This document shows positions 1 to 49,994 of a stretch of DNA of 49,994 nt, piece by piece. A program made the position numbers and the translations under genes. Origin of the DNA: Pseudomonadota bacterium (GTDB taxonomy: Bacteria; Desulfobacterota; Desulfarculia; Adiutricales; JAGVGV01); NCBI GenBank assembly GCA_018830135.1, contig JAHJTB010000089.1, positions 1-49,994 of the forward strand. The letters run 5' to 3'. Each line of letters opens with the position of its first letter. Within the stretch, counting starts at the first letter, position 1. Under the pieces are notes generated by a model. It did no database searches. It was not told the DNA's origin and saw nothing but the letters and a program-made list of their open reading frames with translations.

Positions 1-1548
1 GGAAAAGCCGGGGGAAAATATCAGGTCGAAGGTCTCCCGATCGGACAGTTGGGCCTCCGCGCCGATCAGTTTTCGCTCGACGGCCCGGGCCCGGATGCGC
101 TCGAGGTCCAGGCCGGCCCCGTCGTCCTGGATCTGGATGAGGACGTTGGCCCCGGAGTGGACGGCCGAAATTCGCAAGGTGCCTTGCGGGGGCTTGCCCG
201 ATGCCCGCCGGACCTCCGGGAGTTCGATTCCGTGGTCGATGCTGTTGCGGATAAGGTGGACCAGGGGGTCGTTGAGCCGCTCGATGACCGTCTTGTCCAG
301 TTCGGTCTCCTCCCCCTCGGTGACCATTTCCAGGTCCTTGCCCAGTTCGTTGGACAGATCGCGCACCAGCCGCCTGAACTTGCTGAACAGGGTCCCGATG
401 GGCACCATGCGGGTGCTCATGGCATTGTCCCGCAGTTCCGCTGTCAGCCGTTCGACCTCCTCGGCAATGAGCAGCAGGGAGGGATCGTCCCGGCCGGCGG
501 CGGTCTGGCTCAGGCGGGCCTGAACCGTGACCATCTCCCCGACCAGGTCAACGAGCTTGTCCAGGCGGTCCGAAGGGACCCGGATGCTGGTGACGTCCGC
601 CTTCCGCTGCCTCTGTTCCCGGACCTCCCGGACGTGCTGCTGTTCGAGCAGGGCGGACTGGACCCGATCCGGGGTGACGACTCCGGCCTCGACCAGCATC
701 TCTCCGATATGCCGCTGGGACACCAGCGTCTTTTCCAGGTCCGCCGCGGTCAGGTCCCCCCGCTCGATCAGTATCTCTCCCAGCCGCTTGTAACTCGCCT
801 CCTCCTCGAAACGTCCCTGCTCGTCAATGACGTCGATGTTCAGATCGCAGTCGTCCTCGACGAAAATGAAGACGTCCTTGATGGCGTCGATCCCCCGGGC
901 CGTGGTCAAGATCACGTCCCAGTAGGTGTAGCAGGCCTCGGGGTCGAAGACGTCCAGGCCGGGAATGTGGTCGGTCTGGGCCACGACCCGGGACTGTCCC
1001 AGTTCCTTTAGTTCGTTGAGCAGGAGAACCGGGTTGGTGCCCCGGCTGAAAATATCGGTATGGGGCCGGAACCGGATCCGGTAGGTCACCTCGTTGCCCC
1101 GCACGGCTTCAGGCGGGGCCGGCTTCCCCTCGTCGGCCGGGTCTTCTTCCGGCTGCCGCGCCCCCCGGTTCTTGTCCCTGAAAGCCGCTTCCAGGGCACG
1201 GGTCCGGGCTTGGTCCGGCGGTTCGCCTCCGTCCGCGGCATCGACCATGACCTTGATCTGATCCCGGGCGGCCAGGGTCAGGTCGATCAGGTCCCTGCCC
1301 GTTTCAAGCCGGCCGGATCGAACCATGTCCCAGGCGGTCTCCACCTCATGGGTGAAAGCGGCGATGTCGTCGAAGCCGAACATGGCCCCGGAACCCTTGA
1401 TGGTGTGCATGGCCCGGAAAATCCGGCCGATCAGTTCCTCGTCATCCGGACGTTCCTCCCATTCCAGCAGGGAGGTTTCCAGTTCGGCCAGGAGTTCGTG
1501 GGCCTCTTCCTTGAACGCCAGGCGGTGGATATCCATCTCGTTGGTCAT
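1..1548 (-). CDS. cheA: Chemotaxis histidine kinase CheA (C-terminus cut by window edge)
   Basis: CheA autophosphorylates on its N-terminal Hpt histidine and passes phosphate to CheY. I translated this frame by hand because the ORF track omits it (no stop before the edge). The Hpt domain opens the protein with the phosphoacceptor in AMHTIKGSGAMFGF. A middle region (IFSRGTNPVLLLNELKELG) resembles the one between Hpt and kinase in deltaproteobacterial CheA proteins. The dimerisation segment follows, then the N-box HLIRNSIDHGIE, the G1 box DDGAGL and the G2 box FSPGFS. The CheW-like end lies off the window. The ATG overlaps the cheY stop as ATGA, so the two are probably translationally coupled. 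The soluble partner protein upstream suggests this system need not control flagella; that is inference. Confidence 0.95.
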   Translation of the reverse strand, partial: MTNEMDIHRLAFKEEAHELLAELETSLLEWEERPDDEELIGRIFRAMHTIKGSGAMFGFDDIAAFTHEVETAWDMVRSGRLETGRDLIDLTLAARDQIKVMVDAADGGEPPDQARTRALEAAFRDKNRGARQPEEDPADEGKPAPPEAVRGNEVTYRIRFRPHTDIFSRGTNPVLLLNELKELGQSRVVAQTDHIPGLDVFDPEACYTYWDVILTTARGIDAIKDVFIFVEDDCDLNIDVIDEQGRFEEEASYKRLGEILIERGDLTAADLEKTLVSQRHIGEMLVEAGVVTPDRVQSALLEQQHVREVREQRQRKADVTSIRVPSDRLDKLVDLVGEMVTVQARLSQTAAGRDDPSLLLIAEEVERLTAELRDNAMSTRMVPIGTLFSKFRRLVRDLSNELGKDLEMVTEGEETELDKTVIERLNDPLVHLIRNSIDHGIELPEVRRASGKPPQGTLRISAVHSGANVLIQIQDDGAGLDLERIRARAVERKLIGAEAQLSDRETFDLIFSPGFS

Positions 1549-1910
1549 CCCAGCACCTTTTTGATCACGGCGACAAGCTGTTCCGGCTTGAACGGCTTGA
1601 CGATCCAGCCCGTGGCCCCGGCGGATTTGCCTTCCTGTTTTTTGGTATCCTGGGACTCCGTGGTCAGCATGACGATGGGGATGAACTTGAAGCCGGCATT
1701 GGCCCTGAGTTGGCGAATCAACTCGATCCCGTCCATATTGGGCATGTTCAGGTCGGTAAGGACCATGTGGATCGGCCCCCCGTTGATCTTGGCCAGGGCG
1801 TCCCGGCCGTCGACCGCCTCGATTACGTTGTACCCGGCCTGTTTCAAGGTGAAACTGACCATCTGGCGAACGCTGTTCGAATCATCGACGGTCATTATGG
1901 TCTTGCTCAT
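1545..1910 (-). CDS. cheY: CheY-type single-domain response regulator
   Basis: A stand-alone receiver of about 121 residues, the likely phosphate acceptor of the adjacent CheA. It has the acidic pair in MTVDDSNSVR, the phospho-Asp in MVLTDLNMPNMDG, a Thr in VMLTTES and the Lys in IVKPFKP, so it looks fully functional. The ORF track starts seven codons earlier. I chose MSKTIMTVDD because its ATG overlaps the STAS-gene stop as ATGA, the same coupling used at its other end with cheA. Confidence 0.95.
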   Translation of the reverse strand: MSKTIMTVDDSNSVRQMVSFTLKQAGYNVIEAVDGRDALAKINGGPIHMVLTDLNMPNMDGIELIRQLRANAGFKFIPIVMLTTESQDTKKQEGKSAGATGWIVKPFKPEQLVAVIKKVLG

Positions 1911-2269
1911 GACGTCGTCCTCCTGGCCCACAGACAGCTATGGTCGCGGTCGAGATGGCACCCGGTATGCCTCGAAAATCCGGCCGCCTCGATCGCGCGG
2001 ACCAGAAACTCGGGATGGGGCCTTGTAAGGCTGAAGCACTTGTCCCCCGCCAGAGCCGTCCGGTGGGCCGAACAAAACAGTTGCAGGCCGGGCAAGGTGA
2101 TTTCGGTCACCGACTCCAGGTCGACCACGACCCGGTCGGCCTTGGACAGCGCGTCCGCCAGAGCGGCTCTCAACTCGGCGGCCCGCTCGATGTTCAGTTC
2201 TCCGGCCATGATGATTTGACCGGTCCGACTTTTTTCATCCCATTTAAATTCCACTCCGGCCTCCTCCAT
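1907..2269 (-). CDS. STAS-domain protein in chemotaxis operon
   Basis: A 120-residue single STAS domain (anti-sigma-factor-antagonist fold), with strands around GQIIMAGELNIERA and VVVDLESV followed by an amphipathic helix. STAS proteins usually carry a regulatory Ser in an IDSSGL-like motif; here the matching stretch is ITLPGLQLF, without Asp or Ser. It is therefore unlikely to be switched by the classical Ser phosphorylation and may act as a binding or scaffold protein. It lies between the CheZ/MCP-like gene (56 nt gap) and cheY (ATGA overlap), so it belongs to the operon. Its exact role is unknown. Confidence 0.8.
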   Translation of the reverse strand: MEEAGVEFKWDEKSRTGQIIMAGELNIERAAELRAALADALSKADRVVVDLESVTEITLPGLQLFCSAHRTALAGDKCFSLTRPHPEFLVRAIEAAGFSRHTGCHLDRDHSCLWARRTTS

Positions 2270-2325
2270 CTCGTCCGGCTGCGTTCCGGTCAGACCGCTT
2301 CAGGTCTTTCCCCCCGCAACCCCGC

Positions 2326-4266
2326 TTAAAACAGTTCCACGTTGTCTCCCAGGTCCTCATCGCCCGATTCCTCGGCTTCCTCCTCCGGCTTGGGCGCCGG
2401 TTCGCTGAACAGCTCAACCCCGTCGCCCAAATCCGTTTCCTCCTCCGTCGTGGCGGCCGGGTCCCCGAAAAGCTCGATCCCGTCGCCTAAATCCGCTTCC
2501 CCGGCCGACGTCTCCGGGGCAGGGGCATCGAACAGCTCGAAGCCGTCGTCAAGTATGTCGTCCCCTTGAGGCGTTGGGTCCGCCGGGCCCCCGCCGGCCG
2601 CCTTTCGGTCCTGACTGGTCAGGACGGCCTGATGGACCGCCCTTTCACTTTCCATGGTGTACCGGCTGGCCAGGGCCTCGAGGCCTTCTCCGGAGCCGGG
2701 TTCACCGGAGGACGGGTCCGCCGGGGTCTGCTCCAGAATCTCGCCCAGGCCGACCAGGGCCTCGCCGATCCGGGTTTCCACGCGGCGGTGCACGGTCACG
2801 CCGCCCAAGAGGTCCCGGATGTCCTCGGTCAGGGCCCGGCTCTTGCCCTCCACCTCGTTCATCATAACCAGCGAACGGCTGTTGGCCTGTCGGACGGCAT
2901 CGAGGACCTCGGTCAGTTCACCGACCGCCGCTTCGACTTCGGCCGTCCTGGATCGTTCCTTTCGCAACTGGCTCCTGGCTTCTTCGATGTCCCGGTGGAC
3001 GGCGGCCAGGGTGTCGGTGTACTGCCTGGCCTCGCCGGCGACATCCCGTATGGCCTCGGCCAGGATGTCCAGGGTCATCCCCTGCCGGCCGATCTTGGCG
3101 GCCCGGATCGTGGCGTTCAAGGCGATGAACTTGATCGAGTAGCCGCTGCCCTGAACGCCGGCTAAAAACTCGTTCATCACCTCGATAGTTTCGGCGACTG
3201 AAGCGACGGCGGTTTCGATTTCACGCCCGGCCGAGTCGTGCCGCCGCAAAGCGGCCGCCGCCTCGAGCATGTCACGCTCCAGCCGGTCCAGAAAGGACTC
3301 CCCCGCCCCCTCCTTTTGATTGACGAACTCCCTGGTCTCCCGACATCCCTGGTCCAGGCTCTCGGCCACCCGGTCCAGGTTTTTGAATATATTTCTCACG
3401 GCCGCGTTGAAATCGTCCCCGGCCTGACGAAGCAGGGCCGTCTGAAGCTCGCAGGCGCCCCGGAAGCCTTGGTTGTTTTCGTCTTCGACCAGGTCGGTCA
3501 AGGCGTCCTTGACGTGCTCCAGACGCTGGCGGGTGATGTCGTGGAACTGCATGGACATGACCACTTCGCCCACGCTTCGGCTGATCTGTTCCGAGCGTTC
3601 GCTTACACACCGGATCGCCTCGGATGAAGCGCTCTGTTTGGCCAACAGGTCGGACAGACTGGAAGCAACCAGGTCCAGGACCGCGCGGCCCTGACCGCTC
3701 TGTTTTTCATGGAAGTCTCGCAGCTTGGATAAAAGAGACTGGACCTGCCGGTCCAGGCTGTCCAGACTGTCCAGCACGTCGGACGCGCTTTGTCCGATCT
3801 GGGCGGACTGTCTGGCCACCTCGTCGGAAAGGAATCTGAAGCTCTGGCCGCCGCCTCTGAGGTGGGCGCTTTCGATCCGGGTCAGCGTGCCCAGGATATT
3901 CAGGGTCCGGGCCACCAGGCCGAAACGGCCGAATACGCGCCGGGAACGCTCCAGGCAACTCCGGACGCTTTCCAGCGCGGCCAGATCGCCTTGCAGGACC
4001 TCTTCCGAGGCCTTCATATAGCCGGTCATCCGGCCGGCCAGTTCCCGCAGGTCTTCCACCGTCCGGCCCATGGATTCGCCGGACAGCAGGCCGGCCAGGG
4101 ACTTCCCGGTCTCCGTCATGTCCGCGGAACGGCGGTAGACATCCTGGAGGCTCTCGCCCAGGGCCAGAAAATCATCCTCGGTGGAGACGGTCAATGTCCC
4201 GATCTCTTCCGCGATCCGCTTGAGCCGGTCTTCCCGGCTGGCCATCGGTCGGTCAAGCAAACTCAT
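2326..4266 (-). CDS. Soluble CheZ/MCP-like chemotaxis protein with repeated C-terminal acidic peptides
   Basis: A 646-residue protein with no membrane segment or ligand-binding domain, largely helical coiled coil. Near residues 235-255 it has QFHDITRQRLEHV, which matches the DxxxQ active-site pattern of the CheY-P phosphatase CheZ (DLTGQ in E. coli). Around residues 375-415 it has IKFIALNATIRAAKIG followed by LAEAIRDVAGEA, which resembles the CheA/CheW-binding hairpin tip of methyl-accepting chemotaxis proteins. The last 90 or so residues are acidic and carry four copies of an LGDGxELF-like peptide, the last at the extreme C-terminus. As first gene of the operon it may sense or scaffold and also remove phosphate from CheY. 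The dual role is inference; many databases would call it simply an MCP. Confidence 0.75.
   Translation of the reverse strand: MSLLDRPMASREDRLKRIAEEIGTLTVSTEDDFLALGESLQDVYRRSADMTETGKSLAGLLSGESMGRTVEDLRELAGRMTGYMKASEEVLQGDLAALESVRSCLERSRRVFGRFGLVARTLNILGTLTRIESAHLRGGGQSFRFLSDEVARQSAQIGQSASDVLDSLDSLDRQVQSLLSKLRDFHEKQSGQGRAVLDLVASSLSDLLAKQSASSEAIRCVSERSEQISRSVGEVVMSMQFHDITRQRLEHVKDALTDLVEDENNQGFRGACELQTALLRQAGDDFNAAVRNIFKNLDRVAESLDQGCRETREFVNQKEGAGESFLDRLERDMLEAAAALRRHDSAGREIETAVASVAETIEVMNEFLAGVQGSGYSIKFIALNATIRAAKIGRQGMTLDILAEAIRDVAGEARQYTDTLAAVHRDIEEARSQLRKERSRTAEVEAAVGELTEVLDAVRQANSRSLVMMNEVEGKSRALTEDIRDLLGGVTVHRRVETRIGEALVGLGEILEQTPADPSSGEPGSGEGLEALASRYTMESERAVHQAVLTSQDRKAAGGGPADPTPQGDDILDDGFELFDAPAPETSAGEADLGDGIELFGDPAATTEEETDLGDGVELFSEPAPKPEEEAEESGDEDLGDNVELF
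2329..2562 (-). repeat. Four degenerate peptide repeats in the C-terminal tail
   Basis: The DNA encodes DILDDGFELF, DLGDGIELF, DLGDGVELF and DLGDNVELF, separated by acidic, proline-containing linkers of 10-20 residues. The last repeat is followed directly by the stop codon. The pattern (acidic, then hydrophobic, ending in Phe) recalls the CheY-binding C-terminal peptide of CheZ; that comparison is inference. Confidence 0.85.
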
Positions 4267-4851
4267 TGTCGCGCTCCATGTCCACCTTCGCTGCCGGCCA
4301 TATTCATCTCAAGGATTCGCCGGGTCCGGGTTCGTCCCGCCCCACATTCCCGACCGGGCCTTACCCGTGATCAGGCGGCCTGACAGACGGGTCCTTGCGA
4401 GCGATCGTTCGAACGTCCCCGAAGCGTCATCAGAATTCGTGGTCTATCGCGAGTTTGGCGGTTGTCCGGTTCCGTGCAGTCAGCGGGGTTGGTCTCGGGT
4501 TGCCCGGCCCGCCAATAAATAGAGCAAATACCGTACCACTGAGGGGAAAAATATTTTTATGCTACAAATCAATATGTTATATTATTGCCGGGTTGACGAA
4601 ACCTGTCCGAATCCAACCTCGGACGTTCCGGAGTCCGCTCGGATCAGACATTTTCCAATTTTCCTGGACAAGCGTACCGGCCAAACGTCCAAAAGGTATC
4701 AAGCGGTCGATTCGGCCTGGGCAGTCTTACAGTAGTTGGGGGCGGTTTCAGGCCACCCTGGCGCGGCCTCTGTTCATTGTGGGATGACAGGCTTTCGGCA
4801 CGAGCGTCGAACCAAAGGCCCCACTCTAAGGGGATACCCCCAAAGGCGGCT
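4267..4851. other. Intergenic gap between kinase and chemotaxis operon
   Basis: I see no credible gene in these 585 bases. The listed plus-strand ORFs are GC-skew shadows. An AT-rich patch at about 4545-4590 is the likeliest promoter area for the minus-strand chemotaxis operon, but no good -35/-10 pair could be chosen. At the left-facing end of the kinase gene (about 4820-4858) two short hairpins (GCGGC TGAA GCCGC, and GGGG TAT CCCC) follow or overlap the stop codon, without a clear T-tract. Confidence 0.5.
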
Positions 4852-7800
4852 TCAGCCGCTGTTTATCATGGGCTTGATCTTTTGAAGGGGCATGACGACC
4901 TTGAACCCGAGTCCTCCGGAGCGGACCATCTCGATACGGCCGGCCAGCCGCCCCTGGACCAGGGCCTCGACCAGGTCCAGTTCCAGACCGCTCCTCCTGC
5001 CCGAGGCCGGCTGATCGGACAACCCGGCGCCATCACCGGTCACGGTCAGTTCCAGGCTGTTTCCGTGGACACGGGCCTCGACCCGGATCCGGCCCGGGCC
5101 TCCTTGTGGAAAGGCATGCTGGATGGAATGGGTGATCAGTTCGTTGACAACCAGACCGCAGGGCACGGCCTGGTCGATAATCACGCGCGGTTCGCCGCTG
5201 ATCTCGACTTGAAAGGCAATGCCCCGCCGGCCGGTCTGGTACAAACCGGACAGGGCGGCGACGAGTTTTTGCAGATAGGTTCCCAGGTCGATGGCAACCA
5301 TGGTTTCGGCGTCATAGAGCGACTCGTGAACCAGGGACATGGCGGCGATACGGCTTTGGGCCTCCTGAATGAAATCGAGGTCCCCCTTGCTGCGGGCTCG
5401 GGCCGCCTGGAGATTGAGCAGGCTGCTGATGACCTGCATGTTGTTTTTGACCCGGTGATGGACTTCCCGGAGAAGCACTTCCTTTTCCTTCAGCGCCGTC
5501 TCCAGCTTTTCCCGGGTCTGTCGGCGCTCGGTGACGTCGCTGATGAAATACAGGGCCGCCGGATTGCCTTCCCATTCGATGGGCACGCCGTTGACCTGGA
5601 CCCAGATCATGTGGCCTTTTTTATGGACGATCCGGGTTTCATAGTTCTGGGGCACGTCTTCTCCGGACAGCCTTTTCCGATACCGTTCCAGGATCAGTTC
5701 CCGGTCGTCCGGGTGGACGAACTCGATGAAGGGCCGCGCAAGGTCTTCATCCGCGGTGTAACCGGACAGCCGGCTGCCGCTGGGATTGATGTATTTGACC
5801 GCACCGTCCTGCAGGACGCAGATGATTTCATAGGCGTTTTCCACCAGGACCCGAAATTTCTCATCCGAGGCCCTCAAGGCCTCCCGTGCCCGTTCCCGCC
5901 CGGTAATATCCTCTCCTGAACTCAGGGTGCCGGTAACCCGGCCCGCGTCGTCCCGCAACAGCGCGTTGCGCCATCGGATAAGCCGTTCCCGGCCGTCTTT
6001 TCCGCGAATACGGCTTTCCACGAACCCCAGTTCTTGCACTTCTGCTTCCAGTAAACCCTTGAATTCCGATCCGGCCTTTTCTCGAACGTCCTCGGGCAGG
6101 CAGGTGTCGAACCAGTTGCGGCCGATCAGTTCCCGCCCTTCGTAGCCCAGGACCTGGTTACCCTTCCGGTTGATGAGCGTGACCCGGCCCTCCCGGTCCA
6201 GGGCCAGCAGGATGACTTCCACCACATCCAGGCATTTCCGGGCCAGACGGTTTTCATCGCCCGATCCTGTTTCGACCAGGGCTGCCTCCACTTCGGAGCA
6301 GACGCCGAAAGTACCCTGGAAGGCGCCGTTGGCGTCAAACAGCGGAATCCCGGACAAATGGACCTGGAGGCGGGTCCCGTCTTTCCTGATGAATACGATT
6401 TCATAGCTTCCCGACCTGCCCTCCCGCCGCTTGCGGAATTCCCGGCGCTGCATGTCCTGATAGCTCTTGTCCACGATTTTCAGTCCCGGATGGCCGATCA
6501 GTTCTTCCCGGGTGTAGCCCAACATCCGGCAAAGGTGCTCGTTGACCTGTTGAAACCGGCCTTGGGCATCGATATGGATCACTCCGTCATTGATGGTTTC
6601 GACCAGTCGGCGCAACCGGGCCTCGCTCTCCTTGAGCGCCTCATCCGTCAGCCTGCGGGCGGTAATTTCCCGGGTGCTGAATACGGCGCCCTGCTCCCGG
6701 CCCGCTTCGTCGAACAGAATCCGGCCCAGGGTCTCGAACCAGAGATACCGGCCGTCCTTGTGGCGCATGCGGTACTGGGCCTCGACGGGCTGGGGTTCCA
6801 GGGAAACTTGCCTTTCCTCGATGATGCGCGCCAGTTCCAACAGGTCATCCGGATGGACCAGGGCCACGATGGGCCGGCCGATCAGTTCACCTTCGTCGTA
6901 TCCGAGGATGGTCTGGTAGGATGGACTGACAAAGATAAAATTGGCCTCCTGGTCGCACATGGCGATCATGTCGGCGGTGTATTGGGTCACGAGCTCGTAT
7001 AGCGCCTCCTTTTCCCGGAGCGCGTCCTGGGCCTTCCTCCGATCGGTCACGTCCCGGGCGATGCCTCGAAAGCCGATGGGCTGGCCGGCCGAATCCCGGA
7101 CCAGGGAGGCGGACAACTCGTGATAGACCAGGGAACCATCCGGCAATACGGCATCGACCTGGACCTTCTTGGCCGGCTGGCCCGTGGTGTAAATCCGGTT
7201 GAAGGCGTTGAAAATCGTTTCCGATGATTCCGGAGTCATGTATTGGCGATAGTTGGCCCCGATGATTTCTTCTTTCGGGCGTTTGGCCAACTCATGAAAC
7301 CAGGGACTGATGAAGGTGTAGCTGCCTTTCAGATCGACTTCGAAATAGCCTTCATCGATACTGTCTGTAAGCGTCCGGTACTTGCGTTCGCTCTCGCGCA
7401 AGGCATCCTCGGTCCGTCTACGTTCCGTGACGTCCAGGGCCACGCCTCGGAAACCCACCGGCCGGTCGTCCCGGTCACGGATCAGGGAGATCGAAACCTG
7501 AAGGATTGTTTTGCGGCCATCCTTGGTCCTGCTGTCATACTCCAGGGCCTGAATCGGCTTCCCGGTGCGAAAGACCCGATTGTATTCGAGGTATACGGCA
7601 TCGGCCGTTTCGGCCGGGACATAATCCCGGTAATTCATGTTGAGGAGTTCCTCGTGGGGATAGCCGACGATCTCGCTGAAGGCCTGATTGAAAAAGAGCA
7701 GGTTCCCGGCCAGGTCGATCTCGAAATATCCCTCCTGCATACTCTCCAGGATGGTCCGGTATTTTTCCTCCTTTTCCTTCAACTCCGCTTCCGCCTGCAG

Positions 7801-8592
7801 GCGGCTGGTCACGTCCCGCAACACGGCCATGGTGGCCGGACGCCCCTGGTATTCAATCAGGTTCGACCGGCCCTCCATGATCATTCGCCGGCCGTCCCGG
7901 TTGATGAGGGGCACCTCGAACTGTTTCATGCCCGTATCGCCCCGCATGCGAGACTGGTGCATCTCGATCATCAACTCCCGGGCCTCCGGGGCCACCACCT
8001 CGGTGAAATGCCGATCCGCGGTGTCCGCGGTGGAATAACCAAGCATTTTTTCATAGGTCGGATTGCGGTACACGGTCTTACCGTCCTGGATGACCACGAT
8101 GGCGTCGTTCATGGATTCGGCCAGGGTCCGATACATGCCCTCGCTCTCCTTGAGGGCCTCCTCCATTTTTCGTCTTTCCGCGTCCACCTCGGCCACGTAC
8201 AAGGCCATCTCGATCGTGACCTTGAGGTCCCGGTCCTGGAAGGGCTTGAGCACGTAGCCGAAGGGCAGGGCCAGTCTGGCCTGCTTCAGCCTTTCCTCCT
8301 CGGCGTACGCGGTCACGAAAACAACCGGGACGTTCCAGCGGGATCGAAAAACTACCGCGGCGTTGATCCCGTCCATCTCACCGGCCAGAACGATGTCCAT
8401 CAGCACCAGATCGGGCGGGTCCTGTTCCGCCAGGTCCAGCGCCTCCTCGGCCGAAGCCGCGGTGGCCCGGACCGAATACCCGAACTCCCTGAGCCTGGCC
8501 TCCAGGTCCGAAGCAATGATAATCTCGTCTTCAACAATCAGGATTCGAGGTGATTTCAAAGCGGGTGCCCCCTTCTCGCTGACCCTCCGCAT
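4852..8592 (-). CDS. Hybrid sensor histidine kinase: REC, seven PAS, HisKA_2, HATPase
   Basis: A 1246-residue cytoplasmic kinase with no membrane segments. Residues about 15-130 form a receiver (IVEDEII, phospho-Asp in LVLMDIVLAG, Lys in VLKPFQ). Seven PAS domains follow, each introduced by a short helix such as LKESEGMYRTL, LKEKEEKYRTI or LRASDEKFRVL. Next is a HisKA_2-type phosphoacceptor, EVHHRVKNNMQVISSLLNLQ, and an ATPase domain. The N-box reads NELITHSIQHAFP, where NELxxNAxKHAF is usual, and the G1 region reads TGDGAGL instead of DNGxGL, so nucleotide binding may be altered. The receiver-first arrangement suggests input from another kinase. It has no adjacent partner; the chemotaxis operon downstream is a separate unit after a 585-nt gap. 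Ligands of the PAS domains cannot be told. Confidence 0.9.
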   Translation of the reverse strand: MRRVSEKGAPALKSPRILIVEDEIIIASDLEARLREFGYSVRATAASAEEALDLAEQDPPDLVLMDIVLAGEMDGINAAVVFRSRWNVPVVFVTAYAEEERLKQARLALPFGYVLKPFQDRDLKVTIEMALYVAEVDAERRKMEEALKESEGMYRTLAESMNDAIVVIQDGKTVYRNPTYEKMLGYSTADTADRHFTEVVAPEARELMIEMHQSRMRGDTGMKQFEVPLINRDGRRMIMEGRSNLIEYQGRPATMAVLRDVTSRLQAEAELKEKEEKYRTILESMQEGYFEIDLAGNLLFFNQAFSEIVGYPHEELLNMNYRDYVPAETADAVYLEYNRVFRTGKPIQALEYDSRTKDGRKTILQVSISLIRDRDDRPVGFRGVALDVTERRRTEDALRESERKYRTLTDSIDEGYFEVDLKGSYTFISPWFHELAKRPKEEIIGANYRQYMTPESSETIFNAFNRIYTTGQPAKKVQVDAVLPDGSLVYHELSASLVRDSAGQPIGFRGIARDVTDRRKAQDALREKEALYELVTQYTADMIAMCDQEANFIFVSPSYQTILGYDEGELIGRPIVALVHPDDLLELARIIEERQVSLEPQPVEAQYRMRHKDGRYLWFETLGRILFDEAGREQGAVFSTREITARRLTDEALKESEARLRRLVETINDGVIHIDAQGRFQQVNEHLCRMLGYTREELIGHPGLKIVDKSYQDMQRREFRKRREGRSGSYEIVFIRKDGTRLQVHLSGIPLFDANGAFQGTFGVCSEVEAALVETGSGDENRLARKCLDVVEVILLALDREGRVTLINRKGNQVLGYEGRELIGRNWFDTCLPEDVREKAGSEFKGLLEAEVQELGFVESRIRGKDGRERLIRWRNALLRDDAGRVTGTLSSGEDITGRERAREALRASDEKFRVLVENAYEIICVLQDGAVKYINPSGSRLSGYTADEDLARPFIEFVHPDDRELILERYRKRLSGEDVPQNYETRIVHKKGHMIWVQVNGVPIEWEGNPAALYFISDVTERRQTREKLETALKEKEVLLREVHHRVKNNMQVISSLLNLQAARARSKGDLDFIQEAQSRIAAMSLVHESLYDAETMVAIDLGTYLQKLVAALSGLYQTGRRGIAFQVEISGEPRVIIDQAVPCGLVVNELITHSIQHAFPQGGPGRIRVEARVHGNSLELTVTGDGAGLSDQPASGRRSGLELDLVEALVQGRLAGRIEMVRSGGLGFKVVMPLQKIKPMINSG

Positions 8593-8700
8593 GTCCGTCG
8601 GGCGCTCGACATCCGGGACCGGCCAGGGATTCGACTTGCCTGTCCTTGACGAAAACAGGATGCCGCATCCGGCGCACAGGTATCCGCTTGGTATTGCCCC

Positions 8701-8728
8701 CGTAGAAAAAATCGGTCTTTTTTCTACG
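8701..8728. other. Perfect AT-rich inverted repeat upstream of the kinase gene
   Basis: CGTAGAAAAAA and TTTTTTCTACG form an 11-bp perfect stem around a 6-nt loop, about 110 nt before the kinase start. It could be an operator, or a terminator-like leader hairpin able to work on either strand because the T-run is within the stem. Nothing else in this GC-rich gap resembles it. Confidence 0.6.
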
Positions 8729-8894
8729 TGCCGATGCCCTGCCCTGATATTGATAGTTCATCCAAGGGATGTCAAGGGGCCAGGAGGCTGAGGGCCTGCC
8801 GGGTTTCGGAATAAGGTTGACTTGAACAAACGGGATGGACTACCATAACCATATCTCTTTAATTGGTTGGTTTTAAAACAAGTTCGGGATCAAT

Positions 8895-8952
8895 GCTTCG
8901 ACGGACCGCCAAGCGGTCCACCGCTTCGAGCCCTTTGCCATTATGGGCTTCG
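8895..8952. repeat. Hairpin cluster next to palindromic repeat A
   Basis: GGACCGC CAA GCGGTCC (8903-8919) is a perfect short hairpin. It is followed by TTCGAGCCC and GGGCTTCGAA, which pair with a one-base bulge around an 11-nt loop. Together with repeat A just downstream this resembles a compound repetitive palindromic cluster. No gene is visible here. Confidence 0.5.
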
Positions 8953-8974
8953 AATCGCGGGCGTCCGGAACGGC

Positions 8975-9096
8975 AATTGAAGCTCCCCGCGGCAAGCCGC
9001 GGGGAATCTTCGAATGTAAGGAAGAAAAACCCATATTAGTTGGCGGGCTAACCCCGCACCAAGCTACGGGGAATGGGCCCGCCTGCATGTTCAATT
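8975..9096. repeat. Palindromic intergenic repeat, copy A
   Basis: A 122-bp element bounded by a 7-bp terminal inverted repeat (AATTGAA and TTCAATT). Inside are a strong hairpin (TCCCCGCGGC AA GCCGCGGGGA), a shared core (ATGTAAGGAAGA, then CCATAT, then AGTTGGCGGGCTA) and a second hairpin of CCCC/GGGG type ending in GCATGTTCAA. The same order of parts occurs at 30556-30675. It resembles REP/BIME-like elements mobilised by IS200-type (RAYT) transposases; no transposase gene is in the window, so this assignment is inference. Confidence 0.75.
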
Positions 9097-9176
9097 CGCG
9101 ATCCTCGACGCCGGTTGCCTTGGCGCGGATCAGTCCATTGTTATCAGACCATTCTTACTCCAAAGGAGAATGAATC

Positions 9177-10853
9177 ATGGAGGAACGGATCTGGCACAAG
9201 TCGTACGACAAGGAAGTCCCCCCCAGCCTGGACTACGAAAAACGAACCATCCCGGAAGCCCTGGCCAAAACGGCCCGCGATCATCCGGACCTGACGGCCC
9301 TGATCATGATGGGAAAAAAGATCACCTACCGGGAGCTTGACGATCTGGTCAACCGCTTTGCCGCGGCCCTGATGGACCTGGGCCTGGGGAAAGGCGTCAA
9401 GGTCGCCCTGTCCATGCCCAACATCCCTCAGATGGTCATCGCCGCCCAGGCCGTCTTTCGGTCCGGCGGGGTCGTGGTCATGTGCAACCCGCTCTACACG
9501 GAAAGGGAACTCGAGCATCAGCTCAATGATTCGGAAAGCAAGATCGCCGTGGTCATGGACCTTTTGGTCCCCCGAATTCAGAAACTCAAGGCCAGCACCG
9601 GAATCGGACCCATCATCGCCTGCCATATCCGTGATTATCTGCCCTTCCCCCTCAAGCAGCTCTTCCCCTTTGTCAAGAAGGAGATGCATCGCAAGACCGT
9701 CCCGGGGGAGGGCGTTTACGACTTTCTGGACCTGGTGGGCAAATACCCGGCCCAGCCTCCCCGTGTGGATGTGGGCTGGGAGGACCTGTCCACGCTCCTT
9801 TATACCGGCGGAACCACCGGCGTATCCAAAGGGGTCATGCTCAGCCACGCCAACATCAGCATCAACGTCCAGCAGCTCCGGGCCTGGACTCATGACGTGA
9901 TCGAGGGCAAGGAACGCCTGCTGGCCAACTTTCCCTTCTTTCACTCGGCCGGCTTCACCGCGCTGATGAACCAGTGCATCTTCCGGGCCTTCACCGACAT
10001 TCTGGTGCCCCGGCCCGAGCCGCAGGTGGTCCTGGAAATGGTCCGCAAGTACAAGCCGACCTTTTTCCCGGCCGTGCCGACCACGTACGTCGGCATCCTC
10101 AATCACCCGGACTTTGCCAAGACGGACTTCAGCCAGGTCAAAGGGTGCGTTTCCGGGGCCGCGCCGCTGGCCCTGGAAACCATTCGCGAATGGGAGGAAA
10201 AGGTCGGAACGACCATTGTCGAGGTTTACGGTCTGACCGAATGCTCACCCCTCTCCCACGCCAATCCCTGGCGGGGCCAGACCAAGGTGGGCAGCGTGGG
10301 CCTGCCTATCTCGGACACGGACTGCCGCATCGTGGACCTGGATGCGGGTGAGACCGACATGCCCCAGGGCCAGCCCGGAGAGATACTCCTCAAGGGCCCC
10401 CAGGTGACCCGGGGTTACTATCAGAAACCCGAGGAGACGGCCGAGTCCTTCCGGGACGGCTGGTTTTATACCGGCGACATCGGATACATGGACGAGCAGG
10501 GCTATCTGTTTATCGTGGACCGAAAGAAGGACATGATCATCGCCGGCGGGTACAACATATATCCCCGTGATATCGATGAGGTTTTGTTCGAGCATCCCAA
10601 GATTCTCGAGGCCTGCGCCGTGGGCGTACCGGACCCGTACCGAGGGGAAACGGTCAAGGCCTTTGTCGTGACCCGACCGGGCGAAACCTTGACCGAGGCC
10701 GAGGTTATCGGGTATTGTCGAGAAAAACTGGCCGCGTACAAGGCCCCCAAGCTGGTCGAGTTCGTGGACGAGCTGCCCAAAAGCATGATCGGCAAAGTCC
10801 TGCGGCGGGAACTCCGGGAACGGGAGATGAATAAATCCCAAGGGGCCGAATAG
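9177..10853 (+). CDS. Long-chain-type fatty-acyl-CoA ligase (AMP-forming)
   Basis: Activates a carboxylic acid, probably a fatty acid, to its CoA thioester via an acyl-adenylate. At 558 residues it is the usual size for FadD-like enzymes. It has the AMP-binding signature LLYTGGTTGVSKG (about residue 210), VYGLTECSPL, GWFYTGDIGYMD, the hinge VDRKKDMIIAGGYNIYP, and the C-terminal catalytic Lys in LPKSMIGKVLRREL. The start is supported by AAGGAG eight bases upstream of the ATG. It stands alone after the repeat-rich gap and is followed by a short HNH gene. The substrate cannot be fixed from sequence. Confidence 0.93.
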   Translation: MEERIWHKSYDKEVPPSLDYEKRTIPEALAKTARDHPDLTALIMMGKKITYRELDDLVNRFAAALMDLGLGKGVKVALSMPNIPQMVIAAQAVFRSGGVVVMCNPLYTERELEHQLNDSESKIAVVMDLLVPRIQKLKASTGIGPIIACHIRDYLPFPLKQLFPFVKKEMHRKTVPGEGVYDFLDLVGKYPAQPPRVDVGWEDLSTLLYTGGTTGVSKGVMLSHANISINVQQLRAWTHDVIEGKERLLANFPFFHSAGFTALMNQCIFRAFTDILVPRPEPQVVLEMVRKYKPTFFPAVPTTYVGILNHPDFAKTDFSQVKGCVSGAAPLALETIREWEEKVGTTIVEVYGLTECSPLSHANPWRGQTKVGSVGLPISDTDCRIVDLDAGETDMPQGQPGEILLKGPQVTRGYYQKPEETAESFRDGWFYTGDIGYMDEQGYLFIVDRKKDMIIAGGYNIYPRDIDEVLFEHPKILEACAVGVPDPYRGETVKAFVVTRPGETLTEAEVIGYCREKLAAYKAPKLVEFVDELPKSMIGKVLRRELREREMNKSQGAE

Positions 10854-10944
10854 GTTGGAGACCGGTCGAGGAGCGATGCAACGCTCGGTACCGGCCTGAG
10901 TATCCATTAAACCCGGCCGATGTCGGCCGAAACCAGGTGATCGG

Positions 10945-11262
10945 GTGTCGTCAAATCGGGAAAAAACCTATCGCGAAGAAGCGCTGAAAATCCTGCCCTG
11001 GGTATGCGCGCACTGCGGACGGGAATTCAGCGGCAAAAAGCTACGTGAACTCACCGTCCACCACAAGGACCACAACCACCTCAACAACCCCCGGGACGGC
11101 AGCAACTGGGAGTTGTTGTGCATATACTGCCACGACAACGAGCACGCCCGCGAGGAAGTGGCCGAGGCATACGACAAGACCGCCTCGGGCGGCGCGCAAA
11201 AAACGTTTTCCACCCACCAGCCCTTCGCCGGCCTCGAGAGCCTGTTGAAGGGCAAAAAGTAG
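10945..11262 (+). CDS. yajD: YajD-like HNH nuclease family protein
   Basis: A 105-residue protein with a zinc-binding HNH/beta-beta-alpha fold: CAHCGREF near residue 22, then the core TVHHKDHNHLNNPRDGSNWELLCIYCHDNEH. The two CxxC pairs and the His residues of the motif are all present. The GTG start is preceded by AGGTGA at suitable spacing. YajD-family proteins are widespread and conserved, and their physiological substrate is not established as far as I know. The gene follows the ligase after 91 nt containing a small CGGCCGA/TCGGCCG inverted repeat, and converges on uspA. Confidence 0.85.
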   Translation: MSSNREKTYREEALKILPWVCAHCGREFSGKKLRELTVHHKDHNHLNNPRDGSNWELLCIYCHDNEHAREEVAEAYDKTASGGAQKTFSTHQPFAGLESLLKGKK

Positions 11263-11277
11263 CCGGACCGGGGAAAG

Positions 11278-11721
11278 CTAACTCTGGGTCGGAGGGATCA
11301 GCAGCACCGGCACCGGCGATTTCTTGACCACTTCCTCGGCCACGCTGCCGAAAATGATCTTTTCCAGGCCCCGACGACCGTGAGTGCCCATGATGATCAT
11401 ATCCGGGCGCTCGCTTCTGGCCATTTTCAGGATTTCCTCGGAAGGATAGCCCGTGACCACTTTCGAGGAGACGAGGGGGTCTCGGAAGTTGATTTCCATG
11501 AACTCCCGCAGGCGCATTTCGCCCTGTTTGGCCACCTCCTCCTCAAAATTATTGATGTAGGGCAGGGGCACGCCCATGCCGGCGTAATGCTCGAAGGCCC
11601 GGGCCACGAACAGGACCAGAACCCGGGCTTGGTGTTTGACCGCCATCTCCTTGACCCACGGCACCAGCACGCGGGAGACCTCGCTCAAATCAACGGGGAA
11701 AAGGATATATTGTACGGGCAT
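11278..11721 (-). CDS. Universal stress protein, UspA family
   Basis: A 147-residue single Usp domain. It starts with the typical YILFPVDLSEVS strand-loop and ends with the ATP-binding type motif GTHGRRGLEKIIFGSVAEEVV (G-2x-G-9x-G-S pattern), so nucleotide binding is likely. Usp proteins help cells tolerate starvation and other stresses; the mechanism varies. AAGGAGA precedes the ATG. It lies 24 nt after the pseudo-receiver gene and is probably co-transcribed with it. Confidence 0.92.
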   Translation of the reverse strand: MPVQYILFPVDLSEVSRVLVPWVKEMAVKHQARVLVLFVARAFEHYAGMGVPLPYINNFEEEVAKQGEMRLREFMEINFRDPLVSSKVVTGYPSEEILKMARSERPDMIIMGTHGRRGLEKIIFGSVAEEVVKKSPVPVLLIPPTQS

Positions 11722-11745
11722 GTCCCAACTCTCCTTTCATGACGT

Positions 11746-12189
11746 CTATAACCCGTTCTCCGGGCCGCGGAGCGATCGGCCCCGGACGTCCCAGGCGGCA
11801 GGACCGGAACGAAGGGGAATCGGCCAGGCCGCTTCGGTCTCCAGGGCCATGGAGATTTTCCTGACCAGGTCCTTGCGGTCGGCGAGCTTACGGACTACGT
11901 AGTCGGCGGCCAGCAGGCGAGGATCGCAGCGCAGCGAGTCGTAGCCCCCCGTCCAGACGACGACCGGCAGGTCGTACCAGGTCTTTCGGATCTCACTCAA
12001 CAGAGTCAGCCCGCCGTACCCCCGCATTTGAATCATAAGCACGACCAGGTCCGGCCGCCCGGTTCGAATGCGAGCCGCGACCTCCCGGTATCGGACGCAC
12101 CTGGCCACCGCGTATCCGAGGCGGGACATTTCGTTTTCCAGGTCCATTCCGGCCTTATGATTCTCGTGGACGAACAGTATTTTTTTCAT
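11746..12189 (-). CDS. Receiver-like protein lacking the phospho-Asp (pseudo-receiver)
   Basis: About 147 residues with the receiver fold: KKILFVHENHKAG (acidic pocket reduced to His-Glu), DLVVLMIQMRGYGGLTLL, VVVWTGG and YVVRKLADR. The residue at the phosphoacceptor position is Met (LMIQ) where LLDI would be expected, so ordinary phosphorylation is not possible there. A 35-residue tail rich in Pro, Arg and Gly follows. The ORF track begins 26 codons earlier; I chose MKKILFV, the usual start of the fold, with GGAGAAGGGG upstream. Pairing with uspA suggests a stress-linked binding role, which is inference. Confidence 0.78.
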   Translation of the reverse strand: MKKILFVHENHKAGMDLENEMSRLGYAVARCVRYREVAARIRTGRPDLVVLMIQMRGYGGLTLLSEIRKTWYDLPVVVWTGGYDSLRCDPRLLAADYVVRKLADRKDLVRKISMALETEAAWPIPLRSGPAAWDVRGRSLRGPENGL

Positions 12190-12326
12190 GCTCCCCTTCT
12201 CCGGGATTTGTATTTCGGGCCGACAGGCGTTATGCACTTTACATCTTTGTAGCAACTTCCTTGCCAAAAAAATGGAGTCCCCGCCCTCGGATATTCCAGG
12301 GGGCTTGGTCAGATATCATCTCAATA

Positions 12327-12355
12327 TATTTATTGTTTTTTCGATATCGATTCAA
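12327..12355 (-). promoter_or_regulatory. Possible sigma70-type promoter for pseudo-receiver/uspA unit
   Basis: On the minus strand TTGAAT, a 17-nt spacer and TAAATA lie in the only AT-rich part of this gap, about 135 nt before the pseudo-receiver start. The spacer contains a 10-bp palindrome, TCGATATCGA. The match to consensus is weak. Confidence 0.3.
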
Positions 12356-12421
12356 GGCTGGACCGATCGGCTTCCGGCCTGTAAGCGTCTGGTAACGGAC
12401 CGGACCGAACGCGGGTTTACA

Positions 12422-12444
12422 GACTGTCAATCATGCTGACAGTC
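12422..12444 (-). terminator. Hairpin downstream of rimO
   Basis: A perfect 8-bp stem (GACTGTCA and TGACAGTC) with a 7-nt loop begins 17 nt after the rimO stop. The T-tract is poor (TGTAAA follows), so it is either a weak terminator or an RNA-end-stabilising hairpin. Confidence 0.5.
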
Positions 12445-12461
12445 AGGGCCGGAGGTGAGGC

Positions 12462-13793
12462 TCAGGTTTCGACGATCTCGCCGACCAGATCGTAATCATG
12501 GGCCTGGGTGATGCGGACCGGTTCGATTCGGCCTGGAGCGGCCGTGCCCTTGGTGATGTAGACCAGGCCGTCGATATCCGGGGCCTGCCCGGCCGTGCGG
12601 CCGGCCAGGAGCAGATCGGTTTCCTCCGACAGCCCTTCGATGAGAACGGGCAGAATCCGGCCCACCAGTTGTTGCTGGGCGCCCCTGGAAATCCGCCGTT
12701 GCAGGGCCATGAGTTTCCTGCGCCGGACTTCCTTGATGCGCTGGGGGACCTGGGTCTTCGAACGGGCGGCGGCCGTTCCCTCCTCGGGGGAGAACTTGAA
12801 GACCCCGAGGTGTTCAAAGCGGGCCGCCTGGACGAAATCGAGCAGCCGGGCGAAATCTTCTTCGGTTTCGCCCGGGAACCCGACCATCATGGTCGTGCGC
12901 AGGGTCAGGCCGGGCACGGCCCGCCTGAGACGCTCGACCAGGCCGATCGGGTCGATTCGGCCGGAACGTCCCATGCGCTTGAGAACGGCCGGGCTGGCGT
13001 GTTGGAGGGGCAGGTCCAGGTAGGGCGCCACCTTTTCCTGGCCGGCCATGACTTCGAGCAGCTCTCGGCTCAGGCCGGACGGGTAGGCGTACATGACCCG
13101 GAGCCATTGCAGCCCCGGTATTTCGGCCAGATCGGCCAGCAGCCGGGCCAGGGTCTCCTTGGGGGCGAGGTCCCGGCCGTACGCGGTCGTGTCCTGGGCC
13201 ACCAGGACCAGTTCCACGACGCCGGATTCGGCCAGGGCCGAGGCCTCTTCCAGCAGGACCGTCCGCGGCCGGCTGCGAAGCGGACCGCGCAGGCGGGGGA
13301 TGAGGCAGTAGGTGCAGGCGTTCGAGCAGCCTTCGGCGATTTTGAGATAGGCCTGAAAAAAGGGAGCGCTCCGCAGGCGCGGGCCCGGCCGGTCCGGGGC
13401 GAAGCCCGGGTCCTGGCATTGGATGCGTCCATCCGGCGGTTTATCGAGATAGTCGGCCAGACGGTCCAGGCGGCCGGTGCCCAGGAAGACGTCCACCTCG
13501 GGCAGGGAGGCGGCCAGTTCATTCTGGTATCGCTGGGGCAGACATCCGGTAACGACCAGCCTGGCTCCTTGATCGCGTTTGAATTCCCCCATGGCCAGAA
13601 TGGTTTCCACCGACTCTTGCACGGCCGACTGGATGAAGGCGCAGGTGTTGATGACGATGAGCCCGGCCTCGGCCGGATCATCGACGACCCGGTATCCGAG
13701 TTCGGCCAGGCAACCGAGCATGTATTCGCTGTCGACCCGGTTCTTGGGACAGCCCAGGGAAATCAGGTGGACGCGGAGGTCTTGATCAGACAT
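12462..13793 (-). CDS. rimO: Ribosomal protein S12 methylthiotransferase RimO
   Basis: Radical SAM enzyme that adds a methylthio group to the conserved aspartate of ribosomal protein S12. The 443 residues show the three family parts: the N-terminal UPF0004 domain with its cluster Cys residues (ISLGCPKNRVDSE, INTCAF, VVTGCLPQRY), the radical SAM motif CSNACTYC near residue 150, and a C-terminal TRAM domain ending in HDYDLVGEIVE. The sequence LISLGCPKNRVDSE favours RimO over MiaB. Its start overlaps the upstream membrane-protein gene by 8 nt. Confidence 0.93.
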   Translation of the reverse strand: MSDQDLRVHLISLGCPKNRVDSEYMLGCLAELGYRVVDDPAEAGLIVINTCAFIQSAVQESVETILAMGEFKRDQGARLVVTGCLPQRYQNELAASLPEVDVFLGTGRLDRLADYLDKPPDGRIQCQDPGFAPDRPGPRLRSAPFFQAYLKIAEGCSNACTYCLIPRLRGPLRSRPRTVLLEEASALAESGVVELVLVAQDTTAYGRDLAPKETLARLLADLAEIPGLQWLRVMYAYPSGLSRELLEVMAGQEKVAPYLDLPLQHASPAVLKRMGRSGRIDPIGLVERLRRAVPGLTLRTTMMVGFPGETEEDFARLLDFVQAARFEHLGVFKFSPEEGTAAARSKTQVPQRIKEVRRRKLMALQRRISRGAQQQLVGRILPVLIEGLSEETDLLLAGRTAGQAPDIDGLVYITKGTAAPGRIEPVRITQAHDYDLVGEIVET

Positions 13794-14736
13794 AGGAACG
13801 GATGATGTAGTATTCGATGGACCGGCCGACCATCAGGTAAATGGCGATGAACAGAATCAGTCCCAGAGCGACGACGGCCGGACGGGTCCGGCCGGGGCGG
13901 CCGGCGTCTTCCCGGGACCATCCCCGGCCCTGACGGAACAGGGAGACGAAGTTGGTCATGACGTACAGTTCCACCGCAAAAGGGGGAAATCCGCCGAAAC
14001 CGAGCAGCGGCATTTCGAAGACTTGAAGATAATGGACAAAGGGGATGTTGTAAACCCATTTGGAGACCGCCCAGAAGTTCCAGAACTCCCAAAGTCCGCC
14101 GCAGATCAGGCCGGCGGTCAACAGGAGATAGAACCGGCGCGGATCGCCACGCTCCCAGTCCCCCATGAGGGACCGGCCTCCGCGGGCGTGGACGGCGGGT
14201 TCGAGCAAAAATATGAATCCGCCCCAGACGAGCGGGAAAAAATATCGGGGCCAGAATATCGGGGCAAAGAGAAAAAAGACGCCGATCAGGACAAAGGGCC
14301 GGTACCAGGCCCGGGTGTGGGAGATCGGGCGAACCCGGCGGCCGCGGTACAGGCCAAGAGCCTCCAGGAGTTCGAAGGTTTCGAAGATGCCCGGCAGGAC
14401 CGTGCCGTAGGCGATAAAATAGCTCACCCAGCGGAGCCATACCGACCGGGTGATGCCCACGTACCGCCAGTTGTCCAGGTAGACGTTGAACCCGTCGAAA
14501 ATCATCCAGAAGGCCACGGACATGGGGATGAGGATCAGGAACTCCCGCCGCCGCCGGGTCCACAACGAGTCGCCGGTCAGATGATAGACCGCATGATCGA
14601 CGACGAGGATGTATGACCACCAGGCCAGCTTGTAAAAGAAGAGGGGGAAAGGCCACACGTCGGCCAGCATCAGGACTTCCGAGACGATCAAGACGGCCAG
14701 TCCGATGAAGCCGTGATATTTTCGGTTCGGGGGCAT
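13786..14736 (-). CDS. Polytopic membrane protein of unknown function
   Basis: A 316-residue protein with about eight hydrophobic segments, for example IGLAVLIVSEVLMLA, ILIPMSVAFWMIF, PFVLIGVFFLFAPIFW and a final VALGLILFIAIYLMV. It is unusually rich in Trp, Tyr and Phe and has charged motifs at membrane edges (GGLWEFWNFWAVSKW, FPPFAVELYV). I do not recognise the family; the conserved-looking Glu and Trp residues within membrane segments hint at an enzyme, which is speculation. The gene overlaps rimO by 8 nt and follows an exported protein, so expression is probably shared. Confidence 0.75.
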   Translation of the reverse strand: MPPNRKYHGFIGLAVLIVSEVLMLADVWPFPLFFYKLAWWSYILVVDHAVYHLTGDSLWTRRRREFLILIPMSVAFWMIFDGFNVYLDNWRYVGITRSVWLRWVSYFIAYGTVLPGIFETFELLEALGLYRGRRVRPISHTRAWYRPFVLIGVFFLFAPIFWPRYFFPLVWGGFIFLLEPAVHARGGRSLMGDWERGDPRRFYLLLTAGLICGGLWEFWNFWAVSKWVYNIPFVHYLQVFEMPLLGFGGFPPFAVELYVMTNFVSLFRQGRGWSREDAGRPGRTRPAVVALGLILFIAIYLMVGRSIEYYIIRSYV

Positions 14737-14795
14737 GTCTTACGAGCCTGCTCTCAGCCCGGAGGCCGGGCGCCCGATCTCGGTAAAACAATTTT

Positions 14796-15239
14796 TCACC
14801 GGGCCGGCGGCGGCTCCATGGGTATGGTGAACGGTTTTTCTCCCGAATCGGTCGGGCAGATAAAATGGATGTCGCCCTTGAGCGGCGTCGTTTTCAGGGC
14901 CTCATGGGTGATGACGAATTCCAGGGAACGGGTGCGTTTGCCGAAAGGGTGCAGCGAAACCGGCCCGTCGGCGGTCGGGATGGTGACGTACACTTGCCGC
15001 CGCCTCCGAGGCAGGCCTTGCACTTCTCCGTCCTTAACGGTCAGGGGATAGATGGTCAGTTGGCCCCGGCCCGGGTCATGCACCAGTTCCAGAAAGTATG
15101 TCTGGCCATCGACCGCGAGCATCCGGCCGCCGTGCGGTCCCGCCTCGGCGGCCGGTGAGAAAGGCCCGGCCGGCGGCCAGAGCGTCAGGGCCGCTATCAG
15201 CCACAAACCGGCCAAGGCTTTCACCAAGATGCGCTTCAT
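14796..15239 (-). CDS. Exported small protein, function unknown
   Basis: A 147-residue protein with a Sec signal peptide (KRILVKALAGLWLIAALTL, cleavage near AEA). The mature part is a short beta-rich domain beginning GPHGGRMLAVDGQTYFLELV, with a GxHGG stretch like the small periplasmic modules seen next to metal-efflux proteins. It contains one Cys and few His residues, so metal binding is uncertain. AAGGGGGA precedes the ATG. It sits 14 nt after the Cys-rich protein gene, in the rimO operon. Confidence 0.7.
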   Translation of the reverse strand: MKRILVKALAGLWLIAALTLWPPAGPFSPAAEAGPHGGRMLAVDGQTYFLELVHDPGRGQLTIYPLTVKDGEVQGLPRRRRQVYVTIPTADGPVSLHPFGKRTRSLEFVITHEALKTTPLKGDIHFICPTDSGEKPFTIPMEPPPAR

Positions 15240-15253
15240 GGGTCCCCCTTGCT

Positions 15254-15865
15254 TCAGGCCTCGACCTCGTACGGCAGGCCCTGGATATCGCGGCCGGTGA
15301 CGATGCGCATGAATTCGGCTTCCATATCGTTCCGATTCCGTTGAACCTCGCGCATCAAGGCGCTACGCATACGTTGCGTCCGGGGCGGCAGCCGGCGGTA
15401 CAACTCGAGCATGGGCGCGCAAAAATACCAGGTGCAGACAAAGGGCCGCAGGATGCGGGGCAAGGTGCAGCCGGCCGGACTCAGGTAGCGGCAGGGCTGG
15501 TCCTCGCGCTCCCGAATCTGCCGGGGCGGCGGGGTCAGGCCGAGGGCGTGCATGAAGACCAGGTCCGTAAAATTGTAGTCCACCCGCGCCTTCAGGCAAC
15601 AGATCGAGTCGCAGTCCGGGCAGACCGCCTCGGCAAACCGGTCGAACATGGGAAACAAGACCTCCAGCCCCTGTCTGGCCTGCCCGGCGAAAAGACGCAC
15701 CGGGTCCGCGACCGGGCCGTAGCGGTCGAAGAGATAGGCCAGTGTCTCGTGGGCCTGTCGCCATTCCCGCTCCGTAGCCCAGAAAAAGGAGGGCAAGGTC
15801 ATTTGTCCTCGAACGTTCGCCTTCATAGGTTTAACCCCGCGGCCAATCCATTTTTCGATTACCAT
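15254..15865 (-). CDS. Cys-rich protein, YkgJ-like (possible Zn or Fe-S binding)
   Basis: About 203 residues with a cysteine arrangement of the YkgJ (CxxCxxCC-type) family: CPDCDSICC, then YNFTDLVFMHALG, then CRYLSPAGC and RPFVCTWYFC. Members are thought to bind zinc or an iron-sulfur cluster, and no common reaction is established. Two starts are possible: the track start and an internal Met 13 codons later (MKANVRGQ). Neither has a strong ribosome-binding site, so the N-terminus is uncertain. It is the first gene of the rimO-containing minus-strand unit and is divergent from the DUF89 gene. Confidence 0.7.
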   Translation of the reverse strand: MVIEKWIGRGVKPMKANVRGQMTLPSFFWATEREWRQAHETLAYLFDRYGPVADPVRLFAGQARQGLEVLFPMFDRFAEAVCPDCDSICCLKARVDYNFTDLVFMHALGLTPPPRQIREREDQPCRYLSPAGCTLPRILRPFVCTWYFCAPMLELYRRLPPRTQRMRSALMREVQRNRNDMEAEFMRIVTGRDIQGLPYEVEA

Positions 15866-15918
15866 GATTCACCCGGCGCGTCAAACCAGGGGCGAGGCCA
15901 CGACGCAGATAAAGACCA

Positions 15919-15948
15919 TTGCCCCGGGGACCGGTTCTTGGTTACAAT
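15919..15948 (+). promoter_or_regulatory. Candidate promoter of the DUF89 gene
   Basis: TTGCCC, an 18-nt spacer and TACAAT lie 42 nt before the TTG start chosen for the DUF89 protein. The box overlaps the longer ORF start in the track, which argues against that start. Confidence 0.4.
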
Positions 15949-15990
15949 TCTTTCAGCAACCGTGCTCAATCAGGGAAGGAGGCAGCCGCC

Positions 15991-17763
15991 TTGGCAGAAC
16001 AGCGTTTCGAGGACCCGCAAAAAAAAGCCTGGATGGTCAGTTTTTTCGACGAAAACCATCTCAACTACGCCACCTCGCCCGAACTGGTCGCGTCCCCGGC
16101 CCAGGTCCGCTTCATGGTCTATCTCCAGCCCGACGAACGCTTCTATCCCTGTTCAGAGCGGATATTTGAAGAAGTCATGGCCCGAAAAAAAAGCCCCCTC
16201 CTGGGCGAGATGTACAACCAGGTCTGGAGCCGCATCTTCAACCTGGTCGAAAGCAAGATGGACGATCCCGAAAAACGGGCCTTCCTGATCGACCTGCTGA
16301 ACATCAAGTTCGACCATGAAACGGCCAATTACAACACCCTGCCCTCCCGGGTCGAAAAACGCCTCTTCAAGCTTTTCATGGTCACGACCATGATCGAAGA
16401 CCCACTGGCCAGGGAAAAGGAGACCTTCAACCGGCGGGCCGCGAACCTGTACGACAGTCCGGACTTTGTCCGGGCCGTCAACCACCCGCCCGGCCCTCAT
16501 ACGCCTGCGCCCTGTTTTTCGGATGTCAACGTGGAGTCCGTCCGCAGACACCTGGACGCCACCAAGCTGCGCCGTCTCTTTCAGGCGTCCGTCCAGACCC
16601 GCCTCTGGGAGTCCGAGTACGATCCGCCCGACTTCGAACAGTGGCAGGACATCTTTGATCGCCCGGTCACGAGCGACGGATGGGAAGACCTCGAGAACTT
16701 TCTTTTGACCCCGGTCGATGACCTGGTCGGCCACTGGGTCCCGCGCCGGATTCTCTACCTGGCCAACCGGACCGGTGAAATCGTTTTCGACCTGGCCGTG
16801 ATTCAGTTCCTCATCCGCCTGGGCCATACGGTCATCATGGCCGTCAAGAACGCGGCTATCTATGACGTGGTTTACCTGGGCGACCTGGAGAACGATCCGG
16901 TCCTGCGGCGCCTGACCGAAGACGCCGAACTCATCACCGATTCCGCCCTGGGTAAAAACCAGCTTGCCGCCGCCCTGCGCAACGACAAACCTTTCAAGCT
17001 CATCACCGACGGCACCATGGAAAAGCTCAATCTGTTGCGCACGTCGGCCACCTTCGCCCGGGTCTTCAAGGAGGTGGACGGCGTCATCTCCAAGGGCGCC
17101 GACCAGCGCCGGAGGTTTTTCCTGTCCCCCTTCGAGTTCACGCAGGACGTGTACAACCTTTCCCCGGCCGAGAACTCGGGGCTGAGCGTCCAGCACAAAC
17201 CCATCTGCCCCCGTGTCACCCGCTTCACCACGTCGGACCTCGAGGACAAGGCGCAGGACATCATCGACCAGATGCGGGAGGCCAAGCGCCGGGGCATGAT
17301 CGTGATATTCTACAGCGGCATCGTGGGTTCCGTTCCCGGGGAAACCGAAACCGCCATCCAGGTCATGACGACCTTCATCGAGGACCTCGAACGCCAGCAG
17401 GCCGGGACCATGATCATAAACCCGGCCAAATTCTTTGAAAAAGGCATGGATGCCGACGACCTGATGTACATGTGGGAAATCGTTCAGCGCAGCGGCCTGA
17501 TCGACATCTGGCGTTTCCAGAGCTACCAGGACATCGAACACAGCTTCGCCCTCCTGGGCCGCAAGGTCCCTCCCCAGTGGGTCGGCAAGGACGCCACCTA
17601 TTCCACCGGATCAACCAAGGAACGGTCCATTGCCGCCGACGTCCAGAAGTCCAATCCCGAAATGCAGATCATCGGGCCGGACCTGGAAAAGTTCCTGCGT
17701 CGGGGCGAATACGGCATCGGCCTGTTCCACGATACCCGGCTGGTCAATCTTTATCAGCCTTGA
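15991..17763 (+). CDS. DUF89-family protein (damage-control phosphatase fold)
   Basis: The C-terminal half carries the DUF89/ARMT1-like signature: NRTGEIVFDLAVIQFLI near residues 260-280, VIMAVKNAAIYDV, an acidic LGDLEND segment, and later VISKGADQRR. DUF89 proteins are metal-dependent phosphatases thought to remove harmful phosphometabolites. The N-terminal 200 residues are an extra helical domain I cannot name. I chose the TTG at 15991 because GGAAGGAGG lies just upstream and a promoter-like box overlaps the longer start; this gives about 590 residues. The next gene is cobQ, so a link to cofactor metabolism is possible but unproven. Confidence 0.75.
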   Translation: MAEQRFEDPQKKAWMVSFFDENHLNYATSPELVASPAQVRFMVYLQPDERFYPCSERIFEEVMARKKSPLLGEMYNQVWSRIFNLVESKMDDPEKRAFLIDLLNIKFDHETANYNTLPSRVEKRLFKLFMVTTMIEDPLAREKETFNRRAANLYDSPDFVRAVNHPPGPHTPAPCFSDVNVESVRRHLDATKLRRLFQASVQTRLWESEYDPPDFEQWQDIFDRPVTSDGWEDLENFLLTPVDDLVGHWVPRRILYLANRTGEIVFDLAVIQFLIRLGHTVIMAVKNAAIYDVVYLGDLENDPVLRRLTEDAELITDSALGKNQLAAALRNDKPFKLITDGTMEKLNLLRTSATFARVFKEVDGVISKGADQRRRFFLSPFEFTQDVYNLSPAENSGLSVQHKPICPRVTRFTTSDLEDKAQDIIDQMREAKRRGMIVIFYSGIVGSVPGETETAIQVMTTFIEDLERQQAGTMIINPAKFFEKGMDADDLMYMWEIVQRSGLIDIWRFQSYQDIEHSFALLGRKVPPQWVGKDATYSTGSTKERSIAADVQKSNPEMQIIGPDLEKFLRRGEYGIGLFHDTRLVNLYQP

Positions 17764-17823
17764 CCGCCGAAATCGGGTGGCCCCTCCCATCCGGGGGGGC
17801 TTGCCCGGTTGGCCAGATAATGG

Positions 17824-17852
17824 TTGACAAGACCGGCCCGCTGGCCTACGAA
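17824..17852 (+). promoter_or_regulatory. Candidate sigma70-type promoter of cobQ-cobO
   Basis: TTGACA, a 17-nt spacer and TACGAA end 29 nt before the cobQ ATG. The -35 is perfect and the -10 is weak. I found no cobalamin-riboswitch core in the 118-nt gap. Confidence 0.45.
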
Positions 17853-17881
17853 TCCCAGGTGAAAGGTCCGGGAAAACCACG

Positions 17882-19411
17882 ATGACTCAACCCGTCAAGA
17901 CCATTATGCTTCTGGGTACCGGCTCGGACGTGGGCAAATCCATTGCCGCCGCCGCCTTCTGCCGCATCCTCAAGCGCCGCGGCTTCAAGGTCGCGCCCTT
18001 CAAGGCCCAGAACATGTCCAACAATTCCTTTGTCACCGTGGAAGGCGGGGAGATCGGACGGGCCCAGGTGGTCCAGGCCGAGGCGGCCGGTCTGCTTCCT
18101 TCCAGCGACATGAACCCGGTCCTGCTCAAGCCCACCTCCGGGCTGGGCTCGCAGGTGGTGGTCCAGGGGCGGGTTTACGGGCAGATGCAGGCGGCCGAGT
18201 ATCACCACTCGAAAAAAAGGCTGGTCGGAGCGGTGATGGAATCCTTCCACCGCCTGGCCTCCCGTTTCGAAGTCATCGTCATCGAGGGGGCGGGAAGCTG
18301 CGTCGAGATCAACCTGCGGGCCAACGACATCGTCAACTTCGCCATGGCCCGGCGGGTCCAGGCCCCCTGCCTGCTGGTGGCCGACATCGATCGCGGCGGC
18401 GTCTTCGCCCAGATCATCGGCGCCATGACCCTGATGACCCGGCGGGAAAAGGAACTGACCCGGGGGTTCATCATCAACAAGTTTCGCGGCGACCCGGCCC
18501 TGTTCGAGGACGGCGTCCGGATGATCGAACAAAGGACCCGGCGGCCCATCTTCGGGGTGGTCCCGTTTTACGAGCGGATTTTTATCGACCCCGAGGATTC
18601 GGTGGCCGTGCAGACGGACAAGCGCCCCATCCGTCCGACCCGCCCGGATCACCTGAACGTGGCCGTGGTCCGCCTGCCCGGAATTTCCAACTTCACCGAC
18701 ATGGAGGCCCTGGAACGGGAACCGGACGTTCTGCTCAATTACCTGTTCCGCCCGGACCGGCTCGATTCGTACGACCTGGTGATTCTGCCCGGGACCAAGA
18801 ACACGATCGAGGATGCGGTCTGGCTGAAACGGAGCAGGTGGAGCCGCTGGATTCTGGATTACGCCGCCCGGGGCGGATCGATCATCGGCCTGTGCGGCGG
18901 GTATCAGATTCTGGGCCGTCACATTTACGACCCCTTGGGCGTCGAGTCGACCCGCAAGCGGGTGTCGGGTCTGGGGCTGCTGCCCGTGTCCACGACCCTG
19001 GAAGGCGACAAGGTGCTGCGCCGGGTGACCGGGGTGGACCTGGTTTCAGGCCCCCGGGTCCAGGGTTACGAGATTCACATGGGCCGAACCATGCGGGATG
19101 AGGACGGGGACCGGGCCGACGGGTCGGCGACGCCGCTTTTGAAAATCCGCCGGCCCGGCGAAGGACCGGCCTGGGAGGATGGCTGGAGCGCGGACGGGGG
19201 CCGGGTTCTCGGCACGTACGTCCACGGCCTGCTCGACTCCCCGGCCTGGCGCAAGGACTATCTCAACCGGCTTCGCCGGGCCAAGGGCCTGGCCGAACGG
19301 AAACAGTCCGCCCCGGCCCGCCGGGCCCGCTTCCACCAGTATGACCTGCTGGCCGACCATTTCGAGGCCCACGTCGACGTGCCGGCCATTCTCGAGGTGA
19401 TGGGCCTGTGA
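17882..19411 (+). CDS. cobQ: Cobyric acid synthase
   Basis: Glutamine- and ATP-dependent amidase that amidates the b, d, e and g side chains of the corrin ring in (adeno)cobalamin synthesis. At 509 residues it has the family length. The N-terminal synthetase half has the P-loop LLGTGSDVGKSIAAAA, FKAQNMSNNS and VIEGAGSCVEIN. The C-terminal glutamine amidotransferase half has LPGTKNTIED, the nucleophile in GLCGGYQILG, and YVHGLLDSP with the catalytic His. It overlaps cobO as GTGA, so the two are coupled. The rest of the cobalamin pathway is not in the window. Confidence 0.95.
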   Translation: MTQPVKTIMLLGTGSDVGKSIAAAAFCRILKRRGFKVAPFKAQNMSNNSFVTVEGGEIGRAQVVQAEAAGLLPSSDMNPVLLKPTSGLGSQVVVQGRVYGQMQAAEYHHSKKRLVGAVMESFHRLASRFEVIVIEGAGSCVEINLRANDIVNFAMARRVQAPCLLVADIDRGGVFAQIIGAMTLMTRREKELTRGFIINKFRGDPALFEDGVRMIEQRTRRPIFGVVPFYERIFIDPEDSVAVQTDKRPIRPTRPDHLNVAVVRLPGISNFTDMEALEREPDVLLNYLFRPDRLDSYDLVILPGTKNTIEDAVWLKRSRWSRWILDYAARGGSIIGLCGGYQILGRHIYDPLGVESTRKRVSGLGLLPVSTTLEGDKVLRRVTGVDLVSGPRVQGYEIHMGRTMRDEDGDRADGSATPLLKIRRPGEGPAWEDGWSADGGRVLGTYVHGLLDSPAWRKDYLNRLRRAKGLAERKQSAPARRARFHQYDLLADHFEAHVDVPAILEVMGL

Positions 19412-19929
19412 CCTCGCGACAGGGTCTGGTCATGGTCAACACCGGCCCTGGCAAGGGCAAGACCACGGCCGCCCTGGGCGCGGCCCTTCGGGCCGCGGGC
19501 CAGGGTCTGCAGGTGGCCATCGTCCAGTTCATCAAAAACGCGCCCACCGGTGAACTGACCGCCCTGGAAAACGTCCCCGGCATCGAGATCAGGCAACTGG
19601 GCCTGGGCCGGATCGTGTCCCCCGAACGGGCCGAAGGGCATCGGGCCGCGGCCGAGGCCGCCTGGCGGGAATGCCGGGCCATGGCCGCTTCCGGCGACTG
19701 GGACATGATCGTGTTCGACGAAATATGCGTGGCCTTGCACTACGGGTTGATTTCGTCCGAAGAGGTCCTGGCCCTCGTCCGGAACCGTCCGGCCGGACTG
19801 CACATGATTCTGACCGGCCGCCATTGTCCAAAGGATGTCCTGGCCGAGGCGGACACGGTCACGCACATGGACGCGGTCCGGCACCATCTTTCGGCCGGCG
19901 TCAAGGCCCAGCCGGGCGTGGAATACTGA
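19408..19929 (+). CDS. cobO: Cob(I)alamin adenosyltransferase, CobA/CobO/BtuR type
   Basis: Transfers adenosyl from ATP to the corrin cobalt to make the adenosyl form of the cofactor. The 173 residues contain the unusual P-loop MVNTGPGKGKTTAALG near the start, VQFIKN, DMIVFDEICVALHYG and ILTGRHCPKD, all typical of the family. The GTG start overlaps the cobQ stop. Adenosylcobalamin would serve mutases that anaerobic acid degraders often need, an inference here. Confidence 0.93.
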   Translation: MTSRQGLVMVNTGPGKGKTTAALGAALRAAGQGLQVAIVQFIKNAPTGELTALENVPGIEIRQLGLGRIVSPERAEGHRAAAEAAWRECRAMAASGDWDMIVFDEICVALHYGLISSEEVLALVRNRPAGLHMILTGRHCPKDVLAEADTVTHMDAVRHHLSAGVKAQPGVEY

Positions 19930-19947
19930 CCTCTGGAGCATGAACCC

Positions 19948-20268
19948 ATGGAACTGCCGTTTATCTGGGAGACCCTCGAACGCACCCTGGCCGACATCGA
20001 GAGCGGCCGGGGAGACTTTGAAACCATGACCATGACCGCCCAGGCCGGGATTCTCCTGCTGCTCGATTATACGCCGGAGGAGATCATCGGCCAGGTCCTG
20101 GGCTCCTCCCTGCCCCAACGGGCCCTGATCTCCTGGATTTTTCACGAAGGCCGCCTGATTCCGGGCGTGGACCGCGGCACGCTCGAAGCCCTGCGCGAAT
20201 GCTGGGACCGGGACCACGGCCCGGAAAAGGGCTGCGTCCAGATGGCCACGCATACCCGCATTCGTTGA
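19948..20268 (+). CDS. Small protein of unknown function downstream of cobO
   Basis: A 106-residue, mostly helical, acidic protein beginning MELPFIWETLERTLADIE. It has a leucine-rich stretch (AGILLLLDYTPEEIIGQVL) too short to be a clear membrane anchor. I do not recognise it. It lies 18 nt after cobO on the same strand and codon use matches its neighbours, so it is probably a real third gene of the operon. It ends 8 nt before the converging dehydratase gene. Confidence 0.6.
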   Translation: MELPFIWETLERTLADIESGRGDFETMTMTAQAGILLLLDYTPEEIIGQVLGSSLPQRALISWIFHEGRLIPGVDRGTLEALRECWDRDHGPEKGCVQMATHTRIR

Positions 20269-20276
20269 GGACGGCC

Positions 20277-21500
20277 TCAGTTCCGGGCGCCGGCCTTCAT
20301 CGTCTCCAGAAAGGCAGTCAGCGTTTCGTACGTCTGTTTCGACGAGTAGTTCCGCTCGTCGGTCATGTCCCCTTGCAGGTTGACTGCGGGCAGGCCCCGG
20401 TCCCGCATGGCCTCCCGAACCAGGCTGAAGGCGGCGTTTTCCTGGTGGCAGGCCGGCGTGTGAAAATGGATGACGCCATCCACCTCGTACCATTCGGCCA
20501 GGCCCGCCAGTCGCTCGACCCGCCCCCGGGCCGGTCCGACCAGGAAGTTTTCCAGGGCTTTCACGGCCAGGGCCTCGAACGGGTGATCCTCGTCCAGTTC
20601 GGACCACCACACCGTGGCCACTTCGACCACCGGGATGCTGACCTGATGTTCCTTGAGCGTGTCGAAGATGTTGGTCCTCTGGACAGGCACCCAGGGATAC
20701 CACAGGACCCGTTTGCTTTCCGGGAGCACGGCGCCCTTGTCCACCCGACCCTTCAGCTCCCGGGCCAGCATGCCGTAGATTTCCTCGAGCACGGGCGCCC
20801 CCCACAACAGCCCGCCGGCCAGGCTCAGCAGACAGGCCCGGACGCCGTCCCAGGGACAGGGCCGGTTTTTCATCAGATCATTGACGGTCTGCATGGAGGC
20901 CCGGGCCCGGTTGGAGCTTCGGACGGACTCCTTGAACCGGTCCATATCCAGGCGGGTCCCGGTGATTTTTTCGAGTCGGGAAGCGATCTGTTTGAGCTGC
21001 GCGGTCACGTACCGGACCGCGTCCCGGCTTTTCTCGTGGGGCACGTCGAACAGCACGCTGTCCAGGCCCTGATTCCGGGCCACGATCTCGTTGGCCTTGG
21101 CCTTGCCCTGACAATAATAGCTCGAGGTCAAAAAAAGATCGCCGGCGGGCAGCATGCCCTGCATCATGCAACTGATGATGAGCCGATCGAAGGAACAGAC
21201 GTCCCGGGAAAACCCTTCGTTTTCCGAGACGGTCATCAGGGTCGACCCGTGGCCGCCCACGGCGGCGGACAGGTTGTTGCAGGCGATTTCAAAGTCGAAG
21301 GGCACCACGTCAAAGGCCCACAGCAGCTCGGTCGTGAAAGCATATCCCGAGACATAGACCGTTGCGGCCGTTTCGTCAAAGGCCCGGACCATGTTGGCCA
21401 TCAACGACTTGTTGAAAAGGTCGAACCCTCGCGGCCGGTCCGCGTACCGCTGTTCGAGAAAGGACAAGGCCTGTTCGAATTCCTGCTTCATGGCGCTCAT
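20277..21500 (-). CDS. 2-Hydroxyacyl-CoA dehydratase-family subunit (HgdB/BcrC-like)
   Basis: A member of the family that includes 2-hydroxyacyl-CoA dehydratase and benzoyl-CoA reductase subunits, which bind a [4Fe-4S] cluster and perform radical dehydration or ring reduction. Visible features are YAFTTELLWAFDVVPFDFE, DVCSFDR, SYYCQGKAKANE and FHTPACHQENA. The first Cys expected in the opening motif is not present (YVSGYAFTTELL). I chose the Met at 21500 over the track start because GGGAGGAAA lies upstream. It follows its partner subunit on the same strand. No HgdC-type activator ATPase is in the window, so the reaction is undetermined. Confidence 0.8.
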   Translation of the reverse strand: MSAMKQEFEQALSFLEQRYADRPRGFDLFNKSLMANMVRAFDETAATVYVSGYAFTTELLWAFDVVPFDFEIACNNLSAAVGGHGSTLMTVSENEGFSRDVCSFDRLIISCMMQGMLPAGDLFLTSSYYCQGKAKANEIVARNQGLDSVLFDVPHEKSRDAVRYVTAQLKQIASRLEKITGTRLDMDRFKESVRSSNRARASMQTVNDLMKNRPCPWDGVRACLLSLAGGLLWGAPVLEEIYGMLARELKGRVDKGAVLPESKRVLWYPWVPVQRTNIFDTLKEHQVSIPVVEVATVWWSELDEDHPFEALAVKALENFLVGPARGRVERLAGLAEWYEVDGVIHFHTPACHQENAAFSLVREAMRDRGLPAVNLQGDMTDERNYSSKQTYETLTAFLETMKAGARN

Positions 21501-21544
21501 GACGCTTTCCTCCCGGTATGCGTCCCCATGGGGACGGCCCATAT

Positions 21545-22612
21545 TTATAAAACGCTGCCGATCATTTCCACGAAGGCTTCCACCCGAATCCGGAGCCGTT
21601 CCACGTCGCTCCAGACATAGTCGTTTTCCAGGACCAGGAGCGGCGTGCCCGTTTCCTTGAAGCGCTTTTCCGCCTGGGGCGCTTCGAACAGGCTGTAGTC
21701 GCAGTATTTCAGCCCGGAAAAAACGACCCCGTCCACCCCGTACTCCCGGGCCAGGCTTTCCATCCGGTCCAGGCGGTCGCCGACACCGGGCATGCGGGCG
21801 CAGGACGGTTTGAGCAGGTAGCGGCGGGCCAGGGCCGTGATCGGCGGCAGGCCTTCTTCCACCTGGCCGGCGTAATGTCTCAAGCCGTTGCAGCCGTCGA
21901 ACAGGACCACGGCCCCGCCGGCCCTTTCGATCATGTCGAACAGGGCCGGGCGGTGGATGAGGTTGCCCGTGACCATGATGCGGGGCCGTCCGTCGGGCGC
22001 CGATTTCTCGTCGTCGATTCGTTCGGCCCGCGTCCCCGGCCAGGAGGGGTTCTCCGATTTGGGCTGGGAGGACTCGCGGGCCAGCAACCCGAGCAGTTCG
22101 GAGCCTTTCAGCCCGACCGGGTCCGCCTTCCGTCCTTGAAACAGTTCCTCGACCCAGCGGCGGCGTTCGTTCATCACGGCAATGGCGCGTCCGAGCTTTT
22201 CCTCGCTGATATCGGCGCCGAAATCCGCTTCGAGGCGGTTCTTCAAATCCAGAATCCGGGCCGCAAAGTAGTCGATCGCCTCGTCGCTGGTGTTTTTCGG
22301 GACCTCCAGCATGTAGGTCCAGGGGGTTTCGACGTGGCGCAGCCAGAGATCGTACATTCGCCGGATACCGTCGCAGGTGTTGGCGAACACGATTCCGGCC
22401 AGGTCGTCGAAACGGTGCTGGAGACCGCTGTCAATCAGGTTCTTCAGATAGGGACACAGGTTGGTGAAGGCGATGGCGTCCGCCTCCTTGACCCTGTCCA
22501 CGCGGCCTTCCAGCCGCACCGGGTTCAGACCGGCGGCCAGGATCAGTTCCTCGGGGACAAAGGAACAGAACCAGCCGATTTTCGGGGACTCCGGATCGGG
22601 GAGATCATGCAT
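21545..22612 (-). CDS. 2-Hydroxyacyl-CoA dehydratase-family subunit (second)
   Basis: A 355-residue protein of the same family, with the classic opening GWFCSFVPEELILAAGLNPVRL, then NLCPYLKNLI, FANTCDGIRRMYDLW, DGCNGLRHYAG and a final FSGLKYCDYSLFE. Cysteines sit at the positions expected for cluster ligands. AAGGAGG precedes the ATG. It is the upstream member of a two-gene unit; such pairs usually form a heterodimer needing an external electron-donating activator. The substrate is unknown: a 2-hydroxyacyl-CoA dehydratase or an aromatic-ring reductase-like role are both possible. Confidence 0.85.
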   Translation of the reverse strand: MHDLPDPESPKIGWFCSFVPEELILAAGLNPVRLEGRVDRVKEADAIAFTNLCPYLKNLIDSGLQHRFDDLAGIVFANTCDGIRRMYDLWLRHVETPWTYMLEVPKNTSDEAIDYFAARILDLKNRLEADFGADISEEKLGRAIAVMNERRRWVEELFQGRKADPVGLKGSELLGLLARESSQPKSENPSWPGTRAERIDDEKSAPDGRPRIMVTGNLIHRPALFDMIERAGGAVVLFDGCNGLRHYAGQVEEGLPPITALARRYLLKPSCARMPGVGDRLDRMESLAREYGVDGVVFSGLKYCDYSLFEAPQAEKRFKETGTPLLVLENDYVWSDVERLRIRVEAFVEMIGSVL

Positions 22613-22671
22613 GCCGCACCTCCTTATTCAGCAGGGATGGATCAAGCAGACCATGTCCGGCCGCGGACTGC

Positions 22672-22689
22672 ATCCCCCGGCCGGGGGAT
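22672..22689. repeat. Perfect 18-bp palindrome between the GGDEF and dehydratase genes
   Basis: ATCCCCCGG followed by CCGGGGGAT is a perfect 9+9 palindrome without a loop. On the plus strand a run of seven T follows after six bases, but no plus-strand gene ends here. It could be an operator for the downstream dehydratase pair, whose start is 60 nt away. Confidence 0.45.
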
Positions 22690-22750
22690 CATGACTTTTT
22701 TTAAAGGGATTTTTACGGATTCACCGGGAAAAAAGGAGCAGGGCGGCCCG

Positions 22751-23878
22751 TCAGGCGTGCTTCTTCCGGCTTCGCCCCTTGTCTTCGTACATGGCCTGAT
22801 CGGCCCGTTCGACCAGGTCGTCCAGCGAGGCGTCATCCGCCTGGAACGTGGACGCGCCCACCGAGACCGAAACCCCGATCCCGTCGAAGCCTTCGAGGGA
22901 AAAGGACAACTGGCCGACGCTGCGCTTGAGCCATTCGGCCAGCCGGAGGGCTTCGGAGAGGTCCACGTGGGGCAGAAGCAGGCCGAACTCGTCCCCGCCC
23001 AGCCGGGCGAACAGGTCGGTCCGTCGGATTCGGACCTGAATCACATCGGCCACCTTTTTCAGGACCAGGTCGCCGGCTTCGTGCCCGTACGTGTCGTTGA
23101 TGGGCTTGAACTCATTGAGGTCCAGAAACAGGCAGGACAGGCCGTACCCGTGTCGCTGGGCCAGGGCGAAGGTCCGGCGGCCGTGCTCGAAGAAATAGCG
23201 ACGATTGTGTATACCGGTCAGCGGGTCCGTGGTGGCCAGCTTTTCGTTCCGCTCGTGCACGATCACGTTGTCGATACACAAGGCCGCCGTCACGGCCAGG
23301 TCCTCCAGCAGATCGGTCGTATACCCGGCCGGGAAACGGGTCGCGGATTTGGACCCCAGATTCAGGCATCCCATCAGTTTGCCATGATGGACCATGGGGG
23401 CGCAGACGCACGAGGCCGCGGCCGGATCGAACAGATGGCGACAGGCCAGACCTTCGACCGGCCCGATGTACGATTCGGGCCGGTGGTCCCGGTTCAGCGT
23501 GTCCTTCAACGCCTCCCCGGGGACGAGTTTCAGGTGGGAGCGGAGTCTGGCCGGAAGCGAAGTTACGAGCTGGTTGCCCTCCGGGAGCACGTCTTCGGCC
23601 AGAATGATCTCGACGAAATCCACTTCCCGGCGTTTCAGTTCGCGAACGAGCACGGCCAGCAGTTCGGACAGGGTCCGGGCGGCGATGAGCTTGTAGCGGA
23701 TGTCCCGGACCCGGCCCATGGCCGCCTCGTTCAACTCGAAGATGCTCTGGACTTCTTTGAGCAACCTCACGGTCCGGCCCCTGTCTTTCGTAAGGCCGGC
23801 CCGACCGGAGGTCGAGCGGTCCGGCCGCGCCTTGTTCCGCCACCGATTCTTACCTGATCCGCGTTTGTCTTCAGCCAT
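22751..23878 (-). CDS. Diguanylate cyclase with GAF/DUF484-like sensor
   Basis: Makes the second messenger cyclic di-GMP from two GTP. The N-terminal 40 residues are basic and probably disordered. A GAF/DUF484-like domain spans about residues 55-210 (CVCAPMVHHGKLMGCLNLGS). The GGDEF domain covers about 215-370, with DPLTGIHNRRYF, the catalytic RLGGDEF, and an intact product-inhibition I-site RRTD five residues before it. No membrane segment is present, so it is cytosolic. It could respond to a small molecule or redox state through GAF; that is inference. Confidence 0.9.
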   Translation of the reverse strand: MAEDKRGSGKNRWRNKARPDRSTSGRAGLTKDRGRTVRLLKEVQSIFELNEAAMGRVRDIRYKLIAARTLSELLAVLVRELKRREVDFVEIILAEDVLPEGNQLVTSLPARLRSHLKLVPGEALKDTLNRDHRPESYIGPVEGLACRHLFDPAAASCVCAPMVHHGKLMGCLNLGSKSATRFPAGYTTDLLEDLAVTAALCIDNVIVHERNEKLATTDPLTGIHNRRYFFEHGRRTFALAQRHGYGLSCLFLDLNEFKPINDTYGHEAGDLVLKKVADVIQVRIRRTDLFARLGGDEFGLLLPHVDLSEALRLAEWLKRSVGQLSFSLEGFDGIGVSVSVGASTFQADDASLDDLVERADQAMYEDKGRSRKKHA

Positions 23879-24172
23879 CGTCGTTTCCCGTTCACCGAAA
23901 CGCTGTCCCGCGTCTGCCCGGCCCTCCGGCCCTTCTCGCGTTCGAAGGCCGATAATTCAAAAGGAGCCGGTTCTGCCTGTTTCCGAAGGTTTAACACATG
24001 TTCCAGGAACGGTCAAATGACATGGCGGCGGCATTCGGGTCGCAAGGGCGGCCTGATTTCGCCCACCGGGACCCGGCGAGGCGCTATTTCAGGCTTCCGG
24101 CCCGCCAGCCTCGCCTCCGCGGTCGTATTATTGCTTGACAGGGCCGGGGCCGGTGTTTCATCCTTGGACCGG
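23879..24172. other. Gap between GGDEF gene and tRNA-Leu
   Basis: No gene is supported. A TTGACA at 24135-24140 lies 32 nt before the tRNA and is the likely -35 of its promoter, but the -10 (about TTTCAT at 24156) is poor and closely spaced. Confidence 0.4.
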
Positions 24173-24259
24173 GCCCGGATGGCGGAATAGGTAGACGCAA
24201 GAGACTTAAAATCTCTCGGCCTGAAGGCCGTGCCGGTTCGATCCCGGCTCCGGGCACCA
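24173..24259 (+). tRNA. tRNA-Leu (anticodon UAA)
   Basis: 87 nt with a perfect 7-bp acceptor stem (GCCCGGA with TCCGGGC), discriminator A and encoded CCA. The anticodon loop is CTTAAAA within the AGAGA/TCTCT stem, giving anticodon TAA for codon UUA. The long variable arm (GGCC/GGCC) is typical of a class II leucine tRNA, and the T-loop is TTCGATC. An AT-rich region starts directly after it, fitting its possible use as an integration site, although I found no repeated tRNA 3' end. Confidence 0.97.
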
Positions 24260-24552
24260 ATATAAATAAAAAACTCAGGTTGACCAGATACGAGGGGGAA
24301 GTGATCCGCCGGGTGGCTGGAAGTCCCGGAAGCTCAGAGACTGAAGGCTTTTCGGGACTTTCTAATTTTGTTGCAGGGGAATTCAGCTTTTTTTTACGGG
24401 AAATATCGGAAATTTGAAAAGAGAACTCATTTTGAATTCATATGTAGGAAATTCGTTTTACTATTGGAACATAGATTTCAACTGTCTTTAGTCATTGACA
24501 AACAGCATATTTTTACATTAAAATAGTTGAATTTAAAACAGCTGGTTTTCTT

Positions 24553-25371
24553 TTGGTGTATCGTAGTTTATACTCGAATCATAGATTACTATCAGACTCT
24601 GTCAAGAAAATGGTAAATCCTGCTACCGAAACAAGTTACGAGTTGGTTATTGAAAATATCTTAGCAAATGCAATATTCATGAAAGACAGACAAATGAAGC
24701 ACAGAGTTATTTTTAAATTAAAAAACTCATTTCCAGCTTATAGGGGATCACCGCTGCTTTTTATTGCAGAATTTTTAGCAAAAATTCTTCAGATTCTTGG
24801 CCCCTTAGGTTTAATACGATTGTATGGAAAAAAGAAGAAAGAACCTGTTCCAATGGCATGGGTTGATATCTGGGTTTTAGGGTTGTTAATCGTTGAGCTT
24901 ATTTCACTTATTCTTCTTGATTTTGATGTATCTTGGCTCCGTTATCTTTGCTTCCTTTTTGGCATATATGGATTAGTAGAAGTATTGGCGGCTACATCAA
25001 GAGATATAATATTGGCACCAATTATTCATAAAGGTAGCAATGGTGGATATATCCAAATACGGTCACGTCGAAGATGGTTAATCCTAACTGTATTTAACCT
25101 AGCACAAATAATAGTCTGTTTCGGTATTTTAATTTATTATTACAAGGATCAATTTACTGGGAATATTTCCTCGTGGGTAACTGCATTGTATATAAGTTTT
25201 GTTTCATTTACTACTCTTGGATATGGAGATTTTTCTCCAAAATGTGATACAACGCGTTGGATAGTCATTGCCGAATTATCCTATTTCCTATTTTTTTTAA
25301 TCATTAAAATTTCCACTGCGGTTTCCGTCATAAGGGTCAAGAAAAAAGGCCTCCATCGACTCACAGATTAA
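24553..25371 (+). CDS. Potassium-channel-like membrane protein (ion_trans_2), AT-rich
   Basis: About 272 residues. Two hydrophobic segments near residues 105-150 are followed by a final pore unit: IVCFGILIYYY, the selectivity filter TTLGYGDFSP, and ELSYFLFFLIIKIS. TxGYGD is the hallmark of potassium-selective pores. The gene is far richer in A and T than every neighbour (many AAA, TTT and ATA codons) and lies between a tRNA and gene fragments, so horizontal origin is likely. The start is uncertain: the track uses TTG, while GTG at 24556 or ATG at 24610 are alternatives and none has a clear ribosome-binding site. The 293 bases between the tRNA and this start hold no other supported feature. 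Confidence 0.8.
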   Translation: MVYRSLYSNHRLLSDSVKKMVNPATETSYELVIENILANAIFMKDRQMKHRVIFKLKNSFPAYRGSPLLFIAEFLAKILQILGPLGLIRLYGKKKKEPVPMAWVDIWVLGLLIVELISLILLDFDVSWLRYLCFLFGIYGLVEVLAATSRDIILAPIIHKGSNGGYIQIRSRRRWLILTVFNLAQIIVCFGILIYYYKDQFTGNISSWVTALYISFVSFTTLGYGDFSPKCDTTRWIVIAELSYFLFFLIIKISTAVSVIRVKKKGLHRLTD

Positions 25372-25375
25372 ATCA

Positions 25376-25560
25376 TCATTGCTCCCCTGAAACTTTTATG
25401 ACGACGGCGGCGTTGACCAGTTTGAGGAAGGCCAGGGCCAGGCCGGCCATGAACAGGGCCGAGAGCAGGCCGATCCGCTCATAGACCACGCCGTGCCGAT
25501 TCTGAAAGAGAAAGATGAGGATGACCTGAAGGGCCATGACCGTCCCGCCGGTCAGAGTCA
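25376..25560 (-). pseudogene. Truncated, internally deleted 3' copy of the spermidine-synthase-like gene (copy 1)
   Basis: The minus strand encodes LTGGTVMALQVILIFLF and onward to MAGLAL, then jumps to AFLKLVNAAVVIKVSGEQ and a stop. Bases 25432-25560 are identical to 28703-28831 in the full gene by my reading (129 nt). The jump removes about 340 bp of the parent and lies at a direct repeat CCAGGGCCAGG present at both parent positions, so it looks like a microhomology deletion. The tail (SGEQ) differs from the neighbour's tail (VNQ), so part may come from another paralogue. There is no start codon of its own at the homologous 5' boundary. Confidence 0.85.
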
Positions 25561-25832
25561 GTACAGAAGCAGTAATGGGACACCCAAATATTGGCCGATA
25601 AACATAATCCCCCAGGATGTGCCTCGGCTTCCTTTTCCTTGAATACAACTAGGTTAGAAGTGTGCGGAGTTTTTGGCTTGTCCATGTCACGGAGAGCCGA
25701 AAACACCTTGAGCAGACTGTCCGCAGGCTTACCTCAGAATCCGCTTGTTTTTTCCTCTCCCATTTATTATTTTAGGATAATGATGAAACGTAAATTAACC
25801 GAAGCCCTTATTTTAGCTTCGAGCAGGTCGTC
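25561..25832. other. Junk-like spacer before the Fic gene
   Basis: The sequence is mixed in base composition, unrelated to the flanking gene fragments and without a supported ORF. The AT-rich end (TTTATTATTTTAGGATAATG, about 25765-25784) probably holds the fic promoter, but no clear -35 is visible. Confidence 0.4.
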
Positions 25833-27020
25833 ATGAATAGAAAGCCGCAGGGGCGTTATGTGACCATATCCACGGTGGGCGAGAAGGCCAAGGCTTTCAT
25901 CCCGGACCCGCTCCCGCCCCATCCGCCCATTGATTGGTCTTCGGGTTTACGGGCCAAGTTCGACCAGGCGCACTTGGCTCTCGGCCGGCTGGACAGCGTT
26001 TCCGCCCTCCTGCCGGACACCTTGCTGTTCATCTATATGTATATCCGGAAGGAAGCGGTTCTTTCATCCATGATCGAGGGCACGCAGTCCTCCATCTCCG
26101 ATCTCCTGCTCTTCGAACTGAACCAGGAACCAGGCGTTCCACTGGAAGACGTCCGGGAGATAAGCAACTACGTGGCCGCCATGAACCACGGCCTTTCCCG
26201 ACTCAATGGAGGATTTCCGCTCTCCCTGCGCCTGCTCAGGGAAATCCATGGGGTCCTGTTGACAAAAGGCCGTGGCAGCGCTCAAGCCCCGGGGGAGTTC
26301 CGCCACAGCCAAAACTGGATCGGCGGCACCCGGCCGGGCAACTCCGCCTTTGTCCCGCCGCCGCCTGATCGGGTCCAGGAATGCATGGGGCAGCTCGAAA
26401 TGTTTTTGCATGACCGGCCGGAACAAACGCCGGTTCTGATTAAAGCCGCTCTGGCCCATGTCCAGTTCGAGACCATCCACCCCTTTCTTGACGGTAACGG
26501 CCGCCTGGGTCGCCTGCTTATTACCCTGCTGTTATGTGAGCAAAAGGTCCTGGCTCAGCCCATGCTCTATCTCAGCCTCTTTTTCAAGACCCACCGCCGG
26601 CACTACTACGATCTGCTCAACATCGTGCGCCAGACGGGCGACTGGGAATCCTGGCTCGACTTTTTCGCCGAAGCGGTCATTGCGACCGCCTCCCAGGCCG
26701 TGGATACCACCCGGCAGATACTTGCCCTGTTTGATGACGACCGAGACAAGATCAGCGGGCTCGGACGCGCGGCCGCATCCGCCCTTCAGGTCCATCGGGC
26801 CTTCCTGCAACATCCCATCGCTACCTCGGGTCGGCTGACCGGCCATACCGGCTTGACCCCGGCCACGGTCAACAAATGTCTGGCCAACCTGGAACGGCTC
26901 GGAATCGTACGCGAACTGACTGAACAGAAACGCAACCGCCTCTTCAGCTATACCCGGTACATCGAGATCATGAACCAGGGCACCGAACTGCCGGGAGACA
27001 TCGTTCAAGACAGGGTATAG
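25833..27020 (+). CDS. Fic-domain protein (probable AMP-transferase), class II
   Basis: Fic proteins transfer AMP or another nucleotide part to target-protein hydroxyls, often as toxins or regulators. The 395 residues carry the intact catalytic motif HPFLDGNGRLGR (about residues 215-226). An N-terminal inhibitory helix SSMIEGTQSS fits the [S/T]xxxE[G/N] rule, so the protein can autoinhibit. The C-terminal part (TGHTGLTPATVNKCLANLERLGIV) looks like a winged-helix DNA- or protein-binding module, as in the common Fic/DUF4172-like architecture. It lies between two gene fragments, facing opposite to them, in the variable island. Its GC-rich codon use is close to the host's, unlike the channel gene. 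Confidence 0.92.
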   Translation: MNRKPQGRYVTISTVGEKAKAFIPDPLPPHPPIDWSSGLRAKFDQAHLALGRLDSVSALLPDTLLFIYMYIRKEAVLSSMIEGTQSSISDLLLFELNQEPGVPLEDVREISNYVAAMNHGLSRLNGGFPLSLRLLREIHGVLLTKGRGSAQAPGEFRHSQNWIGGTRPGNSAFVPPPPDRVQECMGQLEMFLHDRPEQTPVLIKAALAHVQFETIHPFLDGNGRLGRLLITLLLCEQKVLAQPMLYLSLFFKTHRRHYYDLLNIVRQTGDWESWLDFFAEAVIATASQAVDTTRQILALFDDDRDKISGLGRAAASALQVHRAFLQHPIATSGRLTGHTGLTPATVNKCLANLERLGIVRELTEQKRNRLFSYTRYIEIMNQGTELPGDIVQDRV

Positions 27021-27108
27021 GCGGGGGGGCAGGACTTGAAGTCGGCCGATCTTCGGCGAAAAAAAGGCTGCATGTGCTACTGCCAGCGCCCGTTTCCGTC
27101 TTCCTTCA

Positions 27109-27473
27109 TCACTCCCCGGAAATTCGGATAACCGCGGCGGCGTTGAAGAGTTTGAAGAAGGCCAGGGCCAGGGCGGTCAGGCCCAGGACCGGGGCCAGGA
27201 CCACGCCGGTGACCAGGGCGCCGGCGTGGTCGGCGGATTCCAGGGCGCTCAGGGCCCGGGTCACGGTGGGACGGGCGCGGTCCTTGAGATACAGGGCGAA
27301 GAGCAAAGCGAACTCCAGCCCAGCCAACAGTCCGGCCAAACCGGCCAGAAGCAGTTCCAGGGCGGGCAGGACCTTATCGGTCCGGACCCCGGCGGCGACG
27401 TTCTGCCGTCCGATCAGTCCGCCCAGGGCCAGGCCGGCCATAAACAGGGCCGAGAGCAGGCCGATGCGTTCAA
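27109..27473 (-). pseudogene. Second truncated 3' copy of the spermidine-synthase-like gene (copy 2)
   Basis: The minus strand encodes RIGLLSALFMAGLALGGLIGRQ through FKLFNAAAVIRISGE, matching the last third of the gene at 28308-30614. Compared with that gene it is diverged and lacks about 22 residues after LLAGLAG, four in the HAGALV region and two in the VLGL stretch. All three gaps sit at short repeated units and keep the frame. The upstream flank (FSTEMGGRNLLRC) is unrelated. Both fragments share an SGE-type tail that the intact neighbour lacks. Confidence 0.82.
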
Positions 27474-27613
27474 AAATCCGGGGACACATTACTGATTTAT
27501 TAGGATCACGGCACCGGAGTAAATTGCGACCTCCCATTTCAGTCGAGAATCTCCTTTTCCGGCCATCGCCCATGCCTGGAAATTCGCTGACTGTCTCGCT
27601 TCAACCAAGCAGG

Positions 27614-27859
27614 TCATTTCCAGAATTTGTCCGGATCAATTTTGAACCGGCGCAATATGGCCAAAATGACCGGGATGCTGATCTCCGTGCCAGGGCCGTG
27701 ATCCTTGACCGGGTACTGGGGGCCTTTATTGGAATTCGGCTCAATCGGTCTGAGCAGGATGCGTTCGGAGTCCTTGCCCCTCCTGGGCAAACTCACAATT
27801 CCGTGAGGTTTGATTCTCTTAAGAAGTTCTTGCAGTTTCAGAGGCCGTTTATTCGACAC
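27614..27859 (-). CDS. hicA: HicA-like toxin, catalytic His apparently replaced
   Basis: An 81-residue protein resembling HicA mRNA interferases: RPLKLQELLKRIKPHG at the start and DHGPGTEISIPVILAILRRFKIDPDKFW at the end. HicA toxins normally have a GSH segment whose His acts in RNA cleavage. Here the matching loop reads RRGKDSERILLRP, with no His, so the toxin may be inactive or altered. It starts with GTG inside the end of hicB (11-nt overlap) and has no separate ribosome-binding site, implying coupled translation. The family call rests on the C-terminal half. Confidence 0.7.
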   Translation of the reverse strand: MSNKRPLKLQELLKRIKPHGIVSLPRRGKDSERILLRPIEPNSNKGPQYPVKDHGPGTEISIPVILAILRRFKIDPDKFWK

Positions 27860-28199
27860 GACAGATGGATTGAGCGTGGCAGGAGTTGGCTATAATCCAG
27901 GAAGGCACCGCTTCGCCATGAAAATGGGATTCCAGCGGGACCCGGCGTTCCACCTGTTCTCTGCATTGAAAGAACTCTTTCCAGGCGTCTGCGGGAGCGG
28001 GATGGTAAAGGTTCTCGAGGTTGTCGTTGTTGAATGCATAGGCCACCTGGGCGCAAATCAGGTCCAGCATGTCCTTTTCCACGTCTTCGACGGTGGCGGC
28101 GGTGGCGACGATATCCAACTCCAGGCAGTGGGCCAGCCAAGCGTATTCCATCTCTTTAACGAGAATGCTGAAATGCATGGCTTTGTCTGGAGCATCCAT
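27849..28199 (-). CDS. hicB: HicB-like antitoxin (short form)
   Basis: A 116-residue protein with the partial RNase H-like fold of HicB: FSILVKEMEYAWLAHCLELDIVATAATVEDVEKDMLDLI. Antitoxins of this type bind and block HicA. No helix-turn-helix or ribbon-helix-helix domain is recognisable in the C-terminal part (FHGEAVPSWIIANSCHAQSICRVE), so autoregulation may be lost or indirect. GGAGGG precedes the ATG by five bases. It is the first gene of the pair with hicA. Confidence 0.72.
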   Translation of the reverse strand: MDAPDKAMHFSILVKEMEYAWLAHCLELDIVATAATVEDVEKDMLDLICAQVAYAFNNDNLENLYHPAPADAWKEFFQCREQVERRVPLESHFHGEAVPSWIIANSCHAQSICRVE

Positions 28200-28236
28200 G
28201 GTTACCCTCCTCTTCCACGCCCAAGGCGATATTTAA

Positions 28237-28265
28237 TTTATTGACTCACCGTTCCGCTTTGTCAA
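28237..28265 (-). promoter_or_regulatory. Candidate promoter of hicBA
   Basis: On the minus strand TTGACA, a 17-nt spacer and AATAAA end 37 nt before the hicB ATG. The AT-rich patch is unlike the flanking DNA. The -35 is perfect and the -10 is moderate. Confidence 0.5.
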
Positions 28266-28307
28266 GATTTATCGGTAACGCCGTTCCATTGGAATTCCGG
28301 AAACGCA

Positions 28308-30614
28308 TTACTGGTTCACCCGGATCACGGCGGCGGCGTTGAAGAGTTTGAGGAAGGCCAGGGCCAGGGCGGTCAGGCCCAGGCCCAGGACCGGGGCCAG
28401 GACCACGCCGGTGACCAGGGCGCCGACCAGGGCCCCGGCGTGGTCGGCGGCCTCGAGGCCGGCCAGGGCCCGGGTCACGGAGGGCCGGGAGCGGTCCTTG
28501 AGATACAGGGCGAACAGGAGGGCGAACTCCAGGCCGGCCAGGAGTCCGGCCAGTCCGACCAGGGGCAGAATCACGTCCGGGATGAGGTCCCAGGCGTTGA
28601 GGGCGGCCAGTCCGGCCAGCCCGGCCAGGAGCAGTTCCAGGACCGGGAGGACCTTTCGGGTCCGGACCCCGGCGGCCACGCTCTGGCGGCCGATCAGGCC
28701 GCCCAGGGCCAGGCCGGCCATGAACAGGGCCGAGAGCAGGCCGATCCGCTCATAGACCACGCCGTGCCGATTCTGAAAGAGAAAGATGAGGATGACCTGA
28801 AGGGCCATGACCGTCCCGCCGGTCAGAGTCATGGTCCAGGCCGAGATTCGGGCCGGGGCGGGCCGAATCACTATGATGACCAGGGGCAGGCAGAGCAGTC
28901 CCAGGGCCAGGGGGCCCCAGCGGCGAACTTCGAGGGCCTGTCTCAGCAAGGCCCGGGTCCAGGGCCGTCCGGTCATCTTCTCCCACCAGACGAGCCGCAG
29001 ATAGTAGCTCAGAGGTACGGCGTCGGTGTTGAGGACGGTTTCACGGTCCGATTCCAGACGGGCTTTGAGGTATTCGACGGCGGTGGGCTGGAAGAACTGG
29101 TAGAAGGAGCGCGGTTTGAAGTAAGGCGAGGTGAAACCGAGGCGTTCATAGCGGCTGCCCAGTTTGTCCGGATCGCCGCTGACCGGACCGGACTCGGGGC
29201 CGGCGAAAAAGAAGTGCCGGTCTCCTGGCGTGACCACGACCACGGGAAACACGGTTTTCAACGTGCGGTACAGGGAGAGGCCGTAGGAGCGCATCTCCCG
29301 GCCCCAGTAGTTGTCCGCGCCGGCAATGGACGTGACCAGGACGCCTTGGGGCCGGAGCCGACTCGCGGCCTGTTTGAAGAAGTCCTGGGTGTAAAGCCGG
29401 TTGATCCGGGCGTTGTCCGGGTCCGGGGCCATGATCGCGATCAGGTCGAAGGACGGCCCCTCGGCCCGGGCCAGGTAGCGGCGCAGGTCGTCGTGAACGA
29501 TCCGCAGACGGGGGTCGTCCAGGTCCCGGGCCTGATCGGGAGTGAGATGGCGGGCCACGAGGCCGGTTTCGTCCGGGTCGAGGGCCACGTAGACCAGTTC
29601 CCGGACACCGAACTTCAGCATTTCGTGGATGAATGCGCCCGGCCCCGGACCGGCCAGCAGGACCCGGTCGAAACGGCGGGCCTGGGTCAGGAAGAGCAGG
29701 GTCAGGACCTGGTATTCCGAGGGATCGGGCCAGGAGGCGATGAAGCTCTGGTCCCCGAACAGGGACATTTCACCGCCCCGCCGGGCCAGGGCCAGGTGCT
29801 GGTAGGGCGTGTCCCTGGCGGCCAACAGTTCGTAATTCGGGTGGGCCCGGGCGAAACGGACCCGGTCGGCATGGGCGTCCAGTTCGGCGGCCAGCCCGCT
29901 GAAATGCAGGGTCAGCCCGGCGGCCAGGACCAGGGCGGCGGAAACGGCCCTGGCCGTGGCCCGGCCGGGCAGGGCCACGGCCAGGGCCAGCAGGACCAAG
30001 CCGGCCATGAAGGCCAGGGCCTGGATTGATCCGACCCGGCCGGCCATGAAAAAGGTGTACAGGAGCAGACCCAGGCAGGACCCGGCGGACTCGACCCAGA
30101 AGATTGAACCGCCCAGGCCGGAACGTTCCGCTTCCCGGCCCTGGAACCGCTCCCGCCAGTACGATCCGGCCAGGACGAAGAGCCCGCCCACGAACAGGGA
30201 GCCCGGCGCGGTCAGGGCCGCGGTCCAGCCCAGGGCCAGTTCGAAGGGCGCGGCCTCGCCCGGGGCCAGGCCGGTCAGGCCGGGGATGAGATAGGACATC
30301 GCCAGCAGCCCGCCCAGGCAGGCCAGCCAGAGCCACGGGGCCAGCCAGAGACAGAACTTGAGCCGGCGGCCACTGAGGTTCAGGGCGCCCGCGACCTGGG
30401 CCCCCAGGAATACGCCGGCCAGCCATCCGGCCAGGACCAGGGCGATGATTATTTCGCTGCCGTAGAAGGCAACCAGGAGCTGGCGGAGAAAGACCACCTG
30501 GGCCACCAGGGCCAGGGCCCCGAAGGAGCCGACCAGCAGCCCGAAGGCCGCCAGATTGAATATCCCCCCGGCAGGCCGGGGAGGATATTCGACATGTAAG
30601 GAAGAGAGAGCCAT
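28308..30614 (-). CDS. Spermidine-synthase-like membrane protein
   Basis: About 750-768 residues in three parts: roughly seven N-terminal membrane segments, a soluble Rossmann-type aminopropyl/methyltransferase-like domain (about 290-530; LLAGPGPGAFIHEMLKFGV, then YVALDPDE, VHDDLRRYL, FDLIAIMAPDP), and several C-terminal membrane segments. Such membrane-bound homologues occur in many anaerobes and their substrate is unknown. The nominal ATG lies inside palindromic repeat B, so the first 18 or so residues are translated repeat; a non-AUG start near FNLAAFGLL is the alternative. It is last in the Amr-type cluster. The 3' third is the parent-like sequence of the two fragments in the island. Confidence 0.85.
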   Translation of the reverse strand: MALSSLHVEYPPRPAGGIFNLAAFGLLVGSFGALALVAQVVFLRQLLVAFYGSEIIIALVLAGWLAGVFLGAQVAGALNLSGRRLKFCLWLAPWLWLACLGGLLAMSYLIPGLTGLAPGEAAPFELALGWTAALTAPGSLFVGGLFVLAGSYWRERFQGREAERSGLGGSIFWVESAGSCLGLLLYTFFMAGRVGSIQALAFMAGLVLLALAVALPGRATARAVSAALVLAAGLTLHFSGLAAELDAHADRVRFARAHPNYELLAARDTPYQHLALARRGGEMSLFGDQSFIASWPDPSEYQVLTLLFLTQARRFDRVLLAGPGPGAFIHEMLKFGVRELVYVALDPDETGLVARHLTPDQARDLDDPRLRIVHDDLRRYLARAEGPSFDLIAIMAPDPDNARINRLYTQDFFKQAASRLRPQGVLVTSIAGADNYWGREMRSYGLSLYRTLKTVFPVVVVTPGDRHFFFAGPESGPVSGDPDKLGSRYERLGFTSPYFKPRSFYQFFQPTAVEYLKARLESDRETVLNTDAVPLSYYLRLVWWEKMTGRPWTRALLRQALEVRRWGPLALGLLCLPLVIIVIRPAPARISAWTMTLTGGTVMALQVILIFLFQNRHGVVYERIGLLSALFMAGLALGGLIGRQSVAAGVRTRKVLPVLELLLAGLAGLAALNAWDLIPDVILPLVGLAGLLAGLEFALLFALYLKDRSRPSVTRALAGLEAADHAGALVGALVTGVVLAPVLGLGLTALALAFLKLFNAAAVIRVNQ

Positions 30615-30675
30615 ATCAGTTGGCGGGCTACCCCCTCGGCAGGCCTCGGGGGATGCGCCCGCACTGCATGTTCAA
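30556..30675. repeat. Palindromic intergenic repeat, copy B
   Basis: It has the same design as copy A: TTGAA and TTCAA ends, a first hairpin (CCCCGGC AG GCCGGGG), the shared core (ACATGTAAGGAAGA, CCATATCAGTTGGCGGGCTA) and a second hairpin of CCCC/GGGG type. Here the element spans the junction of two genes. The radical SAM stop codon (30672-30674) lies in its right end, and the apparent start codon of the next gene lies in its middle. Confidence 0.75.
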
Positions 30676-31832
30676 GACCAGACTCCCGGAATGGCGGCCC
30701 GGCAGCGGGGGCAGCGGCCCGCGTCCATATGATTTTCCACGGCCCACATGCCGGTGCGCTGAATGAGCAGACGGCCGCACCGGGGGCAGAAGGTGTCGCC
30801 GCCGGGATGGCCGGGCACGTTGCCCAGGTAGACGTAGCGCAGTCCTTCGGCCTTGGCCGCCTCGCAGCAGCGTTCCAGGTCGGCCACCGGGGTCGGCGGG
30901 ACGTTCTGGAGTTTGTACATGGGCCGGAAGCGGGTGAAATGAATGGGCACGTCCGGCCCCAGATGGGTCTTGATCCAGCGGGCCATGGCCGTGACATCCG
31001 CCTCCCGGTCGTTGGCAGCGGGTATGACCAGGTTGACGATTTCGACCCAGACGCCGAGGCCGACCAGGTTTTCCAGGGTCTCGAGGACGGGCTTGAGCCG
31101 GCCGTGGCAGTAGTCGCGGTAGAAATCGTCGGTAAAGGCCTTGAGATCGACCTTGTAGGCCTTGAGGAAGGGAACCAGTTTCCGTTGCGCTTCCAGGGAT
31201 GTGAAGCCGTTGGAGACCACGGTGCACCTCAACCCGGCCTCATGGCCCAGCCGGGCGGTTTCGTGCATGAACTCGTAAAAGACCGTGGGCTCGTTGTAGG
31301 TGAAGGCCAGGTTGGGGATGTCGTTTTTCAGGGCCAGGGCGACCAGGGTTTGGGGCTCGATATAGCGGGCTTCGACCTTTTCGGGCCGGAACTGGGACAA
31401 CTGCCAGTTCTGACAGAATTTGCAGCTCAGGTTGCAGCCGGCCGTGGACAGGGACAGAACCATGCTGCCGGGGACCACGTGGTAGAAGGGCTTTTTTTCG
31501 ATGGGGTCGTTGTTCAGGGCCGTCACCCGGCCGTAAACCAGGGTCATGTATTCGCCCTGGCGGTTCATGCGAACCCCGCAGGCGCCCCGGCCGCCGGGCG
31601 CGACCTCGCACTGGCGGGGGCAGAGGCGGCAGCGGACGATTCCGCCTTCGAGCCGGTCGTAAAACATGGCCGGACGGACGAAGCGTTCGTCTTCAATGGA
31701 AAGCCCGGCCCCCGGCGGGGCGGCGCCGTCCGGAGCCTGGTCCTGGGCCCGGGCCGTGCCCAAAGGGCATACCCCCAGTCCGGCCGCGGCAACGGCCAGG
31801 CAGGTGGAACGCAGAAAAGTCCGTCGGTTCAT
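30672..31832 (-). CDS. amrS: AmmeMemoRadiSam-system radical SAM protein, Tat-exported
   Basis: A radical SAM protein of the AmrS family, with the cluster motif CNLSCKFCQNW near residue 110. An upstream Cys set CRLCPRQCEVAPGGRGACGVR and a C-terminal zinc ribbon (CPRCGRLL and CPRCRAAIPG) are typical. Its reaction is unknown. I start it at MNRRTFLRSTCLAVAAAGLG, 14 codons inside the ORF, because this gives a textbook twin-arginine signal and begins 7 nt after the upstream stop. A Tat signal on a radical SAM protein is unusual, since the enzyme needs low-potential electrons; the polyferredoxin two genes upstream could supply them. Confidence 0.9.
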   Translation of the reverse strand: MNRRTFLRSTCLAVAAAGLGVCPLGTARAQDQAPDGAAPPGAGLSIEDERFVRPAMFYDRLEGGIVRCRLCPRQCEVAPGGRGACGVRMNRQGEYMTLVYGRVTALNNDPIEKKPFYHVVPGSMVLSLSTAGCNLSCKFCQNWQLSQFRPEKVEARYIEPQTLVALALKNDIPNLAFTYNEPTVFYEFMHETARLGHEAGLRCTVVSNGFTSLEAQRKLVPFLKAYKVDLKAFTDDFYRDYCHGRLKPVLETLENLVGLGVWVEIVNLVIPAANDREADVTAMARWIKTHLGPDVPIHFTRFRPMYKLQNVPPTPVADLERCCEAAKAEGLRYVYLGNVPGHPGGDTFCPRCGRLLIQRTGMWAVENHMDAGRCPRCRAAIPGVWS

Positions 31833-31839
31833 GTCGGCC

Positions 31840-33393
31840 CTACTTCCCGGCCCCGGCCTTTTCATCCTCGCCAAAAACCTGGGCGCTGAACCGGTAGAGG
31901 TCCACGTTCGCCTGCCGCCAGGTCCCGGCGGGCAGGCCGGCCTTGACGCAGGTCTGGTCGAGGAACTTTTCCCGATCCCAGCCGTTCTCGACGGCCACCT
32001 GGGGCAGCAGCAGCCCCTGACGCTCCCCCTGGGCGATCATGAGTCCGTCCCGACCGACCTGGATGTCCTCGACCCGGTCGACCAGTTCGAACGGGGTCAG
32101 TACCGAAATTTCCAGGCTGACGCCTTCCCGGTATTCGGAGCGGGTCAGAGGGGAAAAGCGCGGGTCTCGAAAGGCGGCCGATACGGCCATGTAGGGTACG
32201 ACCTCGGACACGGGATGGTTGGCGGCCAGGTGGCCGATACACCCTCTCAGGCCGTCCTTCATCTTGATGGTCACAAAGGCCCCGCCCAGGGAATTCAGGG
32301 CCGGGGAGAGCCCCTTGGGGAAGGTGAAATCCCTGCCGTCAAAGGCGCAGTCCAGGGCGCGCCGGGCCAGGCCCAACAACTGGGCTTTCTCCGCCGGACC
32401 GAGTCGAGGCGGGGCCGGGTCCGCCTTGTTCCCTTTCGATTTCGGGTCGGCTCCGTTCCCTTCGACCAAGGCCGCGGCGACGTAGCCGACGACATGGTCG
32501 TTGTCGCCGGTGACCGTACCGGAATGGTCGTATTTCAGAATCTCGGCCCGGTTGGCTCCCAGGGACCGGGCGGCCTCCATGACCGCGATGAGGGGGCCTT
32601 CGCCGCAGGCCTCGGACCGTCCGTTGAGCATGTCGAGATGGAGTCCCCGGCCGTCAAGGCCCCGGACCCGTTCGATGACCCGGGCGTCCAGAAGCCTGGC
32701 CTCCGGGGCCGGGTGTTCATGGGACAGATCGGTGCTGGCCAGCAGCAGCGCATTTCGGCCCCGCATGGCTTCAGCCAGGGCCCGGCCCAGGGCGACCGAG
32801 GAGCCGTAGCGCCGGTTGCCCACCAGCAGAGGCACGATCCTGGCCTGGGGCAGCACGGTCTGGATGAAGGGAAGCTGTATCTCCAGGCAGTGTTCGCTCT
32901 GGTGGATTTCGGGCCGGCCGGTCACGAGCGGGCCGGCGGCCTTCTGGATGCGGTCGGCCAGGTCGCGGTCCAGGGACACCCGTCCCAGGGGAGTTTCATA
33001 GTCCTGGTAGTTGAGGGAGGCGCCTGGGAAGGCGGCCCGGTGGCTGGGACCGATCAGGACCACGGTTTCGAAGGTCCGGTTTTTCAACAGGTTGTAGGCA
33101 AAGGCGGCCACGGGCCCGGAATAGCGGTGTCCGGCATGGGGGACGACCAGGGCCTTCAGCCTTCCTTGGACCTTGGGAACGGCGGCCCGGTCGAGAAAGG
33201 CCCGGACCTGGCTTTTCAGTTCGCCGGCCTGGGCCGGGTACCACTGTCCGGCCAGGGCCGAAGGTCTGAGTCCGACTTCGGTGGCCCGGGCCGAAGCGAG
33301 CGGCAGGGCCAGGAAAAGAATCAGGATGGCGATCTGGAGCCGGACCGGGCGGCCCGGTCCGGGAGAGCTCGGGATGCGGCGGTTCCGGGACAC
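31840..33393 (-). CDS. amrB: MEMO-AMMECR1 fusion protein (AmrB-AmrA type), exported
   Basis: 517 residues joining two Amr-system proteins. After a Sec signal peptide (RLQIAILILFLALPLASA) comes a MEMO domain (about 45-290; AGQWYPA, VPHAGHRYSGP, LIGPSHRAAFPG, STDLSHEHP), a dioxygenase-like fold with conserved His residues. Then an AMMECR1 domain (about 320-500; FVTIKMKDGLRGCIGHLAANHPV, RFSPLTRSEY, LLLPQVAVENGWDREKFL). Both domains look intact and their biochemical role is not established. The GTG start uses AAGGAG located at the very end of the polyferredoxin gene, so translation is coupled. Confidence 0.92.
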   Translation of the reverse strand: MSRNRRIPSSPGPGRPVRLQIAILILFLALPLASARATEVGLRPSALAGQWYPAQAGELKSQVRAFLDRAAVPKVQGRLKALVVPHAGHRYSGPVAAFAYNLLKNRTFETVVLIGPSHRAAFPGASLNYQDYETPLGRVSLDRDLADRIQKAAGPLVTGRPEIHQSEHCLEIQLPFIQTVLPQARIVPLLVGNRRYGSSVALGRALAEAMRGRNALLLASTDLSHEHPAPEARLLDARVIERVRGLDGRGLHLDMLNGRSEACGEGPLIAVMEAARSLGANRAEILKYDHSGTVTGDNDHVVGYVAAALVEGNGADPKSKGNKADPAPPRLGPAEKAQLLGLARRALDCAFDGRDFTFPKGLSPALNSLGGAFVTIKMKDGLRGCIGHLAANHPVSEVVPYMAVSAAFRDPRFSPLTRSEYREGVSLEISVLTPFELVDRVEDIQVGRDGLMIAQGERQGLLLPQVAVENGWDREKFLDQTCVKAGLPAGTWRQANVDLYRFSAQVFGEDEKAGAGK

Positions 33394-33397
33394 GGTC

Positions 33398-35083
33398 TTA
33401 CTCCTTTTTGCGAGCCGCGTCGGGCAGCAGGATGCGGTTGGTCCGGGATCGGGTTTCGCCCACGGAGTTGACGTACACGGCCGGCCGGCCTTCGACGGGG
33501 CATTTGTTCGAGCATATTCCGCAACCGATGCAGCGCCCCAGGTTGACCTGAGGCGCTTTGAGGGTTACCTGCCGGTCCCGGTCGATCCGGGTCTCGTAGG
33601 GCACGAAATAGATGGCCTTGGGACTGGTCGGGCAGACTTCCTCGCAGACGATGCACGGTCCCTGGCCCGACCAGGGCAGGCAGCGGCCGCGATCGATAAA
33701 GGCCGACCCGATGGCCAGGGGCGTTTCAATCTTTTCCTTGCCGGTGATCAGCCGGATGGCCCCGGTGGGACAGACGCTCGAGCAGAGGGTGCAGGTGTAT
33801 TCGCAGTAGCCCAGGTCGAAATTGAGGTACGGGGTCCAGAGCCCTTCCCACCCGGCTTCGGCCAGGGTCGGGTTGAGGACGTTGGTCGGGCAGACGCGCA
33901 TGCACAGCCCGCAGCGGATGCATCGCCGGAGAAACTCGGACTCCTCCAGGGAGCCGGGCGGCCGGACCAGCGCGGGTTCGGGCCGCTGAACTCCGGCCAG
34001 GGAGGCGCGTCCCAGACCGACCAGGGCCGCGCCCCCGGCCAGGGAAGCCAGGACGGCCCGCCGGGCCAGGTCCGGGGCGTCCCGGGGCGGTTTGGGGGAT
34101 GGTTCCGGACCGGGGCGCATGAACTGGAACTTGAACTGGAGCACGCCCTCTGGACAGGCGGCCACGCAGTTGAAGCAGAGGTGGCATTCATGCCTCAGCC
34201 ATGGGTCTTCCGGATGGGGACCGCAGGCGCCTTGACAGTCGGCCCGGCAGAGACCGCAACGGGTGCAGCCTTCAGCGTCCTTGGTCAGATTGAGCGCCGC
34301 GTACCGGGAGGACAGCCCCATCAGCGCGCCCAGGGGACAGAGCGCGCGACAGAAGAAACGGGGCCGGACCAGATCGAGGACGAGCATGAAGACCAGGAGG
34401 CCGCCCAGAAGAAAGGCGCCCTGATAGGCCCGCGGCCCGAATCCCAGGACCGGATCGAAGGCATAGGGCCCGAGGTAGGCCAGAAATTTCAAGGGGCCGG
34501 CCGAACCCGCGGCCCAGGCCGTGGCCTGGGCGATCAGGTGGCCCAGGGCGGGAAAGAGCCCCAGGACCAGTCCCCGGTAGAGGAAGGAGAGCGGGTCCAG
34601 CAGACCGGCCTGGTCCGACCCGAGCAGGGCGGCGGCGAGAAACAGGATGAGCAGATAGTATTTGAGGTGCTGACTGGAATCCGGCTGGTTGAGCCGGGTC
34701 TTTTCCGCCAGGGACTTTTTCCGGCCGACCATGGTCACGAACTGATGCAGGGCCCCGAAGGGGCAGACAAAGCCGCAGAAGAACCGGCCCATGAGCAGGA
34801 CGGCCAGCAAAACGGCCAGGGAGATGAGGAGCGTCGGCTTGAGCGCCCAGGTGGACAGCATGGTTCCCAGGCCGACCAGGGGGTCCAGGTCGAAAAACCA
34901 GGTCACGGGCGCGGACAGTCTGAGGTCCTTGCCCGCGCCGGTCACGGCAAAGAGGGAGGCGTTGAAGCCCTGGGGCACCTGGGCCTCGGCCGCCAGATAG
35001 ACGAAGAGGACCAGGAAACCGGCCTGGCTGATTCGCCGGGCGGTCCGCCAGCCTGTAAAGCGTTTGCCCCTTGACTTTTTCAC
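33398..35083 (-). CDS. NapH/MauN-type membrane polyferredoxin
   Basis: A 561-residue electron-transfer protein. The N-terminal part has about five membrane segments and two cysteine pairs of NapH type (FFCGFVCPFG and FFCRALCPLG). Multiple [4Fe-4S] motifs follow: CTRCGLCRADC, CHLCFNCVAACPEG, CIRCGLCMRVCPTN, CTLCSSVCPTG, CIVCEEVCPTS and CIGCGICSNKCPVEG. It probably moves quinol electrons across or along the membrane. The GTG start overlaps the DUF362 stop as GTGA. Its position before the exported Amr proteins suggests it is their reductant source; that is inference. Confidence 0.92.
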   Translation of the reverse strand: MKKSRGKRFTGWRTARRISQAGFLVLFVYLAAEAQVPQGFNASLFAVTGAGKDLRLSAPVTWFFDLDPLVGLGTMLSTWALKPTLLISLAVLLAVLLMGRFFCGFVCPFGALHQFVTMVGRKKSLAEKTRLNQPDSSQHLKYYLLILFLAAALLGSDQAGLLDPLSFLYRGLVLGLFPALGHLIAQATAWAAGSAGPLKFLAYLGPYAFDPVLGFGPRAYQGAFLLGGLLVFMLVLDLVRPRFFCRALCPLGALMGLSSRYAALNLTKDAEGCTRCGLCRADCQGACGPHPEDPWLRHECHLCFNCVAACPEGVLQFKFQFMRPGPEPSPKPPRDAPDLARRAVLASLAGGAALVGLGRASLAGVQRPEPALVRPPGSLEESEFLRRCIRCGLCMRVCPTNVLNPTLAEAGWEGLWTPYLNFDLGYCEYTCTLCSSVCPTGAIRLITGKEKIETPLAIGSAFIDRGRCLPWSGQGPCIVCEEVCPTSPKAIYFVPYETRIDRDRQVTLKAPQVNLGRCIGCGICSNKCPVEGRPAVYVNSVGETRSRTNRILLPDAARKKE

Positions 35084-36054
35084 ACCGCTATTTCGATCCG
35101 CTTTCCGGCTCCGGGGTCGATACGCCCCAGACCCTGTTGTTCGGCCAGCAGGATGTACCCCACTTCATCGGGATAGACGTCGAACAGGGCCGTCGCGGCC
35201 GCGTCAACGGCGACCTGATCGATCCCGGCGATGACCGTGTTCCGGCCGATCACGTCCGACAGCCGGCCTCCGGAAGGGCCGTTGCGAACCATGATCCGGG
35301 TGGCGTCGACCAGGACCAGGGTCGGCTGAAAAAAACGGGCCAGGTCCACGATGGACTGGTGGATGTCCTGGTGCAAGGCCCCCCGCCGGCCGCCCACGGC
35401 CCCGATCCAGTTCTTCATACCCAGGGTCAACCGGGTCAGGCCATGGCTTTTGGCCACGGGCGCGTTGATGAGCTTGTCGGCCTGGATGACGGGCATGAAC
35501 ACGGACCATTGCCCCAGACGACGACCGCCCAGGTCCATGTCCTTGAAATGTTTGGACTCCGGGTACAGCAGCCCGGCCCCGGTCTCTTTGGCCACGGCTT
35601 CGATGCCCGTGTTGAGATAACATCGTTGGGCGTTGTTGATGGTGTTGTCCACCAGATGGACCTTTTTGGCCCCGGCCCGGTAACAGAGCCGGACGATGGC
35701 CGCCAGGACTTCGGGGCTGGTGTTGGCCGCCAGTTCGGGCGGCCGGTCCCAGGACATGTTGGGCTTGACCGCGACCACGTCACCCCGGGTAATGAATTTT
35801 TCCATGCCGCCCAAGGGTTCGAGAACCTTGGCCACCAGTTCGGCCTCCCGTCCCGCCCGGTTTGAACGGGCCACGACCACCTGGTCCGGAGCCCCGGGAA
35901 TCCGGAAGTCCGACTTGATCTCCAGGCGGGTCTCGGGAGCCGCCAGGGTGTTCCGTCCGTATAGTCCGCCGTACGCCCCGACGGTCAGGGCCGCGGCCCC
36001 GCCCAGTTTGGCCAGGCGCTTGACCGCCTGGCGACGCGTAATCTTTTCCGACAT
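35080..36054 (-). CDS. DUF362-domain protein, Tat-exported
   Basis: 324 residues with a twin-arginine signal (KITRRQAVKRLAKLGGAAALTVGAYGG) and a DUF362 domain (VAVKPNMSWDRPPELAANTSPEV, KVHLVDNTINN, LGMKNWIGAVGGRRGALHQDI). DUF362 proteins are often found beside ferredoxins and are of unknown function. I chose MSEKITRR (36054) because GGAGGT precedes its ATG by six bases; the track's longer start is unsupported. It is the first gene of the five-gene cluster and is coupled to the polyferredoxin. Confidence 0.88.
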   Translation of the reverse strand: MSEKITRRQAVKRLAKLGGAAALTVGAYGGLYGRNTLAAPETRLEIKSDFRIPGAPDQVVVARSNRAGREAELVAKVLEPLGGMEKFITRGDVVAVKPNMSWDRPPELAANTSPEVLAAIVRLCYRAGAKKVHLVDNTINNAQRCYLNTGIEAVAKETGAGLLYPESKHFKDMDLGGRRLGQWSVFMPVIQADKLINAPVAKSHGLTRLTLGMKNWIGAVGGRRGALHQDIHQSIVDLARFFQPTLVLVDATRIMVRNGPSGGRLSDVIGRNTVIAGIDQVAVDAAATALFDVYPDEVGYILLAEQQGLGRIDPGAGKRIEIAV

Positions 36055-36209
36055 GCTTTTACCTCCGGAATGGAGTCCGGCTCGATCATCCGCCCGGTCC
36101 GGGGCCCCATATAGCGGCCGGCCTGAATCGCCCCGTCTATTAAATGTAGCCGTTTTCCATCGGATCACAAGCCGTTCGGTCAGGCCTCGCCGAAAATCGT
36201 GCGCTCCTG

Positions 36210-37739
36210 TCAGGTTGACTCCAGGTCCCCGGCCGACTCATCGGGCGCTGAAGGAGACTGGGGCGGCGGAGACGGGTCCGCTTCGGGTCCGGGCCGTTCT
36301 TCGGACCCGAAGAAGGTCAGAATCGACCGGATCAACTGGTCCTGGTTCTGAATATGATCCCGGAGCAGTTGCAGTTCGTCTTCCAGGTCCCGAACGCGGG
36401 TCCGCAGGTCCCGGATTTCCTCCCAGCCGGGTCCCGAGGGAGCGGAGGGGGGGGCTTCGGAAGCGGGCGTCTTTTCGGGGGCCTCCGATTGTTCGGACGC
36501 GGCTTCCCCCTCCGGGGCCGTCCCAGGCTTCCCGGACGGGGAGGCCTGGTCATCCGTGACAGCCGGGGCGGCTGCGTCGGCGGATGTGGATGATTCTCCT
36601 TCTTCTCGCGGCGTGGCGTCACGATCCGGGGCCTTGGCCGCCTGTTCCTCGGCCGGGGCCGGCGGCGAGGCCGGTTCAGCGGGCCGCGGAGCGACCGGCG
36701 GCGGGGCGGGTACGGTCTTGGCCGCCGGAGCGGGCACCGGAGCGGCCGGGAGGGCGGCCCGGGTCGTGACCGGCCTGAGAGAGGCGACCCAGGCCTGGGG
36801 GTCGGGAAAGACGGGCCGGCCCGCGTCGGCCAAGCCGAGCAGCCCGGTCAGGGCGCAGAGCAGCAGGAAAAGCGCCCACATGAAATAGCTCCCCAATGAT
36901 CGATACGATTTTCCGAACAGGACCCGGACCTGAAGGAAGAGGAAAAGCAGCGCGCCCAGAGGCAGAACGACCTGGACCATCAGGTAGCCCGATCCCAGAA
37001 ATCCCAGCCAGCCGCTCATGGCGCCGGGCTGTTCGAGAAGTCCCTTCAGATCGGCCCCGCCTTGAACCAGGGCGATCACCGGCGCCATCACGGCGTACAG
37101 CACCAGGACGGTCAGCAGGAGAGGCAGCCAGAACGGACGCGGCCAAGTGATCCAGACGGCCGCCAGGACGGCCAACAGGGCCAGCCCGTACCACAAGGGC
37201 AGCAGCAGTCCGCCGGTCAGCCCCCAAAGGCCGAAGCCGGCCAGGCCGTATATCCCAAAGGCCAGGGCCAGGATGATTCCATTCCCTACCGCTTCAATGC
37301 CGACCTTGGTTTCCAGGGCCAGCTTTTTCCAGCCCAGGCCGACCAGGGCCAGGCAGAGAAGCGCCACGCCGCCGGCTTCCCAGACAAAAGGCGCGTCGGC
37401 CAGGTAGGCCTGCACGGCCAGGGCCGGCAGTCCGACGCCGAGCAGGACCAACAGAAGCCAGTGCAGCGCGATCCTGGCCATTTTGGACGCTCGGGCGACC
37501 CGGGCCTCTTTTTCATAAAAAGGCTTGAATTCATCCGAAGGCGGTTCGGTGTCAGTCCCTGTCTCTTCCCGGAGGACGGTTTCTTCCCTTGGCCCGTCAT
37601 CGTCGGCAATCGGGACGGCGTCCTGTTCCATTTCCAGGACCGGAGCCGAAGTTTCGGTTTGCTCATCCGCCGGCCGTTCGGTGGCCGATGCTTCGGGTTC
37701 GGATGCCGTTTCGGGCGCCGGCTTGTTGTCTTCGATCAC
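36210..37739 (-). CDS. Membrane protein with Ala/Pro-rich tail and coiled coil, unknown
   Basis: I call 509 residues from a GTG (VIEDNKPAPE) with AAGGAG upstream; the ORF track's 926-residue version runs far into the divergent gene and is not credible. An acidic disordered region (1-85) comes first, then about eight membrane helices (IALHWLLLVLLGVGLPALAV to YFMWALFLLLCALTGLLGL), a long Ala/Pro/Glu linker and a C-terminal coiled coil (IRDLRTRVRDLEDELQLLRDHIQNQDQL). I do not recognise the family. It lies 155 nt upstream of the DUF362 gene on the same strand and could belong to that cluster or be independent. Confidence 0.7.
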   Translation of the reverse strand: MIEDNKPAPETASEPEASATERPADEQTETSAPVLEMEQDAVPIADDDGPREETVLREETGTDTEPPSDEFKPFYEKEARVARASKMARIALHWLLLVLLGVGLPALAVQAYLADAPFVWEAGGVALLCLALVGLGWKKLALETKVGIEAVGNGIILALAFGIYGLAGFGLWGLTGGLLLPLWYGLALLAVLAAVWITWPRPFWLPLLLTVLVLYAVMAPVIALVQGGADLKGLLEQPGAMSGWLGFLGSGYLMVQVVLPLGALLFLFLQVRVLFGKSYRSLGSYFMWALFLLLCALTGLLGLADAGRPVFPDPQAWVASLRPVTTRAALPAAPVPAPAAKTVPAPPPVAPRPAEPASPPAPAEEQAAKAPDRDATPREEGESSTSADAAAPAVTDDQASPSGKPGTAPEGEAASEQSEAPEKTPASEAPPSAPSGPGWEEIRDLRTRVRDLEDELQLLRDHIQNQDQLIRSILTFFGSEERPGPEADPSPPPQSPSAPDESAGDLEST

Positions 37740-38108
37740 GTCAGCTCCTTGATAACCAAATAAATTTATTATAATTATTTTATCACGGCCCGCCGACCGG
37801 GGACAAGCAAAAAAGATCGCCATCCAAAACCCCTGCCAGCGATCGGGGGCGGTTCCAAACCGTATCGCGGCCTTTGGCGGGTTTATCCGCAAAGGCGGAA
37901 TGAATGTTCTTCCGGCGGTTGAGCGACGGGGCCACTCCGAAAAATGCAGGTTGAAGATCGGATCGATCTCGGTTAAGGTGGTTTCAATCAAGGCATCGGG
38001 CGACTTTTCATCATCGTAAGGCGGGGTATACGCCTGGCGCGTTGAGATATTTCTTGGCCGGATGGCCCGGATTTCGACGCTCCCGCACTTGGGGGAAGGA
38101 GATTTGCC
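37740..38108. other. Divergent promoter region
   Basis: These 369 bases separate divergent genes. A TATAAT-containing AT island (37761-37783) lies just upstream of the minus-strand membrane-protein start and can serve as its -10, though no good -35 is visible. AAGGAG at 38095-38100 is the ribosome-binding site of the deacylase gene. No other gene is supported; the long minus-strand ORF across here is a shadow. Confidence 0.5.
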
Positions 38109-39806
38109 ATGACGGAGGAACGCACATTCAAGGCCTGGCACCGAGGGTCTGACATGACCCGGCGCGATGTGCTGAAAAAGGGACTTGGGGCTGCGGCCGT
38201 TTTGGCCGCGGGCGGAACCGGGGCCGCGTTGCGGAGTGGAGGCTGGACCGCCATAGCCGGTGAGCCCTACGACTGCGTCATCCGGGGCGGACTGGTTTAC
38301 GACGGGATTTCGTCCGAGCCTCGCCAGGCGGACGTGGCGGTTCGGGGGGATCGGATTACGGCCGTGGGCCGGATCGAGGGTCCGGCCGCCCGGGTCGTCC
38401 AGGCCGACGGCCTGATAGTGATGCCGGGTTTCATCGACGTGCATACCCACTGCGACCTGACCTTCAAGCGGTCCGGGTTGAAGCGTCACCTGGCCCGGGT
38501 CATGCCCAGTTGGAAAGGCAACTACAACTATCTCCACCAGGGCGTAACCACCGTGGTCACGGGCAACTGCGGCTACGGATACACGGATGTCGATTACTGG
38601 TTCGGACTGCTCGAGGATATCGGGTTCGGGACCAACGTGTATCACCTGGCCCCGCACGGCATGCTGCGGGAGGCCCTTTTCGGTCCGGACCACCAGGGCC
38701 CCTTGAACGCCTCGCAACTGGACCGGCTGGCCGGCCGGGTCGAGGAGGAAATGCAAAAAGGAGCGGTGGGGCTTTCCGCCGGCCTGGAGTACGCCCCGGG
38801 TATCTGGGCGGACGTCCGGGAGATATCGACCTGCGCCCGGGCGGCCCGCAAGCATGGCGGACTGTTCACGGTGCACATGCGGGACGAATCCGGCGCCGTG
38901 AAGCCGGGCGGGCGTCCGGCCCTGCTGGAATCGATCGCCGAGGTCGTGGAGGCGGCCCGCCAGGCCGAGGTCGGCCTGGAAATTTCCCATCTGAAAATCA
39001 GCGCGCCATACAACGACCTGCGTCCCGGCCAGGTCTTCGACCTGATCGAGGAAGCCAGGCGACAGGGGCTGGACGTCACCGCCGACCAGTATCCCTACAC
39101 GGCCGGCAGCACCTACATCTCCATCTTGCTACCCGACGAATTCAAGTCCGGCCTGGGCGTCAAGGACCGGTACAAGACACGTTCCGGTCAAGTGGAGATC
39201 GAGAAGGCCATGGCCGAGGTCTTCTCCTACCTGCCACCGGACCGGATACTGATCAGCTTCGACCCGAACGACGAGACCCGGGAGGGCAAGACCCTGGAAG
39301 TCCTGGCCGAGACGACCGGCCGGACTCCGGCCCGGGCCTACGCGGAGATGGTCTGCGAGGACCCGCCGCCCACGGGCATATTTTTCATGATGAAGGAGGC
39401 GGACGTGCGGGCGCTGATGCAGCCGGACTACGTCATGACCGCGTCGGACGGCTGGACCGTGCCCAAGGACATGACCAAACCCCATCCGCGCTGCTATGGG
39501 ACGTTTCCCAAAAAGATACGGGAGTATGTTCTGAAGGAGCGGATCGTGGACCTGCCCCGGGCCATCCGCTCGATGACGTCTCAGCCGGCGGAAAAATTCA
39601 GGCTGAAAGACCGGGGCCGGATCGAGGTCGGGTATTTCGCCGATATCGCGGTGATCGACCTCAAGGGCCTTAACCATCACGCCAGCTACCTGGACCCGCA
39701 CCAGTACGCCAGCGGGGTCCGACATCTGCTGGTCAACGGCGTGGCGGCCATTGAAAACGGTCAGGCCACTGGTGAACGGGGCGGCCGGGCTTGCAGACGA
39801 AGCTGA
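38109..39806 (+). CDS. N-acyl-D-amino-acid deacylase family amidohydrolase, Tat-exported
   Basis: A metal-dependent amidohydrolase of 565 residues related to D-aminoacylase, which hydrolyses N-acyl groups from D-amino acids. Features are CVIRGGLVYDGISSEP, the metal motif FIDVHTHCDLTF (about residue 115), VTGNCGYGYTD, LEISHLKIS and a final TASDGWTVP with the catalytic Asp. A twin-arginine signal (MTRRDVLKKGLGAAAVLAAGG) starts at residue 16; the ATG at 38109 is kept because AAGGAG precedes it by eight bases, giving a long n-region. The periplasmic substrate could be acylated D-amino acids from peptidoglycan or lipoamino acids; this is inference. Confidence 0.85.
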   Translation: MTEERTFKAWHRGSDMTRRDVLKKGLGAAAVLAAGGTGAALRSGGWTAIAGEPYDCVIRGGLVYDGISSEPRQADVAVRGDRITAVGRIEGPAARVVQADGLIVMPGFIDVHTHCDLTFKRSGLKRHLARVMPSWKGNYNYLHQGVTTVVTGNCGYGYTDVDYWFGLLEDIGFGTNVYHLAPHGMLREALFGPDHQGPLNASQLDRLAGRVEEEMQKGAVGLSAGLEYAPGIWADVREISTCARAARKHGGLFTVHMRDESGAVKPGGRPALLESIAEVVEAARQAEVGLEISHLKISAPYNDLRPGQVFDLIEEARRQGLDVTADQYPYTAGSTYISILLPDEFKSGLGVKDRYKTRSGQVEIEKAMAEVFSYLPPDRILISFDPNDETREGKTLEVLAETTGRTPARAYAEMVCEDPPPTGIFFMMKEADVRALMQPDYVMTASDGWTVPKDMTKPHPRCYGTFPKKIREYVLKERIVDLPRAIRSMTSQPAEKFRLKDRGRIEVGYFADIAVIDLKGLNHHASYLDPHQYASGVRHLLVNGVAAIENGQATGERGGRACRRS

Positions 39807-39819
39807 ACCCGACGGGGCT

Positions 39820-41340
39820 TTATTCGCGTTTCTTCAGTTCGCTCTTCTTGATCTTGCCCGAGGCCGTCTTGGGCAGTTCGTCGATGATCTCCATGAACTT
39901 GGGAATCTTGTAGGTCGCGACCCGTTCCCTGAGAAAGGCGGCCATTTCCTCGTAGTCCAGGCTCTGGCCCGGCTTGAGGCTGACGTAGGCGTGTCCGGCC
40001 CGGCCCCATCGTTCGTGCGGCACGCCGATGATGGCGGCCTCGAATATTTTGGGGTGCATTAGCAGGACCTTTTCCACCTCGGCCGGGTAGATGTTTTCTC
40101 CGCCGCTGATGAACATGTCTCCCATGCGGTCCACGGCGTAGATGTATCCGTCCTCGTCCACACGGGCCAGGTCCCCGGTGTGATGCCATCCGTTGCGGCT
40201 GACGCGCCCGGTCTCCTCCGGCCGGTTCCAGTAGGCCGTCATGCGGATCGGGCCCTGAACCACGATCTCGCCGATCCCCCCGGGCGGCACGGGCCGGCCC
40301 TCTTCGTCGACGACCCGGACATCGCCATGGAGAACGGGCAGCCCCACGGCGCCCGCCTTTTCCCGGGCCTTGTCTTCCGGGACCCACAGTTCGATTGACG
40401 TTTCGGTCTGACCGAAAAGCTGTCGGACCGGCAGGCCGTTGTCCAGGGCTTCGTGCATCAGGTCGGCCGAAGCGGGTTCACCGGCCACGACGATGGTTCT
40501 CAGTGAGCCGATGTCGCGGTCTCGGGGCCGGGTCTCCTTGAGCAGGGTGTTGAGCATGGTGGGCACGAGCATGGACTGGGTGACCCGGTGGGTTTCGATC
40601 AGATTGAGAAACCGGAACGGATCGAAGTGGTCTTCCAGGACCAGGGTCCCGCCCACGTAGAGAATGGGCACGGACATGATGTTCAGGCCCCCCGAATGGA
40701 ACAGCGGCAGGGTCACCAGCATGACGTCCCGGGAATAGAGGTCGAAATAGATTTGGGCATTGAGGGTGTTGAACAGGGTCTTCCGATGGGACAGCAGGGC
40801 GCCTTTGGGCGTGCCGGTGGTGCCCGAGGTGTACATGATCATCTGGGGCTTATCCAGGTCGTCCCGGGCCGGGCCGACCGATGGTTCGGAATCGGGCCGG
40901 CCGTCGAGAGCGCCTTCGTAGGAACTGTGCCAATCGCCTGCTTCTCGCCCCCAGGCCAGACAGACGGGGCGGTGATCCGGCTTGAGCAAGGCCAGGCATT
41001 TCTCGGTCCGTTCGCCCAGGCCCGGCTCGAAACAGAGCACTTTCAGGCCGCTGTCTCCCACCTGGTAGGCCACTTCCGGAGGGGCCAGCCGAAAGTTCAG
41101 GGAGACGAAGATAAGTCCGGCCTTGGCGCAGGCAAAATATACTTCCAGAAATTCCGGACGGTTGCGGGTATAAGCGCCGACCCGGTCCCCGGGGTCCAGG
41201 CCCATGTCCAGCAGGGCGCGGGCCAGACGGTTGGTTCGCTCGTTGAGTTGGGCGTAGGTCAGGGTCCGGTTATCGAAGACGATGGCCGTTTTGTCGCCCG
41301 AATATAGGCTTCGTTTATACAACCAGTTTCCGACGTTCAT
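39820..41340 (-). CDS. AMP-forming acyl-CoA ligase
   Basis: A 506-residue member of the acyl-adenylate family that activates an acid to its CoA ester. It has the ATP signature [15 protein letters not shown] (near residue 165), [44 protein letters not shown], and the catalytic Lys in [14 protein letters not shown]. The ATG overlaps the stop of the upstream dehydrogenase (4 nt), so the two are coupled. It is last in the minus-strand acyl-CoA operon. Its substrate is unknown, presumably a medium-chain, branched or aromatic acid. Confidence 0.92.
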
Positions 41341-42494
41341 GCTTCTTTCAACAACTCCCGTGCAATGATGAGTTTCTGGATTTCCGAGGTCCCGCCGCCG
41401 ATTTCGATCAGCTTGGCGTCTCGCATGTAGCGTTCGACCGGGTACTCCCGGGTGTACCCGTAGCCGCCCAGAATCTGGATGGCATCCAGTCCGGCGCGGG
41501 TCCCCATGATCGAAGCGTAGTATTTAGCGATGGAAGCTTCCTTGGTCAGCTTGACGCCCTGATCGACGAGAGGGCAGAGGGTGTAGGTGAACTGCCGGGT
41601 GATGGTCAATCGGGTGGCCATTTCGGCCAGCATGTTCTGCACCATCTGAAAGGAGGCAATCGGCTGTTTGAACTGGATGCGTTCTTTGGCGTATCGGGCC
41701 GCGGTTTCGAGGCAGGCCTGTGCGATGCCGACGCTGGTGATGGCTCCCAGGATGCGTTCCTCGTCCAGGGTCTCGAAAAGGACGGGGAAGCCCCGGCCCT
41801 CACCGCCCATGACCTGGTCGGCCGAGACGCGGACGTTTTCCATGAAGACCTCGCCGGTCGGCGAACAGCGCATGCCCATTTTCTTGAAGGGCTGGCTGGT
41901 GCTCAAACCATCCATGCCCCGTTCCAGGATGAAGAGGGTCCCGCCCTGGGCGCCCCGGCTCCCGGCCTGGCGGGTGACGACCATGAAGTAGTCGGCGATC
42001 GGCCCGTTGGTGATAAAGGTCTTGGAACCGTTGATGACGTAATGGTCACCGTCCTGGCGGTAATTGGTTTTCAGGGACAGGGCGTCCGACCCGGCCTCGG
42101 GTTCGGTCAGACAGAAGGCGGCCACGGCTTCGCCCTGGATGACCTGGGGAATATACCGTTTCTTCTGCTCCTCCGTCCCGTACTTGGCGATAAAGTAGCA
42201 GAAGTTGGTCGTGCACATGTTGACCGACATGCCGAAACCGGCGGAGACCCGGCAGAACTCTTCCTTGATCAGGGCATTGGTCAGCAGGTCGGCGGCGCCG
42301 CCGCCCAGTTCACTCGGGCTGGTCGAGCCGATCAGGCCGTTCCGGCCGGCCTTGCGGTAGACTTCCAGGGGAAAGCGCTCCTCCTCGTCGATATCATGGG
42401 CGATGGGGGCCAGTTCGTTCTCGGCGAACTTGCGCGTCATATCCCGAACCATGCGGTGTTCTTCGGACAAGAGAGCGTCGAGCATTATCCTCAT
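41337..42494 (-). CDS. Acyl-CoA dehydrogenase
   Basis: FAD enzyme that makes an alpha,beta double bond in an acyl-CoA and passes electrons to ETF. The 385 residues include the signatures [32 protein letters not shown] and [19 protein letters not shown]. In the C-terminal loop IGGGTSEIQ the usual MCAD-type Glu is absent, but helix G contains LDEERILGA with a Glu before Arg, as in isovaleryl- and long-chain-type enzymes, so a catalytic base is present. Start ATG at 42494 has AAAGGAT nine bases upstream. Repeat C lies between it and the ligase gene upstream. Confidence 0.93.
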
Positions 42495-42530
42495 AGAAAA
42501 ACATCCTTTTCCGAACTCGGATTATATCAT

Positions 42531-42614
42531 AATTGAAGCCCCCCACTGCGAGATGCGGGGTATCTTCAACATGCAAGATAGAAATTCTTTTTCAGGACGG
42601 CCGCCAAGGCGGCC
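42531..42614. repeat. Degenerate palindromic repeat, copy C, with adjoining hairpin
   Basis: AATTGAAGCCCCCCACTGCGAGATGCGGGG followed by TATCTTCAACATGCAAGATAGAAA keeps the left end and first hairpin plan of copies A and B, but the second half is missing. A GGCCGCC AA GGCGGCC hairpin follows at 42599-42614. The element fills most of the 131-nt gap inside the acyl-CoA operon and might affect transcript ends there. Confidence 0.6.
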
Positions 42615-42625
42615 GCCCGGCCATA

Positions 42626-44167
42626 TCAGTCCTGAGCCTGGCCGTACTTCTCCCTCAGGACCCGTTTGAGAATCTTGCCGCCGAAAGTCCCCTTGGGCAG
42701 TTCGTCCACGAAGATGACCGAGGTGGGCTTTTTATGGCTGGCCAGGTGCCGGCGGCAGTGTTCGATGACCTCGTCCGCGGTGATCTGGGCGCCTTTGGCC
42801 CGGACGATGACGGCCCGGATGGATTCGCCCCATTTTTGATGGGGCACGCCGATGATCGCGCCTTCGGATATGCCGGGGTGGCGGTGCAGGACCTCTTCGA
42901 TCTCGGCGCAATAGACGTTCAGGCCGCCGGTCTTGATCATGTCCTTGATCCGGTCGACCATGTAGATGAAGCCCAGATCGTCGTATCGTCCCACGTCCCC
43001 GGTGTGCAGCCAGCCGCCGCGCAACGTCCGTTCGGTTTCCTCGGGGGCCTTGTAATAGCCCTTGAAGACCGAAGGTCCCCGGACGATGATTTCTCCCTCT
43101 TCGCCCACGGGCAGGTCGTTGTCGTCGGGGTCAACGATGCGGACCTCGGTGCACATGTAAGGCCGGCCGGCACTGCCCCATTCCCGGGGCTGGTCCGTGG
43201 GCCTGAGAACGGTCACGGCCGGTGATGCCTCGGTCAGGGCATAGGAGCAGTACAATGCGCCGTTGGGCCAAAGCACCCTTTCGATCTCCTCCTTGAGGTC
43301 CGGATGAAGGAAGCCCTGGCTGTTCAGCCATTTGGAGATCGATGAGGTGTCGCGCGGCCGTTTCTTCTGGACGTCGAGCAGCATGCGGAAGATGGTCGGG
43401 TTGCCGGTGATGAAGGTGGTCCGTTCCTGTTCGACCATGTCCAGATAGCGGCCCGGGTCGAAGCCGGAGCTGCCGATAAATGTCCCGCCGGCGTACATGT
43501 AGGCCATGAAGCGCGACAGGGCGGCGGTGTGGTACATCTGCATGGGGAAGTAGACCCGGTCTTCCGGCGTGGGGCTCTGGTTTTCGGTGGTCACGCAGAT
43601 GACGTTCCAGAGCAGGCTCTTGTGGGTGAGGATGGCCCCTTTGGGGCGGCCGGTGGTCCCGCCGGTGAACATGAGAAAGGCCTCGTCCGCTTCGAGGACC
43701 CGGTCGGGCGGTTCGTCCTCCGAGGCCCGGGACATCAGGTCCTCATAGTCCCGGGCGAAGCCGGGCGTTCCGCCGCCCATGCAGATGAACGACTTGAGCC
43801 TGGGGACCCGCTGTCGCAGGTCTTCGGCATGGCCGGCGAAATCCCCATGAAAGACCAGGGTCTCCGAATCGGTGAATTCGGCCTCATACGTAATATCGTC
43901 CAGCGTGGCCCGGGAGTCCAGCGGCGTGGTGATGATGCCCAGCTTGGCGTGGGCCAGGTAGACCTCCATAAGCTGGATGCAGTTGTTCGACAGGGTGGCG
44001 ACTCGGCTGCCCCTGCCCAGACCCAGGCCGAGCAGGGCCTGGGCGTATCGGTTGACGCGACGATTGAGCTGATCGTAGGTCAGGGCGCTCTTGTCGTCCA
44101 TGACGGCTTTTTTGTTGGGATACTTGCGGGCCGAGCGGGCGAAGGCCTGCCCCAGCGTCATTTCCAT
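42626..44167 (-). CDS. AMP-forming acyl-CoA ligase
   Basis: 513 residues with MFTGGTTGRPKGAIL (about residue 170), SYALTEASPAV, GGWLHTGDVGRYDDLG, VDRIKDMIKTGGLNVY and the Lys motif LPKGTFGGKILKRVL, which carries one extra residue against the usual LPKxxxGKI pattern. It starts 10 nt after the BKACE gene and is in the same operon. It is one of four AMP-forming ligases in the window; the operon having two suggests two acid substrates, or a substrate and its cleavage product. Confidence 0.92.
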   Translation of the reverse strand: MEMTLGQAFARSARKYPNKKAVMDDKSALTYDQLNRRVNRYAQALLGLGLGRGSRVATLSNNCIQLMEVYLAHAKLGIITTPLDSRATLDDITYEAEFTDSETLVFHGDFAGHAEDLRQRVPRLKSFICMGGGTPGFARDYEDLMSRASEDEPPDRVLEADEAFLMFTGGTTGRPKGAILTHKSLLWNVICVTTENQSPTPEDRVYFPMQMYHTAALSRFMAYMYAGGTFIGSSGFDPGRYLDMVEQERTTFITGNPTIFRMLLDVQKKRPRDTSSISKWLNSQGFLHPDLKEEIERVLWPNGALYCSYALTEASPAVTVLRPTDQPREWGSAGRPYMCTEVRIVDPDDNDLPVGEEGEIIVRGPSVFKGYYKAPEETERTLRGGWLHTGDVGRYDDLGFIYMVDRIKDMIKTGGLNVYCAEIEEVLHRHPGISEGAIIGVPHQKWGESIRAVIVRAKGAQITADEVIEHCRRHLASHKKPTSVIFVDELPKGTFGGKILKRVLREKYGQAQD

Positions 44168-44177
44168 GACCGCCTCC

Positions 44178-45017
44178 TTACTTGTTCAACAATGGTAGCA
44201 TTTCACGGGTATCATCGAGGCCGGCCACTTCCATCCCGAACTCGCGAATGAGCCGGGCGGCCTTGTCCACCAGTTCCGCGTTGCTTTGGGCCAGGACGCC
44301 CCGGGACAGGTAGAGGTTGTCCTCGAAGCCGACCCGGATATTGCCGCCCATGAGTGTGCCGACCATGCCCAGGGTCAGCTGATGTCGGCCGATGCCCACC
44401 GTCTGCCACGTGTACTCCGGGGGAATGCTCTCGTGCAGGGCGACCAGGTTTTTGATGGTCGCCGGGATGCCGCCCATGACGCCCATGACGAAGCTGATCT
44501 GGTAGGGCGGATCGAGAAGTCCGGGCCGTCTAATCCAGTGCTCCACGTTCTGGACCATGGACAGGTCATAGACCTCGAACTCGGGCATGACCCCGATCTC
44601 CTTCATCCGCGTGGCGTACAGTTCCATGACCTCCGGCAGATTGGGAAAAAGCCGGCGGCCGAAGTTCATGGAGCCCGCGTTGAGGGAGGCGGAATCGGGC
44701 CGGAGTTCGACCACGGGGCGGAGCCGGTCCTCGGGGCTCAGGCCCAGAGTGGTCGCCCCGCCGCCGGTGGTGATCTGGGTGACGATGGGGCAGGCGTCCC
44801 GGACGGCGTCCAGGTAGGCCCGGAAAACCTCGAGGTCGGACGTGGGGGAGCCGCTGTTCGGGTCCCGGGCGTGGAGGTGGACGACGGTCGCGCCGGCCTC
44901 GAAGGAGCGCTTGGTCTCCGCGGCGACCTCCTCCGGGGTCACGGGCAGGTTGGGGTTGTCGGCCCAGGTGGGTATGCTGCCCGTGGGGGCCACGGTGATA
45001 ATAACCTTTCTGCTCAT
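44178..45017 (-). CDS. BKACE-family beta-keto acid cleavage enzyme
   Basis: 279 residues, the standard length of the zinc-dependent family typified by 3-keto-5-aminohexanoate cleavage enzyme (Kce), which converts a beta-keto acid plus acetyl-CoA into acetoacetate plus a CoA ester. The zinc His pair is in VVHLHARDP and the catalytic Arg, Glu and Asp are in NIRVGFEDN. At the substrate-binding position occupied by Glu in Kce (GAE), this protein reads APTGSIPT, so an amino-bearing substrate is unlikely. It sits between the OB-fold/thiolase pair and a CoA ligase. Confidence 0.88.
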   Translation of the reverse strand: MSRKVIITVAPTGSIPTWADNPNLPVTPEEVAAETKRSFEAGATVVHLHARDPNSGSPTSDLEVFRAYLDAVRDACPIVTQITTGGGATTLGLSPEDRLRPVVELRPDSASLNAGSMNFGRRLFPNLPEVMELYATRMKEIGVMPEFEVYDLSMVQNVEHWIRRPGLLDPPYQISFVMGVMGGIPATIKNLVALHESIPPEYTWQTVGIGRHQLTLGMVGTLMGGNIRVGFEDNLYLSRGVLAQSNAELVDKAARLIREFGMEVAGLDDTREMLPLLNK

Positions 45018-45092
45018 AATGTCTCCCGTGGGACGCCCGGAGGATGACCGGCGCGGGCCCCGGTCATCCGTCGGCGGGCCGTGGCTGAGTCG

Positions 45093-45638
45093 TTATTCGA
45101 GGGGACGGAAGTAGAAGTCGGTGATGGCGCCGTGCCTTTCCTCGCGAAAATAGGCTTTGACCCGGGTGCCGACCTTGATCTGGGACACGTCATCGACCTC
45201 CATGTTGGTCATCATGACGAAGTCGGACCCGTCGAGCTGGATGTAGGCGCAGATAAAAGGCACCTTTTTGATGAAGGCGCTGGTGGTGAAGTACTGGACC
45301 GTGCAGGCCTTGATCGTGCCGGTGCCTTCGAGGGGCAGCCATTCCGTGGGCACGTAGCAAAGCGAGCAATGGTCGCGCGGCGGGCAGTAGACCTTGCCGC
45401 ACTGGGTGCATCTGGCGCCGTAAATGGTCTTGTTCTCGCGAATCTCCCGGAAAAATCGCGACTGCCGGCCCAGGCTGTATTTGAAAAAGACCTCCATTTT
45501 GTCCGGTATTTCCAAGGGCTGGTCCATGGGAACCTGTCCGGACAGTTCGGCCTCGTATTCCCTTTTCAGATATTCGACGGGAATACCGTATTTAGCCTCA
45601 TGATATTGGTACCACTTTTCGCGTTCCTGCTCGTTCAT
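45093..45638 (-). CDS. OB-fold/Zn-ribbon protein (DUF35), thiolase partner
   Basis: 181 residues, starting at MNEQEREKWYQYHEAKYG. The ATG overlaps the thiolase stop as ATGA, which decides the start over the longer track version. It has a rubredoxin-like zinc ribbon (CTQCGKVYCPPRDHCSLC, about residues 75-95) followed by an OB fold (IKACTVQYF, YIQLDGSDFVMMTNM). DUF35 proteins commonly pair with thiolase-like enzymes and are thought to help CoA-substrate handling and complex assembly, for example in BbsAB and archaeal HMG-CoA synthase complexes. It probably forms a stable complex with the next protein. Confidence 0.88.
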   Translation of the reverse strand: MNEQEREKWYQYHEAKYGIPVEYLKREYEAELSGQVPMDQPLEIPDKMEVFFKYSLGRQSRFFREIRENKTIYGARCTQCGKVYCPPRDHCSLCYVPTEWLPLEGTGTIKACTVQYFTTSAFIKKVPFICAYIQLDGSDFVMMTNMEVDDVSQIKVGTRVKAYFREERHGAITDFYFRPLE

Positions 45639-46834
45639 GACTTGTCTCCCTCCAGGACCAGGCAGATGGTCCAGGTGCACAAGGTTCCACCGATGCTTTG
45701 GACCAGGCCGCGCCGGGCGTTCTTGACCTGCCGCTCACCGGCCTCTCCCCTCATATGCAGGGCCACCTCATAGGTCTGCATGATTCCCGTAGCCCCGACG
45801 GCGTGTCCGCAGCCGATCAGTCCGCCGCTGACGTTGACCGGAATCCGGCCGTCCGGCAGGACCGTGCCCTCGTCTATCAAGCGTCCGCCCTGCCCTTCCT
45901 CGCAGAAAAAGCAGTCCTCGTAGGCCATGATTTCCGTGCCGCTGAACGCGTCGTGCAGTTCGGCCAGGTCCAGCTCACGGACCGGGTCCTTGACGCCGGC
46001 CATCTTGTAAGCGCTCTGGGCGGCTACCCGGGAGGATTCGAAGGTGTACAGATTGGGCCGGTTGCCCGGCATGACGTAATCCACCGAAGCGCCCACGCCG
46101 GTGATCCAGACCGGATTGTCCGTCAACTCCCGGGCCACTTCCTCACTGGCCAGGATGACCGCGGACGAGCCTTCGGAATAGAGGCAGTTGTCGTAGAACT
46201 TGAACGGCTCGACGATCTTGCGGGAATTGAGCACGTCCTCGACGGTGATGACTTTGGGCGACTGGGCGATGGGGTTCTTGGTCGCGTTCAAATGGTTCTT
46301 GACCGAGACCTTGGCCATCTGCTCCTCGGTGGGGTTGCCGTATTTTTCCAGGTGGGCGATAACGGCCAGGGCGAAGCCGGAAGCCGCGGTCCGGCCGGCC
46401 GGGTTGTCGTAGGTCATGTCCGCCGTATACAGGATGGCCCGGAGCACTTCGGGCGTGGTGACACCGGATTCATAGTTGAAACAGTCGTTGCATTTCTCCA
46501 CGCCCAGGACCAGGCAGACGTCGTACAGGCCGCTGGCCACCTCGGAATACCCGATTCTCATGGCCGCGCCGCCGGTGGCCCCGCCCGAGTTGACCCGGAC
46601 CATGGGCTTCAGGCCCAGGCCCAGGTAGTCGTGGACGAAGGCGTCCGGCTGGTATTGACGCTGAAAAAAGTCGTTGTAGATGCCGTAGACCGCGCAGTCG
46701 ATCCGGGTCCGATCGATCCCGGCATCCTCCATGGCCATTTTGGCCGCGTCGAAGGCCAGCTCATAATAGGTCTTGTCCACCCATCTGGCCTTGAACTTGG
46801 TGGTCCCCATTCCCACGATGCCCACTTTTCTCAT
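45635..46834 (-). CDS. Thiolase-like protein (SCP2/lipid-transfer type) lacking nucleophilic Cys
   Basis: 399 residues with the thiolase fold (VGIVGMGTTKF, LHDAFSGTEI, GGLIGCGHAVGATG). The nucleophile segment, normally of the form ACxTG or CGSG, reads VNSGGATGGAAM, with Gly in place of Cys. The C-terminal Cys motif is also changed (VQSIGGTLCTW). Two catalytic His motifs are kept. Classical acyl-Cys thiolysis is therefore unlikely; a non-decarboxylative condensation or retro-Claisen-like reaction without a covalent acyl enzyme is possible. It forms a pair with the DUF35 protein and begins the minus-strand operon. My motif alignment is by eye. Confidence 0.82.
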   Translation of the reverse strand: MRKVGIVGMGTTKFKARWVDKTYYELAFDAAKMAMEDAGIDRTRIDCAVYGIYNDFFQRQYQPDAFVHDYLGLGLKPMVRVNSGGATGGAAMRIGYSEVASGLYDVCLVLGVEKCNDCFNYESGVTTPEVLRAILYTADMTYDNPAGRTAASGFALAVIAHLEKYGNPTEEQMAKVSVKNHLNATKNPIAQSPKVITVEDVLNSRKIVEPFKFYDNCLYSEGSSAVILASEEVARELTDNPVWITGVGASVDYVMPGNRPNLYTFESSRVAAQSAYKMAGVKDPVRELDLAELHDAFSGTEIMAYEDCFFCEEGQGGRLIDEGTVLPDGRIPVNVSGGLIGCGHAVGATGIMQTYEVALHMRGEAGERQVKNARRGLVQSIGGTLCTWTICLVLEGDKS

Positions 46835-46988
46835 TGGTGCACTCTCCCTTTGGATGTTTGACGAATCAATCCCGCATGGACGGGTCCCTTATCTCGTTCG
46901 CTCCGCGTCGGGCCGGCGCCTTAGGACATCGGCCCCGGCCTGTTCCTGGGATATCGGCTGCCATCCGCTTCGGCCCGCATTTTTCACC

Positions 46989-47018
46989 TTGACTTTCAGG
47001 GCGGTGGTGTATTAGGAT
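46989..47018 (+). promoter_or_regulatory. Candidate promoter of the plus-strand ligase/dehydrogenase genes
   Basis: TTGACT, an 18-nt spacer and TAGGAT lie 123 nt before the ligase start, in the 306-nt gap between divergent operons. The rest of the gap (46835-46985) is GC-rich without a visible gene. Confidence 0.4.
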
Positions 47019-47043
47019 TTGATCAGATTTTTTACTAAATCCT
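47014..47043. promoter_or_regulatory. Inverted repeat, possible operator between divergent acyl-CoA operons
   Basis: AGGATTT and AAATCCT are 7-bp perfect arms with a 16-nt AT-rich spacer, overlapping the proposed -10. This geometry would suit a dimeric acyl-CoA-responsive repressor, but no regulator gene is nearby. Confidence 0.3.
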
Positions 47044-47140
47044 TGATGGATTGTCAAGCGCTAATTCCCCGTTTCCAAGTCCGGAGCCGCTTTTTCGGGC
47101 CCCAGCGGACGGGTCCAGATCAAATCCGAGGATATCGCGA

Positions 47141-48682
47141 ATGGACACAGAATCGACGATCAATCTCTTTCGAACCATATCCCGATCGGCGCGCCGGTTC
47201 GGGGATAAGACGGCCCTGGTTTCCCATGAAGACCAACGCCTGTCCTACGCCGAACTCGATCGCCTGAGCAACCGGTTCGCCCGGGGACTTTCGGCTTTGG
47301 GCTTTTCCAAGGGCGATCACATCGGCACCCTGTCCTTTAACGCCAACGAACTCCTGATCGCCTTTTTCGGAATTCTGAAGATCGGGGCGGTGGCCGTGAC
47401 GGTCAACGTCCGGCTGGCGGACCCGGAGATTCTATGGCTCCTGGACCATTCCGATGTTGCGGCCCTGGTTTTCGACTCCGACTTCAAGGACCGGGTCGAC
47501 GCGCTGCGACCGGACCTGCCCCGCCTGAAGCACCTGATCATGTTCGGCGGGGAACCCTCCCCCGGCGTGTCGGCCTTCGAGGCCATTCTGGAAAGCGGCT
47601 CGGACCAGGAGTCCGGGGTTGTGGTGGAAGGCGAAGACACGGCCTTTATCATCTACACATCCGGGACCACGGGGCGCCCCAAGGGCGTCATGGTCACGCA
47701 CAACGGTTTCCTGTGGAACTGCGTCAACTGGTCTTGCGCCGGGAGTTTTCGGGAGTGCGACGTCGCGCTTCAGGTCTTCCCCCTCTTCCATGTCGCCGCC
47801 ATCGGCAGCGTCCTGACCCATCTGTATCTCGGGGCCACGATCCACATCAAGAAGTCCTTCGATCCCCGCGACTATATGGAAACCATCGCCCGGGAACGGA
47901 TCAACCGCCTTGCGGCCGCGCCCACGGTCTTCGCCATGCTTCTGGCCCTTCCGGAGATCGAGACGTACGACACGAGTTCCGTGGAACTGATCGGCTCGGG
48001 TTCGGCGATCATGCCCACCGAGATTCAAAGGCGTCTTCAGGCCGTCTTTCCCGCGGCCAGGCTGTTCGACACCTACGGCATGTCCGAGGCCTCCGGCGGC
48101 ATCACCACGCTCCAGACCGAGGACTTTCACCGGAAGACGGCCTGCGTGGGCAGACCGCACCTGAACCTGGAAATGCGGGTCGTCGACGACGATGACCATG
48201 ACGTCTCCGTCGGCCAGGTGGGCGAAGTCATCTTCCGGGGGAACAACCGGATGAAAGGCTACTACAAGGACCCCGAGAATACGAAATCGGCCATACGCGA
48301 CGGCTGGTATCATACCGGCGATATGGGCCGCCTTGACGAAGAGGGGTTTCTGTACATCGTCGACCGGAAGAAGGACATGGTCATCACCGGCGGAGAAAAC
48401 GTCTATCCCCGTGAGGTCGAGGAAGTGCTTTACACGCATCCCGGCATCGCGGAAGCGGCCGTGATCGGCGTGCCGGACGCCAAGTGGGGCGAAGCGGTCA
48501 AGGCGGTGATCGTCCTCAGACCCGGGCATTCCGCCGCGCCCGAGGAAATCATCGCCTTCTGCCGCAAGCATATCGCGGGCTACAAGTGCCCCAAGAGCGT
48601 GGTCTTTGTCGAGGCGCTGCCCAAGAATCCGATCGGCAAGGTACTCAAACGCACGCTCAAGGAACAGTACGACCGGTCGTAA
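47141..48682 (+). CDS. AMP-forming acyl-CoA ligase
   Basis: 513 residues. I chose the ATG at 47141 (MDTESTINLF) because GAGGAT lies eight bases before it; the track's TTG start 30 codons earlier has no support. It contains IYTSGTTGRPKGVMV (about residue 170), TYGMSEASGG, GWYHTGDMGRLDEEG, VDRKKDMVITGGENVYPRE and the Lys motif LPKNPIGKVLKRTL. It is divergent from the thiolase operon and leads a two-gene unit with a dehydrogenase, a common pair for the first two steps of acid degradation. Confidence 0.92.
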   Translation: MDTESTINLFRTISRSARRFGDKTALVSHEDQRLSYAELDRLSNRFARGLSALGFSKGDHIGTLSFNANELLIAFFGILKIGAVAVTVNVRLADPEILWLLDHSDVAALVFDSDFKDRVDALRPDLPRLKHLIMFGGEPSPGVSAFEAILESGSDQESGVVVEGEDTAFIIYTSGTTGRPKGVMVTHNGFLWNCVNWSCAGSFRECDVALQVFPLFHVAAIGSVLTHLYLGATIHIKKSFDPRDYMETIARERINRLAAAPTVFAMLLALPEIETYDTSSVELIGSGSAIMPTEIQRRLQAVFPAARLFDTYGMSEASGGITTLQTEDFHRKTACVGRPHLNLEMRVVDDDDHDVSVGQVGEVIFRGNNRMKGYYKDPENTKSAIRDGWYHTGDMGRLDEEGFLYIVDRKKDMVITGGENVYPREVEEVLYTHPGIAEAAVIGVPDAKWGEAVKAVIVLRPGHSAAPEEIIAFCRKHIAGYKCPKSVVFVEALPKNPIGKVLKRTLKEQYDRS

Positions 48683-48757
48683 GCGGCCGGCACTCGCGGG
48701 CGCGCCTCCCCGGAAGCGCTCTCGGCCCAGCATGTCATCGTCACCAAGGAGGTTGAA

Positions 48758-49906
48758 ATGGGACGACAAATCTATACGGAAGAACATGACATCTTCCGGG
48801 CGGCCTTCAAACGGTACCTGGAAAAGGAGGTCGTTCCTCATCTTGAGGAGTGGGAGGAAAATCATGAAGTCCCCCGCGAGGCCTGGAAGAAGATGGGAGA
48901 ACAGGGCTATATCTGTCCCTGGCTGGAGGAGGAGTACGGGGGCTCGGGGGCCGGCTTCGAGTACTCGATCATCATCAATGAAGAGATGAGCCGGGTCCGG
49001 GCCAACGGGTTTTCGGTCGGGCTGCACAGCGACATTATTGCCCCGTATATCAACAGTTTCGGTTCCGAAGAACAAAAGGCGAAATACCTGCCCGGCGCCG
49101 CCACCGGCGATATCCTTCTGGCCGTGGCCATGACCGAGCCTGACGCCGGCTCCGACCTGCAGGCCATCCGGACCCGCGCGGTCAAGGACGGGGACCACTA
49201 CGTGATCAACGGCCAGAAGACCTTCATCAGCAACGGCTACTGCTGCGACCTGGCCGTGGTGGCCTGCAAGACCGACCCCAACGCCAAGCCGGCCTATAAG
49301 GGCATCAGCCTGATCCTGGTCGAGGCCGGGACGCCCGGGTTCAACAAGGGCCGCCGCCTCCAGAAAATGGGGCTGCAGATCCAGGACACGGCCGAACTGT
49401 ATTTCGAAGACTGCCGCGTTCCGGCCACGAATCTGCTGGGGCAGGAAGGTCGCGGTTTCTATTACCTGATGGACAAGCTGCAGCAGGAGCGGCTGATCGC
49501 GATCATCCGGGCCCAGGTCGGGGCGGAGGAGATGCTCAAGCTGACCATGGACTACGTCAAGCAGCGCCATGCCTTCGGCAAACCCATCGGTTCCTTCCAG
49601 CACAACGCCTTCAAGCTCGCTGAAATGGCCACCGAGATCGAACTGGGCCGGACTTTTTTCGACGATCTGCTGGCCGATCACCTCGAAGGCAGGAACATCG
49701 TCAAGAAGGTTTCCATGGCCAAGTGGTGGATCGGCGAGATGTGCAACCGTGTGGCTTACCAGTGCCTCCAGCTCCACGGCGGGTACGGCTTCATGGACGA
49801 ATACGTCATTTCGAAGTGGTACCGGGACGTGCGGGCCATTACCATCTACGCCGGAACGACCGAGATCATGAAGCAGGTCATCGCCCGGGAGATGGGCCTG
49901 TTGTAA
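48758..49906 (+). CDS. Acyl-CoA dehydrogenase
   Basis: 382 residues with signatures AVAMTEPDAGSDLQAI, KTFISNGYCCDLAVV and LHGGYGFMDEYVISKWYRDVRA. The end loop reads YAGTTEIMKQ, without the MCAD-type Glu, while helix G contains KLQQERLIAI with Glu before Arg, fitting the long-chain/isovaleryl group. AAGGAGG lies five bases before the ATG. The 75-nt gap to the ligase and the strong terminator after it indicate a bicistronic unit. Electrons would go to an ETF encoded elsewhere. Confidence 0.94.
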   Translation: MGRQIYTEEHDIFRAAFKRYLEKEVVPHLEEWEENHEVPREAWKKMGEQGYICPWLEEEYGGSGAGFEYSIIINEEMSRVRANGFSVGLHSDIIAPYINSFGSEEQKAKYLPGAATGDILLAVAMTEPDAGSDLQAIRTRAVKDGDHYVINGQKTFISNGYCCDLAVVACKTDPNAKPAYKGISLILVEAGTPGFNKGRRLQKMGLQIQDTAELYFEDCRVPATNLLGQEGRGFYYLMDKLQQERLIAIIRAQVGAEEMLKLTMDYVKQRHAFGKPIGSFQHNAFKLAEMATEIELGRTFFDDLLADHLEGRNIVKKVSMAKWWIGEMCNRVAYQCLQLHGGYGFMDEYVISKWYRDVRAITIYAGTTEIMKQVIAREMGLL

Positions 49907-49923
49907 AGCGATCACCAAGAACA

Positions 49924-49960
49924 GCAAAGGGGCGCGAACTCTCGCGCCCCTTTGCGTTTA
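49924..49960 (+). terminator. Rho-independent terminator after the dehydrogenase gene
   Basis: GCAAAGGGGCGCGA and TCGCGCCCCTTTGC form a perfect 14-bp stem with an ACTC loop, followed by GTTTATTG. It starts 18 nt after the stop codon and may also serve the opposite strand. Confidence 0.85.
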
Positions 49961-49994
49961 TTGGCCAGACTTCGGCAGGTGGCCGTCAGCCCGA

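Follow-up and report, generated by a model that had tools for sequence, protein, structure and literature searches.

Gene X, carried on the 49,994-nucleotide stretch of DNA analyzed here (the window), encodes a tandem, single-chain protein of the MCP type, with two MCP hairpins per chain. It is probably a soluble, receptor-derived CheY-P phosphatase that works in an F7-like system in association with the chemosensory array; among the roles considered, this is the best supported, on the basis of motif conservation, and we hold it with moderate confidence. How the CheY-P signal is ended is often unclear where a chemosensory cluster has no CheZ. With a phosphatase built from a receptor, the end of the signal would be tied to the array, and a simple direct enzyme test becomes possible.

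The 646-residue product consists of two MCP-like hairpins followed by a disordered tail (Table 1). Its maximal 19-residue hydropathy mean is 1.1, which marks it as soluble. The earlier note had pointed to a CheZ-like DITRQ motif and a receptor-like tip, FIALNATIRAAKIG, in one soluble protein, and both are present in this ORF. They share the chain but lie in different hairpins, and the hairpin with DxxxQ has a less obvious tip of its own. When profiles of residues 8-265 and 264-560 were compared, the two hairpins matched with a probability of 98.0% (E 2.6e-13). The match is colinear through 228 columns, superposing the two tips and placing DITRQ against VTVHRRVETR. Tip 1 reads IESAHLRGGGQSF in the window protein and IESARLGELGAGF in orthologs, close to the canonical IEAARAGEHGRGF. 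Because the hairpin profiles match colinearly and the ortholog tip 1 is near canonical, X is a tandem of receptor-type hairpins. In further profile comparisons, hairpin 1 matched short 2-TM MCPs at 99.7%, and hairpin 2 matched short MCPs at 99.9% and canonical MCPs at 98.5%. Pfam MCPsignal passes its cut-off on X (37.8 bits against 34.6, residues 380-485), and its score is under the cut-off in some orthologs (L007, L049).

Table 1. Features of gene X and its neighbors in the window (residue numbers refer to the X protein)
Feature	Residues	Window positions	Strand	Remarks
Gene X		2326..4266	(-)	ORF, ATG start, 646 aa (2329..4266 without stop)
Hairpin 1, CheZ-like	11-261	3484..4236	(-)	AlphaFold helices 11-62, 64-134, 141-261
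N-arm motif TEDDFLALGESL	29-40	4147..4182	(-)	E30 and F33 invariant, G37 97%
Tip 1, decayed MCP tip LNILGTLTRIESAHLRGGGQSFRFL	122-146	3829..3903	(-)	Aligns with MCP tips
DITRQ, CheZ-like DxxxQ	243-247	3526..3540	(-)	D and Q invariant 41/41; aligns with CheZ FQDLTGQ
Hairpin 2, MCPsignal-like	268-513	2728..3465	(-)	Pfam MCPsignal at residues 380-485
Tip 2 FIALNATIRAAKIG	380-393	3088..3129	(-)	A382 and G393 100%, N384 97% (41 members)
Decayed DxxxQ of hairpin 2, VTVHRRVETR	490-499	2770..2799	(-)	Aligned with MQFHDITRQR of hairpin 1
Conserved YTMxSERxxH	536-545	2632..2661	(-)	M538 and E541 invariant, Y536 97%
Tail peptide copy 1, DDGFELF	573-579	2530..2550	(-)	Repeat of conserved C-terminus
Tail peptide copy 2, DLGDGIELF	592-600	2467..2493	(-)	Repeat of conserved C-terminus
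Tail peptide copy 3, DLGDGVELF	612-620	2407..2433	(-)	Repeat of conserved C-terminus
C-terminal tail DLGDNVELF, putative CheY tether	638-646	2329..2355	(-)	G640, N642 and F646 invariant
STAS-domain protein		1907..2269	(-)	STAS_2 E 1.5e-13
CheY-like single-domain response regulator		1545..1931	(-)	Response_reg E 5.9e-28; probable start 1910
CheA, cut by contig end		1..1548	(-)	Hpt, H-kinase_dim, HATPase

The AlphaFold model of X is all-helical up to residue 556, and residues 563-646 have pLDDT <50. Prediction of the protein alone, proposed in the earlier note as a check, gave a clear hairpin 1 (helices 11-134 and 141-261) but no turn at tip 2, where a single helix, 325-435, runs through. Single-sequence and profile searches of the PDB and a Foldseek search returned MCP structures amid coiled-coil noise, with CheZ not among the matches.

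The DxxxQ motif lies within QFHDITRQRLEHV (residues 240-252, window positions 3511-3549). D243 and Q247 are unchanged in all 41 aligned X members, at a mean column identity of 31%, while the positions beside them vary (S, M or V in place of F241; V, S, N or I in place of T245). E. coli CheZ carries its own DxxxQ, D143/Q147, in the same FQDLTGQ context. Against a CheZ profile, hairpin 1 scored 79.6% and the short DxxxQ receptors described below 81.0%, compared with 0.4% for hairpin 2 and 0.2% for canonical MCPs. With the eight motif columns masked, hairpin 1 fell to 5.8% in an unchanged register, and its raw score of 27.4 was higher than that of any of 40 shuffles that preserved the heptads (maximum 23.2). 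The CheZ match is specific to DxxxQ hairpins, mostly due to the motif, and no more than suggestive of common descent. The CheZ likeness noted earlier thus stands as a lead, carried by D/Q invariance and the profile match, and is tempered by the masked result and by Pfam CheZ (PF04344), which covers residues 159-258 below its cut-off (19.7 bits against a gathering score of 30.7, E 8.6e-4). The NCBIfam CheZ model weakly touches residues 202-260 (E 0.0034).

E. coli CheZ (PF04344) and X have in common DxxxQ in an FxDxTxQ context, a helical hairpin, a nearby cheY, and a disordered linker with a C-terminal peptide after the bundle; the architecture of CheZ and its AxxFQ-DxxxQ neighborhood are described in PMC7750401, and the function of its glutamine is cited in PMC5231405. 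X differs in its hairpin arms of about 120 residues, longer than those of CheZ, its MCP-type tip, its second hairpin, its different C-terminal peptide and its score under the Pfam cut-off. The invariant N-arm segment TE..FL.IG is predicted to lie opposite DxxxQ, being 108 residues before the turn, compared with 106 after it for D243.

Full-length or near-full-length X genes were found in 41 of the 395 genomes of the phylum that were searched, the window genome included, and members of the 41-row alignment are 23-33% identical to the window protein. Its invariant columns are E30, F33, Q240, D243, Q247, H251, Q275 and A289, and further A382, G393, L479, M538, E541, G640, N642 and F646. Fourteen relatives from public genomes belong to Geotalea, Syntrophorhabdus, other delta-proteobacterial MAGs and one Omnitrophota MAG (L014), which may be misbinned and would otherwise carry X beyond the phylum of the window. 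The order X-STAS-CheY-CheA is kept at almost every locus, and in most other members the CheY beside X is 62-80% identical to that of the window. At some Syntrophorhabdus loci, by our reading of the sequence, STAS and cheA are not beside X, a CheX-like ORF lies upstream, and CheR and CheB lie downstream. By eye, such a CheX-like ORF sits between a CheY-like ORF and X at two Syntrophorhabdus-type loci (L013, 7235-7708; L016, 796-1269), and clusters of this type may hold two putative CheY phosphatases.

A group of short 2-TM receptors (L055-L064; 410-461 aa) has hydrophobic N-terminal segments, a fully canonical tip and, in all ten, an LQFQDITRQ-type motif that follows the tip at a distance of 105 or 107 residues. 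YTM or YVM (YTMxxER) occurs in most of them, and their tails read IELF, VELF, IVLF or VTFF. They share with X the DxxxQ-tip spacing, YTMxxER in most cases, the tail and the che neighborhood; unlike X, they have one hairpin, a membrane anchor and a canonical tip. Among plasmids, a search started from a short DxxxQ receptor gave no match, and ordinary MCPs gave none either, which makes the result hard to interpret. Full-text searches of open-access literature turned up no description of DxxxQ in a receptor. Natural soluble single-chain MCPs have been described in Rhodospirillum centenum and a few other organisms, and an engineered single-chain Tsr~Tsr signals (PMC4692393). These proteins, like X, have two signaling hairpins per chain, and in the passages of PMC4692393 covered here DxxxQ goes unmentioned. 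In X, by comparison, the halves have diverged, one with DxxxQ and the other with a better-kept tip and the tail.

At tip 2, K/R and H/K stand where Tsr has E385 and R388, and tip 1 retains E and has lost N. The receptor tip proposed in the earlier note is sound as homology (MCPsignal over its cut-off, hairpin 2 against canonical MCPs) but altered at these residues. The distance from tip to D is 106 residues in 40 of the 41 X members and 105 in one. All 10/10 canonical MCPs showed the methylation-site consensus, compared with 1/10 of the short DxxxQ receptors and 11/41 X members. None of ten canonical MCPs, taken from the loci examined, has D...Q at the position equivalent to DxxxQ, which is rich in Glu, Ser and Ala there. 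The simplest reading is that the DxxxQ segment replaced the second methylation region, a pattern through which a connection of receptors with CheZ can be tested. Compared with the MCP signaling domain (PF00015) and F7/34H receptors, X has a similar hairpin length, tip homology and a che operon; it differs in being soluble, in having no sensor domain and no canonical CheR pentapeptide, in carrying DxxxQ in place of the methylation region, and in its changed trimer-contact residues at tip 2. From the tips, we infer that X docks to the array.

The decayed tips, the loss of one motif copy and the absent methylation sites would also suit a methylation-free scaffold or decoy receptor, whose CheZ-like surface binds CheY-P or CheA as a sink or localizer without catalysis; the STAS neighbor likewise suggests a larger regulatory assembly. 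We regard this as unlikely, since the two chemically critical residues, D and Q, never change in the 41/41 members while their neighbors vary, and a binding surface alone need not keep these two.

The C-terminal DLGDNVELF is almost invariant in the X family, and its ELF peptide occurs four times in the window protein and two or three times in a few relatives. A tail of the (V/I)xLF type was found in all X members and, as (V/I)xLF or FF, in the short DxxxQ receptors. As a stop-anchored DNA pattern, the tail was detected in 25 of 297 genomes of the phylum, and the reversed pattern in 0; the matches were mostly known X genes, with one short DxxxQ receptor and two others (L070, L071). In the L017 locus, CheY lies in the frame of the X stop, and the VELF codons begin 51 bases before the CheY match. 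We folded this one natural in-frame read-through chain, translating each of the two TGA stops as glycine. AlphaFold gave DNVELF a pLDDT >50, with flanks <50, and a strand at V-E-L, a weak positive indication that the ortholog tail docks on CheY. The two CheZ ORFs of the window genome end in LDQSAIDDLLKSL and DQDAVNQLLGDLGF (pattern DQxA(I/V)(D/N)xLL), and such a CheZ-like CheY-binding end (DQxxVDxLL-like) is absent from X, where the tail is DLGDNVELF.

The tail might instead be a variant of the NWETF CheR tether, by which X would draw the methyltransferase CheR in trans to the array, with a structural role for DxxxQ. NVELF does resemble NWETF, and the operon encodes CheR and an MCP of its own that ends in QFERF. 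The key second position, however, is V/I rather than aromatic, the methylation consensus is absent from most X members, and the V/I-type tail accompanies DxxxQ rather than methylatable receptors. Given this association and the AlphaFold hint of docking on CheY, we judged a CheR tether the less likely function of the tail, and the proposal as a whole improbable.

Because the window begins at contig base 1, the operon is cut inside cheA. The left-hand genes that the earlier note had listed as missing were found on contig C218, which encodes the CheA C-terminus, CheW, a HAMP-MCP ending in QFERF, CheW, CheR, CheB and a hybrid histidine kinase. The CheW-like C-terminal part of CheA at the C218 end is 59% identical to that of an ortholog, and we infer the join of C12 and C218 from the complementary cheA fragments. 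The hybrid kinase (L137, 8788-11094) has the layout REC-GAF-HisKA-HATPase-REC and is the gene that immediately follows cheB in this cluster. The gene order STAS, cheY, cheA, two cheW, receptor, cheR, cheB is that of F7 stage 1 (PMC7184735), and we call the cluster F7-like, a class assigned from gene order with cheD not seen. F7 stage 1 and 2 clusters are without cheZ (PMC7184735), and Geobacter genomes have been reported without cheZ (PMC2577667).

No cheZ, cheX, cheC or cheD occurs in either the window or the C218 part of the operon, so that the absence of cheZ, cheX and cheC first noticed in the window extends to the remainder on C218. Outside the operon, two CheZ ORFs and four matches to CheX are present in the window genome, and the cell is therefore not without phosphatases. 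Among X-bearing genomes, CheX is present in 37/41 and CheZ in 19/41, which leaves no phosphatase vacancy to fill. X and CheZ co-occur above expectation (19/41 against 107/395, Fisher p 0.005, uncorrected for phylogeny), and with CheX in 37/41 we rejected X as a simple CheZ replacement. The second CheZ-like ORF of the window genome (L002, 205-1836 on contig C445) has 543 aa, with some 280 inserted residues separating the two halves of its CheZ match; many genomes of the phylum have comparable split matches.

The earlier note had proposed that a single protein could combine activation of CheA with dephosphorylation of CheY. In favor of such a dual function, tip 2 shows homology to MCP tips and still has N384 and A385. 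Because the Tsr E385/R388 equivalents are replaced and methylation sites are missing, activation of CheA by X is unsupported. Tip 1, with its E kept and N lost, also counts against it, as does the operon's own canonical receptor, which has a CheR-type tether. We give the combined activity only a small chance. The motif FHDxxxQ resembles the HDxxxQ of HisKA_3 kinases, and H242 is 97% conserved in X, but a phosphorelay sink in which H242 is phosphorylated from CheA or CheY is very improbable and was rejected, as the His is Q in the X member L049 and in all ten short relatives, and X has no ATPase domain (no HATPase) and no HisKA_3 match at E up to 1.

A phosphatase role for X is favored by the invariance of D and Q, the CheZ match with its controls, the tandem origin and the kinship with short DxxxQ receptors; by the constant tip-D spacing, the mostly missing methylation consensus and the X-STAS-CheY-CheA order; and by the tail in all X and short members, the docking hint and an operon without a phosphatase gene. 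Against it stand the sub-cut-off Pfam CheZ score, the motif-driven signal, the tail unlike the CheZ end, the AlphaFold helix 325-435 without a turn at tip 2, and the lack of a phosphatase vacancy.

In the mechanism we propose, the two MCP-like hairpins, with about 17 heptads per arm and joined in one chain, would probably form an internal pseudo-dimer, following the four-helix-bundle plan common to MCP dimers and CheZ dimers. The DxxxQ site would lie at the bundle base of hairpin 1, some 106 residues away from the tip, at the place that the second methylation region occupies in ordinary receptors. There, D243 and Q247 may reach into the active site of CheY and position the attacking water in the manner of CheZ D143/Q147. 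The long flexible tail, with one to four terminal (V/I)ELF peptides, would capture CheY, and the tips may place X in or beside the CheA/CheW/receptor array, thereby keeping the phosphatase near the kinase.

More tentatively, a CheZ-type active site may have arisen from the methylation region of some chemoreceptor hairpins, which would thereby have become receptor-embedded CheY-P phosphatases; we consider this possible, though on balance doubtful. If it is true, membrane-anchored and soluble tandem forms would dephosphorylate CheY inside the array, and CheZ and MCP bundles, with their common hairpin plan, would be related by evolution.

Other genes were noticed in the window, all on the (-) strand. 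Adjoining the che cluster, a 1246-aa protein (4852-8592) has, by sequence reading, a receiver domain, many PAS-like repeats and a histidine-kinase-like C-terminus. By eye, two adjacent ORFs (20277-22612) are like subunits of the 2-hydroxyacyl-CoA dehydratase or benzoyl-CoA reductase type, and a radical-SAM-like protein beside a MEMO1-AMMECR1 fusion-like protein (30672-33393) resembles the AmmeMemoRadiSam trio.
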